DNA of 64,000 nt from Xanthobacteraceae bacterium (lineage in GTDB: Bacteria; Pseudomonadota; Alphaproteobacteria; Rhizobiales; Xanthobacteraceae): contig JARBUD010000007.1 of NCBI GenBank assembly GCA_029239875.1, positions 124,001-188,000 of the forward strand, given 5' to 3'. The notes under the pieces were generated by a model. The model was not told where the DNA came from. It made no database searches and saw only the letters and a list, made by a program, of their open reading frames with translations. Positions 1 through 64,000 of the stretch are shown piece after piece; positions within the stretch are counted from its first letter, which is position 1, and every line of letters starts with the position of its first letter. A program made the position numbers and the translations under genes.

Positions 1-111
1 GCCGCCGATGCCCCTCTCCCGCCCCAATCTCTCCCCTTAACGCCCCCTTAAAAGCCCTGATTTAGGGTTCGTTTACCGGCAGTTACGGGGTGCCCTGCGG
101 GGCGGGGATTC

Positions 112-2259
112 ATGTTCGGACGGCGTGGCGAGAGGGAACGGCGCGAGCCGATGCTGGGAGCATCCGGCGGCTTCGGCGACATGCGCCTGAATGCCGACGA
201 CCGCCCGACCGTGATGGCGCGCGAGCGTGCCTCATCGCGCGCCAAGAAGCCCTCCTCGCGCTCGGAATCCGACGGAGGCAGCCGCGGTAGCGGCCGTACT
301 TCCGGCAGACGCCGCCGCTCGCCCAAGCGCGGCGGCTTCGGCCGCCTCGTCTACTGGACGGTGGTGCTGGGCATATGGGGCGTCATCGGCCTCGCCGGGC
401 TGATCTTCTATGAGGCGAGCCAGCTTCCGCCGATCCAGAACCTCGCCATCCCCGACCGGCCGCCCACCGTCATCATCCAGGGCGCCGACGGCAAGGCCAT
501 CGCAACGCGCGGCGAGATGGGCGGCACGAACGTGCCGCTGCGGGCGCTGCCGCCCTATCTGCCGCAGGCTTTCGTCGCCATCGAGGACCGGCGCTTCTAC
601 CAGCATTACGGGCTCGACCCGCTCGGCCTGGTGCGCGCGGTCTTCGTGAACCTCACCTCGGGCCGGGTGCGCGAGGGCGGCTCGACGCTGACCCAGCAGC
701 TCGCCAAGAACCTGTTCCTCACCCAGGAGCGCACGCTCTCGCGAAAAGTGCAGGAGCTCATCCTCTCGATCTGGCTGGAGACGAAATACTCCAAGAACGA
801 GCTGCTCGAGCTCTACATGAACCGCGTCTATTTCGGCGCCGGCGCCTATGGCGTCGAGGCGGCAGCGCAACGCTATTTCGGCAAGTCGGCGCGGCAGGTG
901 ACGCTGTCGGAGGCCGCCATGCTCGCCGGCCTCGTCAAGTCGCCCTCGGCGCTCGCCCCCACCCGCAACCTGGAAGGTGCGCAGGCGCGCGCCGAGGTGG
1001 TGCTGGCGGCGATGCAGGACGAAGGCTTCATCACCGCGCAGATGCGCCAGACCGCGCTCGCCCGCCCGGCGACGCTGGCGAAGTCGCAGGGGCCGGACAG
1101 CTTCGGCTATGTCGCCGACTGGGTGATGGAGCAACTGAAATCCATCGTCGGCCCGATCACCACGGACCTCACCGTCCAGACCACGCTTGATCCCACGCTG
1201 CAGGCTGCCGCAGACAAGGCGCTGAAGGACGCGCTGGCGAAGAACGGCAAGAAGCTCGGCGTCGACCAGGGTGCGCTCGTGGTGATGGACACCGAGGGCG
1301 GCGTACGTGCGCTCGTGGGCGGACGCTCCTATGAGGAGAGCCAGTACAACCGCGCGGTCACCGCCCGGCGTCAGCCCGGCTCCTCCTTCAAGCCCTTCGT
1401 GTATCTCACCGCTATGGAGCGCGGCCTCACCCCGGAGACGGTGCGCGAGGACGCCCCGATTTCGATCAAGGGCTGGCGGCCGGAGAACTTCTCCAGGGAA
1501 TATCGCGGCGCGGTCGACCTGAAGACGGCGCTCGCCTTCTCGCTCAATACGGTGGCGGTGCGGCTTGCGCTGGAGGTGGGCCCGGACGAGGTGGTGAAGA
1601 CCGCCCATCGCCTCGGCATCAACTCCAAGCTGGAGCCCAACGCCTCCATCGCGCTCGGCACCTCGGAAGTATCGGTGCTGGAAATGGCGGCCGCCTATGC
1701 GCCCTTCGCCAATGGCGGCGTCGGCGTCCCCCCGCACGTCATCGCGCAGGTGCGCGACAAGTCCGGCAAGGTGCTGTTCTCCTATGCGCAGGAGAGCCGC
1801 GGCATGGTGATGGCGCCGCCGCATGTCGCCATGATGAACCGGATGATGCAGGACGTGCTGCGGGTCGGCACCGCCCGCCGCGCGGACCTGCCGGGTTGGC
1901 CGGCGGCGGGCAAGACCGGCACCAGCCAGGATTACCGCGACGCCTGGTTCATGGGCTACACCGGCCGCTTCGTCGCCGGCGTCTGGCTCGGCAACGACGA
2001 TTCCTCGCCGACCAAGAAGGCCGGCGGCTCCGGCCTGCCGGTGGAGATCTGGAGCCAGGTGATGAAGGCGGCGCACAAGGACATACCCGTCGTCGCCCTT
2101 CCCGGCGCCGGCATGGACCTGCCCGGTGGCCCCGGCGCGCTGCCGCCCGGCGAGGTGCCGGAGGATCCGGTGGTCACCGGCGGCCCGCAGCGCCCGCCGC
2201 CGACCGCCGCCCCCAGCCTCGACAATTGGCTGCTCGACAAGCTGTTCGGGCGGGGGTGA
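112..2259 (+). CDS. Class A penicillin-binding protein, PBP1A family
   Basis: Bifunctional peptidoglycan glycosyltransferase/transpeptidase of 715 aa, anchored in the inner membrane and acting in the periplasm. A basic cytoplasmic tail of about 78 residues precedes one membrane segment (about 79-100). The glycosyltransferase domain follows, with the catalytic Glu in EDRRFYQH (158-165) and GGSTLTQQLAKNLF (189-202). The transpeptidase domain has SSFK (nucleophile S424), SLN (477-479) and KTGT (601-604), so all catalytic motifs are present. The C-terminus is a short Gly/Pro-rich tail. The start is uncertain: ATGs at 112, 151 and 181 share the frame and none has a strong ribosome-binding site. 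Class A membership is certain; PBP1A rather than PBP1C/2D is inferred from general layout. Confidence 0.93.
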   Translation: MFGRRGERERREPMLGASGGFGDMRLNADDRPTVMARERASSRAKKPSSRSESDGGSRGSGRTSGRRRRSPKRGGFGRLVYWTVVLGIWGVIGLAGLIFYEASQLPPIQNLAIPDRPPTVIIQGADGKAIATRGEMGGTNVPLRALPPYLPQAFVAIEDRRFYQHYGLDPLGLVRAVFVNLTSGRVREGGSTLTQQLAKNLFLTQERTLSRKVQELILSIWLETKYSKNELLELYMNRVYFGAGAYGVEAAAQRYFGKSARQVTLSEAAMLAGLVKSPSALAPTRNLEGAQARAEVVLAAMQDEGFITAQMRQTALARPATLAKSQGPDSFGYVADWVMEQLKSIVGPITTDLTVQTTLDPTLQAAADKALKDALAKNGKKLGVDQGALVVMDTEGGVRALVGGRSYEESQYNRAVTARRQPGSSFKPFVYLTAMERGLTPETVREDAPISIKGWRPENFSREYRGAVDLKTALAFSLNTVAVRLALEVGPDEVVKTAHRLGINSKLEPNASIALGTSEVSVLEMAAAYAPFANGGVGVPPHVIAQVRDKSGKVLFSYAQESRGMVMAPPHVAMMNRMMQDVLRVGTARRADLPGWPAAGKTGTSQDYRDAWFMGYTGRFVAGVWLGNDDSSPTKKAGGSGLPVEIWSQVMKAAHKDIPVVALPGAGMDLPGGPGALPPGEVPEDPVVTGGPQRPPPTAAPSLDNWLLDKLFGRG

Positions 2260-2286
2260 GTTCGTCCGCTCCTGAAGGCCGGAAGA

Positions 2287-2323
2287 CGTCATTCCGGCCG
2301 CAGCGCAGCGAGAGCCGGGATCG
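2287..2323. repeat. Family A palindromic repeat, half copy
   Basis: Half element with the conserved start CGTCAT(C/T)CCGGCCG and end GAGAGCCGGGATCG, able to fold as a CCGGC/GCCGG hairpin. The same unit recurs at 7546, 11735, 16603, 23192, 36956, 41287, 53770 and 59503. It lies in the gap between the convergent PBP and metalloprotease genes. Confidence 0.75.
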
Positions 2324-2356
2324 CGTGCCGATATCGATCCCCCTCTCCCAAAGCGA

Positions 2357-2463
2357 CCTCATCCTGAGGTCCCGGCGTTTCGCCGGGCCTCGAAGGATGC
2401 TCGTCCGGGCGCGTTCTGCCGACCATCCTTCGAGGCTCGCTGCGCGAGCACCTCAGGATGAGG
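2357..2463. repeat. Family B palindromic repeat (REPIN-like), full copy
   Basis: Two inverted halves: CCTCATCCTGAGGT opens the element and ACCTCAGGATGAGG closes it. Inside are CCTCGAAGGATG and its inverse CATCCTTCGAGG. Each half has its own small inner hairpin, of different sequence: CCGGCG/CGCCGG on the left and CTCGC/GCGAG on the right. Other full copies are at 11858, 16711, 48782 and 53822, and a half copy is at 8791. It fills the convergent gap. Confidence 0.85.
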
Positions 2464-2490
2464 GTGTTCTCTTTGGATGACGCCTGGCGA

Positions 2491-3255
2491 TTACTCCACC
2501 CCGTACCTGTGCAGCCCCGCGCCGTGGCGCTTCAGCCAGAGCTCGGCGGCGTGGCGGTCGGGGAAGAGGCGGTCCACCGTCGCCCAGAAGCGCGGGCCGT
2601 GGTTCATCTCGCGCCGGTGCGCCACCTCATGGGCGGCGAGATAGTCGAGCACGGAGGGCGGGGCGAGGATCAGCCGCCAGGAAAAGGACAGCGCCCCGGT
2701 GCCGGAACACGAGCCCCAGCGGCTCGCCGTGTCGCGCAGCGTCACGCGGGCGATGGAGACGCCCAGCGTCGCCGCATGGCGGTGCGAGGCCGCCACCAGA
2801 TCCTTGCGCGCCTCGCGCTTGAGATGATCGGCGACGCGGCGGCAGACATGCGCCTTCTCGCCCGCCACATAGAGCACCGGCTCGCCGTCCTCGGCGCCGG
2901 CCCACACCGTGCCGCGCTCGCCGCGGCGATGGACAATGCGGTGCGGCTCGCCGCGCAGCGGAATCACCGCGCCCGGCTCGAAGGCCACCACCTCCGGCAG
3001 CCGGGCGAGGCGTATCTCCACCCAGCCGGCATGGCGCTGGGCGAAATCATAGGCTTCGCGCAGCGTGCCGCGGGCGGGGATGGTGAGCACCACGTCGCGC
3101 GTCGCCGCCCGCACCCGCAGCGTATAGCGGCGGGCGCGCGGGTTGCGGCGGAGCTGGACGGTGATCTCTTCGGCCTTCAGGCGCAGCCGGAAATGGCCGG
3201 GCTCGGCCTCGGCCGGGGTCTTGCGCCGTAGAGTTTGTGTCGCGCGAAACAGCAT
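2491..3255 (-). CDS. YgjP/SprT-like zinc metalloprotease (DUF45, M48-like)
   Basis: Protein of 254 aa. The zinc site is HEVAHRREMNHG: H209, E210 and H213 form HExxH, with H219 as probable third ligand. Upstream are the family's typical RYTLRV strand and the RWGSCS motif (179-184). Members are cytoplasmic or membrane-associated putative proteases with no firmly established substrate. The ATG at 3255 begins the ORF. It is convergent with the penicillin-binding protein and lies 75 nt downstream of gcrA on the same strand, so co-transcription is possible. Family assignment is strong; function is unknown. Confidence 0.88.
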   Translation of the reverse strand: MLFRATQTLRRKTPAEAEPGHFRLRLKAEEITVQLRRNPRARRYTLRVRAATRDVVLTIPARGTLREAYDFAQRHAGWVEIRLARLPEVVAFEPGAVIPLRGEPHRIVHRRGERGTVWAGAEDGEPVLYVAGEKAHVCRRVADHLKREARKDLVAASHRHAATLGVSIARVTLRDTASRWGSCSGTGALSFSWRLILAPPSVLDYLAAHEVAHRREMNHGPRFWATVDRLFPDRHAAELWLKRHGAGLHRYGVE

Positions 3256-3330
3256 GGCACGACCGGGCCGGTAAAGTTGGTCCCAATTATGGCGCCGGCC
3301 GTGCCGGCACCATCGTCTTCATGCGCCTCT

Positions 3331-3837
3331 TCAGCGCGCCGCGCGCCGGCGGTCGCGGTTCTGCACCGGCTGGTAGGCGATGCGGGAGTGATAGGCGCAA
3401 TAGGGCAGGCCGGTCTTAGTGCGGCTGCCGCAGTAGAAGAAGTCGGCCTTGCCGGGCTCGCCCACCGGCCAGCGGCAGGTAAACTCGGTGAGGTCGAGGA
3501 TGGTGCAGCGATCGGCCATCGGGATCACGTTGGCGATCGGGTCCGCGATCTCCTCCGGCTCCGGCTCGATCACCGGGCGGATCACCGGCGCCAGCGCGGT
3601 GTTGCCGTGCACCATGGGGCGCGCATGGGCAGCGCCATTCGACGCCGGGCGCGGCTTGCGCGGACGCGGCGCGGAGGGCGCCAGCGCCTTGGCGCGGCCG
3701 GAAAGGCCGAGCCGGTGGACCTTGCCGATCACGGCGTTGCGGGTGACGCCGCCGAGTTCGGCCGCGATCTGGCTCGCCGAGAGCCCATCCGACCAGAGTT
3801 TCTTGAGCAGCTCGACGCGCTCGTCCGTCCAGTTCAT
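3331..3837 (-). CDS. gcrA: GcrA cell-cycle regulator
   Basis: 168-aa GcrA. The N-terminal DNA-binding domain (about 1-45) carries the family signature MNWTDERVELLKKLW and a helix-turn-helix around SASQIAAELGGVTRNAVIGKVHRLGLSGR. A Pro-rich linker follows, then the C-terminal sigma-interacting domain with conserved cysteines (C111, C121, C136, C147). In Caulobacter, GcrA binds sigma-70 holoenzyme and activates promoters containing CcrM-methylated GANTC sites. The frame stays open to 4062, but the start at 3837 is fixed by an AAGGAGG six bases upstream and by family alignment. Four GANTC sites lie 152-255 bases upstream of the start, which suggests methylation-dependent control of gcrA itself. 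Confidence 0.95.
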   Translation of the reverse strand: MNWTDERVELLKKLWSDGLSASQIAAELGGVTRNAVIGKVHRLGLSGRAKALAPSAPRPRKPRPASNGAAHARPMVHGNTALAPVIRPVIEPEPEEIADPIANVIPMADRCTILDLTEFTCRWPVGEPGKADFFYCGSRTKTGLPYCAYHSRIAYQPVQNRDRRRAAR

Positions 3838-3843
3838 CGTGTG

Positions 3844-3850
3844 CCTCCTT
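3844..3850 (-). promoter_or_regulatory. Ribosome-binding site that sets the gcrA start
   Basis: Perfect AAGGAGG on the minus strand, six bases before the ATG at 3837. It rules out the longer in-frame start at 4062. Confidence 0.85.
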
Positions 3851-3988
3851 CGCGTGCCGACCGGGAGGCGGAATCCCCCACCCTTCCGGCCAAGCGAACT
3901 TGGCCGGCTAAACGCCGCAAACGCCACCTTTGGGAATGCCGCCGCACGAGATGTCGTATCTGACTGGGGTGAGGCTACAATATGCGTA

Positions 3989-4092
3989 GACTCGCGGCGA
4001 GTAGGTTCACGTCCGAAACGATCGTTTTCCCCAGCTAGAGTCCGCGTTGCAACACTCGGCAAAGGACATGAGTCGGATCAAGGACTTGAGTC
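3989..4092. promoter_or_regulatory. Cluster of four GANTC sites between gcrA and an exported-protein gene
   Basis: GANTC pentamers at 3989, 4038, 4070 and 4088, where about 0.4 would be expected by chance in 104 bp. The last two sit in an 18-bp-period direct repeat, AAGGACATGAGTCGG (4062-4076) and AAGGACTTGAGTCGG (4080-4094). GANTC is the CcrM methylation target read by GcrA. The divergent gap 3838-4229 holds nothing else that I can identify. Confidence 0.5.
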
Positions 4093-4229
4093 GGCGCCGT
4101 CTTCCACGGCGTCGCCGGCGCGGTTGGAACAACTCTGAAATGGGCGCCTGACCCCTTCGGGGCATTGTCGGCATCGGCGCGCCATGCATCCATGGCCTCG
4201 CTTCGTCTACCCCCGCGATGGAGACGTCC

Positions 4230-4622
4230 ATGATACCGCCTCTGAATGCCGCCGCCCGACCGGCGCCGGTCCGCCAAACCTTCGCTACCACCGCCTTCGC
4301 CGCCGCCGCGTTCGGCGTGCTCGCCTCCGCCTTCCTTGCCCTGCCCGCTTCTGCCGCTCCGATCGCTCCCTCCCTGCCCGAGACGGGCACGCTGGCGACC
4401 CCGGTCGCCCAGGGTTGCGGCATCGGCGCGTGGCGCGGGCCGTGGGGCGGCTGCCGCGACACGCCTTATTACGGCCCCCTGCCCGGCGGCGGCTATGCCC
4501 CCCCGCCCGGCGCGCCGGTCTATTACGGCAATGGCTGCCCGCCCGGCTGGTGGCGCGGGCCCTGGGGCCATTGCCGCGACACGCCGTACCATGGCCGCCT
4601 TCCCGATGGCGGCTGGCAGTGA
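4230..4622 (+). CDS. Small exported protein with two GCG_CRPN-like repeats
   Basis: 130 aa with an N-terminal signal peptide (hydrophobic stretch about 20-42, cleavage near SAAP). Two copies of one Gly/Trp/Cys module follow, 40 residues apart: GCGIGAWRGPWGGCRDTPYY at 62 and GCPPGWWRGPWGHCRDTPYH at 102. The module resembles the GCG_CRPN prefix domain of small secreted proteins in Rhizobiales, whose role is unknown. The two Cys per module suggest disulfides in the periplasm. The start at 4230 is preferred over the ATG at 4218 because GGAG lies six bases before it. The next gene begins 24 bases downstream, so the two are probably co-transcribed. Confidence 0.8.
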   Translation: MIPPLNAAARPAPVRQTFATTAFAAAAFGVLASAFLALPASAAPIAPSLPETGTLATPVAQGCGIGAWRGPWGGCRDTPYYGPLPGGGYAPPPGAPVYYGNGCPPGWWRGPWGHCRDTPYHGRLPDGGWQ

Positions 4623-4646
4623 AACAGGCCTGAGCGGAGACAAGAC

Positions 4647-5171
4647 ATGACACGCATTCTCGCCCGCCTTTCCGCCCTCGCCCCGATGGCGGTCGTCGCC
4701 ACGGCGCTGCTCGCCGCGCCCGCCCTGGCCCAGGCGCCTGCGGCGCCGCAGGCCAATGATGCGCCCCCGCCCATGGTCGACCTCTACACCGACGACGACG
4801 CCCAGGCGGCGCTTGACGCCCGGCTCATCGCGCTGAAGACGGTCATCCGCCTCACCCCCGAGCAGGAGAAGCTCTGGGCTCCGGTCGAGGCGGCGATCCG
4901 GCAGGCGTCGAAGAACGCCTCCGAGCGCGCCGCCCAGCGCGTCAAGGCCGATCCGGCGCAGGACTTCCTCGACGTGCTGGAGCGCCTCGCCGACGCGGAA
5001 GTCGCCCGTGCGAACGACCTCAAGTCGGTCATCGCCGCCGCCAAGCCGCTGGTCGCCTCGCTCAGCGCCGAGCAGCAGCGTCGCATCCCGGCCTTCCTCG
5101 GCATGACCGACCATGCCGGCCGGCCGCAGCCGACCTTCGAGCTGTGGATGTTCGAGGCCGAGCAGGAATAG
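4647..5171 (+). CDS. LTXXQ-motif (Spy/CpxP-like) periplasmic protein
   Basis: 174 aa. A signal peptide (about 1-29, ending ALA-QA) is followed by a helical domain with LTPEQEKLW and, later, LSAEQQRRIPAF. These are the two LTxxQ motifs of the Spy/CpxP family. Such proteins are periplasmic and in enterobacteria act as envelope-stress chaperones or sensor inhibitors; the alphaproteobacterial members are mostly uncharacterised. A GGAG lies before the start. It probably forms a transcription unit with the preceding exported protein, so both may be envelope-related. Confidence 0.82.
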   Translation: MTRILARLSALAPMAVVATALLAAPALAQAPAAPQANDAPPPMVDLYTDDDAQAALDARLIALKTVIRLTPEQEKLWAPVEAAIRQASKNASERAAQRVKADPAQDFLDVLERLADAEVARANDLKSVIAAAKPLVASLSAEQQRRIPAFLGMTDHAGRPQPTFELWMFEAEQE

Positions 5172-5225
5172 GCCGCCGATCCATCCGCGCCTGGCGGCAA
5201 ATCGCTGCTGCCGGGCGCGGCAATA

Positions 5226-5253
5226 TTGACCGTGCGTCCCACTCCTATAAAAT
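5226..5253 (+). promoter_or_regulatory. Candidate argD promoter
   Basis: TTGACC (5226-5231) and TAAAAT (5248-5253) are separated by 16 bases, a near-consensus sigma-70 pair. A start near 5260 would place the two downstream hairpins inside the argD leader rather than at the end of the previous transcript. Confidence 0.5.
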
Positions 5254-5266
5254 CCGGCGTCATCGG

Positions 5267-5320
5267 GTGCCGCCCCCGCAAGGGCGGCACGTTTCGTTTT
5301 GGGGCCGGCGCAATCGCCGG
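5267..5320 (+). promoter_or_regulatory. Two hairpins in the argD leader
   Basis: The first hairpin is GTGCCGCCC (5267-5275) with GGGCGGCAC (5282-5290), a perfect nine-base stem followed by GTTTCGTTTT, so it looks like an intrinsic terminator. The second is CCGGCG-CAAT-CGCCGG (5305-5320), a perfect six-base stem 22 bases before the GTG of argD. The first could end the upstream transcript or act as an attenuator. I see no known riboswitch consensus here. Confidence 0.55.
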
Positions 5321-5342
5321 GAGCTGAGAGAGGGAGGGGCGC

Positions 5343-6551
5343 GTGATCACCCCCATCCTGCCGACCTATAATCGCATCGACCTGGTCTTCGAGCGGGGCG
5401 AAGGCGCCTGGCTGTTCACCAAGGACGGGCAGCGATATCTCGACTTCACCGCCGGCATCGCGGTGAACGTGCTCGGCCATGCTCACCCCCATCTCGTGGC
5501 GGCGCTGACCGAGCAGGCCGGCAAGCTGTGGCACCTGTCCAACCTGTTCCGCATCGAGGGCGGCGAGCGCCTCGCCCAGCGCCTGATCGAGGCGACCTTC
5601 GCCGACACCATGTTCTTCACCAATTCGGGTGCGGAAGCGCTGGAGTGCGCCATCAAGATGGCGCGCCGCTACCAGTTCGTCAGCGGCCATCCCGAGCGCA
5701 ACCACATCATCACCTTCGAGGGCGCCTTCCACGGCCGCACGCTGGCGACCATCGCCGCCGGCGGCAACGAGAAGTACCTCGAGGGCTTCGGCCCGGCCAT
5801 GCCCGGCTTCGACCAGGTGCCCTTCGGCGATCTCGAGGCGGTCAAAGCCGCCATCGGGCCGGAGACCGGCGCCATCCTCGTCGAGCCGGTGCAGGGTGAG
5901 GGCGGCGTGCGCTCCCCCTCGTGGTCGTTCCTGCGCGCGCTGCGCCAGCTCTGCGACGAGCACGGCCTCCTGCTGGTGCTTGACGAGGTGCAGTCCGGCG
6001 TCGGCCGCACCGGCAAGCTGTTCGCGCATGAATGGGCCGGCATCACCCCGGACATCATGGCCATCGCCAAGGGCATCGGCGGCGGCTTCCCGGTCGGCGC
6101 CTGCCTCGCTGCGGAAGAGGCGGCCAAGGGCATGACCGCCGGCACGCACGGCTCGACCTATGGCGGCAACCCGCTCGCCATGAGCGTCGCCAATGCCGTG
6201 CTCGACGTGGTGCTGGCCGAGGGCTTCTTGGAGAAGGTGCAGGCCACCAGCGCCCGCCTCCGCCAGAAGCTCGCCGAGCTGAAGGACCGCCACCCGGCGG
6301 TGATCGCCGAGGTGCGTGGCGAGGGCCTGCTCATCGGCCTGCGCACGCTGGTGCCGAACGGCGACCTCATCAACGCCATGCGCGACGAGCACATGCTCGC
6401 GCCCTCCGCGGCGGAGAACGTGGTCCGCCTGCTGCCGCCGCTCAACATCGGCGAACAGGAGATCGATGCGGCGTTCGACAAGCTCGACGCCGCCTGCACG
6501 AAGATCGAACAGGGCCTGAAGGCCGATGCCGTGAAGGGAGCGGCAGCATGA
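5343..6551 (+). CDS. argD: Acetylornithine aminotransferase
   Basis: 402-aa class III PLP-dependent aminotransferase. It interconverts N-acetylglutamate semialdehyde and N-acetylornithine in arginine synthesis, and family members may also serve lysine synthesis as succinyldiaminopimelate aminotransferase. PLP-site features are [10 protein letters not shown] (92-101), [13 protein letters not shown] (213-225) and the Schiff-base lysine K243 in [10 protein letters not shown]. The GTG start at 5343 is preceded by GGGAGGGG. Its stop overlaps the argF start in ATGA, so the two are translationally coupled. Confidence 0.94.
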
Positions 6552-7498
6552 GCGCGAACAACGGGGCTGCCGGCAACGGCGCGGTGAAGCATTTCCTCGA
6601 CCTCGACACCCTGCCGCCGGACGAGCTGCGGGCGCTGATGCGCCTGTCGCACGACCTCAAGAGCCGCCGCCACGAGATCGCTGCCGAGAAGCCCTTCGCC
6701 GGCAAGGTGCTGGCGATGGTGTTCGACCAGCCCTCGACCCGAACCCGCATCTCCTTCGACGTCGCCATGCGCCAGCTCGGCGGCGAGACCATCATGCTCA
6801 CCGGTGCGGAGATGCAGCTCGGCCGCGGCGAGACCATCGCCGACACGGCGAAGGTGCTCTCCCGCTATGTCGACGCCATCATGATCCGTATCCTCGATCA
6901 CCGCGCGCTGGAGGAGCTCGCCGCCCACGCCACCGTGCCGGTGATCAACGGGCTGACGCGCGAGAGCCATCCCTGCCAGATCATGGCGGACGTGATGACC
7001 TTCGAGGAGCACAAGGGGCCGATCGCCGGCCGTACCGTCGCCTGGACCGGCGACGCCAACAACGTGCTCGCCTCCTGGATACATGCGGCGCAGCGCTTCG
7101 ACTTCGCGCTCAATGTCGCCACCCCGCCCGAGCTCGCCCCGCGCCCGGCGCTCATCGACTGGGCGCGCAGCAACGGCGCTCGCGTACGCTTCGGCAACGA
7201 TGCCGATGCGGCGGTCGAAGGCGCCGACTGCGTCGTCACCGATACCTGGGTGTCGATGGGTGACGCCGAGTATGAGCGCCGGCACAACCTGCTGCGCCCT
7301 TACCAGGTCAACGGCGCGCTGATGCGCCGGGCTGCGCCCGGAGCCATCTTCATGCACTGCCTGCCCGCCCATCGCGGTGAGGAAGTCACTGACGAGGTGA
7401 TGGACGGCCCGCAGTCGGTGGTGTTCGACGAGGCGGAGAACCGCCTGCACGCGCAGAAGGGCATCCTCGCCTGGTGCCTCGAAGGCGCGGCGGCGTAG
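6548..7498 (+). CDS. argF: Ornithine carbamoyltransferase
   Basis: 316 aa. It joins carbamoyl phosphate and ornithine to give citrulline in cytoplasmic arginine synthesis. The carbamoyl-phosphate site STRTR is at 63-67, and the HCLPAHRG motif, holding the catalytic Cys, is near the C-terminus. The frame is open far upstream inside argD. The start at 6548 is set by the ATGA overlap with the argD stop and by AAGGGAG seven bases upstream. argD-argF-hslO is a recurrent gene order in Rhizobiales. Confidence 0.95.
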
Positions 7499-7545
7499 CC
7501 GCCCGCCTTTCCAGGGGCATCGGGCGCGGCGGCATAGGCCAAAAG

Positions 7546-7635
7546 CATCATCCCGGCCGAGTGCAGCGAGAGCCGGAATCGCTCTCCGATTTACAATGCG
7601 GTCCCGGATCGGCCGGCGGCCGTCCGGGATGATGG
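7546..7635. repeat. Family A palindromic repeat, full copy
   Basis: Starts CATCATCCCGGCCG and ends CGTCCGGGATGATG. The left half carries CCGGCC...AGCCGG and the right half CCCGGATC...GTCCGGG. It lies between argF and hslO, so these two genes may be transcriptionally separated. Confidence 0.8.
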
Positions 7636-7698
7636 CCAGCGGACGCGCCCCTCGCATCCGGCGCGGGGCGCACCTATATGGGCGCGGACGGAGCCGAC

Positions 7699-8715
7699 AT
7701 GACACCACATCCTGAATCCCATAGCCGCTCGCCTGCCGCCGATGCGGTGGACGACCGCGTCACCCCTTTCCACGTCGACGGGCTCGACGTGCGCGGGCGC
7801 GTCGTGCGCCTGGGCACCAGCCTCGACGCGGTGCTCGCCCATCACGACTATCCCGCCCTGGTCAAGCGTCTGCTCGGCGAGGCGGTGGCGCTCACCGTGC
7901 TGCTGGGCTCGACGCTCAAGATCACCGGCCGCTTCATCCTGCAGACCCGCACCGACGGGCCGGTCGACCTGCTCGTGGTGGACTTCACCGCGCCGCAGGA
8001 CGTGCGCGCCTATGCCCGCTTCGACGCCGAGAAGGTGGCCGCCATCGAGGCCGCCGGCACCAGCTTCGACAGCGGCGCCCTGCTCGGCCATGGCCACCTC
8101 GCCATGACCATCGACCAGGGGCTCTCGGTCAACCGCTACCAGGGCGTCGTCGCCCTGGAGGGCGGCGGGCTGGAAGCCGCGGCGCACCAGTATTTCGCCC
8201 AGTCCGAGCAGATCCCGACCCGCGTGCGCCTCGCGGTCGCCGAGGAGGTGCGCCCGGGCGGCGCGGCCTCGTCGTGGCGCGCCGGCGGGCTGATGGTGCA
8301 GTTCCTGCCGACGGAGGGCGGGCGCATCCGCCCCGCCGACCTGCATCCAGGCGACGCGCCGGAGGGCACGGAAATCCCGGAGACGATCGAGGACGATGCC
8401 TGGGTCGAGGTGCAGTCGCTGGTCGGCACGCTGGAGGATGTCGAGCTGGTCGACGCCGAGCTGTCGAGCGAGCGCCTGCTGTTCCGCCTGTTCCACGAGC
8501 GCGGCGTGCGCGTGTTCGAGACCGAGGGCGTGGTCGCCAAATGCTCCTGCTCGCGCGAGCGGGTGATGAACGTGCTGGCCGGCTTCTCGCGCGAGGAGCG
8601 CGAGAGCCTGGTCGAGGACGGCAAGGTCACGGTGACCTGCGAGTTCTGCGGCCGCTCCTACGGCTTCAAGGCCGAGGAGGTCGTGGGGCCTGAGGACAAG
8701 GGCGCCGAGGCGTAG
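7699..8715 (+). CDS. hslO: Hsp33 redox-regulated chaperone
   Basis: 338-aa Hsp33, a cytoplasmic holdase switched on by oxidation. The C-terminal redox switch has its four zinc cysteines intact: CSC (282, 284) and CEFC (314-317). The start at 7699 is favoured over the ATG at 7678 because GGAG lies five bases before it. It follows argDF, as in related genomes, with an intervening repeat. An acidic insertion (about 215-245) separates the substrate-binding body from the switch. Confidence 0.94.
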   Translation: MTPHPESHSRSPAADAVDDRVTPFHVDGLDVRGRVVRLGTSLDAVLAHHDYPALVKRLLGEAVALTVLLGSTLKITGRFILQTRTDGPVDLLVVDFTAPQDVRAYARFDAEKVAAIEAAGTSFDSGALLGHGHLAMTIDQGLSVNRYQGVVALEGGGLEAAAHQYFAQSEQIPTRVRLAVAEEVRPGGAASSWRAGGLMVQFLPTEGGRIRPADLHPGDAPEGTEIPETIEDDAWVEVQSLVGTLEDVELVDAELSSERLLFRLFHERGVRVFETEGVVAKCSCSRERVMNVLAGFSREERESLVEDGKVTVTCEFCGRSYGFKAEEVVGPEDKGAEA

Positions 8716-8737
8716 TCGCGCCTTCCCGCCTGCACGA

Positions 8738-8833
8738 CGTCATGGCCGGGCTCGTCCCGGCCATCCACGTTTCTCTCTCCGATGGAACGTCCTCATCCTG
8801 AGGTGCTCGCGCAGCGCGCCTCGAAGGATGAGG
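8738..8833. repeat. Half copies of repeat families C and B in tandem
   Basis: A family C half (CGTCATGGCCGGG...CCGGCCATCCACG, 8738-8770) is followed by a family B half (CCTCATCCTGAGGTGC...CCTCGAAGGATGAGGG, 8791-8833). They occupy the gap between hslO and the end of the convergent argE. Confidence 0.75.
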
Positions 8834-8839
8834 GTGTCT

Positions 8840-10000
8840 TTACACACACTCCCCGATCAGCCCCTTCAGGAACCGCTCGCAGGCCCTGAGCTGTGCGACC
8901 TCGATGTACTCGTCCGGCTTGTGCGCCTGGTCGATCGAGCCGGGGCCGCAGACGATGGTCGGGATGCCCTGCTCCTGGAAATGCCCGCCCTCGGTGCCGT
9001 AGGCGACCGTGTAGGTGCGGTTCTGTCCGGCGAGCCGCAGCGCCAGCGTCTCCGCCTCCGAGCCGGTCTGCGGGCTGAGCGGCGGCACCTTGTAGATGAA
9101 GTCGGTGGTGATCTCGGCCTCCGGTGCCGTGGCGCGCAGCTTCGGCAGCACCACCTCGCGGCCGAACCGCTCGAACCGATCGAGAAGCGCATTCTCGTCG
9201 AAGCCCGGCAGGCCGCGCAGGTTCCAGCGTATGGCGCAGCGGCGCGGCACGATGTTGCCCGCCGTGCCTCCGTCGATCACCGTCACCTGCAGCGTCGTAT
9301 TCGGTGGGTCGAAGCGCCCGGACCGGTCGCCGGCGGCGATCAGCTCCTCGCGGTAGCGGTCGAGCTCGCCCACCAGCTCGGCGGCGGCGAAGATGGCGTT
9401 GGCGCCGAGTTGCGGCATGGAGGAATGCGCCTCGCGCCCGGTCACCGTCGTCACATAGGCGACGCCGGACTTGTGCGCGTCGACCACCCGCATCGAGGTC
9501 GGCTCGCCGACGATGCACGCGCGGGGCAGCGGCAGGTCCACGCCCAGTTTCCGTACCGCCGGCACCACGCCGGTGCAGCCGACCTCCTCGTCATAGGAGA
9601 CCAGCAGGTGGAGCGGCGTCCTGAGCTTCGCCGCCGTCATCTCCGGCAGCATGGCGAGGCAGGTGGCGACAAAACCCTTCATGTCGCAGGAGCCGCGCCC
9701 ATAGAGCCGGTCGTCCCTGGGCGTCAGGGTGAACGGGTCGGCGGTCCAGGGCTGGCCGTCGACCGGCACCACGTCGGAATGGCCGGAGAGGCACACGCCG
9801 CCGATCCCGGCGGGGCCGATGGTGGCGAACAGGCTCGCCTTGTCACCCGCCTCGTTCGGCACAGTGACGCTGTCGACGCCATGAGCCGAGAGGTAGTCGC
9901 GCACGAAGGCGATGAGGTCCAGATTGGAGTTCCGGCTCGTCGTATCGAACGCGACCAGATGGGCGAGAAGTTCCTCGGTCGTCGTCCGTCCGGCCAGCAT
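8840..10000 (-). CDS. argE: Acetylornithine deacetylase (M20 family)
   Basis: 386-aa zinc hydrolase that releases ornithine from N-acetylornithine. Metal-site motifs are SGHSDVVPVDG, GRGSCDMKG and YDEEVGCTG, the order seen in M20 ArgE. The start at 10000 gives the usual family length; the frame extends to 10051 without similarity. Together with argD and argF it supplies the linear arginine route, although argE sits on the opposite strand. Some M20 members act on other N-acyl amino acids, so the substrate is inferred from similarity and neighbours. Confidence 0.88.
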   Translation of the reverse strand: MLAGRTTTEELLAHLVAFDTTSRNSNLDLIAFVRDYLSAHGVDSVTVPNEAGDKASLFATIGPAGIGGVCLSGHSDVVPVDGQPWTADPFTLTPRDDRLYGRGSCDMKGFVATCLAMLPEMTAAKLRTPLHLLVSYDEEVGCTGVVPAVRKLGVDLPLPRACIVGEPTSMRVVDAHKSGVAYVTTVTGREAHSSMPQLGANAIFAAAELVGELDRYREELIAAGDRSGRFDPPNTTLQVTVIDGGTAGNIVPRRCAIRWNLRGLPGFDENALLDRFERFGREVVLPKLRATAPEAEITTDFIYKVPPLSPQTGSEAETLALRLAGQNRTYTVAYGTEGGHFQEQGIPTIVCGPGSIDQAHKPDEYIEVAQLRACERFLKGLIGECV

Positions 10001-10101
10001 GGAAGGTCCCCGTTTTGCTTTGAGGCGGCAGCATAGAGGGGAATGCTGCACCGCCCAACGGGGCGTGCCGCCGCTCCAGCGGATTTTCGTGGATCGGATG
10101 G

Positions 10102-11553
10102 TCAGCGCCGCCAGAAGCTCGGCAGGAACAGCACCAGCACGGTGAACAGCTCAAGGCGCCCGACCACCATGCCGAAGGAGAGCAGCCAGATCACGTGCTC
10201 GGGCAGGGCGGAGAAGTTCTGCGATGGCCCCACCACCGGCCCCAGCCCCGGCCCCACATTGGCGATGGCGGTGATCGACAGCGAGAAGGCGCTGATCATG
10301 TCGAAGCCGACCGCGTTGATCACCATGCCGATGACCATGAAGCTGGCGAGGTAGAGGAAGGCGAAGGACAGCACCGAAGCCACCACCTCGTCGCTGATCG
10401 GCTTGCCGCCATAGAGCACGGGGAACACCCCGCTCGGATAGATGATGCGCTTGAGGTGCTGGCCCAGCGCCGAGCCGAGGATGGCGATGCGGAAGCTCTT
10501 CATGCCGCCGGCGGTCGAGCCGGTGCAGGCGCCGAGGAACAGCAGGATGAAATAGAGCGCGTCGGTCGGCGGTCCCCAATGGGTGAAGTCCACCGCGACG
10601 AAGCCGGTGGTGGACATGATCGACACCACGTTGAACAGCGCCTGCCGCAGCGCCGTCTCCCCCACCGCTATGCCCCCGCGCACCTGCTGCACGGTCGAGA
10701 CCAGCGTGAACAGCAGGACGAGGGAGAGGAACAGCCGCACCTCAGTATTGGCCAACAGCCGGCTGAAATCGCCCGCCAGCACGCGCAGATAGAGCACGAA
10801 GGGCAGCGAGCCGGCCAGCATGAAGAAGATCGCCGCATAGTCGATCGCCGGGCTCTTGAAGTAGCCGATCGAGGCGTCATGGGTGGAGAAGCCGCCGGTC
10901 GAGATGGTCGACATGGCGTGGGCGATGGCGTCGAACACGCTCATGCCGAGGAAGGCGTAGGTCACCGCGCAGGCGAAGGAGAGCAGCAGGTAGGTGCCGA
11001 GGATGCTCTTGGCCATCTGCGTCGCGCGCGGCAGCATCTTCTCCGACTTGTCGGAGGATTCCGCGCGAAAGAGCTGCATGCCGCCGATCTGCATCATCGG
11101 CAGCAGCGCCATCGCCATGACGATGATGCCGATGCCGCCGTACCAGTGCAGGAAGGCGCGCCAGATGAGGACGCCGGGCGGGCGCGTGTCGAGATTGGTG
11201 ACCACGGTGGCGCCGGTGGTGGTCAGCCCAGACATCGCCTCGAAATAGGCGTCGGTGAAGGAGAGGTCGGTCTGCGCCCACATGAAGGGGATGGCAGCAA
11301 AGGCCGAGAGCAGCAGCCAGCTCGCCGTGGTCAGCACGAAGGCCTGCCGCAGATCCAGCTTCTCCACCTCGCTGGAGCGTCCCGCCAGCCACAGCGACAG
11401 GCCGACGAAGGCGGTGATGACGGCGGCGGCGGCATAGACCACGAAGTCGCGTTCCCCGGCGATGAGGTCCACCAGGGCGGGGATCATCATCGTCGTGCCG
11501 AGGATGGCGAGCAGAACGCCGAGGATGGCGGCGATCGGGCGGAAGTCGATCAC
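10102..11553 (-). CDS. trkH: TrkH-family potassium uptake channel subunit
   Basis: 483-aa polytopic inner-membrane protein with the SKT-superfamily repeats of a selectivity-filter Gly. The first pore loop reads MSGLTTTGATVV, and later ones STISTGGFSTHD, MSTTGFVAVDF and ANVGPGLGPV. It pairs with the peripheral NAD-binding TrkA, which is not in this window. The start is GTG at 11553, with no strong ribosome-binding site. This GTG overlaps the stop of a small possible upstream ORF in GTGA. Confidence 0.92.
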   Translation of the reverse strand: MIDFRPIAAILGVLLAILGTTMMIPALVDLIAGERDFVVYAAAAVITAFVGLSLWLAGRSSEVEKLDLRQAFVLTTASWLLLSAFAAIPFMWAQTDLSFTDAYFEAMSGLTTTGATVVTNLDTRPPGVLIWRAFLHWYGGIGIIVMAMALLPMMQIGGMQLFRAESSDKSEKMLPRATQMAKSILGTYLLLSFACAVTYAFLGMSVFDAIAHAMSTISTGGFSTHDASIGYFKSPAIDYAAIFFMLAGSLPFVLYLRVLAGDFSRLLANTEVRLFLSLVLLFTLVSTVQQVRGGIAVGETALRQALFNVVSIMSTTGFVAVDFTHWGPPTDALYFILLFLGACTGSTAGGMKSFRIAILGSALGQHLKRIIYPSGVFPVLYGGKPISDEVVASVLSFAFLYLASFMVIGMVINAVGFDMISAFSLSITAIANVGPGLGPVVGPSQNFSALPEHVIWLLSFGMVVGRLELFTVLVLFLPSFWRR

Positions 11554-11681
11554 GGGATCACGGAACCGTTCGGCACGGGACGCTCGCGGGAGGCCTTGGC
11601 GGCGCGGGGATCGGAGGCACGCGCCACCATAGCTGCTTCGCCGGGGCGCCGGAAGCTACGCTTGCGCTCCTTCGCCTTCAT
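11550..11681 (-). CDS. Possible small basic protein upstream of trkH
   Basis: 43-codon frame rich in Lys and Arg (starts MKAKERKRSFRR) whose TGA overlaps the trkH GTG. The overlap and the G/C-rich third positions are compatible with coding. There is no good ribosome-binding site, and I recognise no family. It may be chance. The rest of the gap 11682-11988 is repeat sequence. Confidence 0.2.
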   Translation of the reverse strand: MKAKERKRSFRRPGEAAMVARASDPRAAKASRERPVPNGSVIP

Positions 11682-11734
11682 CCCCGAGGAAGCCTGTCCT
11701 TCGATCGTCATCCCGGACGAAACCTGTCTGCAAC

Positions 11735-11828
11735 CGTCATCCCGGACGGCCGCAGGCCGATCCGGGATCGGGGCCGACAACCGGCTTGCGATCCCGGCTC
11801 TCCGGCTACGCCTCCGGCCGGGATGACG
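11735..11828. repeat. Family A palindromic repeat, full copy (inverted)
   Basis: Reads CGTCATCCCGGACGGCC at the left and GCCGGGATGACGG at the right, so the two halves are in the opposite order from the copies at 7546 and 23192. A shorter fragment (CGTCATCCCGGACG) precedes it near 11706. Confidence 0.78.
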
Positions 11829-11857
11829 GCGCAGGGAGGGAGCACCTCCACAAACAC

Positions 11858-11968
11858 ACCCTCATCCTGAGGTGCGAGCGCAGCGAGCCTCGAAGGATGG
11901 TCGTTGCCGGGCGCGCGGGCGAACATCCTTCGAGGCCCGGCGAGACGCCGGGCACCTCAGGATGAGGG
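11858..11968. repeat. Family B palindromic repeat, full copy
   Basis: Begins CCCTCATCCTGAGGTGC and ends GCACCTCAGGATGAGGG. Inner stems are GAGCGCAGCGAGC-like on the left and CCGGCGAGACGCCGG on the right. It lies 20 bases beyond the end of apaG and 30 bases from the family A copy. Confidence 0.85.
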
Positions 11969-11988
11969 TCCTCCAGGGCTAAGGAGCC

Positions 11989-12381
11989 TCAGTTCAACGT
12001 CCTCAATTCCCCGGGCATGTCGAGCGAGAAGGCGGGCACCTCGGCGTCGAAAATCTCGCCGCTCTCGGTGATGAGGTTGTAGCTGCCCTCCATGATGCCG
12101 GTGGAGGTCGGCAGCGGCACGCCGCTAGTGTACTCGAAATGCGCGCCCGGCGGCAGCACCGGCTGCTCGCCGACGACGCCGGCGCCGCGCACTTCCTGCA
12201 CCCGGCCGAGCGCGTCGGTGATCAGCCAGTGGCGCGATTTCAGCTGCACCGTTTCCGGGCCGAGATTGACGATCTCGACCGTGTAGGCCCAGAAGAACTG
12301 GGCGCGCTCCGGATCGGATCGCTCCGGCGCGAAGCGCGGGCTCACCGTCACCTGCACGCCCCTCGTCGTCGCCCGGTACAT
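11989..12381 (-). CDS. apaG: ApaG domain protein
   Basis: 130-aa ApaG, a beta-sandwich (fibronectin III-like) cytoplasmic protein linked in enterobacteria to cobalt/magnesium homeostasis and Ap4A levels; its biochemical role is unclear. Typical segments are AYTVEIVNLGPETVQLKSRH, WLITDALGRVQEVRG and MEGSYNLI near the end. The start at 12381 follows GGGAGG by six bases; the frame extends to 12465 without similarity. It ends toward a repeat cluster and is followed, 108 bases upstream on the same strand, by metZ. Confidence 0.93.
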   Translation of the reverse strand: MYRATTRGVQVTVSPRFAPERSDPERAQFFWAYTVEIVNLGPETVQLKSRHWLITDALGRVQEVRGAGVVGEQPVLPPGAHFEYTSGVPLPTSTGIMEGSYNLITESGEIFDAEVPAFSLDMPGELRTLN

Positions 12382-12489
12382 CCGGCGCCTCCCTGTGCTC
12401 TGCTTCGCCCAAGGCACGCTAGTGAAAGGCTTTTGCCCGTGAAGGGCAAGGCGGTGACGATTCACGAGAGCGTTGGTGCTGACCCACCC

Positions 12490-13695
12490 TCACCCCTTCA
12501 GCGCGTGGGCGACGTCGTCGGTCAGGTCGTCGACATGCTCCAGCCCGACCGAGAGCCGCACCATGCCGTCGGAAATGCCCATCTGCGCCCGCGCCTCCGG
12601 CGTGAAGCGCTGGTGCGTGGTCGTCGCCGGATGGGTGATCAGGCTCTTGGCGTCGCCGAGATTGTTGGAGATGCGCGCGATCCGCAGCCCGTTGAGGAAG
12701 CGGAAGGCGCCGGCCTTGCCGCCCTCGACCTCGAAGGTGACGAGCGTGCCGCCGCCGCGCATCTGGCGCTTCGCCAGCTCGTATTGCGGGTGGTCGGCGC
12801 GGTACGGATAGATCACCTTGATGACGCCGGGCAGGCTCGCGACGCGGTCGGCCAGGGTCGCGGCGCTCGCCTGCGAGCGCTCGACACGCAGCGGCAGCGT
12901 CTCGAGGCCCTTGAGCATCACCCAGGCATTGAAGGGCGACACCGACGGGCCGGTTTGGCGCAGGAAGGTCTGCAGGTGATCGTTGAGGAATTTCTCCGAG
13001 CACAGCACCACGCCGGCGAGGCAGCGCCCCTGCCCATCGATATGTTTGGTGGCGGAATAGACGACGACGTCGGCGCCGAGCGCCAGCGGGCTCTGCAGCA
13101 TCGGCGTCGCGAACACGTTGTCGACGATCAGGCAGGCGCCTGCCGCCTTCGACACCTGCGCCACCGCCGCGATGTCGACTAGCTCCAGCGTCGGGTTGGT
13201 CGGGCTCTCCAGGAAGAACACCTTGGTCTCCGGCTGCACCGCCGCCTTCCAGGCGTCGATGTCGGTGCCGTCGACCAGCGTCGAGGTGACGCCGAAGCGC
13301 GGCAGCAGTTCCTCCACCACATAGCGGCAGGAGCCGAACAGCGCGCGCGCCGCCACGACGTGATCGCCGGTCTTGAGCTGGCACAGCAGCGAGGCCGTCA
13401 CCGCCGCCATGCCCGAGGCCGTGGCGCGGGCGACCTCGGCGCCCTCCAAGAGCGCGAGGCGGGTCTCGAACATCGCCGCCGTCGGGTTGGAATAACGCGT
13501 GTAGATGAAGCCGGGATCGTCGCCCTTAAAGCGCGCCTCCGCCTGCTCGGCGGTGTCGTAGACATAGCCCTGCGTCAGGAAGAGCGCCTCCGAGGTCTCG
13601 CCGAAGGGCGAGCGCAATATGCCGCCCTGCACGAGGCGCGTGTCGGGGCGCAACTGGGCGATCTCGGCGGGGGTGAGCTTGGTTTCGGCGGTCAT
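12490..13695 (-). CDS. metZ: O-succinylhomoserine sulfhydrylase
   Basis: 401-aa Cys/Met-metabolism PLP enzyme that makes homocysteine from O-succinylhomoserine and sulfide. The PLP lysine is K217 in YSATKHIDGQGR. Other marks are YTRYSNPT (65-72) and ESPTNPTLE (163-171). The start at 13695 matches the family; a 14-codon extension is not conserved. A SAM-II riboswitch ends 66 bases upstream, which supports the methionine role and gives feedback control by S-adenosylmethionine. Confidence 0.93.
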   Translation of the reverse strand: MTAETKLTPAEIAQLRPDTRLVQGGILRSPFGETSEALFLTQGYVYDTAEQAEARFKGDDPGFIYTRYSNPTAAMFETRLALLEGAEVARATASGMAAVTASLLCQLKTGDHVVAARALFGSCRYVVEELLPRFGVTSTLVDGTDIDAWKAAVQPETKVFFLESPTNPTLELVDIAAVAQVSKAAGACLIVDNVFATPMLQSPLALGADVVVYSATKHIDGQGRCLAGVVLCSEKFLNDHLQTFLRQTGPSVSPFNAWVMLKGLETLPLRVERSQASAATLADRVASLPGVIKVIYPYRADHPQYELAKRQMRGGGTLVTFEVEGGKAGAFRFLNGLRIARISNNLGDAKSLITHPATTTHQRFTPEARAQMGISDGMVRLSVGLEHVDDLTDDVAHALKG

Positions 13696-13758
13696 CTGGC
13701 GGCGCTCCGGTCTCTCGCGATAGCCGGGGACGCCCACGCGCAGACGCTGCGCGGCCCC

Positions 13759-13820
13759 GACCTTTTAGCAACCTTGTTTAGCGTGGCGGCAAGCCGGCCG
13801 GCTCAAAGGACCACGTAAGG
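13759..13820 (-). promoter_or_regulatory. SAM-II riboswitch (metA motif) before metZ
   Basis: On the minus strand the leader reads ACGTGG, then TTTGAGCCGGCCGGCTTGC, GCCACGCTAAACAAGG and TGCTAAAAGG. This matches the SAM-II pseudoknot as known from Rhizobiales met genes: the P1 strands CGTGG/CCACG, the conserved TTGAGCCGGCCGGCTTGC and the A-rich 3' end that closes P2. SAM-II usually shuts off translation initiation. It lies in the divergent gap with the dCTP deaminase gene. Confidence 0.9.
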
Positions 13821-13900
13821 CGGGATTACTCCCGTGCCCGGCTTGGCGTCAAGGGGCGCGTCCGTTAAACCGAACGGAACAACCCATCGGAGAAACGGCG

Positions 13901-15034
13901 TTGGCGGATTCTGGCGTGGCAGCTTCGGGACTTGCGGGCGAAGGTATCCTGCCCGGCCATGTCATCGAGACCCTGGCCGAGCACGGCGCCATCCGCATGG
14001 CCCGCCCCTTCGACGCCGACCAGGTGCAGCCGGCGAGCCTCGATCTGCGCCTCGGCCCGACCGCCTGGCGCATCCGCGCGAGCTTCCTGCCCGGCCCGTC
14101 CGAGACGGTGGCCGAGCGGCTCGATCGCCTCGCCTTGCACCAGCTCGACCTCACCTCCGGCGAGGTTCTGGAGACCGGCTGCGTCTATCTCGTCGAGCTG
14201 GAGGAGGCACTGGCGCTGCCCGCCGACATCGCCGCCTCGACCAACCCGAAGAGCTCCACCGGCCGGCTCGACGTGTTCACCCGCGTCATCGCCGACCGCT
14301 CGCGCGCCTTCGACATCGTGCCGCTCGGCTATGAGGGCAAGCTCTATCTTGAGATCAGCCCGCGCACCTTCCCGATCCTCGTGCGGCGTGGCTCGCGCCT
14401 GTCGCAGATCCGCTTCCGCCGCGGCGACGCAAGGCTGGAGGAAGACGAGCTGCGTGCCCTCGACGCCGCCGAGAAGCTGGTCGACACGCCCCGCCCGGAC
14501 GTCGCCGGCGCCGGAATAGCGGTCAGCGTCGACCTCTCCGGCGAAGGTTTCGGCGGCCTGCTCGGCTTCCGCGCCAAGCGCCATACCGGGCTCATAGACG
14601 TCGACAGGCGCGCCGCCTGCGAGGTCGAGGACTATTGGGAGCCGCTCGTCACCCGCGGCCGGCGCGAGCTGGTGCTCGATCCCGACGCCTTCTACATCCT
14701 CGCCTCCAAGGAAGCGGTCCACGTGCCGCCGAGCCATGCGGCGGAGATGGTGCCGTTCGACCCGCTGGTCGGCGAGTTCCGTGTGCACTATGCCGGCTTC
14801 TTCGACCCGGGCTTCGGCCACAGCGCGGCGGGCGGCTCAGGTGCCCGCGCGGTGCTGGAGGTGCGCTCGCGCGAGGTGCCGTTCATCCTGGAAGACGGCC
14901 AGATCGTCGGCCGCCTGGTCTATGAGCGCATGCTGGAACTGCCGCGCACGCTCTATGGCGAGGGACTGGGCTCCAACTACCAGGCGCAGGGGCTGAAGCT
15001 TTCCAAGCACTTCCGGCCGTGGACGCGGGACTAA
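13901..15034 (+). CDS. dcd: 2'-deoxycytidine 5'-triphosphate deaminase, double-domain form
   Basis: 377 aa, about twice the usual length of Dcd (about 190). The N-terminal half has a dCTP deaminase-like fold with LDLRLG (47-52) and the active-site stretch NPKSSTGRLDVFTRVI, in place of the usual SSxGRxG. The C-terminal half looks like a second, diverged dUTPase-like domain (FDPGFGHSAAGG, ARAVLEVRSREVPF). This matches the alphaproteobacterial two-domain annotation. It should produce dUTP for dTMP synthesis. The TTG start at 13901 is preceded by CGGAGA at eight bases. It is convergent with nudC, with only three bases between the stops. Confidence 0.82.
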   Translation: MADSGVAASGLAGEGILPGHVIETLAEHGAIRMARPFDADQVQPASLDLRLGPTAWRIRASFLPGPSETVAERLDRLALHQLDLTSGEVLETGCVYLVELEEALALPADIAASTNPKSSTGRLDVFTRVIADRSRAFDIVPLGYEGKLYLEISPRTFPILVRRGSRLSQIRFRRGDARLEEDELRALDAAEKLVDTPRPDVAGAGIAVSVDLSGEGFGGLLGFRAKRHTGLIDVDRRAACEVEDYWEPLVTRGRRELVLDPDAFYILASKEAVHVPPSHAAEMVPFDPLVGEFRVHYAGFFDPGFGHSAAGGSGARAVLEVRSREVPFILEDGQIVGRLVYERMLELPRTLYGEGLGSNYQAQGLKLSKHFRPWTRD

Positions 15035-15037
15035 GCG

Positions 15038-16012
15038 TCACCCCTTCGGCGGGTCGCGCCCTTCCACGAACGCCCTGATTAGATGATGCGCGATCGCCAT
15101 CTGCGGCGGGGCGGTCAGGCCGTCGGGATGGGTACGCGTCAGCAGCAGCGCCGCCTCGTCGCGGTGGAACCAGCGCGCGCCCTCCAGTTCGTTCGCGTCG
15201 ATGGTGATCTCGCGCGAGGTCGCCTGCGCATGCGTGCCGATCATCACCGACATCGGGAACGGCCAGGGCTGCGAGGCGAGGTAGCGCACCTCGCCGGTGC
15301 GGATGCCCGCCTCCTCCAGCGTCTCGCGCCGCACCGCCTGCTCGAAGGTCTCGCCCGGCTCGACGAAGCCGGCGAGGCACGACCACATGCCGGGCGCGAA
15401 GCGCGGCGAGCGGCCGAGCAGGCAATGGTCGCCGTCGACGGTGAGCATGATCACCACCGGGTCGGTGCGCGGGAAATGCTGCGCGCCGCAATTCGGGCAT
15501 TCGCGCCGCCAGCCGGCCTCGGCAACAATGAGCTTCTCCCCGCAATTGGAGCAGAAGGTGCGCCGCGCGTGCCAGGCCAGCATCGCCTTGGCGGTGGCGA
15601 GCTCGCCGATCTCCTCGGCGCTCACCAGTCCCTGCACTGCGATCGAGCGCAGGTCGATGACGAACAGGTCCGCCCGCTCCGTCAGCATGGCGAGGGCGGC
15701 GGCGTGCAGCGGCAGCACGAAATGCGGCGTGCCCTCGTCGAGGCCGAGCAGGCACGCCTCGTTGGGGCGCCCGCCGAGCGCGGCCGCCTCCTCCAGCGCG
15801 AACAGCGCCTCGAAGGCACCAGGGCCATCTTCCATGCCCGGGCGACGTTTCAGCACGATGCTCTCGCCGGCGATGAGGCAGGCGCGCGCCCGCGGGTCGG
15901 CGAGAAACGCCTCGCTTTCCCCGCGCCGCTCGCTGGCGCGGTCGAGCCGCGCGCCGGTGTAGCCGAGATGCGGCCACGGCCCCAGAAGGTCGGTCACCGT
16001 CCCCGTCGCCAT
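15038..16012 (-). CDS. nudC: NADH pyrophosphatase NudC
   Basis: 324-aa Nudix hydrolase. It has the NudC zinc ribbon (CSNCGEKL and CPNCG) between an N-terminal domain and the Nudix box GFVEPGETFEQAVRRETLEE. The SQPWPFPMSVMIG motif after the box is the NADH-specific array (SQPWPFPxS). It cleaves NAD(H) to NMN(H) and AMP and, in other bacteria, removes NAD caps from RNA. The start ATG at 16012 shares its A with the stop of the HIT gene (TGATG), so translation is coupled. Confidence 0.93.
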   Translation of the reverse strand: MATGTVTDLLGPWPHLGYTGARLDRASERRGESEAFLADPRARACLIAGESIVLKRRPGMEDGPGAFEALFALEEAAALGGRPNEACLLGLDEGTPHFVLPLHAAALAMLTERADLFVIDLRSIAVQGLVSAEEIGELATAKAMLAWHARRTFCSNCGEKLIVAEAGWRRECPNCGAQHFPRTDPVVIMLTVDGDHCLLGRSPRFAPGMWSCLAGFVEPGETFEQAVRRETLEEAGIRTGEVRYLASQPWPFPMSVMIGTHAQATSREITIDANELEGARWFHRDEAALLLTRTHPDGLTAPPQMAIAHHLIRAFVEGRDPPKG

Positions 16013-16434
16013 CACGCCTCGCCCAGCGCGCTGCGCAGCCGCGCCACCAGCAGCATGGCCTGCGGCGCCGCATAGCCCTGGCGCTCGCCGACGCCCCAGA
16101 CCGGCTTCGGCCAGGCCGCGTCGGTGGTGAAGCGGGCGATGACGTGGACGTGCAGCTGGCGCACCATGTTGCCGAGCGCGGCGACGTTGAGCTTGTCGCA
16201 GCCGGTCAATTCCTTGAGCGCCCGCGCCACGCGGTCGATCTCGCCGGTGAGCGCGAGGCGCGCTTCGCCTTCGAGATCGATCAGATCGGCGAGGCCCGCC
16301 CGGCGCGGCACCAGGACCAGCCAGGGGAAGCGCGCATCGTCCACCAGTCTTACGGTGGCGAGCGGAAGGTCGAGCACCGGGAAACTGTCGGCCTCCAGCT
16401 GCGGATCGAGCTGGAAAGGGGGATCGTCGCTCAT
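16012..16434 (-). CDS. HIT family protein
   Basis: 140-aa histidine-triad nucleotide hydrolase/transferase-like protein. The motif reads QLHVHVIAR: the first His of the triad is Gln, while the central (nucleophile) and third His are kept, as in many alphaproteobacterial members. The likely substrate is a nucleoside phosphoramidate or dinucleoside polyphosphate; this is not known here. The start at 16434 (MSDDPPFQL) is chosen over the open frame to 16545. It is the first gene of a two-gene unit with nudC, both handling nucleotide pyrophosphates. Confidence 0.85.
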   Translation of the reverse strand: MSDDPPFQLDPQLEADSFPVLDLPLATVRLVDDARFPWLVLVPRRAGLADLIDLEGEARLALTGEIDRVARALKELTGCDKLNVAALGNMVRQLHVHVIARFTTDAAWPKPVWGVGERQGYAAPQAMLLVARLRSALGEA

Positions 16435-16602
16435 CTGCCGGATCGCCGTGCTTTTGGGGCCGTGCCGGAAGCTGCGCAGGGAGCCTCGCGGGTCGGCCGG
16501 GATGCGGGTTGCCCACCTATAGCCGCCCCGCCCGGCGCGCGCCATGTCGATGTTCCGGCATGCGGGGAGCGATGAGTGGAGCGGCGGCTTCCCTCAATGA
16601 AG

Positions 16603-16693
16603 CGTCATCCCGGACGGCCACAGGCCGATCCGGGACCGCTATCAAGATGGAGAGCGATCCCGGCCCTCCGCTACGCTCCGGACGGGATGACGG
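16603..16693. repeat. Family A palindromic repeat, full copy (inverted)
   Basis: Starts CGTCATCCCGGACGGCC and ends GGACGGGATGACGG. It stands 17 bases before a family B copy, in the 488-base gap between the divergent HIT and MFS genes. Confidence 0.8.
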
Positions 16694-16710
16694 CGATACT
16701 GAAAGGAGCT

Positions 16711-16818
16711 CCTCATCCTGAGGTGCCTGGCGTCAGCCGGGCCTCGAAGGATGCTCGTCCAGGTGCGCTCAGGCGACCATCCTTCGAGGCCGCCTGCGGC
16801 GGCACCTCAGGATGAGGG
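16711..16818. repeat. Family B palindromic repeat, full copy
   Basis: Starts CCTCATCCTGAGGTGCC and ends GGCACCTCAGGATGAGGG. Inner stems are CTGGCGTCAGCCGGG-like (left) and CCGCCTGCGGCGG-like (right). With the family A copy it fills most of the divergent gap; the remaining sequence shows nothing I can name. Confidence 0.85.
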
Positions 16819-16922
16819 CGCTCAATAGAATGACGCTCCCCGCAAGCCACCCCATTTTCCAAATCCCCTGCAATCAAATTGCCGACGACCGGCCTTTGGC
16901 CTAGTGAAGGAGGGCGCACGGC

Positions 16923-18167
16923 GTGGCCGCCGGCGTGCAGATCGAGCCTGAAGCGAATCCCATGTCCGTGAACGTTCCGGCCGACGCCGTCCGTCGCGCC
17001 GCCATGCCCGTGCTGCTCGCGCTCAGCGTGACGCATTTCCTCAACGACATGATCCAGTCGCTGATCCCGGCAGTCTATCCGATCATCAAGGATGCCTACG
17101 CTCTCGATTTCGGCCAGATCGGCATCATCACGCTGACCTTCCAGATCTCTGCCTCGCTGCTGCAGCCGCTCGTCGGGCTCTACACCGACCGCCATCCGCT
17201 GCCCTATTCCATGGTCGCGGGCATGGGCTTCACCCTCGTCGGCCTGATCGGCCTCGCCTATGCCGGCAGCTACCCGCTGCTGCTGGTGGCGGCGGCCTGC
17301 GTCGGCATCGGCTCGTCGATCTTCCACCCCGAGGCGACGCGTATGGCGCGCAAGGCCTCGGGTGGGCGGCACGGCTTCGCGCAAGGGTTGTTCCAGGTCG
17401 GCGGCCAGACCGGCAGCGCCATCGGGCCGCTGCTCGCGGCCTTCATCATCGTGCCGAACGGCCAGCCCAGCCTCGCCTGGTTCTCTATCGCCGCACTGAT
17501 GGCGATGCCGCTGATCGCCTGGACCGCCTCGCACCGCGCGCTCGCCGTCCCCGCCGCGCACAAGGCGCATGCGCACGACGCGCCCCGCCCGGGCACGCCG
17601 ACCGGCTGGCGCGTCGCCTTCCCGCTGACGATCCTGATCCTGCTGCTGCTCTCCAAGACCGCCTACACGGCGAGTTTCACCTCCTTCTACACCTTCTATC
17701 TGATCGAGAAGTTCGACCTCTCGGTGCAGACTTCGCAGATGATGCTGTTCCTGTTCCTCGTCTCGGCGGCGGCGGGCGTGGTGTTCGGCGGCATGCTCGG
17801 CGACCGCATCGGGCGCAACAAGATCATCTGGTTCTCCATCCTCGGCGCCCTGCCCTTCTCGCTATTGCTGCCGCATGTCGGGCTGGTGTGGACCGGCATC
17901 CTCACCGTGGTCATCAACCTGATCATGTCGAGCGCGTTTGCCGCCATCCTGGTCTACGCGATCGAATTGATGCCGCACCGCATCGGGCTGATCGGCGGCT
18001 TCTTCTACGGGCTGGTGTTCGGCCTCGGCGGGCTCGCAGCGGCGGCGCTCGGCGTGTTCGCCGACAGCCACGGCATCGACGCGGTCTACCATGTCTGCGC
18101 CTATCTGCCGGCGTTCGGCCTGCTCGCCTGGTTCCTGCCAAGCCTGCGCGGCGCGCGGGTGTCGTGA
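16923..18167 (+). CDS. MFS transporter, fosmidomycin-resistance (Fsr) type
   Basis: 414 aa with 12 predicted membrane segments. The N-terminal signature THFLNDMIQSLIPAVYPIIK and the loop FHPEATRMARKASGGRHGFA are typical of the Fsr subfamily. It is an inner-membrane drug/proton antiporter-type carrier; the natural substrate is unknown. The start is GTG at 16923, nine bases after AAGGAGG; the ATG at 16962 lies too far from that site. It is followed at 75 bases by the proline iminopeptidase gene on the same strand. Confidence 0.88.
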   Translation: MAAGVQIEPEANPMSVNVPADAVRRAAMPVLLALSVTHFLNDMIQSLIPAVYPIIKDAYALDFGQIGIITLTFQISASLLQPLVGLYTDRHPLPYSMVAGMGFTLVGLIGLAYAGSYPLLLVAAACVGIGSSIFHPEATRMARKASGGRHGFAQGLFQVGGQTGSAIGPLLAAFIIVPNGQPSLAWFSIAALMAMPLIAWTASHRALAVPAAHKAHAHDAPRPGTPTGWRVAFPLTILILLLLSKTAYTASFTSFYTFYLIEKFDLSVQTSQMMLFLFLVSAAAGVVFGGMLGDRIGRNKIIWFSILGALPFSLLLPHVGLVWTGILTVVINLIMSSAFAAILVYAIELMPHRIGLIGGFFYGLVFGLGGLAAAALGVFADSHGIDAVYHVCAYLPAFGLLAWFLPSLRGARVS

Positions 18168-19214
<1,047 letters not shown>

Positions 19215-19228
19215 TCCAGGAGACGACG

Positions 19229-20383
19229 ATGACGGATATCTCCCGCCGCGCGCTGCTGGCGCTCGGCGCCGCCTTGCCACTCTCCTCGCTGGCGCGCGCC
19301 GCGGAAGGCGACTTCCAGCGCCGCGCCGCCGCGATCTTCCCGCCGCTGATGAAGGCGCACGATATTCCCGGCCTCGTCGTCGGCCTCTCGCGCGACGGCC
19401 GGCACGAGTTCTTCGCCGCCGGCCTCACCGCCCGCAAGGACGGCAGGCCTGTCGATCCGGACACGCTGTTCGAACTCGGCTCGGTGTCGAAGACCTTCAA
19501 CGTCGCGCTGGCCGCGCTCGCCGCGGGACGCGGGCGCCTCGCGCTCGACAGGCCGCTCGCCGAGGTGCTGCCGCGCTTCAAGGGCACCGCCTTCGGCGCG
19601 CTCACGCCCATCGATCTCGCCACCCACGCCACCGGCGGCATGCCGCTGCAGGTGCCGGACGGCGTGACCACCGACGCCGCGCTGATGGACTGGCTCGCCG
19701 CGTGGAAGCCGGCCGCGCCGCCGCAGACGCGCCGCTCCTATTCCAACATCAGCATCGGCATGCTCGGCCGCGTCACCGCGCGCGCGCTCGGCACCAGCTA
19801 CGCCGAGGCGGCGCAGGGCACGCTGTTCCCCATGCTCGGGCTGAAGGCCACCTATATCGACGTGCCGGCGAGCGCCAGGGCGCGCTACGCCATGGGCTAC
19901 AACCGCGCCGACAAGCCGGTGCGCGTCACCCCCGGCCTGCTCGACGCCGAGGCCTATGGGGTGAAGTCCTGCGCCCGCGACATGCTGCGCTTCCTCGACG
20001 CGCATCTCGGCACCGTCGACATCCCGCCCGAGCTTTCCCGCGCGTTGGCCCTCACCCGCACCGGCTATTTCGAGACCGCCAGCTATGTGCAGGACATGGT
20101 GTGGGAGCAGTACCCATGGCCGCTCGGGCTCGACCGGCTGCTCGCCGGCAATTCGATGAACATGGCGACGAAGGCGCAGCCCATCACCCGGCTCATCCCG
20201 CCCCTGGCGCCGCAGAGGGACGTGTTCATCAACAAGACCGGCTCGACGGCGGGCTTCGGCGCCTATGCGGTAATGCTCCCCGCGCAGCGCACCGGCCTCG
20301 TCGTCCTCGCCAATCGCGGCTACCCGAACGGCGAGCGGGCGAAGGCGGCCTATGGGCTGATCGAGGGCCTCGCGAGGCGCTGA
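19229..20383 (+). CDS. Class C (AmpC-type) beta-lactamase
   Basis: 384-aa serine beta-lactamase/penicillin-binding fold. All three class C motifs are in place: SVSK (nucleophile S85, K88), YSN (Y171) and KTG (336-338). An N-terminal signal of about 24 residues (SRRALLALGAALPLSSLARA) sends it to the periplasm; the twin Arg makes Tat export possible. No ampR regulator is adjacent, unlike inducible AmpC loci. A D-Ala peptidase or esterase role cannot be excluded, since these share the fold, but length and motif spacing favour AmpC. AGGAGA precedes the start. Confidence 0.88.
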   Translation: MTDISRRALLALGAALPLSSLARAAEGDFQRRAAAIFPPLMKAHDIPGLVVGLSRDGRHEFFAAGLTARKDGRPVDPDTLFELGSVSKTFNVALAALAAGRGRLALDRPLAEVLPRFKGTAFGALTPIDLATHATGGMPLQVPDGVTTDAALMDWLAAWKPAAPPQTRRSYSNISIGMLGRVTARALGTSYAEAAQGTLFPMLGLKATYIDVPASARARYAMGYNRADKPVRVTPGLLDAEAYGVKSCARDMLRFLDAHLGTVDIPPELSRALALTRTGYFETASYVQDMVWEQYPWPLGLDRLLAGNSMNMATKAQPITRLIPPLAPQRDVFINKTGSTAGFGAYAVMLPAQRTGLVVLANRGYPNGERAKAAYGLIEGLARR

Positions 20384-20413
20384 AGGCACGGGCAGCGCGG
20401 GGTGTAGGCCCCC

Positions 20414-20442
20414 TTGCATCCCCGGCTCATCTGACCGATATA
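20414..20442 (+). promoter_or_regulatory. Promoter of the SRP RNA gene
   Basis: TTGCAT (20414-20419) and GATATA (20437-20442) with a 17-base spacer. The predicted start, seven bases on at 20449, coincides with the first paired base of the RNA. Confidence 0.65.
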
Positions 20443-20448
20443 GGCGGC

Positions 20449-20543
20449 GGGAGGTTGGCGGTGGACGAGCCACTCGCCAACCGGGTCAGGTCCGGAAGGA
20501 AGCAGCCCCAACGAGCCCGGATCGGGTCTCTGTCCAGCCTCCC
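20449..20543 (+). ncRNA. ffs: Signal recognition particle RNA (4.5S type)
   Basis: About 95 nt. The conserved domain IV core GGTCAGGTCCGGAAGGAAGC is followed by AGCCC. The ends pair: GGGAGGTTGG (20449-20458) with CCAGCCTCCC (20534-20543), allowing one G-U. It binds Ffh for co-translational membrane targeting. It lies upstream of dnaX, the usual alphaproteobacterial position. Confidence 0.95.
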
Positions 20544-20623
20544 ACCTCATCCCGACTTTTGGCCGATGACGCACGCCGCTCCGCAAGGCGGGGCGTGCCG
20601 GTGGACGTCATCAACCAAAGCAA

Positions 20624-20713
20624 CGTCATGCCCGGACTTGATCCGGCCATCCACGCCTTTCCGCCGGCACCCGGTCCCAAGTCGTGGATGCCCGGATCAA
20701 GTCCGGGCATGAC
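20624..20713. repeat. Family C palindromic repeat, full copy
   Basis: Starts CGTCATGCCCGGACTTGATC and ends CAAGTCCGGGCATGACG. Inside, CGGCCATCCACG and CGTGGATGCCCGG are inverted. It lies between the SRP RNA and dnaX. Related copies are at 23293, 41362 and 53666. Confidence 0.85.
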
Positions 20714-20876
20714 GGCACGCAGTGGACAGGCCGTCCCAATGCCTGCCACCCGAAGCGAGGCCACGGCGTGCCTCGGCTTCCGATGGCGACACCCGCAACC
20801 CCATCCCCCGGATTTTCCCCGGCTGCGGCACAGGGGCGTTGCCTCATCGTCGCCGGTCGATGCTATGAAGGACGTC

Positions 20877-22829
20877 ATGAGCGCCGACCGCCCCGACACG
20901 CCCGACCTCACCCACGCGCCCGACGAAGGCGTCGGGTTCGGTTTCGACCTCGGGCACGCGCCGGCCCCCACCTCCGGTGCGGCGGCCGCGCCCTATCGCG
21001 TGCTCGCGCGCAAATACCGGCCGCAGACCTTCGCCGACCTGATCGGCCAGGAGGCGATGGTCCGCACGCTCTCCAACGCATTCACCTCCGGGCGCATCGC
21101 GCAGGCCTATATCCTCACCGGCGTGCGCGGGGTGGGGAAGACCACCACCGCCCGCATCCTCGCCCGCGCGCTCAATTACGAACCGGCCGACGGCCCCGCG
21201 GGCGGCGGTGCGCCGACGCTCGACATGCCCACGCTCGGCCGCCACTGCCGCGACATCATCGAGAGCCGGCACGTCGACGTGCAGGAGATGGACGCCGCCT
21301 CCAACACCGGCATCGGCGACATACGCGAGATCATCGAGGCGGCGCGCTACAAGCCGGTGCTGGCGCGCTACAAGGTGTTCATCATCGACGAAGTCCACAT
21401 GCTCTCCACGGCGGCCTTCAACGGGCTGCTGAAGACGCTGGAGGAGCCGCCGGAGCATGTGAAGTTCATCTTCGCCACCACCGAAATCCGCAAGGTGCCG
21501 GTCACCGTGCTCTCGCGCACGCAGCGCTTCGATTTGCGCCGCGTCGAGGCCGGCGCGCTGGCGCGGCACCTGCGCGCCATCTGCGACGCGGAAGGCGTGG
21601 GCATCGACACGGAGGCGCTGAGCCTCGTCGCCCGCGCGGCGGAAGGCTCGGTGCGCGATGCGCTCTCGCTGCTCGACCAGGCCATCGCTCATGCGGGCGG
21701 CATGGTGCATGGCGAGCAGGTGCGCGCGCTGCTCGGGCTGGCGGATCGCGGGCGGGTCATCGACCTGTTCGAGGCGCTGATGAAGGGCGACGTGGCGCAG
21801 GCGCTGACCGAGCTGCGCGAGCAGTATGATTCCGGCGCCGACCCGGCGGTGGTGATCGCGGATCTGGCCGAGTTCACCCATCTCGTCACCAAGCTGAAGA
21901 TCATCCCCGAGACCGCGGACGACCCGGCACTGGTCGAGGCCGAGCGGGTGCGCGGGCGCGATTTCGCCAAAGCGCTGTCCATGCGGGTGCTGGCGCGGGC
22001 CTGGCAGATGCTCACCAAGGGCCTTTCCGAGGTGCAGCAGGCGGCGAAGCCCATGCAGGCGGCGGAGATGGTGCTGGTGCGCCTCGCCTATGCGGCTGAC
22101 CTGCCCACCCCGGACGAGGCGCTGCGCCGCCTGCGCGAGGGGTCGAGCGAGCCGGCCGGGCGTCCCGCTGGCAATGGCGGCGGTAGCGGCAGTGGTGGCG
22201 GCGGAGCCGCTCCCTCCGGTGGCGGCTCGGCGATGCTGGCGACCGCCCCCCGCGCGTTCTCCCCAGCCCCGGCTCCCGCGGCTGCACCCAGCGCGGCGAG
22301 CCATCTCTCCGTCGCCGCGCGCGGCACCCCGAGCCCCGCTCCCTCACCCGCCGTCGCGCCGCAGCCGGCGCCGGGCATGGCCATCGCCACCTTCGAGGAA
22401 CTGGTGGCGCTGGCGTCGCAGAAGCGCGACCTGCGGATGAAATTCGCGTTGGAAAACAACGTGCGCCTCGTCGCCTTCGAGGACGGCAAGCTGGAGGTGG
22501 CGCTCGTCGCCGGCGGCTCGCCGAACCTGATCCAGGAACTGCAGGGCAAGCTCGGCGAATGGACCGGCCGGCGCTGGCTGGTCGCCCTGTCGCGCGAGGA
22601 GGGCGAGCCGACGCTGGCCGAGCAGGCGAAATCCGCCCGCGACGCGATGATGACCGGCGTGCGCGCCGACCCGCTGGTGGCGGCCGCGCTCGCCCGCTTC
22701 CCCGGCGCCTCAATCGTCGATGTGCGCACGCAGATCCCCGACGACGTGCCGCCCGCGGCCTCGCCGGACGACTACGAGGCCATGGCCGCGCGCGACGAGC
22801 CGGGTCCGGACGACGAAATCGAGTTCTAA
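20877..22829 (+). CDS. dnaX: DNA polymerase III subunit gamma/tau
   Basis: 650-aa clamp-loader ATPase. A short N-terminal extension precedes the AAA+ core. Walker A is GVRGVGKTT (82-90), the DExx box is IIDEVHML, and the sensor-1 region is FATTE. The four-Cys zinc module of E. coli is reduced, with only one Cys (GRHCRDI). A Gly/Ala/Pro-rich linker leads to a tau C-terminal domain. I see no A-rich slippery site that would give gamma by frameshift. The start at 20877 is preceded by GAAGGA; an ATG at 20865 is in frame but less well placed. ybaB follows at 15 bases. Confidence 0.95.
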   Translation: MSADRPDTPDLTHAPDEGVGFGFDLGHAPAPTSGAAAAPYRVLARKYRPQTFADLIGQEAMVRTLSNAFTSGRIAQAYILTGVRGVGKTTTARILARALNYEPADGPAGGGAPTLDMPTLGRHCRDIIESRHVDVQEMDAASNTGIGDIREIIEAARYKPVLARYKVFIIDEVHMLSTAAFNGLLKTLEEPPEHVKFIFATTEIRKVPVTVLSRTQRFDLRRVEAGALARHLRAICDAEGVGIDTEALSLVARAAEGSVRDALSLLDQAIAHAGGMVHGEQVRALLGLADRGRVIDLFEALMKGDVAQALTELREQYDSGADPAVVIADLAEFTHLVTKLKIIPETADDPALVEAERVRGRDFAKALSMRVLARAWQMLTKGLSEVQQAAKPMQAAEMVLVRLAYAADLPTPDEALRRLREGSSEPAGRPAGNGGGSGSGGGGAAPSGGGSAMLATAPRAFSPAPAPAAAPSAASHLSVAARGTPSPAPSPAVAPQPAPGMAIATFEELVALASQKRDLRMKFALENNVRLVAFEDGKLEVALVAGGSPNLIQELQGKLGEWTGRRWLVALSREEGEPTLAEQAKSARDAMMTGVRADPLVAAALARFPGASIVDVRTQIPDDVPPAASPDDYEAMAARDEPGPDDEIEF

Positions 22830-22844
22830 AGTGAGGAGCCCCGC

Positions 22845-23165
22845 ATGAAAGACCTTCTCGGCATGATGTCCAAGATGAAGGAGATGCAGGCGCGCATGGA
22901 GCAGCTGCACGCCGACCTGGAAGCCACCGAGGTCGAGGGCGCGGCCGGCGGCGATCTGGTCAAGGTGACCCTCTCCGCCAAGGGCGCGATGCGCGGCATC
23001 CGCATCGACCCGAGCCTGCTCAACCCCGACGAGGCGGAGATCCTCGAGGACCTCATCGTCGCCGCCCACAAGGAAGCCTTCAGCAAGGGCGAGCGCGTGG
23101 TGCAGGAGAAGACCCAGGCGCTCACCGCCGGCCTGCCGATACCGCCGGGGCTGAAGCTGTTCTGA
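22845..23165 (+). CDS. ybaB: YbaB/EbfC nucleoid-associated protein
   Basis: 106 aa with the typical YbaB start (LLGMMSKMKEMQARMEQL) and the conserved GDLVKVTLSAKG and IDPSLL segments. It forms dimers that bind DNA. It is preceded by GAGGAG. The usual order is dnaX-ybaB-recR, but here repeats and a convergent tetR gene follow, so recR is not adjacent. Confidence 0.94.
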   Translation: MKDLLGMMSKMKEMQARMEQLHADLEATEVEGAAGGDLVKVTLSAKGAMRGIRIDPSLLNPDEAEILEDLIVAAHKEAFSKGERVVQEKTQALTAGLPIPPGLKLF

Positions 23166-23191
23166 GGGCGGGGGCCTCCCGCCCCTGCAGT

Positions 23192-23281
23192 CGTCATCCC
23201 GGCCGAGCGAAGCGAGAGCCGGGATCGCTCTCCATTCTGTTTACGATCCCGGATCGGTCCTACGGACCGTCCGGGATGACG
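23192..23281. repeat. Family A palindromic repeat, full copy
   Basis: Starts CGTCATCCCGGCCGAGC and ends CCGTCCGGGATGACG. The left inner stem is CCGGC...GCCGG and the right one CGGTCC-TAC-GGACCG. It lies just after ybaB. Confidence 0.83.
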
Positions 23282-23292
23282 ATGTTTCAAGC

Positions 23293-23374
23293 AAGGACTT
23301 GGCCCGGCCATCCACGGCTTCCCGCAGGCACCCGCCCCCAAGTCGTGGATGCCCGGCCCAAGGCCGGGCATGAC
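23293..23374. repeat. Family C palindromic repeat, full copy
   Basis: The left half is AAGGACTTGGCCCGGCCATC (the first bases are degenerate) and the right half is CGTGGATGCCCGGCCC...GGGCATGACGG. It ends six bases before the stop of the convergent tetR gene. Confidence 0.78.
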
Positions 23375-23379
23375 GGCAT

Positions 23380-23988
23380 TCAGCGCTTCCCCGCCCCTTC
23401 CACGATCCCCATCACCGCCGCGGAAATCGCCTCGGCCTGCGCCGTCAGCGGGCCCTCGATCCGGCCGTAGAGCGCGAACACCGCCGGCTGCACCACGCAG
23501 CCGAGCGCCATGGCGGCGGTGAGCGTCGCCCGCTCGGAGCTCAGCCCCGCGCCGCGCAGCAGATGCGCCACCGCTTCCACCACATTCGCCTCCGGCCCGT
23601 CGGGCACCGAGCCGAGATGTTCGTGCTGGTGGATGAGCAGATAGGCGAACAGCGCCGGCTCGGCGTCGAACAGCCGGCAGGCGAGGCCGACCACAGCGGA
23701 TATCTTGGCGCGCAGATCCGTCTCCCCCGCGTCCACAGCGCAGATATCTCCCGCCAGCGCGGCGTAGCGGGAGAGGAAGAGCTCGCGCGCCAGCTCCTCC
23801 TTGGAGGGAAAGTGCCGATAGAGCGCGCCCTCGCTCACCCCTACGCCCTGGGCGATGTCGCGCACCGAGGTGCCGGCCACGCCCTTCTGCGCGAACAGCT
23901 CCAGCGCCACCGCCTCGATGCGCGCGCGTGTGTCCGTCCCGTCGCGCCCGCGGCGGACGCGCGGGGGAACCCGCGCCGGGGTGTTCAT
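23380..23988 (-). CDS. TetR-family transcriptional regulator
   Basis: 202 aa. The N-terminal TetR helix-turn-helix includes VALELFAQKGVAGTSVRDIA and VSEGALYRHFPSKEEL. The C-terminal ligand domain is of the type found near fatty-acid genes. Its ATG overlaps the stop of the upstream acyltransferase gene in ATGA, so the two are made from one mRNA. A 24-bp palindrome upstream of that gene (27421-27444) is the likely operator, giving autoregulation of the pair. The ligand is unknown; an acyl-CoA, acyl-ACP or free fatty acid is a guess from context. Confidence 0.88.
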   Translation of the reverse strand: MNTPARVPPRVRRGRDGTDTRARIEAVALELFAQKGVAGTSVRDIAQGVGVSEGALYRHFPSKEELARELFLSRYAALAGDICAVDAGETDLRAKISAVVGLACRLFDAEPALFAYLLIHQHEHLGSVPDGPEANVVEAVAHLLRGAGLSSERATLTAAMALGCVVQPAVFALYGRIEGPLTAQAEAISAAVMGIVEGAGKR

Positions 23989-26900
23989 GCGCTGTCCCCG
24001 GCCGGCACCATGCCGCGCGCGGCGATGGCCTCGAGCGCGATCACCCGCGCCTTGGTGAAGTCGACCTTGCCGGAGCCGAGCAGCGGCAGCTCCTCCATTG
24101 GCAGGATCTCGGCCGGGATCATCAGCTCGGTCACGCCGAGCTCGCGGCCATGCGCCTGCAGCGCCGCACGGGTGAGGTCGGCCGCAGTGGTCAGTAGGAT
24201 GATGCGCTCGCCGCGCCGTGCGTCCGGCACCGCCACGGCGACGTGCTCGGCATCCGGCCGCAGCGCCGAGACCATGGAATCGATGGCGGCAAGAGAGATC
24301 ATTTCGCCGGCTATCTTGGCGAAGCGCTTCACCCGGCCGCGTATGGCGACGAAGCCGTCCTCGTCGAGGGCGACGATATCGCCGGTGTCGTACCAGCCCA
24401 TCTCCGGCGGCTCGATCACGCCCGGCTTCTCCGCGCGCAGATAGCCGAGCATCACGTTCGGCCCGCGCACCTGCAGCCTTCCGCCCTCGTCGATGCCGGT
24501 GACCGGCTCCAGCCGGTGGTGGATGCCCGGCAGCATGCGCCCGACCGTGCCGGCACGGTTGAACATCGGCGTGTTCACCGCCAGCACCGGCGAGCATTCG
24601 GTCACGCCATAGCCTTCGAGGATGCGGTGGCCGAACTTCTCCATCCACACCCGCCGCGTCTCCGCTTTCACCGGCTCGGCGCCGGCCACCACGAAGCGCA
24701 GCGAGCGGAAATCGTAGGGGTTGGCGGTGCGGGCATAGCCCATGAGGAAGGTGTCGGTGCCGACGATGGCGGTGGCGTTCGTCGCGTAGACCAGCTCCGG
24801 GATGACCCGGTAATGCAGCGGCGAGGGGTAGAGGTAGCACTTCAGCCCCGAGACCAGCGGCAGCATCAGCCCGCCGGTGAGCCCGAAGGAATGGAACACC
24901 GGCAACACGTTGAACATGATGTCCGCCGGCGAGAAGTCGATGCGTGCCGCCACCTGCGCCACATTGGTCAGGATGTTGCGGTGGGAGAGCACGACGCCCT
25001 TGGGCGAGCCCTCCGAGCCGGAGGTGAACAGGATGAAGGCCGGGTCGTCCGGGCTCGCGGGCTTGGGCGCGGCGCTCGGCAGCATGGCCGCGACCTTGTC
25101 CATGGTGGTGACGCCGGCGCGAATGTCCTCGGTCATCAGCACGCGAACATGCTTCCCGAGCTCGGCGATCTCGGCCTCCAGCCGCGCCTTCTCGACGAAG
25201 GCGCGGGCGGCGACGATGGTCTTCACCTCCGCCGCTTTGCAGGCGGCGACGAGATTGGCCGCGCCGGCGGTGTAGTTGAGCATCACCGGCACCCGGCCGT
25301 GGCGCGACAGGCCCATCAGCACCACGGAGATGCCGGCGGCGTTGGGCAGCAGCACGCCGACCTTCTCGCCCGGCACCGTTTCCTTAGCCAGTTTATCGCC
25401 GAGGATCTTCGCGCCCAGCAGCAGCTTGCGATAGGTCAGGACAGTGCCGAGCGGATCCTCGACTACGACGCGGCCCTTGCCGAGGCGGACCGCCGCCTCC
25501 TCCACCGCCTGGTAGACGGTCACGCCGGTGTGGCTGGTCTCGAAGACCAGATCGCTCATCACGTCGTAGAGCGCCGCGCCGGCGGCGCGCCGCCGCTTGC
25601 GGCCGAACAGCTCCGGATCGACCTTGAGCTTGCGCGGCGGCAGGATGGTCACGCGTACCTTGGGGAACAGGCGCTTGCGTGTCTGGTCCGGGGTCAGGCG
25701 GGAGAAATAGGTCTGCTCCAACCCCTCGATGCGCACCGGCACCACCGGCGCATCGGACTTGTCGGCGACGAGGGCCGAGCCGTCATAGATCTTCATGATC
25801 GAGCCGGTGACGGTGATGCGCCCCTCGGGGAAGATCACCAGCTGCTCGCCCTGCTGCACGAGGCGGATCAGCTCGCGCGTCGCCAGCGGCCGCGTGGGAT
25901 CGAGCGGGAAGGCGCGCACCAGCTTGAGGAAGGGCTTCACCCACCATTTCTGGGCGATGCCGGAATCCACCGCGAAGACCGGGTCGTTGTCGAGCAGCGC
26001 CATGATCAGCGGCGCGTCGAGGAAGCTGACATGGTTGATGGCGATGACCGAGCCGGGACCGGCTGCCTTCAGATGCTCGGCTCCCGTCACCTCGACGCGG
26101 AACAGCACGCGGAACACGACCTTGATCAGGTCGCGCAGCACCTGCCCCTGGAAGGCGCGCCCGGCCATCACCGCCACCACGAGGCAGGCGACGCCGACGA
26201 TGGCGATCAGCGCCGGCGCCTTCAGACCGGCGAGCTGCAGCCCGGCGATGATCACGGCGCCCGCCACCATGAAGGCGGCGTTCAGCACATTGTTGCCGGC
26301 AACGACGCGGGCGCGCCGGTCCTCGCCGGCCTCGGCCTGCAGATAGGCGAAGGTCGGCACCACGAAGGCGCCGCCCGCGGCGGCAAGGCCGATCAGGCCG
26401 ATGGCGGCATGCAGGCCCGTATAGGAGAACAGCAGCTCGTGCCAGCCGATCGGCGTCGCGGCCGGCGTCTGCGCGCCCATCAGCACGGCGAGATAGAGCG
26501 CGAACACGCCCATCAGCAGGCCGGCGGCCGGCACCAGCGCCAGCATGATGCGCCCTTCCGAGAGGCGCGCGGCCAGCGTCGAGCCGATGGCGACGCCGAC
26601 GGTGAAGAGCAGCAGGAACAGCGTCACTACGCCCTCCGTGCCGCCGATGTTCTCCTTCACCAAAGTGGGCAGCAGCGCCAGCACCACCGCGCCGACCAGC
26701 CAGAACCAGGAGACGATCAGCGCCGCGCGCCAGATCGGCGGGCGAGCCTTGATCTCGCCGAGCAGTTGCATGGTGCTGCGCCAGATATTGGCATCGATCT
26801 TCAGGTCCGGTGCGCCGGGCAGGGTGCGGGGAATGGCCCGCGCGCACAGCCAGGCGACGACGGCGAAGGCGAACGTGAAGAAGGCCACCGACCAGTCGCC

Positions 26901-27398
26901 GGTATGGGTGATGGCGATGGCCCCGCCCACCGTGCCGGCGAGGATGGCGGCGAAGGTGGCGGTCTCGATCAGCGCATTGCCGGCGACCAGCTCCTCCTTG
27001 GCGAGGTGGTCGGGCAGGATGCCGTATTTCACCGGCCCGAACAGCGCGCTCAGCGTGCCCATCATGAACAAGCCGAAGAACAGCGTCGGCACCGATTGCA
27101 GCACGAAGCCGGCGCTGGCGATCAGCACGATCCAGATTTCGGCGAACTTCACCCGCCGGGCGATCAGCGACTTGTCGTAGCGGTCGGCGAGCTGGCCGCC
27201 GAGGCTGGAGAACAGGAAGAAGGGCAGGATGAACACGGCGCCGGCGAGCGTCACCAGCGCGGCGCCGTTCTCATGGGCGATGCCGTAGAGGATCAGCAGC
27301 GCCATCGCGTTCTTCACGAAGTTGTCGTTGAACGCCGCGAAGAACTGGCACCAGAACAGCGGGGCGAATCGCCGTGCCGCCATAAGCCGCGTGAACAT
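23985..27398 (-). CDS. aas: LplT-PlsC-acyl-ACP synthetase fusion (Aas type)
   Basis: 1137-aa three-domain membrane protein that takes up and re-acylates lysophospholipids. Residues 1-about 410 form an LplT-like MFS transporter (FNDNFVKNA near 23). About 430-620 is a PlsC acyltransferase with NHVSFLD near 451 and FPEGRIT near 522. About 640-1130 is an AMP-forming acyl-ACP/acyl-CoA synthetase with LFTSGSEGSPKG near 789. E. coli has LplT and Aas as separate neighbours. GGGAGA precedes the start. It is followed by an overlapping tetR and preceded by a strong palindrome. The reactions are inferred from domains. Confidence 0.92.
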   Translation of the reverse strand: MFTRLMAARRFAPLFWCQFFAAFNDNFVKNAMALLILYGIAHENGAALVTLAGAVFILPFFLFSSLGGQLADRYDKSLIARRVKFAEIWIVLIASAGFVLQSVPTLFFGLFMMGTLSALFGPVKYGILPDHLAKEELVAGNALIETATFAAILAGTVGGAIAITHTGDWSVAFFTFAFAVVAWLCARAIPRTLPGAPDLKIDANIWRSTMQLLGEIKARPPIWRAALIVSWFWLVGAVVLALLPTLVKENIGGTEGVVTLFLLLFTVGVAIGSTLAARLSEGRIMLALVPAAGLLMGVFALYLAVLMGAQTPAATPIGWHELLFSYTGLHAAIGLIGLAAAGGAFVVPTFAYLQAEAGEDRRARVVAGNNVLNAAFMVAGAVIIAGLQLAGLKAPALIAIVGVACLVVAVMAGRAFQGQVLRDLIKVVFRVLFRVEVTGAEHLKAAGPGSVIAINHVSFLDAPLIMALLDNDPVFAVDSGIAQKWWVKPFLKLVRAFPLDPTRPLATRELIRLVQQGEQLVIFPEGRITVTGSIMKIYDGSALVADKSDAPVVPVRIEGLEQTYFSRLTPDQTRKRLFPKVRVTILPPRKLKVDPELFGRKRRRAAGAALYDVMSDLVFETSHTGVTVYQAVEEAAVRLGKGRVVVEDPLGTVLTYRKLLLGAKILGDKLAKETVPGEKVGVLLPNAAGISVVLMGLSRHGRVPVMLNYTAGAANLVAACKAAEVKTIVAARAFVEKARLEAEIAELGKHVRVLMTEDIRAGVTTMDKVAAMLPSAAPKPASPDDPAFILFTSGSEGSPKGVVLSHRNILTNVAQVAARIDFSPADIMFNVLPVFHSFGLTGGLMLPLVSGLKCYLYPSPLHYRVIPELVYATNATAIVGTDTFLMGYARTANPYDFRSLRFVVAGAEPVKAETRRVWMEKFGHRILEGYGVTECSPVLAVNTPMFNRAGTVGRMLPGIHHRLEPVTGIDEGGRLQVRGPNVMLGYLRAEKPGVIEPPEMGWYDTGDIVALDEDGFVAIRGRVKRFAKIAGEMISLAAIDSMVSALRPDAEHVAVAVPDARRGERIILLTTAADLTRAALQAHGRELGVTELMIPAEILPMEELPLLGSGKVDFTKARVIALEAIAARGMVPAGDSA

Positions 27399-27420
27399 GC
27401 CCCATCTCCCGACTCGATTT

Positions 27421-27444
27421 ATGTCAGTGAACGATCACTTACAT
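27421..27444. promoter_or_regulatory. 24-bp palindromic operator, probable TetR site
   Basis: Half-sites ATGTnAGTGA and TCACTnACAT flank a 4-bp ACGA centre. The ten-base arms are symmetric except at the n position. It lies 23-46 bases before the aas start. The position and form suit repression of aas-tetR by the TetR protein encoded at the end of the operon. Confidence 0.65.
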
Positions 27445-27484
27445 AAAAATCGACAGCCGTCAATTGCATTCCCATAGGTCAGAT

Positions 27485-28627
27485 TCAGAGGAACGTGCCG
27501 AGCAGCGCCGCCACGAGCAGCGCGCCGTCATGCGCGGCGAGCTGGAGGCGCGAGGGTGTGCCCTTGGCGTGCAGCATCAGCGTCGCGGCGAGGGTCGCCA
27601 GCGACCAGCCGGCGCCGACCGCGAGGAAAGCAGCGGTGATTGCGGCCACGCTTCCCGCATGCGCCGCCACGACCGCCGAGATGAGGCACAGCGCGGTGGC
27701 GGCGAGCACCAGCCTTTCCGCCCCAAGGCGCGCGGCCAGCACCCCGCCAGAGAGCGCCGGGGCGTACATCGCCACCACGTGCCAGGCTACGACGCCGGAG
27801 ATCAGCGGCACGCCGACCCCGCAGCCGGCGAGCGACAGCGGCGCGCCGGCCATGGTGGCGGTCATCGCGCCCCAGGCCGCCGCTGCCAGCAGGGTCGGAA
27901 GGAAGACGACCTTCCACGCCAGAGGCTTGGCGGGCGCCGCGTCCTGCATCGCCGCAACGGTCAGTTCGGCATGGGAGAAGCGCGCCTCCGGCAGGGTCAC
28001 CGCGAAGGCGAGCGCGCCGAGCTGGGCGATGGCGGCCAGCACCAGCGTGCCGGCGAAGGTGTAGGGCGAGAACGCCGCCTCCGCCGCGCCGGCGAGCAGC
28101 GGCCCGGCGAGGCCGGCGAGCACGCCGGCGCCGAGCAGTCGCGCCACCGCCGCGCCCTGCCCGCCCGCTCCCGCGCCGAAGGCGGCGGCGTGGCGGTAGA
28201 ACATGCCGAAGCCCTGCGCCGCGCCCAGCCACGCCGCGCCGAGCACCAGCAGCAGGAAGGCGGCGAGCATCAGCCCATAGGCGGCGATGAGACCGCCGGC
28301 GACGCCGAGGCTCGCCCCGAGCGCGAAGCCGGCGCGGCGGCCGAAGGCGTCGAGCAGGAAGCTGGCCGGCAGGCTGGCCAGCGCCGCCCCGGCGAGGAAG
28401 GCGGCGAGCGGCAGCGCCCCCAGTTCAGGGCGCGGCGCCAGCATGGCCCCCGCCAGCGGCAGCGCGCCGAGCGTCAACGCCTGCGCGAGCACCACCAGCG
28501 CGAAGCCGCCGGCGAGCCGAACCGTGCCGAGCGGGCGGCGCAGCGCGCGCGGCCCATCCTCCGGGCAGGCGCAGCCGAGACGGCCCGCGCGGGCTGCGGC
28601 CTCGTCGTAATAGTCGCTCGCGCTCAT
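27485..28627 (-). CDS. ccoA: CcoA-like MFS copper importer for cbb3 oxidase
   Basis: 380-aa MFS protein with 12 hydrophobic segments, last gene of the cbb3 assembly operon. Its ATG overlaps the ccoS stop in ATGA. Two potential metal motifs lie in the C-terminal half: M255xxxM259 and H283xxxM287, 28 residues apart. As I recall, Rhodobacter capsulatus CcoA, the copper importer needed for cbb3 assembly, uses M233xxxM237 and H261xxxM265, also 28 apart. The match, with the operon position, makes a copper-import role likely. A CxC near the N-terminus (C19, C21) is a further possible metal site. The gene symbol is by inference. Confidence 0.72.
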   Translation of the reverse strand: MSASDYYDEAAARAGRLGCACPEDGPRALRRPLGTVRLAGGFALVVLAQALTLGALPLAGAMLAPRPELGALPLAAFLAGAALASLPASFLLDAFGRRAGFALGASLGVAGGLIAAYGLMLAAFLLLVLGAAWLGAAQGFGMFYRHAAAFGAGAGGQGAAVARLLGAGVLAGLAGPLLAGAAEAAFSPYTFAGTLVLAAIAQLGALAFAVTLPEARFSHAELTVAAMQDAAPAKPLAWKVVFLPTLLAAAAWGAMTATMAGAPLSLAGCGVGVPLISGVVAWHVVAMYAPALSGGVLAARLGAERLVLAATALCLISAVVAAHAGSVAAITAAFLAVGAGWSLATLAATLMLHAKGTPSRLQLAAHDGALLVAALLGTFL

Positions 28628-28788
28628 CGGCGGCCCCGCGGATCGGCGAGATCGTCATCCTGGAGCACGCGCACGGCGGCGCCGTCCATGTCGTCATATT
28701 GCCCGGCACGCAGCGACCACAGGAAGGCGGCGAGGCCGAGCAGGCCAAGGCACAGCGCCGCCGGCACCAGATAGAGCAGCACGGTCAT
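28624..28788 (-). CDS. ccoS: cbb3 oxidase assembly protein CcoS
   Basis: 54-aa single-span membrane protein (MTVLLYLVPAALCLGLLGLA) with the family's WSLRxGQYDDMDG motif after the membrane segment. In Rhodobacter, CcoS is required for heme and copper insertion into CcoN. It overlaps both neighbours by ATGA. AAGGAGG lies inside the end of ccoI. Confidence 0.93.
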   Translation of the reverse strand: MTVLLYLVPAALCLGLLGLAAFLWSLRAGQYDDMDGAAVRVLQDDDLADPRGRR

Positions 28789-31040
28789 GGGGCCTCCTTC
28801 GCAGCCGGCACACCAGTGCGGGCGCGCAGCGCGTTCAGCGTGACGATCACCGAGGAGCCGGACATGGCGAGCGCGGCGACGAGCGGCGTCACGAAGCCGC
28901 CGATGGCGAGCGGCACGGCGATCAGATTGTAGACCACGGCGATGGTCAGGTTCTGCTGCATCAGGTGGCGCGCCCTGGCGGCGACATGCAGCGCGGTGGC
29001 GACCGGGGCGAGCTTCTCGCCGAGGAACACCGCGTCGGCCTGCGCCCGCGTCACGTCGGCGGCGGTGATCGGCGACAGCGAGACATGGGCGGCCGCGAGC
29101 GAGGGCGCGTCGTTGAGCCCGTCGCCCACCATCAGCACGCGCCCGCGCGCCTCGAAGCTTTCCAGCACCGCGATCTTGCCGGCCGGGCGCAGCTCCGCCC
29201 ACCAGTCGGCGATGCCGAGCGTCCGCACCACCGGCGCCACCGCCGCGGTGCGGTCGCCCGAAAGCAGCGCGACGTGCCGGCCTTCCCGCTGCAGCTCCTC
29301 GACGACGGCGACCGCATCAGTGCGTAGCGCCTGCCGCACCTCCAGCACCGCACTCTGGTGGCCGAGCCGGACGGCAACCAGCGAGGCGTCGGGCTCCTGT
29401 TCCGCGCGCTGCGCCGCCAGCCCCTCGCAGTCGCAGAAGGAAGGGCTGCCGAGCCGCGCCGGCAGGCCGTCGATGATCGCCTCGACGCCGGCGCCGCTGA
29501 CCTCGCGCGCGCCCTCGACCGGGATCGCATCGGGGTGCGCGGCGGCGATGGCGCGGGCCAGCGGATGGGTGCTGGCCAAGGCGAGGCGCGCGGCCGCGTT
29601 CATCAGGCCCGGCGGCACGTCCCGGTTGGCGGCAAGCCGCGGCTCGGGCAGCGTCAGCGTGCCGGTCTTGTCGAAGGCGACGGTGTCGACCTCGGCCAGC
29701 CGCTCGAAGGCATCGCCGGAATTCAGCAATATGCCGTGACGCATCAGCGTGCCGGCCGCGACCACCTGCACCGCCGGCACGGCGAGTGCTAGGGCGCAGG
29801 GGCAGGTGATGATCAGCACCGCCACCGCGATCAGCACCGCCTGATGCACGGAAGCGCCAGCAAGCAGCCAGCCGATGAGCGACAGCAGCGCGGTGGCGTG
29901 CACCACCGGCGCGTAGAGCCGCGCGGCCCGGTCGGCGAGGCGGACATAGCGCCCGCGCGCTGTCGAGGCCTTGTCGAGCAGCCGCTCGATCTCGTCGATG
30001 AAGGTGTCCTCGCCCACCGCCGTGGTGCGCAGGCGCAGCGTGCCGTCATGGATCAGGCTGCCGGCATGCACCGCCTCACCGGGCGCGACCCTGCGCGGCA
30101 GCGTCTCGCCGGTGACGAGGCTCTCATCGACTGCGGCGGTGCCAGACAGCACCACGCCGTCCACCGGCACCCTCTCGCCGGCGCGCAGCATCACCTCGTC
30201 GCCCGGCTTCACCGCCGCGGCGGGTACGGTGACGAGCGTGCCGTCGGCTTCAATGCGGTTGGCGGTGGTGGCCTTGAGCGCCGCGAGGTTGCCCGCCTCC
30301 GCCCGCGTCTTGCGGCGCATGGCGTGGTCGAGATAGCGGCCGGTGAGCAGGAAGAACAGCAGCATCACCGCCGAGTCGAAATAGGCGTGCTCGGCATGGT
30401 TCAGCGTCTCGAACACGGAGACGCCGAGCGCCAGCGTGACGCCGAGAGAGATCGGCACGTCCATGTTGAGCGAGCGGGCCTTCAAGGTGCGGAAGGCGCT
30501 CTGGAAGAAAGGCTGGCCGGCATAGGCCGCCGCCGGCAGGGCGATAACCGCCGAGAGCCAGTGGAAGAGGTCGCGCGTTTCCGGCGTGATGTCGGTCACG
30601 TTGCCCGACCACACCGACACCGACAGCAGCATGATGTTCATCATGGCGAAGCCGGCGACCGCCAGGCACCGCAGCAGATGCCGCGAGGTGGCGTGCTCGA
30701 TCGCCTCCAGTCGGTCGGCCTCGAAGGGATAGGCGCGGTAGCCGGCACGCACCAGCGCCGCCATCACCGCGGCCGGCTGCGGCACGGCCTTCGCGTCCCA
30801 GCAGACGGTGAGACGATGGGTGGTGTAGTTCAGGCGGGCGCGGACCACGCCCGGCGCGGCCTCGGCGGCGTCCTCAATCTCGTCGATGCAGGCAGCGCAG
30901 TCGACGCCCTCGATGGCGAAGGCCATCTCCGCCTGCCCGGCCGGGTCGCGGTGCAGGAACAGCGAATAGTCCTGCGCGGGCTCCTCTACCGTGGCGGCGC
31001 CCATGGCGGGAAGATCAATGACCTGAGCGCCCATCGCCAT
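28785..31040 (-). CDS. ccoI: Copper-exporting P1B-type ATPase CcoI/FixI
   Basis: 751-aa heavy-metal P-type ATPase that moves Cu(I) across the inner membrane for cbb3 maturation. The N-terminal HMA domain has CAAC near 48-51. The membrane CPC motif (TCPCALALA) is near 412 and the phosphorylated Asp in DKTGTL near 455. The hinge GDGLNDAP and the HP motif (STHPLARA) are present. GTG at 31043 and ATGs at 31040 and 31034 are all possible starts; 31040 is chosen for its AGG six bases before. It begins directly after ccoH. Confidence 0.94.
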   Translation of the reverse strand: MAMGAQVIDLPAMGAATVEEPAQDYSLFLHRDPAGQAEMAFAIEGVDCAACIDEIEDAAEAAPGVVRARLNYTTHRLTVCWDAKAVPQPAAVMAALVRAGYRAYPFEADRLEAIEHATSRHLLRCLAVAGFAMMNIMLLSVSVWSGNVTDITPETRDLFHWLSAVIALPAAAYAGQPFFQSAFRTLKARSLNMDVPISLGVTLALGVSVFETLNHAEHAYFDSAVMLLFFLLTGRYLDHAMRRKTRAEAGNLAALKATTANRIEADGTLVTVPAAAVKPGDEVMLRAGERVPVDGVVLSGTAAVDESLVTGETLPRRVAPGEAVHAGSLIHDGTLRLRTTAVGEDTFIDEIERLLDKASTARGRYVRLADRAARLYAPVVHATALLSLIGWLLAGASVHQAVLIAVAVLIITCPCALALAVPAVQVVAAGTLMRHGILLNSGDAFERLAEVDTVAFDKTGTLTLPEPRLAANRDVPPGLMNAAARLALASTHPLARAIAAAHPDAIPVEGAREVSGAGVEAIIDGLPARLGSPSFCDCEGLAAQRAEQEPDASLVAVRLGHQSAVLEVRQALRTDAVAVVEELQREGRHVALLSGDRTAAVAPVVRTLGIADWWAELRPAGKIAVLESFEARGRVLMVGDGLNDAPSLAAAHVSLSPITAADVTRAQADAVFLGEKLAPVATALHVAARARHLMQQNLTIAVVYNLIAVPLAIGGFVTPLVAALAMSGSSVIVTLNALRARTGVPAAKEAP

Positions 31041-31043
31041 CAC

Positions 31044-31541
31044 TCACCTGACGATCACCCGATTGGTGGAACGGAACAGCCGCTCGCCGTCCCGGTTCAG
31101 CTCGATCACGAGGTCCCACTGGCCCGCCGGGACATGCTCGTCGGCGCGCCAACGGCCGGCGCCGGTGGGGGCCGGATCGAGCACGACGTCGTAACGCCGG
31201 TCGGTGGGATGATGGAAGCGCACCACCGCCTCGGCGCCGGTGACGGGCCGTCCCGTGGCGTCCTGCGCGCTCACCTCGACGCGGCCTTCGCCGATATGGG
31301 CGGAGACCTGCCAGTGCCGCGCCGCCTGCGCGACGGCGGCCTCGCTCTCCTGGCGGAAGGCAAGCCCGGCCTTGTACGCGCTTTCCGTCTCGACCCCGCC
31401 GAAGCTGGTCACCGCGGCGCGCACCAGGAAGAAATTGGCGACGAAGATCACGCCGAAGAAGCCGACGAAGCAGAGGAGCACGAACCGGCCGGTGATGGGC
31501 CGACCAGCGTTGCCGTCGAGCGGGGTGGCGCGCGAGGCCAT
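31044..31541 (-). CDS. ccoH: cbb3 assembly protein CcoH/FixH
   Basis: 165 aa. A short cytoplasmic N-terminus, one membrane helix (about 20-45) and a periplasmic beta-rich FixH domain. CcoH stays bound to the oxidase and stabilises late assembly. It lies 15 bases after ccoG and abuts ccoI. Confidence 0.92.
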   Translation of the reverse strand: MASRATPLDGNAGRPITGRFVLLCFVGFFGVIFVANFFLVRAAVTSFGGVETESAYKAGLAFRQESEAAVAQAARHWQVSAHIGEGRVEVSAQDATGRPVTGAEAVVRFHHPTDRRYDVVLDPAPTGAGRWRADEHVPAGQWDLVIELNRDGERLFRSTNRVIVR

Positions 31542-31556
31542 GGCGGTTCTCCGTTC

Positions 31557-33023
31557 TCAGGGACCCTTGAAGTGGTCGGGCGCGATCGAGGTCTCGCCGC
31601 CGGCCACGTCGGTGATCTTGAAGGTGACGGGCAGCGAGGCGCCCAAAGGTAGCTTGGCGTGGGTGGAGACCAGCGCCCGCAGCTCATAGGTCTGGTCTGG
31701 GCCGACCTCGACCACCGGCCGGCCGTTCTCGACCTCGGAGAGACCGCCGACGACCTCCAGCTGCGCCTCCGGCACGCCCTCGACCGAGAGCGCGAAGCGG
31801 CGCGGCATGGGCTGCTTGTTGACGATGCGCAGCGTGTAGGCGTTGCGGATCGAGCCGTCGGAGAGCTGCACGAAGAGCGGGTTGCGGTCGTGGATGGCCG
31901 AGAGCCCCTCCGAGCCGCGCATCGCCAGCGCCGCCACCATGATGCCGCCGACGACGGCGATCAGCGCGGCGTAGAGCACGGTGCGGGCGCGGAACACCTT
32001 GGTCACCGGCGGCAGGCCCTTGATGCGCCGCTGCACGTTCATCTCGGTGTCGTAGGCGATCAGCCGCGTCGGCCGGCCGATCTTCTCCATCACCGTATCG
32101 CAGGCGTCGATGCACAGGCCGCACTGGATACAGGCGAGCTGGCTGCCGAGGCGGATGTCGACGCCGGTCGGGCAGGCGGCGACGCATTGCCGGCAGTCGA
32201 TGCAGTCGCCCGCAGGCAGGCCCTCTAGCTTCAGCGCCTCGGTCTTCTTCAGCGAGCCGCGCGGCTCGCCGCGGTCATAGCGATAGGTGACGTTGAAGGC
32301 GTACTCATCCGTCAGCGCCGCCTGGATGCGCGGCCAGGGGCACATATAGGTGCACACCTGCTCGCGCAGGTGGCCAGCGAGCACATAGGTGGTGAAGGTG
32401 AGAATGCCGATCCAAAGATAGGCGACCATCGGCCCCTCGCCCTTGAGGAGCTGCATGGTCAGGGTCGGCGCGTCGGCGAAGTAGAGCACCCAGGCGCCGC
32501 CGGTCCACCACGCCACCATCAGCCAGAGGAAGTGCTTGGCCGCGGCCTCGAAGGCGCGCTGGACCCTGGAGGCGTTCTTGAGCTTCTCGCGGCGCTGGCG
32601 CGGGTCGCCCTCGACCAGGCGCTCGATGACCTGGAACAGGTCGGTCCACACGGTCTGCGGGCACAGATAGCCGCACCAGATGCGCCCGGCCACTGCGTTC
32701 ATCAGGAACAGCACCAGCGCGGCGAGGATCAGGAGACCGGTGACGTAGTAGATCTCCTGCGGCCAGATCTCGATGAAGAAGAAGTAGAAACGCCCGTTGA
32801 CGAGGTCGACGAGCACCGCCTGCGAGGGAGCGTTCGGCCCGCGGTCCCAGCGCACGAAGGGCAGCAGGTAGTAGATCCCGAGCGTGACGAGCAGCAGCGT
32901 CCACTTGATGCGCCGAAAGGTGCCGCGCACGGCGATCGGGTAGATCTTGCGCCGCGCCTCGTAGAGCGGGAGGTCGTCGTCCGCGTCCGCCGCGAAGTTT
33001 TCCGACTTGGTCGCCACGTTCAT
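31557..33023 (-). CDS. ccoG: cbb3 accessory protein CcoG/FixG (ferredoxin-like copper reductase)
   Basis: 488-aa polytopic membrane protein with two [4Fe-4S] motifs: CIDCRQCVAACPTGVD near 271 and CIQCGLCIDACD near 301. The CGYLCPQ and CxYMCPW cysteine pairs lie in the membrane part, and an IgG-like C-terminal domain follows. CcoG reduces Cu(II) to Cu(I) in cbb3 biogenesis in Rhodobacter. It is the first gene of the ccoGHIS block, 210 bases after ccoP. A perfect 18-bp palindrome lies seven bases before its start. The gap 33024-33233 shows no second FixK box. Confidence 0.94.
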   Translation of the reverse strand: MNVATKSENFAADADDDLPLYEARRKIYPIAVRGTFRRIKWTLLLVTLGIYYLLPFVRWDRGPNAPSQAVLVDLVNGRFYFFFIEIWPQEIYYVTGLLILAALVLFLMNAVAGRIWCGYLCPQTVWTDLFQVIERLVEGDPRQRREKLKNASRVQRAFEAAAKHFLWLMVAWWTGGAWVLYFADAPTLTMQLLKGEGPMVAYLWIGILTFTTYVLAGHLREQVCTYMCPWPRIQAALTDEYAFNVTYRYDRGEPRGSLKKTEALKLEGLPAGDCIDCRQCVAACPTGVDIRLGSQLACIQCGLCIDACDTVMEKIGRPTRLIAYDTEMNVQRRIKGLPPVTKVFRARTVLYAALIAVVGGIMVAALAMRGSEGLSAIHDRNPLFVQLSDGSIRNAYTLRIVNKQPMPRRFALSVEGVPEAQLEVVGGLSEVENGRPVVEVGPDQTYELRALVSTHAKLPLGASLPVTFKITDVAGGETSIAPDHFKGP

Positions 33024-33030
33024 GTCGCTG

Positions 33031-33048
33031 CCCGAAACCTGTTTCGGG
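33031..33048 (-). promoter_or_regulatory. Perfect 18-bp palindrome before ccoG
   Basis: CCCGAAAC-CT-GTTTCGGG, seven bases before the ccoG ATG. In the mRNA it would form a stem with AGG in the loop, close to the initiation site. Either an operator or an RNA structure is possible. Confidence 0.4.
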
Positions 33049-33233
33049 TAGTTCTAATCCTGCCCCGCGCCGGGGTTCATCCGGGCCTTGCCGAGCGGGA
33101 AAATGCTTATGTGGCGGGACGCCGCTGGGACGCCCCGTCACATTGCGAGCTCATCGAAACGCTGACGGCGGGACGCGCGGAGTGATCTCCGTCCTGCATC
33201 CCGCCGCATCGCCTCGACCATCTCTGCGCTTCG

Positions 33234-34118
33234 CTATTTTCCGCCCCCCAGCGAATGCACATAGACGGTGAGGGCCTTGATCGTCGTCGGGTCGAGACGG
33301 CCCGACCAGGCCGGCATCAAGCCGGCGCGGCCATTGGTGATGGAGGCGATCACGCTGTCGCGGTCGGAGCCGAACAGCCAGATGCCGTCGGTGAGGTTCG
33401 GCGCGCCGAGCTCCGGATTGCCCTTGCCGTCCGCACCGTGGCAGGCGGCACAATTGGCCTCGAACACCTCCTTGCCCTTGGCGAGGTCAGGCGTCACGCC
33501 GGCCGGAACGGCCAGGTTCGAGAGCGAGCGCACATAGTCCGCCGCCGCCACGATCTCGGGCCGCTGCAGCATGCCGTCGCGGCCGAAGGCCGGCATATCG
33601 CCGACATGCGCCTCGGCGTCGGCCGAACGGGCACCGTGCAGGATGGTCTGCTGGATCTGCTCCAGCGAGCCGCCCCACAGCCAGTCGTCGTCATTGAGGT
33701 TCGGATAGCCCTTGGCGCCCGCGCCGCCGGCACCGTGGCAGGGCGCGCAATTGTCGCCGAAGGCCGCCCTCCCCTGAGCGCGCGCAAAGGCCAGCAGCTC
33801 GGGGGTCTGCTCGATCTCCTCGAGCGAGGCGGCGGCGAGCTTGTCGCCGAAGGCCGCGCGCTGGGCGCGCAGGTCGGCGAGGTCGGTCTGGATCGCCTCG
33901 CGCGACTTCCAGCCGAGCACGCCATAGGTATAGCTGGTCACCAGCGGCCAGGCCGGATAGGCGATCCAGTACAGCACCGACCAGAGAATGGTGAGGTAGA
34001 ACACCCACAGCCACCAGCGCGGCAGCGGATTGTTCAGCTCGCGGATGCCGTCCCATTCATGGCCGGTGGTCGAGATGCCGGTGACGGCGTCGACTTCATG
34101 TTTGTGCGTGTCGGCCAT
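33234..34118 (-). CDS. ccoP: cbb3 oxidase subunit III (diheme cytochrome c)
   Basis: 294 aa. One N-terminal membrane helix (about 35-60) precedes two periplasmic cytochrome c domains with CAPCH (124-128) and CAACH (223-227); the axial Met candidates lie in GDMPAFG and GLMPAW. It receives electrons from soluble cytochrome c. It starts two bases after the ccoQ stop. Confidence 0.96.
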   Translation of the reverse strand: MADTHKHEVDAVTGISTTGHEWDGIRELNNPLPRWWLWVFYLTILWSVLYWIAYPAWPLVTSYTYGVLGWKSREAIQTDLADLRAQRAAFGDKLAAASLEEIEQTPELLAFARAQGRAAFGDNCAPCHGAGGAGAKGYPNLNDDDWLWGGSLEQIQQTILHGARSADAEAHVGDMPAFGRDGMLQRPEIVAAADYVRSLSNLAVPAGVTPDLAKGKEVFEANCAACHGADGKGNPELGAPNLTDGIWLFGSDRDSVIASITNGRAGLMPAWSGRLDPTTIKALTVYVHSLGGGK

Positions 34119-34120
34119 GG

Positions 34121-34276
34121 TCAGTCCTCGCTCAGAGGCAGGCGGGCGGCGTGCTCGAATTCTCGTCTGCGCTTCGGCGAGAGCGCGTAGGCGAGCACGC
34201 AGGCAAAGATGCCGACGAAGTAGAGCAGGCCCCAGGTCTGGGCGAACTCGGCGAAGGCGCGGTAGGTCTCGTTCAT
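34121..34276 (-). CDS. ccoQ: cbb3 oxidase subunit IV, CcoQ
   Basis: 51-aa single-span protein beginning MNETYRAFAEFAQTWGLLY, with a membrane helix (about 15-33) and the basic SPKRRREFEHAA tail typical of CcoQ/FixQ. CcoQ stabilises CcoP in the complex. I translated it directly from the gap between ccoO and ccoP; spacing is 19 bases after ccoO and two bases before ccoP. Confidence 0.92.
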   Translation of the reverse strand: MNETYRAFAEFAQTWGLLYFVGIFACVLAYALSPKRRREFEHAARLPLSED

Positions 34277-34295
34277 CTCATTGCCCTCATTGCGC

Positions 34296-35060
34296 TCAGC
34301 GTATGTTCGCCTTGTCGTCGTAGAGCTTGAAGTCGACCATGGTGCCGAGCGCCTGGAGGTAAGCGATCAGCGCGTCGGCCTCGGTCAGCTCCGCCGGGTT
34401 CCCGTCGAAGTCGCGCTGCTGCGCGCCCGGGTAGCGCTTCTGCAGCGCCTCGGCGTCGGCGTTTGGGTCGGCCTGGGTACGCAGGTCGGCGAGCGCGCTC
34501 TCGATCATCTCGTCCGAATAGGGCACGCCGAGCGCGGCGTTGACCTCGAGGTCGCTGGCGATGTCCCCGGCCTTCAGCCGGTCCTGCGCCAGGAAGGGGT
34601 AGCCCGGCATGATCGAGCCCGGCACCACCGAGCGCGGATCGGCGAGATGCTGGCGCTGCCACTCGTCGGAATATTTGTTGCCGACGCGGGCGAGGTCCGG
34701 CCCGGTGCGCTTGGAGCCCCACTGGAAGGGGCGGTCGTACATGCTCTCGGCCGCAAGCGAGTAGTGGCCGTAGCGCTCGACCTCGTCGCGCAGCGGGCGG
34801 ATCATCTGCGAGTGGCAGTTGTAGCAGCCCTCGCGGACGTAGATGTTGCGCCCGGCGAGCTCCAGCGGGGTGTAGGGCCTGACGCCCGAGACCTTCTCGA
34901 TGGTGCTCTTCAGGTAGAACAGCGGCACGATCTCGACGAGGCCGCCTATGGCGACCACGATGAGGATGCCGATCAGCAGCCAGATCGAGTTCTTCTCGAA
35001 GAAGGCGTGCTTGGCCCAGATCGACTTCTTGGGCGCGTGGGGTGCGGCGGCGTCAGCCAT
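34296..35060 (-). CDS. ccoO: cbb3 oxidase subunit II (monoheme cytochrome c)
   Basis: 254 aa with an N-terminal membrane anchor (about 26-46) and one heme site CYNCH (79-83) in the conserved [14 protein letters not shown] stretch. The axial Met candidate is in [10 protein letters not shown]. It starts nine bases after the ccoN stop. Confidence 0.96.
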
Positions 35061-35069
35061 GGTTCGTCC

Positions 35070-36776
35070 TCACTCCGCCGGCAGAAGGGCGGGATTGCGC
35101 ACGCCGGTATCGGCGGCCGCCGCCTCGGGCTCGCGGATCGTCATGTAGATGTTGAAGGCCATCAGCAGGGCGCCGATCAGGAACAGCACGCCGCCCACCG
35201 CACGGATGATGTAGAAGGGGTGCATCGCGTCGACGGTCTCGATGAAGGAATATTCGAGGAAGCCGAGCGAGGTGTAGGCGCGCCACATCAGGCCCTGGAG
35301 GATGCCCGCCACCCACATCGCCGAGATGTAGAAGACGATGCCGATGGTCGATATCCAGAAGTGCCAGTTGACCAACTTGAGCGAATACAGCTCGCGCTTG
35401 TTCCACAGCCACGGCACCAGGCAGTAGACGGCGCCGAAGGAGATGTAGGCGACCCAGCCCAGCGCGCCGGCATGGACGTGGCCGATGGTCCAGTCGGTGT
35501 AGTGCGAGAGCGAGTTCACCGCCTTCACCGACATCAGCGGGCCTTCGAAGGTGGCCATGCCGTAGAAGGCGACCGACACCACCATCATGCGCAGCACCGG
35601 GTCGGTCCTGAGCTTGTCCCAGGCGCCGGAGAGCGTCATCAGGCCGTTGATCATGCCGCCCCAGGAGGGCATCCACAGCATGATCGAGAAGGTCATGCCG
35701 AGCGTCTGCGCCCAGTCCGGCAGCGCGGTGTAGTGCAGGTGGTGCGGGCCGGCCCAGATGTAGAGGAAGATGATCGCCCAGAAATGGATGATCGACAGCC
35801 GGTAGCTGTAGACCGGCCGCTCGGCGCGCTTCGGGATGAAGTAGTACATGATGGCGAGGAAGCCGGCGGTGAGGAAGAAGCCCACCGCGTTGTGGCCGTA
35901 CCACCACTGCACCATCGCGTCCTGCACGCCCGCCCACACGATGTAGGACTTGGGCGAGAACACCGACACCGGGATGCTGGCATTGTTGCCGAGGTGCAGC
36001 ATGGCGATGGTGACGATGAAGGCGAGGTAGAACCAGTTCGCCACGTAGATGTGGGGCTCCTTGCGCCGCCAGATGGTGGCGAGGAAGACCATGAGGTAGG
36101 CCACCCAGACGATGGTCAGCCACAGGTCGGCGTACCATTCCGGCTCGGCGTATTCCTTGCCCTGGGTGATGCCGAGCAGATAGCCGGTGCCGGCGATGAC
36201 GATGAAGAAGTTGTAGCCGAGCACGACGAACCAGGGCGCGAGGTATCCGGCGAGCCGGGCGCGGCAGGTGCGCTGCACGACGTAGAAGGACGTACCGATC
36301 AGCACGTTGCCGCCGAAGGCGAAGATCACCGCGGAGGTATGGAGCGGGCGCAGCCGGCCGAAGGCGGTCCAGGGCAGGTCGAAGTTCAGCGCCGGGAAGG
36401 CGAGCTGGAAGGCGATGATCACGCCGATCAGGAAGCCGGCGATGCCCCAGAACACGGCGGCGATGGTGCAGAACTTCACCGGGCCGAAATTGTAGTTCGG
36501 CTTGCCGTCGATCTCGAGCGGCGGCAGCGTCGCCGGCCGGTCGGTGTAGCGGTTGAGGATGACGAACACCGTCGCCAAGCTCGCCAGGGCCGAGAGATAG
36601 GCGTGGAAGGCATAGGCGCCGTCCGTCGCCTTCGCCGCGACGACGAGGCAGGCCAGCGTCAACAAGGCGAAGACGACGGCGAGGCCGCCCTCGCCGAAGC
36701 TCATGTGCTTGCCGCCGTCATCCGGCTCCCTGGTGCCCGGTGCGCCCGGACCGTCGGCGCTGATCTCTTGCCTCAT
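35070..36776 (-). CDS. ccoN: cbb3 oxidase subunit I (catalytic)
   Basis: 568-aa 12-helix heme-copper oxidase subunit carrying heme b and the heme b3-CuB centre. Recognisable stretches are [22 protein letters not shown] (adjacent CuB His pair) and [14 protein letters not shown] with heme-ligand His. It has the high oxygen affinity of C-type oxidases. The start at 36776 follows GGAGGG by six bases. The longer frame to 36887 would run through the FixK box and is rejected. First gene of the cco locus. Confidence 0.96.
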
Positions 36777-36873
36777 GCGACCCTCCACGTTCCGCAGAAT
36801 CTGCCGATCGGCATGATCTGGAACGACTCCATCCTGTCGGGCCGAGCATTCGCGCCGCCGGGGCGCGGCGACC

Positions 36874-36887
36874 TTGATAAAGGTCAA
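36874..36887. promoter_or_regulatory. FixK/FNR-type box before ccoN
   Basis: TTGATAAAGGTCAA, a near-perfect TTGAT-N4-(A/G)TCAA anaerobox, centred about 104 bases upstream of the ccoN start. FNR/FixK activators usually bind about 41 bases before the start of transcription, which puts it near 36839. It is expected to turn on cbb3 at low oxygen. Confidence 0.85.
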
Positions 36888-36955
36888 GGCTAAGGGTCTT
36901 CACGGAGGCGCGGGCCGGCGGCCGGATGTCGCGGCTGGCCGCGTTGGAACCACAC

Positions 36956-37040
36956 GCCGCCCGGCCGAGTGCGACGAGAGCCGGGATCGCTCTCCGTCTG
37001 AAGACGCTCCCGGATCGCCCGCGAGGCGTCCGGGATGACG
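36956..37040. repeat. Family A palindromic repeat, slightly decayed
   Basis: GCCGCCCGGCCGAG replaces the usual CGTCATCCCGGCCGAG at the left; the right end CGTCCGGGATGACG is intact. It lies in the 353-base divergent gap between ccoN and a small membrane protein. Confidence 0.7.
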
Positions 37041-37129
37041 GCATCGGGCACGCCGGCCTTGCGGCCATTCCGCGATGGCGTCTAAGACGAAGCACGCCGC
37101 TGACGCGGCGGTCAGGAGACAGGCAGCGC

Positions 37130-37429
37130 ATGATCCGTTTTCTCTTCCGCTTCGTCGGGCTGTGGATCCTTGCCGGCGGCTTCGTCGCGCTGGTGCTGGA
37201 CGGCGTGCGCTCCATCGCCTCTTCGGAGATCGTCACCACGCCGCTCGGCGTCACCTGGCTCGCCACCAGCCCGGACTCGCTGGCGCGCTTCCAGGGTTTC
37301 GTCGAGACCAGCGTCTCCCCCGCCGTGTGGGAGACCGCCGCCGTGCCGGTGCTCAACGCGCCGCTCTTCGTCGTGCTCGGCGTCCTCGGCCTCCTGCTCA
37401 TGCTGATCGGCCACAAGAAGGGCGAGTAG
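37130..37429 (+). CDS. Small two-span membrane protein of unknown function
   Basis: 99 aa starting [20 protein letters not shown]. One membrane segment is near the N-terminus (about 5-25) and a second at the C-terminus (about 72-93, [18 protein letters not shown]). Small proteins like this are common in Rhizobiales, and I recall some being annotated as PetM-like, which I would not rely on. The frame is open upstream to 36926, but that part is repeat sequence, so the ATG at 37130 is chosen. AGGAG lies 12 bases before, which is far. Confidence 0.6.
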
Positions 37430-37467
37430 CGCCCGCCCTCGCGCAAACGCCCGACAATCCCCATATT

Positions 37468-37498
37468 GGGGACATCCAAATAAGAAGGGATGTTCCCC
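37468..37498 (+). promoter_or_regulatory. Hairpin overlapping the msrA ribosome-binding site
   Basis: GGGGACATCC (37468-37477) can pair with GGATGTTCCCC (37488-37498), ten base pairs with one bulged U. The loop and 3' arm contain the Shine-Dalgarno GAAGGGA. The start ATG follows two bases later. This could control msrA translation. Confidence 0.45.
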
Positions 37499-37499
37499 C

Positions 37500-38153
37500 A
37501 TGTTCTTCTTCAAGAAGAGTCTCGACCTTCCGACCCCGGAAGAGGCGCTGCCCGGCCGCGCCTCCGCGCTGCCCACGGCCACCAGCCATTTCGTCTCCGG
37601 CCGCGCGCTCAAGGGTCCTTACCCCGAGGGTTTCCAGACCGCCATCTTCGCGCTGGGCTGCTTCTGGGGCGCCGAGCGCAAGTTCTGGCAGACGCCCGGC
37701 GTCCATGTGACCGCCGTCGGCTACATCAACGGCATCACGCCGAACCCGACCTATGAGGAGACCTGCACCGGCCGCACCGGCCATGCCGAGGCGGTGCTGG
37801 TGGTCTACGATCCGGCCAAGGTGAGCTACGAGCAGCTGCTGAAGCTGTTCTGGGAGAGCCACGACCCGACGCAGGGCATGCGGCAGGGCAACGATGTCGG
37901 CACGACCTATCGCTCCGGCATCTATGTCACCTCCCCCGAGCAGCGCGCGGCGGCGGAGGCGAGCAAGACCGCCTATGAGGCCGTGCTGAAGGCCAAGGGC
38001 TTCCCGGCGATCACCACCGAGATCGTCGACGCCCCGACCTTCTACTTCGCCGAGGACTACCACCAGCAGTACCTCGCCAAGAACCCGGGCGGCTATTGCG
38101 GCCTCGGCGGCACCGGCGTCTCCTGCCCGATCGGCACGGGCGTCGCGGCCTGA
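37500..38153 (+). CDS. msrA: Peptide methionine sulfoxide reductase MsrA
   Basis: 217 aa. It reduces methionine-S-sulfoxide in proteins using thioredoxin. The catalytic Cys is in [11 protein letters not shown] near residue 52. The downstream GTTYRSGIY and [16 protein letters not shown] motifs are intact, and a C-terminal Cys (SCPIG) may resolve the disulfide. A perfect terminator follows. Confidence 0.95.
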
Positions 38154-38168
38154 CGAACGAACTTGCGG

Positions 38169-38197
38169 ATCCCCGGGGCACCCGCCCCGGGGATTTT
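38169..38197 (+). terminator. Rho-independent terminator after msrA
   Basis: ATCCCCGGGGC (38169-38179) pairs perfectly with GCCCCGGGGAT (38184-38194) around an ACCC loop, followed by TTTTCATTT. It runs into the stop of the convergent SRPBCC gene and may work in both directions. Confidence 0.85.
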
Positions 38198-38664
38198 CAT
38201 TTGTAGAAGCCCTCGCGCAGATTGATACCGCGCTCCAGCCAGAGCTTCATGGCGCAGAGCATGCCGGTCCAGCCCTCGCAATTGCCGTAGGAAGCCTTGA
38301 GGCCTTCCGGCGTCGGGCTCCAGCCGCTCTCGCTGATGCGCACCAGCGTGCGCCCGTCCTCCAGCGGTTCGAAGGTCATCGTCACCGTGGTGCGCCGCGC
38401 ACCGGAGGCGTCAGGCTCCGCCGAGCCTGGCGCCGCGTTCCAGCGCAGCACGATCCGCCGGTCCTGCTCGACCTCCACCACATGCACCGGGTAGGCGCCG
38501 GGGAAATCGTGGAAATCCCAGGTGACCACCGCGCCGGGCGCCAGCCGCCCCTTGGCGCCGCCGGTGGTGAAGAAATGCGAGAGCTTGTCCGGATTGACCA
38601 CGGCCTCGAACACCTCGTGCACGGGCTTGGCGATGCGGCCGCCGACGGTGAATTCCGGTTCCAT
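38197..38664 (-). CDS. SRPBCC (AHSA1-like) domain protein
   Basis: 155 aa of the START/Bet v1-like AHSA1 family ([34 protein letters not shown]). Members bind hydrophobic ligands; the ligand here is unknown. The start at 38664 (MEPEFTVG) is chosen over the open frame to 38721, which would cross the divergent arsR start. It forms a divergent pair with arsR across 50 bases. ArsR/SRPBCC pairs are common, and the regulator usually controls both genes. Confidence 0.85.
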
Positions 38665-38696
38665 TACGGCTTCTCCCTCTATCGCCGCACGACGAT

Positions 38697-38716
38697 ATGT
38701 TATAAAAACACAACAT
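38697..38716. promoter_or_regulatory. Imperfect palindrome over the arsR start, probable operator
   Basis: ATGTTAT (38697-38703) and ACAACAT (38710-38716) form a 7-6-7 inverted repeat with one mismatch. It overlaps TATAAA (38701-38706), which is nine bases from the arsR ATG at 38715, so the arsR mRNA may be leaderless. Confidence 0.45.
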
Positions 38717-39092
38717 GTCAATCGACAACGCTGACGACGCCCTGTTCAAGGCCCTCGGCCACCGCGCCCGCCGGCGCCTGCTCGACGCGCTGAAAGCCGG
38801 GCCGCGCACCACCGGCATGCTGTGCGAGGCCATGCCCGAGCTCGACCGCTGCACGGTGATGCAGCATCTGAAAGTATTGGAGGAGGCCGGGCTGATCGCG
38901 GTCGAGCGGCGCGGGCGCGAGCGCTGGAACCACCTCGACGCCCTGCCGATCCACGCCATTCACGAGCGCTGGATCGGCCCCTATGCCGCCTATGCCGCCT
39001 CCATGCTCAGCCGCCTCAAGCGCACGGCCGAGCAGGAGGGCGGGCAACCAGCCGAAGCGGAGACGAAGGCCATCGCGCAGGACGGGTCCTGA
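38715..39092 (+). CDS. ArsR-family transcriptional regulator
   Basis: 125 aa with an ArsR winged helix (ALGHRARRRLLDALKAGP, VMQHLKVLEEAGLI, VERRGRERWNHLD). The metal-binding ELCVCDL-type motif of true ArsR is missing, as in regulators paired with SRPBCC proteins. No ribosome-binding site precedes the ATG; a leaderless start fits the TATAAA position. It probably represses itself and the divergent SRPBCC gene. Confidence 0.87.
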   Translation: MSIDNADDALFKALGHRARRRLLDALKAGPRTTGMLCEAMPELDRCTVMQHLKVLEEAGLIAVERRGRERWNHLDALPIHAIHERWIGPYAAYAASMLSRLKRTAEQEGGQPAEAETKAIAQDGS

Positions 39093-39187
39093 GCCTCGGG
39101 TCGGCTCCCTCTCCGCGCCTTCCCCCTTCCCTATCGGCTTCATCCATGGCACCCATCTCGCATCAGCGAGAGGGAACATCGCGGCGC

Positions 39188-39685
39188 ATGGAAAAGCTCA
39201 TCGAACGCTTCATCTTCATCAGCCGCTGGATCATGGCGCCGTTCTATATCGGCCTGGTGATCGCGCTGCTCGTGCTGCTGTTCAAGTTCGGCAACGAGCT
39301 GTTCCACTTCGTCACCCACGCGACGCAGTTCGACGAGAGCGACACCATCCTCGGCATCCTCGCGCTGATCGACCTCACCTTCACCGGCAGCCTGGTTATC
39401 ATCGTCATCTTCTCCGGCTACGAGAACTTCGTCTCCAAGATCGACGCCGAAGGCCATGCCGACTGGCCGGAGTGGATGACCAAGGTCGATTTCGCCGGGC
39501 TGAAGCAGAAGCTGCTCGCCTCCATCGTCGCCATCTCCGCCATCGCGCTGCTCAAGGCGTTCATGAATCTCGACCGCGGCGTGGACGAGAAGCAGCTGAT
39601 GTGGCTGGTCATCATCCACGTCGTCTTCGTGCTGTCCGGCGTGGTTCTTGCTTGGACGGACAAGCTCTCCGAGAAGAGTCACTGA
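39188..39685 (+). CDS. YqhA/UPF0114 family membrane protein
   Basis: 165 aa with three to four membrane segments (about 10-32, 50-75, 105-128, 138-155). The YqhA signature is visible: ERFIFISRWIMAPFYIGL, ALIDLTFTGSLVIIVIFSGYENFVSK and DLKHKL-like DFAGLKQKLLAS. Function is unknown. The frame is open well upstream, but similarity begins at MEKLIERF. Confidence 0.85.
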   Translation: MEKLIERFIFISRWIMAPFYIGLVIALLVLLFKFGNELFHFVTHATQFDESDTILGILALIDLTFTGSLVIIVIFSGYENFVSKIDAEGHADWPEWMTKVDFAGLKQKLLASIVAISAIALLKAFMNLDRGVDEKQLMWLVIIHVVFVLSGVVLAWTDKLSEKSH

Positions 39686-39698
39686 TTTCCACGAATTC

Positions 39699-39724
39699 GC
39701 CGTTTATTGACTTCAATGAACGGC
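39699..39724. promoter_or_regulatory. 26-bp palindrome upstream of cysG
   Basis: The arms GCCGTTTATTGA and TCAATGAACGGC (12 bases each) are complementary at 11 of 12 positions around a CT centre. It lies 48-73 bases before cysG. Length and AT-rich inner part suggest a repressor operator rather than a terminator. The regulator is unknown. Confidence 0.55.
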
Positions 39725-39771
39725 CAATCCATGTGATAAGTGGCGACTGAACAGGACGACCGATTTCGCCG

Positions 39772-41271
39772 ATGACTGACGACGCCTTCCGCCCCCCTAC
39801 CGAGCGCAACGCAGAGCAAGCCTCTGCGCGGATGGCGCCGCTCGCCCGGCTGCCGGTATTCTTCGCGCTGGCCGGGCGCCGCATCGTGCTGGCCGGCGGC
39901 TCGGAGGCGGCGAGCTGGAAGGCGGAGCTTCTCTCCGCCGCCGGCGCCGAGGTCGAGATCTTTGCCACCGAGCCCTGCGAGGATTTGCTGGCGCTCGCCG
40001 CCGATCCGCCCGGCGGGACGGTGCGGCTCGTCGCCCGCGACTGGACCGCGGCCGACCTCGCCGGCGCGGCTCTCGCCATCGGCGCCATCGAGGACGATGC
40101 GGAGGGAGAACGCTTCGCCGCCGCCGCCCGCGCGGCGGGCGTGCCGGTCAATGTCGTCGACAAGCCGGCTTTCTGCGACTTCGCCTTCGGTGCCATCGTC
40201 AACCGCTCGCCGCTCGTCGTCGGTATCTCGACCGATGGCGCCGCGCCGGTGTTCGGCCAGGCGGTGCGGGCCAAGATCGAGGCGGTGATCCCGCAGGGCT
40301 TCAAGCGCTGGGCTGAGGGCGCGCGCCACTGGCGCGCCTCGGTCGCCGCGCTCTCGCTCAGCCATCACGGCCGCCGCCGCTTCTGGGAGCGCTTCACCGA
40401 GGCTGCGCTGGAGACGCCGGAAGCCGAGCCCACCCCAGCCCTGCGCGATGGCCTTCTCGCCCGCGCCGAGAGCGAGCGTGGCGAGGCCTCGCGCGGCTCG
40501 GTCACCCTGGTCGGCGCCGGACCCGGCGACCCGGAGCTGCTCACCCTCAAGGCCGTGCGCGTGCTGCAATCGGCCGACGTCGTGCTCTATGACGACCTCG
40601 TCGCCCCGGCGGTGCTCGACGTCGCCCGCCGCGAGGCGCGGAAGATGCTGGTCGGCAAGACCGGCTACAAGCCCTCCTGCAAGCAGGACGACATCAACGC
40701 GCTGATGGTCTCGTTGGCCAAGCAGGGCAAGCGCGTCGTTCGCCTCAAGGGCGGCGACCCGATGGTGTTCGGCCGCGCGGGCGAGGAGATTTCCGCCGCC
40801 CGCAATGCCGGCATCCCCGTCGAGGTGGTGCCGGGCATCTCGGCGGCGCAGGGCGCGTCGAGCCGGCTCGCCGTCTCGCTCACCCATCGCGACCATGCGC
40901 GGCGGCTGCAATTCATCACCGCCCATGCCCGCGACGGCAAGCTGCCTGTTGACCTCGACTGGGGCGCGCTGGCCGATCCTGCCGCCACCACCGTCGTCTA
41001 CATGCCCCAGCGCACCTGGGGCGAGTTGGCCGGAAAGGCCATGGCCGCTGGCCTCGATCCGGCGACGCCCGCCATCGCGGTGTTCTCCGCCACGCGGCCG
41101 GAGGAGCGGCAGGTGCCGGCCACCGTCGGCACGCTGGCGCAGGCGCTGGAGCAGGCGGTAGCGGACGGGGCGAGCGGTCCCTGCCTCATCCTGTTCGGCC
41201 ACGCCATGGGCGAGGCGGCCGCCTTCGCGGGCGAGGTCGAGGATGGCGAGTCACAGGCCGCGCGGGGCTGA
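39772..41271 (+). CDS. cysG: Siroheme synthase CysG (trifunctional)
   Basis: 499 aa. The N-terminal half (about 22-225) is precorrin-2 dehydrogenase/sirohydrochlorin ferrochelatase (FFALAGRRIVLAGGSEAASW). The C-terminal half (about 243-485) is uroporphyrinogen-III methyltransferase with VTLVGAGPGDPELLTLKAVR-type start, RLKGGDPMVFGRAGEE and VVPGISAAQGASS. It makes siroheme for sulfite and nitrite reductases. No ribosome-binding site is close to the ATG at 39772; an in-frame ATG at 39832 would still keep both domains. Confidence 0.93.
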   Translation: MTDDAFRPPTERNAEQASARMAPLARLPVFFALAGRRIVLAGGSEAASWKAELLSAAGAEVEIFATEPCEDLLALAADPPGGTVRLVARDWTAADLAGAALAIGAIEDDAEGERFAAAARAAGVPVNVVDKPAFCDFAFGAIVNRSPLVVGISTDGAAPVFGQAVRAKIEAVIPQGFKRWAEGARHWRASVAALSLSHHGRRRFWERFTEAALETPEAEPTPALRDGLLARAESERGEASRGSVTLVGAGPGDPELLTLKAVRVLQSADVVLYDDLVAPAVLDVARREARKMLVGKTGYKPSCKQDDINALMVSLAKQGKRVVRLKGGDPMVFGRAGEEISAARNAGIPVEVVPGISAAQGASSRLAVSLTHRDHARRLQFITAHARDGKLPVDLDWGALADPAATTVVYMPQRTWGELAGKAMAAGLDPATPAIAVFSATRPEERQVPATVGTLAQALEQAVADGASGPCLILFGHAMGEAAAFAGEVEDGESQAARG

Positions 41272-41286
41272 GACGTCCCCATTCGA

Positions 41287-41326
41287 CGTCATCCCGGCCG
41301 AAGCGAAGCGGAGAGCCGGGATCGCC
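41287..41326. repeat. Family A repeat, half copy
   Basis: CGTCATCCCGGCCGAAGCG at the start and GAGAGCCGGGATCG at the end. It follows cysG and precedes a family C copy. Confidence 0.72.
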
Positions 41327-41361
41327 CGCCAATCCTGATGACGATCCGTGAAACAATGCGC

Positions 41362-41451
41362 CGTCATCCCCGGGCTTGGTCCGGGGATCCACGACTTTCC
41401 GCGGCACCCGGCCCCAAGGCGTGGATGCCCGGACCAAGTCCGGGCATGACG
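41362..41451. repeat. Family C palindromic repeat, full copy
   Basis: CGTCATCCCCGGGCTTGGTC at the left and ACCAAGTCCGGGCATGACG at the right. The left half has GGGGATCCACG where other copies have GGCCATCCACG. It ends 20 bases before the hisG stop. Confidence 0.83.
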
Positions 41452-41471
41452 TCGCAAAAGAGGGAAAGCCC

Positions 41472-42443
41472 TTACCCGATCTTCTCTTCCAGCTTCTCGT
41501 AGAGCGGGTTCTCGGCCGCGAACACATAGTCCAGCGGGCCGACCGACACCGTCGCCGCGCCCTTCTCGCGCAGATAGACCGCGAGACCGTGCAGCGTGTC
41601 CGGCGGGCAGTGCAGCGTCACCATGCCGGACGAGGTCGGCGCGCCGAAAGGCGCGGTGGCGTTGAAGCGGCGCACCGCCTCCAGCACCACCGTGCTGTCG
41701 CAGGCGGCAAAGCGCGTCTTTACCTCGCGCATGGTCGCGGCGCGCTTGGCCGCGGTGATGCGGTCGAGCAACGCCCGCGCCGCCGCCTTTGCCTCCGGCG
41801 TCCAGTCGGCGCCGAGCGAGGCGACGAGGTTGGCCTCCGAGCGCAGCATCACGCCGTCGTCGATCACCTTCAGCGCGTTCGCAGCCAAGGTCGAGCCGGT
41901 GGTGGTGATGTCGACGATCAGCTCCGCCGTGCCCGCCGCCGGCGTGCCCTCGGTGGCGCCCAGGCTCTCGACGATGCGGTAGTCGACGATGCCGTGACGG
42001 GCGAAGAAGGCACGCGTCAGGTTCAGATACTTCGTCGCCACCCGCACGCGCCGCCCGCGCGTGGCGTGGAAATGCGTCGCCACGTCATCGAGGTCGCGCA
42101 TGGTGCGCACGTCGATCCAGGCCTGCGGCACGGCGACCACGACATTGGCGTAGCCGAAGCCAAGCCCCTCCACCAGCAGCACCTTGGAATCGGCGTCGGG
42201 GATGCTCTCGCGCACCAGGTCCTCGCCGGTGACGCCGAGATGCACCGCGCCGGCGGCGAGCTGGCTGGCGATCTCGGAGGCCGAGAGATAGGCCACCTCG
42301 ACGCCCTCCACGCCCGACAGCGCGCCGCGATATTCGCGGGCGCCGCGCGCCTGCGTCAGCGTCATGCCGGCGCGGGCGAAGAAGGCGGCGGCGTTCTCCT
42401 GCAGCCGGCCCTTGGAGGGCAGCGCGACGATCAGGGAGCTCAT
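41472..42443 (-). CDS. hisG: ATP phosphoribosyltransferase catalytic subunit
   Basis: 323 aa. First step of histidine synthesis, joining ATP and [15 protein letters not shown] at the start, [19 protein letters not shown] (PRPP loop) and a C-terminal extension are visible. The presence of hisZ next to it indicates the hetero-octameric form, although this HisG is longer than typical short HisG (about 210). Its ATG overlaps the hisZ stop in ATGA. Confidence 0.92.
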
Positions 42444-43558
42444 TGGCGGGCCTCCACGGCGTCGAGCCGTTCCAGCCAGACGGCGAAGCCGACCGCCGGG
42501 ATCGGCACGCCGGCGCCGAGCCGGGCGAGCAGCCCGTCATAGCGCCCGCCGGCAACGAGAGGCGCGCGCGAGCCGTTCTCATGCAGCTCGAACACCATGC
42601 CGGAATAATAGTCGAGCGGCCGGCCGAAGGCGGCGGCGAAGGAGAGCCGCTCCACCTCGATGCCCTGCGCGGCGATGAAATTGGTGCGCACCTCGAAGGC
42701 GTCCAGCGCCGCGTCGAGGTCGAGCCCGGCCTCGCCGGCGAGCCTGCGCAGCGCCGCCGCGGCGACGTCCGGGTTGCCCTGGATGGAGAGGTAGCGCTCG
42801 ATCACCGCCACCTTCTCCGCCGACAGCCCTTCCGCGTCGCCCGGCGCTGCCTGTTCGAGGAAGCGTTCGGCGATCTCCGAAACGCTGCGCCCGCCCACGG
42901 TCGAAATGCCGGCGATGGAGAGCAGGTCCGTCACCAGCGCATGCGCCGCGGCCGGGTCCGAGCCCGCCAGCGCCGAGAGCACGCCGGCATGGGCGGCGAC
43001 GCCGCCGCCTTCCGGGCGCTGTTTGAGCGTGGCGAGGTCGGCACCGAGGTCGCCGGAGCGGGCGAAGTCCTTGATCAGGCGCCGCCGCCAGCCGGGCGGC
43101 AGGTTCAGCGCGTCGAGCAGCGTGGCGAAGAGGCCGGCATCGCCGAGCCGGATGGTCGGCTCGAACACGCCCCACAGCGCCGCGGTCTCGAGGCCGAGCG
43201 CCAGCAATTCGGCATCCGCCGCCTCGCGGTCGGGCCGGCCGAAGGATTCCACCCCCGCCTGCAGCACCTCGCCTTCCGGCGCATCCGAGCGGAACACCTT
43301 GCCGAGATAGGCGAAGTCGCGCGGCTGCGTCGCGCCGTCGGCGATATAGAGCCGGCACACGGGCAGCGTCAGGTCCGGCCGCAGGCAAAGCTCACGCCCT
43401 TCCGGATCGGTGGTGAGGAACATGGTGCGCCGCATCTCCTCGCCCGACAGGTCGAGGAAGGCGTCGGCCGGCTGGAGCACCGGCGGCTCGACGCGCGCGA
43501 AGCCGGCGCGCGCATAGAGCGCGAGCAGTTCCTCGGCGTGGCTGAAGTCGGCGGGCAT
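42440..43558 (-). CDS. hisZ: ATP phosphoribosyltransferase regulatory subunit
   Basis: 372-aa HisS-like paralogue that activates HisG and lacks aminoacylation. It keeps class II motif-like stretches ([48 protein letters not shown]). The start at 43558 fits the family; a 26-codon extension is dropped. First gene of the hisZ-hisG unit. Confidence 0.92.
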
Positions 43559-43728
43559 GCGGCGGGTCCGGTGTTCGGATGGGTTGCGCGCTTCTAGCAA
43601 AGGGGGCCGGCGGGGTCCATGCACGCGAGATGACATGGTTGCCGCGCCTCATCGTGGCCCCTCTGGCGCGCCGCCCGACAGGCACCTATCTCACCCGCCG
43701 CCGTGCACGGAGTTCGAGGACAGAAACG

Positions 43729-43956
43729 ATGAAAGGCGCCGTCAAGCAACTGAGCGACTGGCTCGTGGCCCACGGGCTGAACCCCGCCGATTTCCGCCTG
43801 CGCATCGAGGCGAAGACCATCACCGCCCAGCGCGACGTGCTGAAAGCCTTCAAGAGCGAGATCGAGCCCGACCTCGCACCGCCCGCGGCGCCGCACCGCA
43901 AGAGCACTCTGGAGGGCGTCGAGATCTCCGTCGAAGGCCCGCTGCACGGGTTCTGA
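43729..43956 (+). CDS. Small hypothetical protein
   Basis: 75 aa, soluble, starting MKGAVKQLSDWLVAHGLNP, with balanced charge and no membrane segment. GAGGA lies eight bases upstream. It sits between hisZ (divergent) and hisS (convergent; ten bases between stops). I do not recognise the family. Coding is supported by the ribosome-binding site and the snug fit between neighbours. Confidence 0.6.
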   Translation: MKGAVKQLSDWLVAHGLNPADFRLRIEAKTITAQRDVLKAFKSEIEPDLAPPAAPHRKSTLEGVEISVEGPLHGF

Positions 43957-43966
43957 GGGCGCCGCC

Positions 43967-45505
43967 TCAGCCCAGCCGGTCGCCGTGCGGCACGCCGTGA
44001 TGGTCGAGCACCTCGCGCACCTTCGCCACCAGCTTGGCCTCGGGGCAGGAGAACTGCGCCGGACGGCTCTCGCGCCATTCGGCATTGTCGGTGATGGCGG
44101 CGGCGGCCTTGGCGCCCTCGATCAGGTCCTTGATCTGCACCTGTCCACTAGCGCGCTCGTCTGACCCCTGGATGACGACGCAGGGCGCGTTGCGGCGGTC
44201 GGCATATTTGAACTGGTTGCCGAGATTCTTCGGGTTGCCGAGATACATCTCGGCGCGGATTTTCGCGGCCCGCAGCCTGGCGACGAGACCCATGTAATGG
44301 GCGGTCTCGTCGCGATCCATGACCACGACGACGACCGGGCCGAATTCCGGCCTGTCCTCGGTCTTGAGATAGGAGAGCGCCGAGGCGAGGCGCGAGACGC
44401 CGATGGAGAAGCCGGTCGCCGGCACCTGTTCGCCGCGGAAGCGGCCGACCAGCCCGTCATAGCGCCCGCCGCCTCCCACCGAGCCGAAGCGCACCGGGCG
44501 GCCCTTCTCGTCCTTCACCTCGAAGGTCAGCTCGGCCTCGAAGACCGGGCCGGTGTAATATTCGAGGCCGCGAACGACGGAGGGGTCGATGCGGATGCGA
44601 TCCTCGCTATATCCGGCGGCCCGACAAAGCTCAGCTATGGATTTCAGTTCTTCGGCGCCTGCCGAAGCGGTTGGGTTGTCAGCGTAATCGCGTCGGAGCT
44701 GCTCAAGCCAATCGACTTCAGAAATCGTAACAGGATCTTGGTTTATAGGCGCGGGCGTTCCGACAAGCATGGTCTTAATTATTTGCAGTATTTGCTTGCC
44801 CTCAAGATTGGCGCCGTCCGTGAAATCTCCCGAAACATCTAGTCGACCTTTCCCGAGCAATTCCTGGACGCCGCTGACTCCAATCTTGTCCAGCTTGTCG
44901 ATGGCGCGCAGCACCGTCAGCCGCCGGCCGGCATTCTCATCGCCGCCGAGGCCGATCGCCTCCAGCACGCCGTCGAGCACCTTGCGGTTGTTGACCTTGA
45001 TGACGTAGTCGCCGCGCCTGATGCCCAGCGCCTCCAGCGTGTCGGCAGCCATCATGCAGATCTCGGCGTCGGCCGCGACGGTCGGGGCGCCCACCGTGTC
45101 GGCGTCGAACTGCATGAACTGGCGGAAGCGGCCGGGGCCGGGCTTCTCGTTGCGAAAAACCCAGCCGGCCCGGTAGGAGCGAAAGGGCTTCGGCACGCGG
45201 TCGAAATTCTCCGCGACGTGGCGGGCGAGCGGCGCGGTGAGGTCGTAGCGCAGGCTCAGCCACTGCTCGTCGTCGTCCTGGAAGGAGAACACGCCCTCGT
45301 TCGGCCGGTCCTGGTCGGGCAGGAATTTGCCGAGCGCGTCGGTGTATTCGATGAAGGGCGTCTCCAGCGCCTCGAAGCCGTAGAGCTCGTAGACCTTGCG
45401 GATGGTCTCCAGCATCTCGCGCGTCGCGCCGAGCTCGCCCGGCCCGCGGTCGGCGAAGCCGCGCGGCATGCGCGCCTTGAGCTTGGTGGGTTTGTCCTTG
45501 GCCAT
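43967..45505 (-). CDS. hisS: Histidyl-tRNA synthetase
   Basis: 512-aa class II aminoacyl-tRNA synthetase. Motif 2 is [20 protein letters not shown] (108-127), the histidine-A motif is RGLEYYTGP (312-320), and motif 3 lies in [15 protein letters not shown]-terminal anticodon-binding domain follows. An insertion domain spans about 200-305. Oddity: bases of about 44600-44880, coding residues of about 208-300, have roughly 50% G+C over 44701-44880 by my count, against about 63-65% in the lines on either side. The frame is unbroken. Confidence 0.95.
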
Positions 45506-45621
45506 CGGGCGCCGTTCCTTCGGGAATTACGGCGCGGGGTTTAGAGGATGGGGGGGAACCGGGCAAGGGAGGCATGTGGAGGGAGCCATGGCGAGGCAGG
45601 CATGGCATCGGAACATTTAAG

Positions 45622-45636
45622 GTTGTATGATACAAC
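45622..45636. promoter_or_regulatory. 15-bp perfect palindrome (GntR-like operator)
   Basis: GTTGTAT-G-ATACAAC, 25 bases before the start of the small exported protein. TTGTATnATACAA is a form common to GntR-family operators. No gntR gene is in the window. Confidence 0.5.
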
Positions 45637-45661
45637 TTATGGAATGTGTGAGGGATGCTTC

Positions 45662-45937
45662 ATGCGCCGTCCGCTGCTTCTTGCAGGTCTGGTCCTCCTC
45701 GTCGCCGGCCAAGCCCACGCGCAATATTATGGCGGCCCGCCGCCGCCCATGTTCGTCCCGCCCTTTCCGCAATACGGGCCGCCTCCCGGCATGGCGTCCG
45801 GCTACCCGGCGCAGGGCATGGCACCGATGCGCTGCGCCACCTCGGCGGGGCTGTGCATCATTCCTGGCGGCATGCCCGGCGCGCCCTGCACATGCGCCAC
45901 GCCCTATGGGCCGGTCCCGGGCCAGGTCATCCGCTAG
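45662..45937 (+). CDS. Small exported protein, Pro/Gly/Tyr-rich, four cysteines
   Basis: 91 aa. The signal peptide (MRRPLLLAGLVLLVAGQAHA) is followed by a Pro/Gly/Tyr-rich linker and a Cys-rich end with C-x7-C and C-x-C. It is preceded by GAGGGAT at six bases. The upstream DNA is AT-rich and holds a perfect palindrome, so expression is probably regulated. I recognise no family; the mature part looks like a small periplasmic or surface protein. Confidence 0.65.
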   Translation: MRRPLLLAGLVLLVAGQAHAQYYGGPPPPMFVPPFPQYGPPPGMASGYPAQGMAPMRCATSAGLCIIPGGMPGAPCTCATPYGPVPGQVIR

Positions 45938-45998
45938 CCGCAGGTCATCCGCTGGCTGAAGGGCCGCCGGCGCGGCCGGGGCGCTTATGTGGGCGGCC

Positions 45999-47806
45999 TC
46001 AGCCGCCCTCGGGCTCGCCCGCTCCGCCGGCATTGCCCGGCGCCCCCGGCGGCCGCGCCTCGCCTGCCTCGTCGCCGGAAGTCGTGCCCCTCCCGCCCGA
46101 TCCGGCCAGTTCGCCGCCCGGCGGCGTCACGCGCTGCGGCTTCACGTCGGTGAACAGCTTGGCCGCCTCGACGCCGAGCGCGATGGTGATCCGCTTCTGC
46201 ATGTGGCTGGGCACCGGCTCGGCCAGCCGGACCCATTTATCGACGACCTCCTCCGTCTCCTGGATGCGTCGGGCGAGGCTTCGCACATCCGCGGGAGCGG
46301 CCGACGGGCTGGAGAGCGCGGCGCGCAATCCCGGCGCCCAGCGCTCGGCGCCGCTCAGCTCGACCCGCCCGAACAGCGCCGCGGCGGCGTTCCGGAAGGC
46401 GAGAGGGCCTGCTCCGACAGCATTCCCGCGCCGATGGCGATGAAGGCGACGAAGTACGAGCTTAGCGTCGCGGTGTCGTTGCTCTCGTTCTGGCCGGAAA
46501 TGACGACGAATCCCGAGCGGAACAAAATGAAGACGATGATGGCGCAGGCCATGCCCTGAACCGGCTCGACGACGAGATCGGTCCATCTGTTGCTGCGGCC
46601 GGGCGCCAGATGCTTGAATAATATGTTGAGCATCGCGCCCAGCGCGCCGCCGAACAGCAGCAGCCACTGCGCCAGATAGTCCGGCGGGCTGAGGATCAGG
46701 CGCTGCGCGATGCCGCCCGTCAGGTCGTAGTAGAGACGGAAATGGGTCAGGAACTCCCAGCTCAGTTCGGTGTCTTCCACCGCCCTGCCGGTGCTCTGGA
46801 CGATCTGGCCGCCGGCGATGGCGGACGGGTCTGTCCCCTCGCCGGAACCGGCAGGGGTGGCGGGAGGCTGATTGCCGGCACATTGCGGGCAGGGCGCGGC
46901 CTCGCGCGGGTTCTCGCGGGCCGGGCGGCCGCATAGGTCCGCACCGTCATATTCGGCGAAGCTTTCGGTCACGCTCCTGCCACGCCATTCGCTGGAGCAG
47001 AACGAGGTGTCCCGACCGGCTCCGCGCGCCTCGACACGCTGGCACTGGAACGCGCTTTCATGTTCCAACCGCTGGAGTTCCGGTTTGAGCTCGACCGCCA
47101 GATGCCGGTTGGCCTCAGCGATCCTGAGCAGTTGGTCCTGCAGGCGCGGGCCATAGGCCACGATGCCGTCGTTCTGGTTGCCGACCGCGGTCAGGAAGTT
47201 GGCCATGATGGTTTCCCCGAGGCTGCGAAGCGACCGGTTCTCGGCGCTCCGCAACTGGTCGGTCGCCAGCGGCGGCGGCAGGCGCAGGACCCTTCCCGCC
47301 GCGCTCGCCGTGCCCTCGAACGGAATCTTGGCGAGGAAGAAGCGGCATTGGTCGACCCGGCCGCGGGCGCGGCCGGTCTCGGCGGCGGATTCGGCAGGAT
47401 CGGCGGCGGCGTCCACCATCCGCAATGCCGGACAGAACAGCGAGCAGATGCGGTCTATGCGATATCCGCGCTCGGCGACGAGGGCATTGGCTTCCTGGCG
47501 CTTGGCGGCGAACTCGGCGGCGAGCTCGCGATAGGTCTCCAGCGCATCCTGGTTCTCGTAGCTCTCCAGCAGCCGGTTCACGAGCTCGGAGGCGCGGATG
47601 TCGGAACGCGAATTGGCGAGGCGCGACTGGAATTCGATGAACGACATCAGCAGCACGACGAGAAGGATCAGGGCAACGCTCAGCACCGCGCTGATGCAGG
47701 CGATCCAGATATCGCAGCGGCGCCGGTAGGCCTGCCGCCGGGCCCGGCGCCGCGCGGCGCATTGCGCCTTGTTGCACTCCTCGGAATGGGATGCGCTGCC
47801 CGTCAT
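45999..47806 (-). pseudogene. Membrane protein gene broken by a one-base frameshift
   Basis: The first frame starts at 47806 (ATG) and ends at 46355. The second frame continues to 45999. The reading is natural (EQALLAFRNAAAALFGR) only if one slips back by one base at CTCTC (46401-46405), so the gene appears to have lost one base. A restored product would have about 602 aa: an N-terminal membrane helix (about 38-58), a long periplasmic region, three C-terminal helices (about 395-480), and a Gly/Pro-rich tail. I recognise no family. A sequencing error or a programmed -1 shift is possible; no XXXYYYZ slippery heptamer is visible. Confidence 0.7.
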
Positions 47807-47838
47807 GACCCTGTCCGCCCCGGCTAAAACAGCGGGCA

Positions 47839-47844
47839 ATTATA
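47839..47844 (-). promoter_or_regulatory. Consensus -10 element before the broken gene
   Basis: TATAAT on the minus strand in an AT-rich patch (47838-47890), 32 bases before the ATG at 47806. No clear -35 accompanies it. The intact promoter suggests recent damage to the gene, or that it is still expressed. Confidence 0.45.
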
Positions 47845-47964
47845 ACTTTAGGTTGTAAATTTACGAACGACAATCTTAGGATTTGGTTACCGGCAGTTCT
47901 CCGCGCGGGAAGGCGGCCCTATGCCCGCATCCCCACCGCCCGCCGCCAGCCGCGCCAAGGTCGC

Positions 47965-48762
47965 TCACGGCCGCATCCCCGCCGCCAGCCGCGCCTCAAT
48001 GGCATCCAGCACCGGCAGTAGGTCGGCCACGCTGTCGATGACGAAATGCGCGCCGACGCGGAACAGCTTCTCGGCCGCCTGCGCCCGCACCGCCGCCAGT
48101 TCCTCGCTCGACAGCGCTTCCAGCTCCTCGCGCGAGAAACCGGCGCTGTTGCCGGAGAGCGCGAGGCCGACGGTCCAGGTGCCGGCGGCCAGCCCCTCGG
48201 CGATGCCGGGCTCGGTGTCGTCGAGCTTCACGCAGGCAGAGGGCGGCCACACGCCAATATCGGCGAAGGTGCGGTACATCATCAGCGGCGACGGCCGCCC
48301 CGCGGCGAGGTCGCCGGCGCACACCACATTGTCCGGCGCGTAGCCCGCCGCGGCGGCGAGCGGCATCAGTCTCTCCATGATCGGGCGGGTATAGCCTGTG
48401 GTGGAGCCGATCTTCATGCCGCGCCCGCGGGCCTCGGCAATCACCTCCAGAATGCCGGGGATCAGATCGGCATGGCGCGGGATCACCTCGACGTTCAGCG
48501 GCTCGAACACGGCGAGCACCGCGTCGACATCGGCCTCGGTCGGCGCCGCGCCATGCGCCTTCTGCCAGCGGGCGGAAATCTCCGGGCTCGCCAGCAGCGC
48601 CGCCACATGGTCGCGCTTGGGCAGGCCCATCGGCCCGCGCGCCTCGGGGATCGAGATGGTGACGCCGAAGCGGGAGAACGCCTCGACGAAGGCGCCCATC
48701 GGCGCGCGCGAGCCGAAATCGACCGCCGTGCCGGCCCAGTCGAGGATGAGCGCCTTGAGCAT
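47965..48762 (-). CDS. phnX: Phosphonoacetaldehyde hydrolase
   Basis: 265-aa HAD-family phosphonatase that cleaves phosphonoacetaldehyde to acetaldehyde and phosphate. The nucleophile D8 is in DWAGT, the Schiff-base lysine K49 in GLPKRDHV matches Lys53 of the Bacillus enzyme, and STTGYTRPIM and KLDDTEPGI are conserved. AAGGGGAA precedes the start. It lies 133 bases downstream of a FAD amine oxidase gene on the same strand with a family B repeat between. No phnW transaminase is adjacent. Confidence 0.93.
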   Translation of the reverse strand: MLKALILDWAGTAVDFGSRAPMGAFVEAFSRFGVTISIPEARGPMGLPKRDHVAALLASPEISARWQKAHGAAPTEADVDAVLAVFEPLNVEVIPRHADLIPGILEVIAEARGRGMKIGSTTGYTRPIMERLMPLAAAAGYAPDNVVCAGDLAAGRPSPLMMYRTFADIGVWPPSACVKLDDTEPGIAEGLAAGTWTVGLALSGNSAGFSREELEALSSEELAAVRAQAAEKLFRVGAHFVIDSVADLLPVLDAIEARLAAGMRP

Positions 48763-48781
48763 CGTAGCTTCCCCTTAACGA

Positions 48782-48878
48782 CCTCATCCTGAGGTGCGAG
48801 CGCAGCGAGCCTCGAAGGATGCGGTTCCAGATGGACATCCTTCGAGGCCGACCTGCGGTCGGCACCTCAGGATGAGGT
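48782..48878. repeat. Family B palindromic repeat, full copy
   Basis: CCTCATCCTGAGGTGCGAG at the left and GGCACCTCAGGATGAGG at the right. Inner stems are GAGCGCAGCGAGC-like (left) and CCGACCTGCGGTCGG (right). It is inside the probable oxidase-phnX unit, so it does not only mark operon ends. Confidence 0.85.
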
Positions 48879-48895
48879 GGTTCTGTGACAAACCC

Positions 48896-50011
48896 TCAGT
48901 CGAACAGCTCGGCCACCGCCTCCTCGGCGATGGCAAATCCGGTGGAGGCGCCGGTGCCGCTGGTCACCACCACGAGGCGGATATGCTCATGCGGCCGGTC
49001 GATGAAGGCGAGGCGGTCGGGCGCGGAGGCATAGGTGCCGATCCAGCGCTCCGACACCTGCGGCCGGTGCCCGAACAAAGCGGCGTATTCGTCGAGGATC
49101 AGCTCGTCGACGAAATCGGGCGCGAAGGGATCGGGCGTCGCCGCGTAATGATGGCTGTCGCCCACCACCAGCGAGCCGTCCGCCGACTGCACCACGATGA
49201 GGTGGATGCCGTGCCTGAGGTGCTCGGCCTGCTCGGCTTCGAGGATACGCTTCAGCGGCTCGGCCTCGGGCAGCTCGGCATAGCCGAGATAGCGGCCGAG
49301 CGAGAGGTCGGTCATCACCGAGCCGGGCAGCCGGCCAAGGGCGCGGTCGCTGACGCGCAGCATGTGCAGCTTGCAGCGGGTGAGGCCGTAAAGCCTGAAG
49401 CGGTCCTCGAACAGGGTGTGGAAATCGTCGCCCGGCGCCACCACGATGCGGGAGGCCTGCACCGTGCCGGAAGAAGTATGCACGCGGCCCGGCTCGACGC
49501 CCGTCACCGCCGTCTCGCGGCGGAATTCGATGCCCTCGCCGGCGAGCCAGGCGGCGAGCCTCGGGATGGCCTGGCGCGATTCCACCCGCATGTCGTGCGG
49601 GCTCCACAGCGCGCCTTCGATCCCGCCGGTCAACGCTGGCAGGCGGGCGCGGGCCTCGTCGGGCGAGAGCAGCGCGCAGTTCTCGCCCATCTCGGTCGCC
49701 ATGAAGGCATCTAGCACCGCCACCGCCTCGGGCCGGCGCACGGCGACCAGCAGACCCTGGTGGACCACCTCGATGCCGGCGGCCGGGGCGATCTCGGCCC
49801 AGATGTCGCGCGAGCGCATGGCGCGCTGCCAGCACGTCCCCCGCTGCTGGCCGGTGACGGTGACGAAGCCGAAATTGCGCACCGAGGCGCCGTTGGCCTG
49901 CGCGTCGCGGTCGATCACGACCGTTCGCAGCCCGCGCCGCCGGGCCGCAATGGCATGGCCGAGCCCGACGACGCCCGCACCGACGATGGCGAGATCGAAG
50001 CAGTCCGACAT
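48896..50011 (-). CDS. FAD-dependent amine oxidase of the TIGR03364 family, phosphonate-linked
   Basis: 371-aa D-amino-acid-oxidase-fold protein with the dinucleotide motif GAGVVG (11-16) after MSDCFDLAIV. Family TIGR03364 is repeatedly linked to phnX/phnW. As I recall, a relative named PbfD oxidises N-methyl-2-aminoethylphosphonate to phosphonoacetaldehyde. With phnX downstream and no phnW, that reaction would feed PhnX directly. The start at 50011 (ATG) is chosen over a TTG at 50038. The substrate is inferred from context. Confidence 0.8.
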   Translation of the reverse strand: MSDCFDLAIVGAGVVGLGHAIAARRRGLRTVVIDRDAQANGASVRNFGFVTVTGQQRGTCWQRAMRSRDIWAEIAPAAGIEVVHQGLLVAVRRPEAVAVLDAFMATEMGENCALLSPDEARARLPALTGGIEGALWSPHDMRVESRQAIPRLAAWLAGEGIEFRRETAVTGVEPGRVHTSSGTVQASRIVVAPGDDFHTLFEDRFRLYGLTRCKLHMLRVSDRALGRLPGSVMTDLSLGRYLGYAELPEAEPLKRILEAEQAEHLRHGIHLIVVQSADGSLVVGDSHHYAATPDPFAPDFVDELILDEYAALFGHRPQVSERWIGTYASAPDRLAFIDRPHEHIRLVVVTSGTGASTGFAIAEEAVAELFD

Positions 50012-50109
50012 GGGTGCGTCCGGCTGGAGGGACACCAACGCTCATAGCCGCTTACGGCCATCGGCGCCACGCGATCTTCACGCCGGCGCGCAACAAGCGC
50101 GGGGTGCGC

Positions 50110-52089
50110 TCAGTTGGCCACGGCGGCGGAGTTGCGGATCGGCAGGCCGACGGCGGCGAGGTCGGAGCGCACCCGCCGTGCCACCGCCGGATCGGGGAAG
50201 AAACGGGCGATCATGACGTCGGGCTCGCTGCCCCAGTCCGGCACGAGGGCGACCAGCTTGCGCACATCGGCGCGCGCCGCCTCGTCCTCGCCGGCGAGAT
50301 GGCTCGCCAAGGCGCGGGCGAGCAGGCCGGGGGCGTAGCCCTCCCCCATCAGCTGGTCGGCAGCTGCCGCCGCGGCCGGCGCGTCGTTCCTGAGATAGGC
50401 GGCGATGACGCGGTGATAGTCGACCCAGGGCGGCAGGCCGGGCGCGGCCTGCGCCGCCTTGGCCAGCATCGCCTCGCCGCGCTCGATCTCGCCCAGCGCC
50501 GCCAGCCGGCCGCCGAAATCGGCGAGCACGTCGACATCGTAGGGGTTCAGCGCCAGCGCCGCCTCGCCGGCCGCGATGGCGGCACCACGCTCGCCGCGGA
50601 AGAAGTGCACGTCCATCAGTACGCGCTGGGCATAGGCGCTGGTCGGGGCGAGCTCGACAGCCTGCTCGGCGGCGGCGAGCGCGCGATTCACGGCCGGCGT
50701 GCCGGGCTGCGGGTTCACGCCGTTGCGCAATTCGTCGAGATAGAGTTCCGCCAGCAGCGCATTGCCGAGGGCGAAGGTGGGATCGGCCGCCACCGCCTTC
50801 TCCAGGCATTCGCGCGCCTGCCGGTGCTCGGCCGGCAGGTAGGAGCGCCAGTAGGAATAGGCCATCAGCACGCAGCCATAGGGACCGGCGGCAGCCGTTC
50901 CGCCGGCGGCGGTGACACGGGCACGGGCACGGGCCTGGATGATGCCGTAAGGCTCGGCGATGGCGGCCATGATGTCGCGCACCAGCGCCACCTCGGAGGC
51001 GGTGGCATCGCTGCCGCGCCTCAGGCTGTCGAATTCGCGCGACCACACGATGGTGCCGTCGCACAGGTCGGAGAGCCGCAGCAGCACGGAGATGCTGCCG
51101 TCGTCATGGTTCTCCACGAGGCCAGCGAGGGCGAAGACCGAATAGGGCGAGACGCCCTCCGCGCCGCAGCTCAGCGCCGGCCGGGCGTCGGGGCTCGCCA
51201 GCACGTCGAGCAGGTCGAAGCGCGCCAGCGCGTCGCGCACCCGCACCTCGATGGCGCGGGCGGTGAAGTCGCCGCTGCTGACCGCGCCGGCGCTGCCGGC
51301 GATCTCGCTGGGCGGCAGCGGCACGCCGCCGGTGGCGTCGAAGTCGCGCACCTCGACCATCGGGATGCCGAGCCGGTTGGTGCGCTCGAGCGGCTGCCAG
51401 GCGGCGCCGGTGATGAGGGCGCGCAGGCCGAGCGGATCGGCTCCCTCCAACACCGCACCGGTGGCGAGCACAAGGAGCACGAGCGCGGCCAGCGCCAACG
51501 CGGTGCCCCAGCGCAGCCGCCACTGCGGGGCGGCCGGGGCAGCGCGGCCGGGTGACGGCACCTCCCGGGGCTCTTCGGCGGCGACTCCGATCGCGGAGGC
51601 GACGTCGGCCTCCCGATCCTCCGCCGGGACGGCGCCGCGCGGCAGGAACTGCGGCACATAGCTGCCGCGCGGTACGACGATCTCGATCTCGTCGCCCGCG
51701 CCGGCGCCGGCGTAATAGCGCTCCAGCGCCCGGCGCAGCCTTGTCGCCTCGACGCGGACGATCGGGTCGGCCTGCGGGTCGAAGGAGGCGTCGCGGCCCA
51801 GCGCCTCGACGGCGATGGTGTAGCCCTTGATCGCCTCGCTGCGGCCGTCCAGCGTCACCTCGACGACGAAGCGCAATATGTTGGCGAGCTGCGGCGAGGA
51901 GCGCAGCTCTTCCGAATCGAGCACACGCGACAGCGCCCGCCGTACCGCCTCGGGCGTGACGCCGGCCGGCCCCTCCGCCGGCGAGCCGGCGGCAGGCGTC
52001 TCAGCTATCGTGCTCTCGGGCACTCGCAATCCAATCGTAATGCCGGCCCGGCCGGAGGCCCTTGAGCCTCCAGGGGAAAGGGAATGCAT
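50110..52089 (-). CDS. Membrane protein with N-terminal regulatory-type domain and C-terminal TPRs
   Basis: About 659 aa. Residues of about 35-160 form a domain (SSPQLANILRFVVEV, IKGYTIAVEALGR, RVEATRLRRALERYY, VPRGSYVPQF) found at the front of many bacterial TPR and adenylate-cyclase-like proteins, perhaps DNA-binding or signalling. One membrane helix follows (about 195-217). Then comes a TolB-like middle and TPR-like repeats to the end (ALAAAEQAVELAPTSAYAQ, AIAAGEAALALNPYDVDVL). The start is unclear: a consensus TATAAT at 52228-52223 rules out the ATG at 52224. It is divergent from the omega-aminotransferase gene. Function unknown. Confidence 0.7.
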   Translation of the reverse strand: MHSLSPGGSRASGRAGITIGLRVPESTIAETPAAGSPAEGPAGVTPEAVRRALSRVLDSEELRSSPQLANILRFVVEVTLDGRSEAIKGYTIAVEALGRDASFDPQADPIVRVEATRLRRALERYYAGAGAGDEIEIVVPRGSYVPQFLPRGAVPAEDREADVASAIGVAAEEPREVPSPGRAAPAAPQWRLRWGTALALAALVLLVLATGAVLEGADPLGLRALITGAAWQPLERTNRLGIPMVEVRDFDATGGVPLPPSEIAGSAGAVSSGDFTARAIEVRVRDALARFDLLDVLASPDARPALSCGAEGVSPYSVFALAGLVENHDDGSISVLLRLSDLCDGTIVWSREFDSLRRGSDATASEVALVRDIMAAIAEPYGIIQARARARVTAAGGTAAAGPYGCVLMAYSYWRSYLPAEHRQARECLEKAVAADPTFALGNALLAELYLDELRNGVNPQPGTPAVNRALAAAEQAVELAPTSAYAQRVLMDVHFFRGERGAAIAAGEAALALNPYDVDVLADFGGRLAALGEIERGEAMLAKAAQAAPGLPPWVDYHRVIAAYLRNDAPAAAAAADQLMGEGYAPGLLARALASHLAGEDEAARADVRKLVALVPDWGSEPDVMIARFFPDPAVARRVRSDLAAVGLPIRNSAAVAN

Positions 52090-52222
52090 GACGCAAGGTG
52101 ACTGTAGCACGCCTTGCGGCGAGTTGATGGCCGCGAAGGGCCCCGCGGTCAAGCCGGCGGGCGAGACAGAAAGGAAAGTGATCACATCATCATTATTTCT
52201 CGTGAGCGCCCGCTGCCCACGC

Positions 52223-52228
52223 ATTATA
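52223..52228 (-). promoter_or_regulatory. Shared divergent -10 region
   Basis: TATAAT on the minus strand; on the plus strand TTATAC (52224-52229) may serve the aminotransferase gene. The gap 52090-52280 is AT-rich around 52180-52240, consistent with back-to-back promoters. Confidence 0.4.
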
Positions 52229-52280
52229 CATGACTAAAAAAGCGCGGCTGTCCCCGCCCACCGCCCGACCGGAGCTCATC

Positions 52281-53630
52281 ATGTCTGTCGCTTACGATTT
52301 CGGCGCGAATGCCAATGCCAGCCCGAACGACCTTGAGGCGTTCTTCATGCCCTTCACGCCCAACCGGGCGTTCAAGGCGCGGCCCCGCCTGCTGTCGCGC
52401 TCGAAGGACATGCACTACTACACACCGGAGGGCCGGGCGGTGCTCGACGCGACCGCCGGCCTGTGGTGCGCCAATGCCGGCCACAACCGCGATCCCATCG
52501 TCGAGGCGATCCAGAGCCAGGCGGCGGAGATGGACTTCGCCCCGCCCTTCCAGTACGGCCACCCCAAGGCCTTCGCGGTCTCGGCCCGCATCGCCGCGCT
52601 GGCGCCCGGCGACCTCGACCACGTCTTCCTGTGCAATTCGGGCTCGGAGGCCGGCGACACCGCGCTGAAGATCGCCCTCGCCTATCACGCCACCAAGGGC
52701 AATGCGACACGCACCCGCCTGATCGGCCGCGAGCGCGGCTATCACGGCGTCGGCTTCGGCGGCATCTCGGTCGGCGGCATCTCGCCCAACCGCAAGATGT
52801 TCGGCTCGCTGCTGCCCGGCGTCGACCACCTGCCGCACACCTATAACCGCGAGAAGCAGGCCTTCTCCAAGGGCGAGCCGGAGTGGGGCGCCGAGCGCGC
52901 CGACGCGCTGGAGAGCCTCGTCGCCCTACACGACGCCTCGACCATCGCCGCGGTGATCGTCGAGCCGATGGCCGGCTCCACCGGCGCCATCCCGGCGCCG
53001 CAGGGCTATCTCAAGAAGCTGCGCGAGATTTGCGACAAGTACGGCATCCTCTTGATCTTCGACGAGGTCATCACCGGCTTCGGCCGCCTCGGCTACGCCT
53101 TTGCCGCCGAGCGCTACGGCGTGGTGCCAGACATGATCACTTTCGCGAAAGGGGTGACCTCCGGCGCGGTGCCGATGGGCGGCGTGCTGGTGCGCAAGCA
53201 CATCTACGACACCTTCGTGAAGAGCGACGATCCGGTCATCGACCTGTTCCACGGCTACACCTATTCGGCGCATCCCCTCGCCTGCGCCGCCTCGCTCGCC
53301 ACGCTCGACGTCTATCGCGACGAGGGCCTGTTCGAGCGCGCGCGTGCGCTGGAGCCGGTCTGGGCCGACGCCTTCCACTCGCTGCGTTCGAAGCCCGGCG
53401 TGCTCGACATCCGCACCGTCGGCCTCGTCGGCGCCATCGACTTCGAATCGCGCGCCGACGGCGTCGGCCGCCGCGCCTATGAGGGCATGGAGCGGCTGTT
53501 CCACGACGAGGGCATGATGGTGCGCACCGCTGGCGACACCTTCGCCGTCAGCCCGCCGCTCATCGTCAGCGAGAGCCAGATGGGCGAGATCGTCGAGAAG
53601 ATCGGCCGGACGTTGGATGCCATCTTCTGA
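52281..53630 (+). CDS. Omega-amino acid:pyruvate aminotransferase (class III)
   Basis: 449 aa. The N-terminal stretch (FFMPFTPNRAFKARPRL) and FQYGHP closely resemble beta-alanine/omega-amino acid:pyruvate transaminase. The Asp contacting the PLP ring nitrogen is in IFDEVITGFGR, and the Schiff-base lysine in TFAKGVTSGAVPMGG. It should move terminal amino groups, such as from beta-alanine, to pyruvate. The start at 52281 follows GGAG by seven bases; an ATG at 52230 is in frame but overlaps the promoter. A role in aminoethylphosphonate use is possible but unsupported, because PhnW belongs to a different PLP fold class. Confidence 0.87.
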   Translation: MSVAYDFGANANASPNDLEAFFMPFTPNRAFKARPRLLSRSKDMHYYTPEGRAVLDATAGLWCANAGHNRDPIVEAIQSQAAEMDFAPPFQYGHPKAFAVSARIAALAPGDLDHVFLCNSGSEAGDTALKIALAYHATKGNATRTRLIGRERGYHGVGFGGISVGGISPNRKMFGSLLPGVDHLPHTYNREKQAFSKGEPEWGAERADALESLVALHDASTIAAVIVEPMAGSTGAIPAPQGYLKKLREICDKYGILLIFDEVITGFGRLGYAFAAERYGVVPDMITFAKGVTSGAVPMGGVLVRKHIYDTFVKSDDPVIDLFHGYTYSAHPLACAASLATLDVYRDEGLFERARALEPVWADAFHSLRSKPGVLDIRTVGLVGAIDFESRADGVGRRAYEGMERLFHDEGMMVRTAGDTFAVSPPLIVSESQMGEIVEKIGRTLDAIF

Positions 53631-53665
53631 GGCGGGCGCCCCTCCGTCGTGTCCCACCCGCATAT

Positions 53666-53752
53666 CGTCATGGCCGGGCTTGACCCGGCCATCCACGTCT
53701 TTGCCCCAGGAAGATAAGGCGCGGATCCCCGGGGGCAAGCCCGGGGATGACG
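53666..53752. repeat. Family C palindromic repeat
   Basis: CGTCATGGCCGGGCTTGACC at the left and GCAAGCCCGGGGATGACG at the right. It is the first of three repeats in the 366-base gap between the aminotransferase gene and hrpB; the gap holds nothing else. Confidence 0.8.
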
Positions 53753-53769
53753 TCGTGATAGAGTTCGAT

Positions 53770-53803
53770 CGTCATCCCGGAATTGCCACAGGCACCGGGA
53801 TCG
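53770..53803. repeat. Family A repeat, half copy, decayed
   Basis: CGTCATCCCGGAATTGCC then GGCACCGGGATCGTC. Confidence 0.6.
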
Positions 53804-53821
53804 TCTTCCCACTGCGATGCA

Positions 53822-53931
53822 CGTCATCCTGAGGTGCCCGGCCAGCGGCCGGGCCTCGAAGGATGCTCGTCCGGGCGCGCTGTGACGACCATCCTTCGAG
53901 GCCGCCTGCGCGGCGGCACCTCAGGATGACG
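53822..53931. repeat. Family B palindromic repeat, full copy
   Basis: CGTCATCCTGAGGTGCCCGG at the left and GGCACCTCAGGATGACG at the right. Here the outer CCTCATC/GATGAGG has become CGTCATC/GATGACG on both sides, a paired change. Confidence 0.85.
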
Positions 53932-53996
53932 CCGTATCGTGCGACGCTCTCAGGGTTGTTCCAGCCATCGGCAACCGGCTGTATAGCCATCGCACG

Positions 53997-56480
53997 ATGC
54001 CGGTCTCCTTCTCCACGCCCCTGCCCATCGACGACGCGCTGCCGGCACTGACCGCGGCGCTACGCGAGCACGCCTCCGCCGTGCTGGTAGCCCCGCCCGG
54101 CGCGGGCAAGACCACGCGCGTGCCGCTCGCTTTGCTGGACGAGCCTTGGGTCGCCGGCCGCAAGCTTCTCGTGCTGGAGCCACGCCGCATCGCTGCCCGC
54201 GCCGCCGCCGAGCGCATGGCGTCGACGCTCGGCGAGAGCGCCGGCCAGACGCTCGGCTACCGCGCCCGCTTCGGCTCGAAGGTCGGGCGCAGCACCCGCA
54301 TCGAGGTGATCACCGAGGGCATCTTCACCCGCATGATGCTGGACGACCCCGAACTGTCGGACGTCGCCGCCGTGCTGTTCGACGAGTTCCATGAGCGCAG
54401 CCTCGACGCCGACCTCGGCCTCGCCCTCGCCATGGATGCGCAAGGCGCGCTGCGCGAGGACCTGCGCATCCTGGTGATGTCCGCCACGCTCGACGGCGCC
54501 CGCGTGGCAAAGCTGCTCGGCGAAGCGCCGGTGATCGAGAGCTTAGGGCGCGCCTTCCCCGTCGAGACCCGCTATCTCGGCCGCGATCCGCGCGCGCCCA
54601 TCGACCGGCAGATGACGGACGCCGTGCTGCGCGCGCTGAACTCCGAGACCGGCTCGGTGCTCGCCTTCCTGCCCGGCGCCGCCGAAATCCGCCGCACCGA
54701 GCGGGCCTTGCGCGAGGCGGTTCGCGATCCGGCCGTCGACATAGACCCGCTCTATGGCGCGCTCGATCCGCGCGAGCAGGACTGCGCCATCGCCCCCGCC
54801 CCGCCGGGCCGGCGCAAGGTGGTGCTCGCCACCTCCATCGCCGAGACCAGCCTGACCATCGAGGGCGTGCGCATCGTGGTCGACAGCGGCCTCGCCCGCG
54901 TGCCCCGCTTCGAGCCCGGCGTCGGGCTGACCCGGTTGGAGACCGTGCGCGTCTCCCGCGCGGCCGCCGACCAGCGGCGCGGACGCGCGGGCCGCACCGA
55001 GCCGGGCGTGTGCCTGCGCCTCTGGAACGAGCCGGAGACCGCGAGCCTGCCGGCCTATGCGACGCCGGAAATCCTCGCCGCCGACCTCTCGCGTCTTGTG
55101 CTCGACCTCGCCGTGTGGGGCGTGCGCGATCCCGCCTCCCTCGCCTTCCTCGACCCGCCGCCCGAGCCGGCGGTGAAGGAAGCGAAGGCGCTGCTCGCCG
55201 CGCTCGCCGCGTTCGATGCGGACGGCCAGGTGACGGAGCTCGGACGCGCCATGTCCCGCCTGCCGCTGGAGCCGCGCCTCGCCCGCATGGTGATCGAGGG
55301 CGCCAGGCGTGGGGCGGGAGAACAAACCGCGCTGATCGCGGCGATTGTCTCCGAGCGCGGGCTGGGTGGCGACGCACCGGACCTTCTCCACCGGATCGAC
55401 GATCTGAGGCGCGACCGCTCCCGCCGCGCCGAGGAGGCGCGGAGGCTGGCGGAACGCTGGGCTCGCGAGGCCGAAAGGTTGGTGTCGGGGGTTCAAGTCA
55501 CTCTCCCGCTACCACAGCCCGCAATTCTGCTCGCCCTCGCCTTCCCCGACCGCGTCGCCCGCGGGCGCGGCGACGGGCGGCGCTTCGTGCTGGCGAACGG
55601 GCGCGGCGCGGCGCTCGACCCGGCTTCCCCGCTCGCCCGCGCGCGCTACCTCGCCGTCGCCGAACTCACCGGCACGGCGGACGAGGCCCGCATCCTGCTC
55701 GCCGCCGAACTGACCGAAGCCGAGATCGAGGCCGAGTTCGGCGAGGCGATCACCGAGGGCGTCGAGACCGGTTTCGACGCCGCCTCCGGCGCGCTGCGCG
55801 CCCGCCATGTCCGCCGGCTCGGCAGCCTCGTCCTCGCCGAGCGCACCGCCGCGCTGAAGCCGGGGCCGGAGACTGCCCACGCACTCGCCCGCGCCGCCGC
55901 CGCGCGCGGGCTGGAGCGGCTCTCATGGTCGGATCACCAGCGCCAGTGGCTCGACCGCGCCCGCTTCCTCAATGCCAGCGCGCCGGATGTCTGGCCGGAC
56001 CTGTCGTGGCCCGTGCTCGCGGAGACGGCCGAGGACTGGCTGGCGCCGCAGCTCGACGGCGTCACCGCGCTCGGCCAGATCGACGCCGATCTGCTCGGCC
56101 GCGCGCTCTCAGGCCTGCTGCCCTGGGAGCTCGCCCGCCGCATGGAACAGGAGGCGCCGACGCATTTCGAGGTGCCGACCGGCTCGCGCCTGCCCATCGA
56201 CTATGCCGCCGAAGGTGGGCCGACCTTGAACGTGCGCGTGCAGGAACTGTTCGGTCTCACCACCCACCCCGCCATCGCCGGCGGACGGGTGCCGCTGGTG
56301 CTCGCGCTGCTCTCCCCGGCGCACCGGCCGATCCAGCTCACCCGCGACCTGCCGGCCTTCTGGAACGGCTCCTGGCGCGACGTGCGCGCCGACATGCGCG
56401 GGCGCTATCCCAAGCATCCCTGGCCCGAGGATCCCGCCCGCGCCGAGCCCACCCGCCGCGCCAAGCCGCGGGGCGAATAG
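53997..56480 (+). CDS. hrpB: ATP-dependent helicase HrpB
   Basis: 827-aa DEAH/RHA-family helicase. Walker A is PPGAGKTT (33-40), the box is DEFHERS, motif III is SATL, and motif VI is QRRGRAGRTEPG. The HrpB-specific C-terminal domain ends FWNGSWRDVRADMRGRYPKHPWPEDP, only part of which is needed to recognise it. Its role is not settled in most bacteria. No ribosome-binding site precedes the ATG; TATAGC about 11 bases before could mean a very short leader. Confidence 0.94.
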   Translation: MPVSFSTPLPIDDALPALTAALREHASAVLVAPPGAGKTTRVPLALLDEPWVAGRKLLVLEPRRIAARAAAERMASTLGESAGQTLGYRARFGSKVGRSTRIEVITEGIFTRMMLDDPELSDVAAVLFDEFHERSLDADLGLALAMDAQGALREDLRILVMSATLDGARVAKLLGEAPVIESLGRAFPVETRYLGRDPRAPIDRQMTDAVLRALNSETGSVLAFLPGAAEIRRTERALREAVRDPAVDIDPLYGALDPREQDCAIAPAPPGRRKVVLATSIAETSLTIEGVRIVVDSGLARVPRFEPGVGLTRLETVRVSRAAADQRRGRAGRTEPGVCLRLWNEPETASLPAYATPEILAADLSRLVLDLAVWGVRDPASLAFLDPPPEPAVKEAKALLAALAAFDADGQVTELGRAMSRLPLEPRLARMVIEGARRGAGEQTALIAAIVSERGLGGDAPDLLHRIDDLRRDRSRRAEEARRLAERWAREAERLVSGVQVTLPLPQPAILLALAFPDRVARGRGDGRRFVLANGRGAALDPASPLARARYLAVAELTGTADEARILLAAELTEAEIEAEFGEAITEGVETGFDAASGALRARHVRRLGSLVLAERTAALKPGPETAHALARAAAARGLERLSWSDHQRQWLDRARFLNASAPDVWPDLSWPVLAETAEDWLAPQLDGVTALGQIDADLLGRALSGLLPWELARRMEQEAPTHFEVPTGSRLPIDYAAEGGPTLNVRVQELFGLTTHPAIAGGRVPLVLALLSPAHRPIQLTRDLPAFWNGSWRDVRADMRGRYPKHPWPEDPARAEPTRRAKPRGE

Positions 56481-56497
56481 CGGTATCCGCGGCTTCG

Positions 56498-56534
56498 AAA
56501 CATTAACCACTTCGCGCCGGCAAACATTAACCAC
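56498..56534. promoter_or_regulatory. Two CtrA-like half-sites in direct repeat, upstream of the pilin gene
   Basis: AAACATTAACCAC at 56498-56510 and again at 56522-56534, period 24 bp. TTAACC is the CtrA half-site (also read TTAACCAT). A GANTC site (56542) is nearby. They lie 138-174 bases before the Flp-type pilin start. Confidence 0.5.
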
Positions 56535-56671
56535 GGACCAAGAGTCCGCGCCCCGTCCGCTCCCTCAAGGCTTGCTTTAACGCCCGCGCAAGGTCTGCGG
56601 CGCAGGGTATCCGCACAACAAAATCTGTCCCGAGACAGATATCGGCGGATGAGCGCAAGCAGAGTAGAGCC

Positions 56672-56890
56672 ATGAGAGAAATGGTGGACAGGGACCTGAT
56701 CGGACGGGAGCTGGCGCCGCGCCGGCGCGCCGCCGTCGCCCGCCGCTCGCACGGCACCGGTCTCGAATACGGCCTTATCGCCGCGGCGCTCGCCGTGGCC
56801 ATCGTCACCGTGGTGGTCGGCGTCGGCACGCGCTACGGCGCCGCAGCCGGCACCGTCGGCCCGGCCGCGATCAGCGAAACGACGCGCTGA
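56672..56890 (+). CDS. Orphan Flp-type (type IVb) pilin-like protein
   Basis: 72 aa. A basic leader ends at G-T-G-LEYGLIAAALAVAIVTVV, which matches the Flp prepilin pattern (Gly before a hydrophobic helix with the EYGLIAA core). Pilin-type processing by a TadV/CpaA peptidase would be expected after the Gly. The leader (about 38 residues) is longer than usual, so a later start is possible. No tad/cpa genes are in the window. It is convergent with corC, with stops directly adjacent. Confidence 0.7.
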   Translation: MREMVDRDLIGRELAPRRRAAVARRSHGTGLEYGLIAAALAVAIVTVVVGVGTRYGAAAGTVGPAAISETTR

Positions 56891-58210
56891 TCATCCCAAG
56901 AGCGGCGCGCGCCGACGTGGCGCCACCGCGCGGCTGACCAGCAGCTTGTCGACGCGGCGTCCGTCCATGTCGACCACCTCGAACCGCCAGCCCAGCGCCT
57001 CGAAGGCCGCGCCCTCCTGCGGCAGCGCCTTCAGCTCATGCAGCACGAAGCCAGCCGCGGTGTGGAAGCCGGCATCGTGCGGGATGCGGATGCCCAGCCC
57101 GTCCGACAATTCGTCGATCGGCGTCGAGCCGGCGACGAGATAGGAGCCGTCGGCGCGCTCCACCATGTCGGGCTTGGCCTGCCCGGCCTCGTCCAGCACC
57201 ACCGAGCCGGCGATGGCGTCGAGCAGGTCGGCCGGGGTGAGGATGCCGACCATCGAGCCATATTCGTCGACCACCAGCGCCAGCGGCGATTCCGCATGGC
57301 GCAGCACCTTCATCGCGTCGAGCGCGCCGGCGGTCTCCACCAGCACGGCGGCCGGCTTGACGAACTGGCGCGGGTCAGGCGTCTCGCCGTTGAGATAGGC
57401 TTCAAGCAGGTCGCGTATGTCGATGACGCCGACGCTCTCCTCCGGCGTACCCTCGCAGGCCGGCATGCGGGTGTGGCGGGTCTCGCGGATGGTCTGGCGC
57501 ACCAGGTCGGGATCATCGGTGAGGTCGATCCAGTCGACATCGGTACGCGGCGTCATCACCGCCCGCACCGGCCGGTCGGCGAGCCGCATCACGCCGGCGA
57601 TCATGCGCCGCTCGTCGGGATCGATGACGCCGGCGGTCTCGGCCTCGGCGACGATGGCGCGGATCTCCTCGTCGGTGACGTTGCTGTCGTCGCCCTTGCC
57701 GTGCTCGCCGAGCAGGTGCAGCACCGCGCGCGAGGAGATGTCGAGCAGCCACACCGCCGGCGCGGCGATGCGCGAGAGCAGCATCATGCTCGGCGCGATG
57801 AAGCTCGCCAGCTTCTCCGGGCTCTGCAGCGCGAGGCGCTTGGGGATGAGTTCGCCGATGATCAGCGAGATATAGGTGATCGCCGCCACCACCAGCGTGT
57901 AGCCGAGGCCCTGGGCGAGGGCGGGGGAAAGCCCCTGCGCCTGCAGCCAGTCGCCCAGCATGTCGCCCAGCGTGGCGCCGGAGAAGGCGCCGGCGATGAT
58001 GCCGATCAGCGTGATGCCGATCTGCACGGTGGAGAGGAAACGGCCGGGATCGGCGGCCAGCGCCAGCGCTATGCGGGCGCCGCGGACGCCATTGTCGGCC
58101 ATGGCGCGCAGGCGCGCCGGGCGGGCGGAAACGACGGAAAGCTCGGCCATGGCGAGAACGCCGTTGAACAGGACGAGCAGAACAACGACAGCGATTTCAA
58201 ACAGTGGCAT
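56891..58210 (-). CDS. CorC/HlyC (CNNM/DUF21-CBS) family membrane protein
   Basis: 439 aa. A DUF21 transmembrane domain (about 1-190, four helices), a CBS pair (about 205-330, VMTPRTDVDWIDL and VVDEYGSMVGILTPAD) and a C-terminal CorC_HlyC domain. Members handle Mg2+/Co2+ efflux or are annotated as haemolysin-like; the ion is not shown here. The start at 58210 is chosen over 58240. Confidence 0.92.
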   Translation of the reverse strand: MPLFEIAVVVLLVLFNGVLAMAELSVVSARPARLRAMADNGVRGARIALALAADPGRFLSTVQIGITLIGIIAGAFSGATLGDMLGDWLQAQGLSPALAQGLGYTLVVAAITYISLIIGELIPKRLALQSPEKLASFIAPSMMLLSRIAAPAVWLLDISSRAVLHLLGEHGKGDDSNVTDEEIRAIVAEAETAGVIDPDERRMIAGVMRLADRPVRAVMTPRTDVDWIDLTDDPDLVRQTIRETRHTRMPACEGTPEESVGVIDIRDLLEAYLNGETPDPRQFVKPAAVLVETAGALDAMKVLRHAESPLALVVDEYGSMVGILTPADLLDAIAGSVVLDEAGQAKPDMVERADGSYLVAGSTPIDELSDGLGIRIPHDAGFHTAAGFVLHELKALPQEGAAFEALGWRFEVVDMDGRRVDKLLVSRAVAPRRRAPLLG

Positions 58211-58377
58211 GGGGTAATGGAGGAAGCCTCGTGTCGGCATTATGTAGCACGAATGCCGGCTTTCTCCATGGGCAGGGCCGAAACGTCGCGGGAGAGCGGA
58301 TGTTTGACGCCCGCCGCACAGGCGCCTAGAAGCGCCGCAAACCCTTCTGCCGTCCCTCCTGCCGCCGGCGATCAGCG

Positions 58378-59490
58378 ATGTCCTTCAACAGTTTCGGCCA
58401 GCTTTTCCGGGTCACCACCTTCGGCGAGAGCCACGGGCCGGCCATAGGCGGGGTGATCGACGGCTGCCCCCCCGGCATCCGCTTCAAACTGGAAGACGTG
58501 CAGGGCGCGCTGGACAGGCGCCGGCCCGGACAGTCGCGCTTCACCACTCAGCGGCGCGAGCCGGACGAGGTGCGCATCCTCTCCGGCACGCTGGAGGAGG
58601 CAGATGGAGCGCTGGTGAGCACCGGCACGCCCATCGCCTTCCTGATCGAGAACGTCGACCAGCGCTCTAAGGACTATGCGGCGATATCCGAGAGCTACCG
58701 GCCGGGCCATGCCGACTACGCCTATGACGTGAAATACGGCCTGCGCGACCATCGCGGCGGCGGACGCTCCTCGGCGCGCGAGACCGCGGTGCGCGTCGCC
58801 GCCGGCGCCATCGCCGCCAAGGTGCTCCCGGGCGTCATCATCACCGGCGCGCTGGTGCAGATGGGCGAGATCGGCATCGACCGGGCGAACTGGGACGACG
58901 CCGAGATCGGCCGCAACCCGTTCTTCTGCCCGGATGCGAAGGCGGCCGAGCGCATGGCTGATTATCTCGACGGCATCCGCAAGTCCGGTTCCTCGGTCGG
59001 CGCGGTCATCGAGGTGGTGGCCGAGGGCGTGCCGCCCGGCCTCGGCGCGCCGATCTACGGCAAGCTCGACGCCGACCTCGCGAGCGCGCTGATGAGCATC
59101 AACGCCGTGAAGGGCGTCGAGATCGGCGAGGGCTTTGCGAGCGCCGCGCTCACCGGCGAGGTCAATGCCGACGAGATGCGCATGGGCAACGACGGCCGCC
59201 CGGTCTTCCTCGCCAACCATGCCGGCGGCATCCTCGGGGGCATCTCCACCGGCCAGCCGGTGGTGGCGCGCTTCGCGGTCAAACCAACCTCCTCCATCCT
59301 CACCCCGCGCCGCACGGTGACGCGGCACGGCGAGGACGCGGAGATCGTCACCAAGGGCCGGCACGACCCCTGCGTCGGCATCCGTGCCGTGCCGGTCGGC
59401 GAGGCCATGGTCGCCTGCGTGCTGGCCGACCACCTGCTGCGCCATCGCGGCCAGGTCGGCACGCCGCCGGTGTGGCCGTTCCCGCGATAG
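58378..59490 (+). CDS. aroC: Chorismate synthase
   Basis: 370 aa. Converts EPSP to chorismate using reduced FMN. The signatures [18 protein letters not shown] and [15 protein letters not shown] are intact, as is [19 protein letters not shown]-type sequence near 125. Cytoplasmic; shares FMN demand with the ribB gene downstream. No strong ribosome-binding site. Confidence 0.96.
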
Positions 59491-59502
59491 GCGACCAATC
59501 GC

Positions 59503-59536
59503 CGTCATCCCGGCCGCAGCCCGCAGGGCGGAGGCG
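59503..59536. repeat. Family A repeat, half copy, decayed
   Basis: CGTCATCCCGGCCGCAGC then GGGCGGAGGCG. It directly abuts the operator region of ribB. Confidence 0.5.
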
Positions 59537-59537
59537 A

Positions 59538-59570
59538 TTTCAGTATTACTGAAAGATTGTCCATCTTTCA
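59538..59570. promoter_or_regulatory. Two overlapping perfect inverted repeats upstream of ribB
   Basis: TTTCAGTA-T-TACTGAAA (59538-59554) overlaps TGAAAGAT (59550-59557) with ATCTTTCA (59563-59570). Together they present three to four copies of a TTTCA/TGAAA half-site. They end one base before the -35 element. A natural target for the Cro-like domain encoded by the gene itself. Confidence 0.65.
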
Positions 59571-59599
59571 TTGCCGCCTAATTCGGGGCGGCCTATACT
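59571..59599 (+). promoter_or_regulatory. ribB promoter, leaderless
   Basis: TTGCCG (59571-59576), a 17-base spacer and TATACT (59594-59599). The predicted start, seven bases downstream, is the A of the ATG at 59606. No ribosome-binding site exists before this ATG, which supports a leaderless mRNA. Confidence 0.65.
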
Positions 59600-59605
59600 C
59601 CCCTC

Positions 59606-60910
59606 ATGAAACTCGCGGACTGGCTCGCCACGACCGGAACGACCCGTAGCGCCTTCGCGCGCGCGGTCGGCCTGTCGCCGGCCAGCATCACCGCGCTGTG
59701 CAACGAAGACCGGGCCTGGGTCTCCCGCGAGGCGGGGGCGCGCATCGCCGCCGCCACCGGCGGGGCGGTGACGCCGAACGACTTTCTCGGGCTCGATAGC
59801 GTCGAGGTGGCATATATGAGCGACAATCTGCAGGCCCGCGTGGAAGCGGCGATCGAAGCCTTCGCCCGCGGCGATATGCTCGTCGTCACCGACGACGACG
59901 ACCGCGAGAACGAGGGTGACCTCATTCTCGCCGCGCAATTCGCCACGGCCGAGAAGCTCGCCTTCATCGTCCGCCACACCTCCGGCATCGTCTGCGCGCC
60001 GATCACGGCCGAGCACGCCAAGCGGCTGCGCCTCTCTCCGATGGTGAGCGACAACGACGCCCCGCACGCCACCGCCTTCACCATCTCGGTCGACTATCGC
60101 CACGGCACCACCACCGGCATCTCCGCCGACGACCGCACCGCCACCGTGCGCGCGCTCGCCAATTCCAATGCCGGCGCCGTCGATTTCGTGCGCCCCGGCC
60201 ACATCTTCCCGCTGATCGCCAAGGAAGGCGGCGTGCTCATGCGCTCCGGCCATACCGAGGCGGCGGTGGACCTGTGCCGCCTCGCCAATGTCGAGCCGGT
60301 CGGCGTCATCTGCGAACTGGTCAATGACGACGGCACGGTGATGCGCGGGCCGAAGGTCACCGAGTTCGCCAGTACCCACAAGCTCACCCGCGTCTCGGTG
60401 GCCGACCTCATCGCCTATCGCCAATTGCGCGAGAAGCTGGTGACCCGCACCGCCGAATTCGCCGCCCCGACCGTGGTCGGCGAGATGCACGGCATCTCCT
60501 ATGTCACGCCCTTCGAGCCGGTGAACCACATCGCCCTGGTGCATGGGAAGATCGGCGACGGGCGCGACGTGCTGGTGCGCCTGCACCGCGCCGACCCGAT
60601 CGGCGACGTGTTCACCGGTGGCAAGGCGATCCGCGCCTCGCTGGAGCGCATCAAGGCGGAGGGACGCGGCGTGCTGGTCTATCTGCGCGACGGCACCACC
60701 GGCGTGCCGGTCTCCAGCGTCGGCGGCGAAGAGAAGCTGGAGAGCTCCAAGCTGCGCGACCAGAACTGGCGCGAAGTGGGCCTCGGTGCCCAGATCTTGC
60801 GCGACCTCGGCATCTCGTCGATTCGCCTGCTCGCCTCCCGCGCCCGCACCTATGTCGGCGTGGCCGGCTTCGGCATCGAGATCACCGGCACCGAAACGCT
60901 GGACGTGTGA
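59606..60910 (+). CDS. ribB: RibBX-type 3,4-dihydroxy-2-butanone-4-phosphate synthase with an N-terminal helix-turn-helix
   Basis: 434 aa in three parts. Residues 1-62 form a Cro/XRE-like domain (RSAFARAVGLSPASITALC). Residues of about 71-275 are DHBP synthase, with the Mg2+/substrate loop DDDDRENEGD (96-105), HTEAAVDL, and other family marks. Residues of about 290-430 resemble GTP cyclohydrolase II, but the zinc Cys cluster is absent (LHRADPIGDVF in place of the Cys-containing stretch), as in RibBX. It should make the four-carbon unit of riboflavin only. A second start at 59816 (MSDNLQ) has GAGG eight bases before, so a RibBX without the HTH might also be made. Overlapping palindromes lie just upstream of its promoter. 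Confidence 0.88.
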   Translation: MKLADWLATTGTTRSAFARAVGLSPASITALCNEDRAWVSREAGARIAAATGGAVTPNDFLGLDSVEVAYMSDNLQARVEAAIEAFARGDMLVVTDDDDRENEGDLILAAQFATAEKLAFIVRHTSGIVCAPITAEHAKRLRLSPMVSDNDAPHATAFTISVDYRHGTTTGISADDRTATVRALANSNAGAVDFVRPGHIFPLIAKEGGVLMRSGHTEAAVDLCRLANVEPVGVICELVNDDGTVMRGPKVTEFASTHKLTRVSVADLIAYRQLREKLVTRTAEFAAPTVVGEMHGISYVTPFEPVNHIALVHGKIGDGRDVLVRLHRADPIGDVFTGGKAIRASLERIKAEGRGVLVYLRDGTTGVPVSSVGGEEKLESSKLRDQNWREVGLGAQILRDLGISSIRLLASRARTYVGVAGFGIEITGTETLDV

Positions 60911-60922
60911 TCAGGTTACCGA

Positions 60923-60946
60923 CGGGCGCTACGTGGGTAGCGCCCG
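60923..60946 (+). terminator. Strong hairpin after ribB
   Basis: CGGGCGCTAC-GTGG-GTAGCGCCCG, a perfect ten-base stem 13 bases after the stop. There is no T-run, so it may be a weak or factor-assisted terminator or a 3'-end stabiliser. Confidence 0.6.
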
Positions 60947-61073
60947 CTCACGCGAATGGCATTGCGAACGTTCGCCTGCCTGCAATTTCGACTTCTGGCC
61001 TCCGGCCGCCCATGCCACCATGATTGTGACGCGTCTCTGACACGTCGAGGTCCCGTCACCGACGGAGGTCGCG

Positions 61074-61877
61074 ATGTCGTGCGTGCGTGTATGGCTGGCT
61101 GCGTTTGCGCTGCTCCTTGGTCCGCTGGCGATCGCCGACGCCCGGGCGGAGGACCAGGTCGACGTCGAGCTGGTGCTGGCCGTCGACGTTTCCTACTCGA
61201 TGGACCTCGATGAGCTGGCCCTGCAGCGCGACGGCTATGTGAAGGCGGTGACCTCGCCGGAATTCCTCAATGCGCTCAAGCTCGGCCCCAATGGCCGCGT
61301 CGCCATCGCCTATGTCGAATGGGCCGGCATGGACGAGCAGAAGCTGGTGGTCGACTGGACCTTCATCGGCGGGCCGGCCGACGCCCAGCGCTTCGCCGCG
61401 GCGATCCGGAACGCGCCGCTGCGCCGCGTCTACCGCACCTCCATCTCTGGAGCGATGGAGTACAGCGCCGGCCTGATCGAGCACAACGCCATCAAGGGCC
61501 TGCGCCGCGTCATCGACATCTCCGGCGACGGCACCAACAACCAGGGGCCGCTGGTCGACGCCACGCGCGATTCCGTGGTCGGGCGCGGCATCACGATCAA
61601 CGGCCTGCCGCTCATGCTGAAGGAGCCGGCCGGCTCCATGCTCGATATCGGCCAGCTCGACGTCTATTACGAGGACTGCGTCATCGGCGGGCCCGGCGCC
61701 TTCGTCATCCCGGTGCACGGCACGCATGAATTCGCCGACGCGATCAAGACCAAGCTGGTCATGGAGATCGCCGGCGTAGTGCCGCCGAAGCCGCAGCTGG
61801 TGCACAAGGCCGCCGGCGAGCAGCGCGTCTCCTGCTCGGTCGGCGAGCGCATGTGGATGGAGCGCTGGGGGAATTGA
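61074..61877 (+). CDS. DUF1194 (von Willebrand factor A-like) exported protein
   Basis: 267 aa. A signal peptide (about 1-25, ending ARA) is followed by a vWA domain with the metal site DVSYSMD, a Thr/Ser in RTSISGAMEYSAG, and an ISGDGTNN motif. DUF1194 proteins are periplasmic or secreted, common in Rhizobiales, and of unknown role. GGAGG lies six bases before the start. It is convergent with the DUF4142 gene. Confidence 0.88.
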   Translation: MSCVRVWLAAFALLLGPLAIADARAEDQVDVELVLAVDVSYSMDLDELALQRDGYVKAVTSPEFLNALKLGPNGRVAIAYVEWAGMDEQKLVVDWTFIGGPADAQRFAAAIRNAPLRRVYRTSISGAMEYSAGLIEHNAIKGLRRVIDISGDGTNNQGPLVDATRDSVVGRGITINGLPLMLKEPAGSMLDIGQLDVYYEDCVIGGPGAFVIPVHGTHEFADAIKTKLVMEIAGVVPPKPQLVHKAAGEQRVSCSVGERMWMERWGN

Positions 61878-61916
61878 GGGGACGTCGCCCCCCTCGCCCT
61901 TTCGCGGAGACCGCGG

Positions 61917-62483
61917 CTACTTCTTCAGCGCCGAGGCGAGCTCGTAGCACATGGCGAGATGCATCTCGATGGTGGGCAGCGTCGCTTTGGCAAACGCCTT
62001 CATCACCGGATTGGCGCCGCCCTTGGCATAGCCCGCGAACAGCCCGACCGCCGCCTGATGGCCCTTGGTCTGGGCGGCGACGTACTCGGCCTCGAAGACC
62101 GGACCATAGGTGTTGCGCAGCTTCGCCATGATCGCCCCGAGATCATTGCCGATGCCGGGCGGCGGAGTGATGCCGGTATCGGCCTTGCCGAACGCGGCGA
62201 CGAAATTCGTGCCGATGAGGGTGTGGTCCTCGACCATCTTGGCGGCGAAGGCGCGGATCTTCGGGTTGAAAGTCTTCAGCAGCGCCAGCCGGCTCGACGC
62301 GATCTCGAACTGGTTCGCCGCCGCGGCGGTGTTGATGAAGGCCGAGGTCGACGGCACCTTGGCGCTGGCGGCGAGCGACTGCGGCGTCGGCCCGCCGGCG
62401 GAATGCATGTGCATGGTTTCGGCACGCGCGCAGGTCGCCCCCACGACCAGAGCAATGGCCGAGGCGAAAAACAGAACCCTCAT
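61917..62483 (-). CDS. DUF4142 exported protein
   Basis: 188 aa. A signal peptide (about 1-21) and a His/Met-containing start (ETMHMHSAGG) lead to the helical DUF4142 domain, which is ferritin-like in fold (FINTAAAANQFEIASS, KIRAFAAKMVEDHT). Role unknown; the N-terminal MHMH might bind metal. It lies 99 bases downstream of the rRNA methyltransferase gene on the same strand. Confidence 0.87.
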   Translation of the reverse strand: MRVLFFASAIALVVGATCARAETMHMHSAGGPTPQSLAASAKVPSTSAFINTAAAANQFEIASSRLALLKTFNPKIRAFAAKMVEDHTLIGTNFVAAFGKADTGITPPPGIGNDLGAIMAKLRNTYGPVFEAEYVAAQTKGHQAAVGLFAGYAKGGANPVMKAFAKATLPTIEMHLAMCYELASALKK

Positions 62484-62582
62484 GGTTCACTCCCTAGAAC
62501 AAGGCGAGGACCTATCCTCGCCCGCTCCTGACATGGATGCCAGCGGATTGCTTGTCATCGACGCCAGATGGTGCGGGCTTGG

Positions 62583-63836
62583 TTACCGCCGGAACACGCC
62601 GACCAGTTCCACATGGGCCGAATAGAGGAACTGGTCGACGGGCATGACGCGCTCCAGCCGGTAGCCGCCCTCGACGAGGATCTGCGCATCGCGGGCAAAG
62701 GTCACCGGATCGCAGGACACGCCCACCACCAGCGGCACCTTGCTCGCCGCCAGCTGCCGCGCCTGCGCCTCCGCACCCTGGCGCGGCGGATCGAACACGA
62801 CGGCGTCGAACGCCTTCAGCTCCAGCGGCAGCAGCGGACGGCGGAACAGGTCGCGCGCCTCGGCGGTCACGGGCTTCAGCCCCTGGGATCCGCGCACGGC
62901 CTTCAGCAGCGCCTCGATGGCCGGCGCGGAATATTCGTAGGCCGCTACCCGCGCCCGTTCGGCGAGGCGCAGGCCGAAAGTGCCGACGCCGGAGAACAGG
63001 TCGGCGATCCGCCCCGCCTTCTGCGTCGTCTCCATCACCAGCGAGGCGAGCGTTGCCTCGCCGGCGGCCGTCGCCTGCAGGAAGGACCCCGCCGGCAGCG
63101 GCACCCTCGCCCGTCCCATGGTGAGCAGCGGCGGCTCGCGTTGCAGCACCAGCTCGCCATGGCGGGTGAGCCGCGCCATGCGATGCTTGCCGGCCACCTC
63201 GGCCAGGGCGGCGATGCGGTCGGGCTTCAGCGGGCCACTGCCCCGCACATCCATGTCGAGCCCTGTCTCGGTCGCGGTGACCTGGATGTCGAGCGGCTTG
63301 GCGACCGGCGCCAGCACCTGCGCCACCGCCCAGGCGGCCGGCAGCGCGCCGTCGAGGCCGGGCGCCAGGATCGGGCAGGCGTCGATGGCGACGATGGCGT
63401 GGCTGCGCCGGCCGGCGAAGCCCACCGCCAGCAGGCCGCGGCCGGAGCGCGCGGCGCCGCCGGTGCCGCGGGCGTGGAAGGTGGCGCGCCGGCGCCCCTC
63501 GCCATGCGCGGGAATGAGCGGCGCCACCTCCGGCCGCAGCCCGGCACGCGCCAGCGCGTCGACAACGAGGCCACGCTTCCACTCCTGATAAGGCTCGGCG
63601 GCCCAGTGCTGCAGGGCGCAACCGCCGCAGACGCCGAAATGCCGGCAGATCGGCTCGATCCGCTGCGGGCTCGGCTCGATCACCGAGACGAGCTGTCCGC
63701 GATCATGCTGGCGCTCGGCCTCCACCGTCTCGCCCGGCAGGGCCAGCGGCACATAGACCAGCCCTTCCGGCGTGTCGGCGACGGCATCGCCGCGGTGGCC
63801 CATATGGTCGAGGCGGAGCGTGACAGGAGCATTCAT
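62583..63836 (-). CDS. 23S rRNA (uracil-C5)-methyltransferase, RlmD/RumA family
   Basis: 417 aa. An N-terminal TRAM domain precedes the [4Fe-4S] ligands C64, C70 and C73 ([12 protein letters not shown]), with a fourth Cys in DACPILAPG. The SAM-binding motif [24 protein letters not shown] and the catalytic Cys in [11 protein letters not shown] follow. RlmD versus RlmC/TrmA specificity cannot be read here. The start at 63836 fits the TRAM domain; an ATG at 63863 is in frame and follows TATATT closely, so a leaderless longer form is possible. Confidence 0.88.
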
Positions 63837-63863
63837 TTGCGGCACGCCGCTGACATGAACCAT

Positions 63864-64000
63864 GTAATATAATGTATTGAAGAGATATTCATGTGCGTCA
63901 ATTTATCACTTACCCAACAACGTCCTATCAGACACATCGAATCGATGTATTTTAACCGAGGCTGATTCCTATTTTTCAAATGGACAGCCTCATTTACTTA
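63864..64000. other. AT-rich window end with a 15-bp palindrome
   Basis: About 137 AT-rich bases upstream of the methyltransferase gene. ACATCGA-A-TCGATGT (63934-63948) is a perfect inverted repeat, and GAGGCTG/CAGCCTC (63958-63964, 63985-63991) could form a wide-loop stem. No gene is recognisable before the window ends. Confidence 0.4.

Follow-up and report, generated by a model that had tools for sequence, protein, structure and literature searches.

The gene at positions 59606–60907 of the DNA analysed here (the window, a stretch of 64,000 nucleotides from a bacterium of the family Xanthobacteraceae) encodes the riboflavin biosynthesis enzyme RibB (DHBP synthase) with a helix-turn-helix (HTH) domain at its N-terminus, and it raises the question of whether an enzyme of this pathway may act as the repressor of its own gene. 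Self-repressing biosynthetic enzymes are already known as a kind, and a first-pass annotation of this DNA had proposed that this RibB is one of them. The control of bacterial riboflavin synthesis is usually explained by FMN riboswitches (PMC13028884).

Domain architecture of the HTH-RibBX protein

The frame, which lies downstream of aroC, is open from 59606 to 60907 and encodes 434 amino acids (aa), in which an HTH domain, RibB and a third domain, RibX, are joined. The unbroken frame from the HTH to DHBP synthase that the first-pass annotation described is therefore confirmed, and both of these domains had been read correctly, although the RibX domain that follows DHBP synthase had been overlooked. 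The HTH domain comprises residues 1–62 (59606–59791, + strand), with helices at residues 3–10, 14–21, 25–33, 41–50, and 57–60, and its delineation draws on Pfam, AlphaFold, Foldseek, and alignments. Four Pfam models, YdaS and three for HTH domains, match residues 1–70 with E-values of 0.002–0.007, none of the scores reaching its gathering cut-off and the best being 19.1 bits against a cut-off of 27. Other HTH-RibB proteins fall on both sides of these cut-offs: L100 is above that of HTH_3 (38.8 vs. 23) and L165 is below every one. The AlphaFold model of the HTH (22 sequences; pLDDT 85.7) contains five helices, of which 14–21 and 25–33 form the helix-turn-helix, and its nearest folds in the PDB, as found by Foldseek, are repressors of the Cro/C1 type (viz. 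the N-terminal domain of CapH, 7t5u, TM 0.73; Stl; the HigA-DNA complex, 6chv, TM 0.70; and SinR), with a best E-value of 0.035. Judged by its modelled fold, the N-terminal domain is thus a Cro/C1 (XRE) HTH, its resemblance in sequence being weak. The putative recognition helix, a helix in the model to which the fold assigns this role, consists of residues 25–33 (PASITALCN; 59678–59704, + strand), and S24, P25, A26, T29, L31, and C32 are invariant among 22 aligned sequences. The HTH of named Ancylobacter species is 78–89% identical to that of the window.

The DHBP synthase domain (residues 80–271; 59843–60418, + strand) scores 278.1 bits against PF00926 (E 3.9e-83; Pfam cut-off 26.4) and 244 bits against the RibB model TIGR00506 (cut-off 177.45), and it retains the acidic motif DDDDRENEGD, which is invariant in 22 aligned sequences. 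By these curated models and this motif the protein is a complete predicted DHBP synthase, and its gene holds the single PF00926 match found in the whole genome. The cysteines of GTP cyclohydrolase II (RibA) bind zinc. In the RibX domain (residues 281–429; 60446–60892, + strand), a degenerate GTP cyclohydrolase II that matches PF00925 with an E-value of 1.7e-28 and scores 41.9 bits against TIGR00505 (cut-off 205.85), these cysteines are absent: the stretch SECLTGD...RCDCG of RibBA (4i14) and GTP cyclohydrolase II (2bz0) aligns with RADPIGD and a gap. RibX is retained in all 19 aligned HTH-RibB proteins, which have RLHRAD at the position of the 4i14 cysteine stretch, and it is also found in HTH-less relatives, whose matches extend to residue 430–434. 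No Pfam match to a riboflavin kinase domain occurs in the 434 aa protein. The full-length AlphaFold model has a mean pLDDT of 57.3 and a poor mid-section, so that the geometry of a dimer cannot be read from it.

Some observations concern the supply of the pyrimidine precursor in this organism. RibX itself is the sole GTP cyclohydrolase II match in the genome of the window (G000), in which lumazine synthase is present. A search of five genomes of the same genus located a cysteine-bearing GTP cyclohydrolase II (L263) in two of them (G103 and G022) and none in G000, G084, and G062. In Sinorhizobium meliloti and Brucella abortus, ribBA is reported to be deletable without riboflavin auxotrophy, and the authors propose an alternative branch whose GTP cyclohydrolase III and RibB2 have yet to be discovered (PMC9478397). 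This branch may apply in G000.

Distribution of HTH-RibB

The 434 aa protein is matched in 118 of the 119 genomes of the family, and in 20 of them, among which G001 is broken, the match begins at residue 1. The match in G116 covers residues 242–433 only. When the first 70 residues were used as the query (E ≤ 1e-4), matches were obtained in 63 of the 297 genomes of the order. Fifty of these were read as HTH-RibB, 44 of the main type and six of a divergent type (f23); two more, G375 and G297, have 450 aa frames; and the remaining 11, none identified as HTH-RibB, include three HTH-CoaBC proteins and several small stand-alone HTH proteins. Outside the order, HTH-RibB was found in two genomes, G450 (L165) and G672. 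Besides Ancylobacter, the named carriers include Xanthobacter, Labrys, Bosea, Stappia, and Methylobacterium.

The analyses described below are based on 62 main-type loci, the window included (74 loci less six that are not HTH-RibB and six with another HTH type), and on a second set of 21 loci from named species; the two sets overlap in species (e.g., L194 and G103) and together make up the 83 main-type loci of the promoter counts. Within one genus (g128), both the HTH and the operator described below are absent in L215 (G232) and present in L092 (G331), a difference that, from these sequences, is a recent loss or gain. Apparent remnants of the HTH in HTH-less relatives (G004, G054, G047, G033, and others), where the match runs into residues 5–66, were rejected, as by eye they look like sequence upstream of the gene that is out of frame, and tblastn with the HTH gave no match at these places.

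The promoter and its candidate operators

The gene is preceded by a predicted sigma-70-type promoter, and the TTGCCG-17-TATACT reading of the first-pass annotation holds: the −35 element TTGCCG is located at 59571–59576 and, 17 nt after it, the −10 element TATACT at 59594–59599 (both + strand). With this spacing, transcription is predicted to begin at 59606, the A of the start codon, and the HTH-RibBX mRNA is hence predicted to be leaderless. Alignment of 72 upstream regions on the ATG (four of them from genes other than HTH-RibB and six from the f23 type) reveals TTG at −35 to −33, TA at −12/−11, T at −7, and C at −1. Among the 83 main-type loci, TTG occurs within −37 to −32 in 79 and C at −1 in 77, while TA is found at −12/−11 in 58; the −10 element is imperfect in many relatives, with TAnnnT exactly in place in 49/83 and within one base of it in 59/83. 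None of three Shine-Dalgarno tetramers was found before the HTH-RibB ATG in any of the 83 loci. Methylorubrum extorquens belongs to the same order as the host of the window. Leaderless mRNAs, with a 5′-UTR of 0 to 9 nt, account for 7% of the mRNAs of that species (PMC9320726, whose accessible text does not mention ribB).

Two candidate operators were identified at this promoter. Operator 1 is a perfect 17-nt palindrome, TTTCAGTATTACTGAAA, at 59538–59554 (−68 to −52 from the ATG), which is conserved upstream of HTH-RibB genes. The pattern TTTCAGTNNNACTGAAA, with up to two mismatches, has one match in the 64 kb of the window and none in any of 100 dinucleotide shuffles. Operator 2, TTTCATTGCCGCCTAAT, at 59566–59582, overlaps the −35 element, which lies inside it, and has five mismatches, its left half being retained and its right half degraded; in relatives the corresponding site is placed at about −39 to −42, with operator 2 as a whole extending over about −41 to −25. 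Both operators, at up to four mismatches each, are present in 52 of the 83 main-type loci, the window not being among the 52, and are spaced 27–28 bp apart in 39 of these; a further 16 loci have only the −35 site, 14 only the upstream site, and one neither. Operator 1 is often the better-matching site, as it is in the window; in the f20 group it is at the −35 that the perfect or near-perfect copy lies.

The first-pass annotation had described two perfect, overlapping palindromes here. Its letters are right for both, but the second, TGAAAGAT-TGTCC-ATCTTTCA (59550–59570), does not stand as an operator: it has perfect 8-nt arms and joins the right half of operator 1 to the left half of operator 2, but the four loci L003–L006 of the same genus do not keep the additional symmetry (by eye), and the site that starts 16 bases further on is conserved instead. 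This second palindrome is probably incidental.

Co-occurrence of the HTH and the operator

The first-pass annotation had proposed that, if the palindromes are operators, they should accompany other HTH-RibB genes, and this is what was found. The operator pattern TTTCAGTnnnACTGAAA, sought in the 160 nt ahead of HTH-RibB genes with up to three mismatches allowed, is present upstream of 60 of the 62 main-type loci (the window counted) and of all 21 loci in the second set; the two main-type loci lacking a clear site are L081 (four mismatches) and L095 (five). Over 300 nt before HTH-less RibB genes it was found in 0/62 and 0/39 loci (0/101 in total), the best site there having four mismatches; one genome is counted twice in the HTH-less set of 62, and L028 and L117 are both from G063. 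As the sequences are related, these raw percentages overstate independence.

The history of both characters was followed on a tree built with FastTree from the catalytic parts of 162 RibB proteins, from which 17 loci with a non-fitting motif (the HTH-RibB L076 and 16 HTH-less loci), L096–L099, L106, L107, L110, and 11 of the 21 named loci (near copies) are omitted. On this tree the main HTH undergoes eight changes, at least six of which are forced by supported branches, and the operator likewise undergoes eight; the operator is present in 68 of the 70 HTH rows vs. 0 of the 85 HTH-less rows. Independent pairs on the tree agree in five cases, oppose in none, and tie in about one, with a median sign-test p of 0.0625, a value limited by the fact that only about five pairs differ.

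HTH domains of other types are accompanied by other palindromes. The six f23 loci have a different palindrome, TATTAGCnnTGCTAATA, with arms TATTAGC/GCTAATA, located over the predicted −10; its arms are intact in four of the six and are off by one letter in L104 and by two in L100. In L214 (family f30), an unrelated XRE-type HTH is joined to RibB, with a palindrome GTTGCCA-AAA-TGGCAAC about 19 nt before the ATG, and this locus apparently represents a separate fusion event. In comparative terms, then, a palindromic operator at the gene's own promoter co-occurs with the fused HTH, tracks it across several families, and is not found without it, which supports the earlier proposal of repression of the gene by the RibB that it encodes.

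In 20 HTH-RibB genomes searched with up to one mismatch, 20 of the 21 distinct places with an operator are at ribB, and two further genomes have a ribB site with two mismatches. This concentration of strong sites suggests autorepression with a single target, the regulon of HTH-RibBX consisting of its own promoter. A wider regulon was sought at up to two mismatches and rejected: of 61 places in the 20 genomes, 28 are at ribB and 33 elsewhere, vs. 52 for a reversed control pattern, although weaker sites may exist.

A predicted internal start in the linker

Between the HTH and the DHBP synthase domain, a Shine-Dalgarno sequence, GAGGTGG (59804–59810), is followed at a 5-nt spacing by an in-frame ATG (59816–59818, residue 71; 59804–59818 in all, + strand), the predicted start of an HTH-free RibBX. 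Linkers were compared in 68 loci (the 62 of the main type and the six f23 loci). All 68 contain an in-frame ATG, GTG, or TTG, near the positions where the frames of HTH-less RibB begin. A Shine-Dalgarno tetramer with a start codon is present in 66 of the 68 linkers (it is missing in L004 and L100) vs. 128 of 766 windows of the same size in the same genes, a comparison whose Fisher p is not a true probability because the sequences are related. In 58/68 linkers the pairing with the anti-Shine-Dalgarno sequence reaches −5 kcal/mol or better, vs. 218/640 control windows with a start codon in them. When a similar tetramer measure was applied to HTH-less RibB genes, no more than 22 of 62 showed a Shine-Dalgarno sequence at a likely start, so that this measure is no sure mark of a start that is used.

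Codon usage in the linker points in the same direction. In 15 loci of the family, CGA encodes 16 of 22 linker arginines vs. 7 of 498 elsewhere, and AGA is found at residue 71 in nine of nine f20 loci vs. 0 of 304 elsewhere (L077, which completes the ten f20 loci, lacks an arginine at this residue and was omitted). The internal signal is thus written partly with arginine codons that are otherwise rare, which is most simply read as selection on a nucleotide signal. Together with the conserved Shine-Dalgarno sequence and start codon, this indicates that the HTH-free RibBX is probably translated alongside the full-length protein.

FMN riboswitches

The first-pass annotation saw no FMN riboswitch and concluded that another control device is needed. 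The observation is correct, as no RF00050 match is found in the window or in its genome, and control of the HTH-RibBX gene by such a riboswitch was accordingly rejected; the conclusion does not follow. FMN riboswitches were identified in just 18 of the 119 genomes of the family (the filters used lose some weak matches), and as their absence is ordinary, the lack of one here is not in itself a sign that something has taken its place. The 18 include none of the 20 HTH-RibB genomes of the family. The sole Rfam matches in the window are a SAM_alpha riboswitch (13745–13824, − strand) and a bacterial small SRP RNA (20449–20546, + strand).

A probable self-repressing enzyme and the alternatives

Given the operator at its promoter, which most HTH-bearing relatives share, the enzyme most likely keeps its own synthesis in check. 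We consider it highly probable that HTH-RibBX is a self-repressing biosynthetic enzyme, with a leaderless promoter of its own, operators 1 and 2, and a second, HTH-free product; that the protein binds DNA and represses, how it dimerises, where transcription begins, and that both forms are translated are what we infer from the sequences compared. DHBP synthase is dimeric. The gene would be transcribed from its sigma-70-type promoter into an mRNA that begins at the A of the ATG, and the full-length protein, presumably as a dimer held by its DHBP synthase domain, would occupy operator 1 (59538–59554) and operator 2 (59566–59582). Since operator 2 covers the −35 element, its occupancy would exclude RNA polymerase and so cap the amount of enzyme. 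The Shine-Dalgarno-led start in the linker (59816) would yield HTH-free RibBX from the same mRNA, and the two starts would separate the supply of the repressor from that of the enzyme. By default this would be homeostasis based on concentration, with no ligand involved.

It is conceivable, though we think it rather unlikely, that repression is gated by a ligand, as in BirA or RbkR, with a flavin, ribulose 5-phosphate, or a product bound in RibB or RibX switching DNA binding; the first-pass annotation had likewise raised the sensing of a substrate, flavin, or FMN. The retention of RibX in the 19 aligned HTH-RibB proteins, with RLHRAD in place of the cysteine stretch, would suit a sensor, and the genome yielded a single DHBP synthase gene; however, RibX is present in HTH-less relatives too and is thus not tied to a repressor function, and related HTH domains fused to unrelated enzymes (described below) fit simple sensing of dose better than gating. 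Much less likely still is that a separate transcription factor binds the palindromes, the fused HTH being a structural relic or binding elsewhere. L106 (around 500) encodes a stand-alone small HTH of the same type, possibly the unfused form, with the TTTCAG-type palindromes TTTCAGCTTGACTGAAT and TTTCAGTTTGGCTGACA upstream, and one further HTH match, a weak one, occurs in the genome of the window (G000:C16:105558, E 2.3e-4). Against such a factor, the HTH and the operator are gained and lost together on the tree, different fused HTH types go with different palindromes, and other targets would be expected of it, yet 20 of the 21 strong sites are at ribB. The possibility that HTH-RibBX is an activator that uses operator 1 as an upstream activator site, for which the often better match of that site (about −68 to −52), in the window as elsewhere, might be taken, is likewise a slight one: operator 2 overlaps the −35, the f20 group has its perfect or near-perfect site on that same element, and the f23 palindrome overlaps the predicted −10.

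Related systems and other HTH-enzyme fusions

The protein shares with RbkR, an archaeal riboflavin kinase with a repressor domain that represses riboflavin genes, the plan of a flavin-metabolism enzyme that carries its own DNA-binding domain and acts on riboflavin genes; it differs in being a bacterial DHBP synthase rather than a kinase, in its Cro/C1-type HTH, and in its apparently single target, its own promoter. BirA and NadR are bacterial enzyme-repressors of cofactor synthesis that respond to ligands and control several genes. They too combine an HTH fused to an enzyme with palindromic operators, whereas HTH-RibBX has no clear second target in 20 genomes. Stand-alone Cro/C1 repressors and HigA antitoxins have the same fold and operators over the core promoter, but the HTH of the window is joined to a metabolic enzyme. 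The enzymes HppE and HEPD (1zz9, 6b9r) contain a domain that aligns with the HTH model in Foldseek; they are different enzymes from RibB. C-terminal to residue 77 the architecture is that of RibBX/RibBA, to which the N-terminal HTH, the operators, and the predicted leaderless promoter are added, with RibX lacking the zinc cysteines.

No HTH-RibB was described among the literature matches listed, which comprise titles and the beginnings of abstracts and mostly fall outside subscription journals, and term counts in the accessible text of two reviews of riboflavin regulation (PMC12542839, PMC13028884) gave neither "helix-turn-helix" nor "RbkR." Within this searched literature, RibB as a self-repressing enzyme, its Cro/C1 class of HTH, and the leaderless two-start layout are not described. 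If our reading is correct, many Hyphomicrobiales have an alternative control device for the riboflavin branch, the protein is a natural case of an enzyme that gauges its own amount, and two starts provide a simple way of setting the dose of a repressor apart from that of an enzyme. More tentatively, the Cro-like HTH may be a portable self-repression cassette of Alphaproteobacteria, carried by at least six proteins (viz. RibB, CoaBC, glutamine synthetase, MeaB, a nitrate-reductase-delta-like protein, and a carbamoyltransferase), each of which would be a dose-sensing autorepressor; at least in RibB, a leaderless and an internal Shine-Dalgarno start would give the repressor-enzyme and its HTH-free form from one mRNA. 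Should the same HTH act likewise on other enzymes, this would be a general and little-noticed regulatory design.

The fusions to proteins other than RibB are as follows. An N-terminal HTH of the same kind is found on CoaBC (Flavoprotein and DFP domains) in three f32 genomes (L097 and L098 by Pfam, L099 by sequence only). Related HTH domains are present on glutamine synthetase in L172, L181, and L255 (Pfam), with L176, L180, L256, and L257 alike by sequence; AACCAAAACGG ... CCGTTTTGGTT lies just upstream of L176, and no palindrome is obvious by eye for L255–L257. A related HTH also occurs on a nitrate-reductase-delta-type protein (L169), on an aspartate/ornithine carbamoyltransferase (L258), and on the MeaB GTPase (L177 by Pfam; L183 and L188 alike by sequence), where TTAACC/GGTTAA-like palindromes are seen by eye directly before the start.
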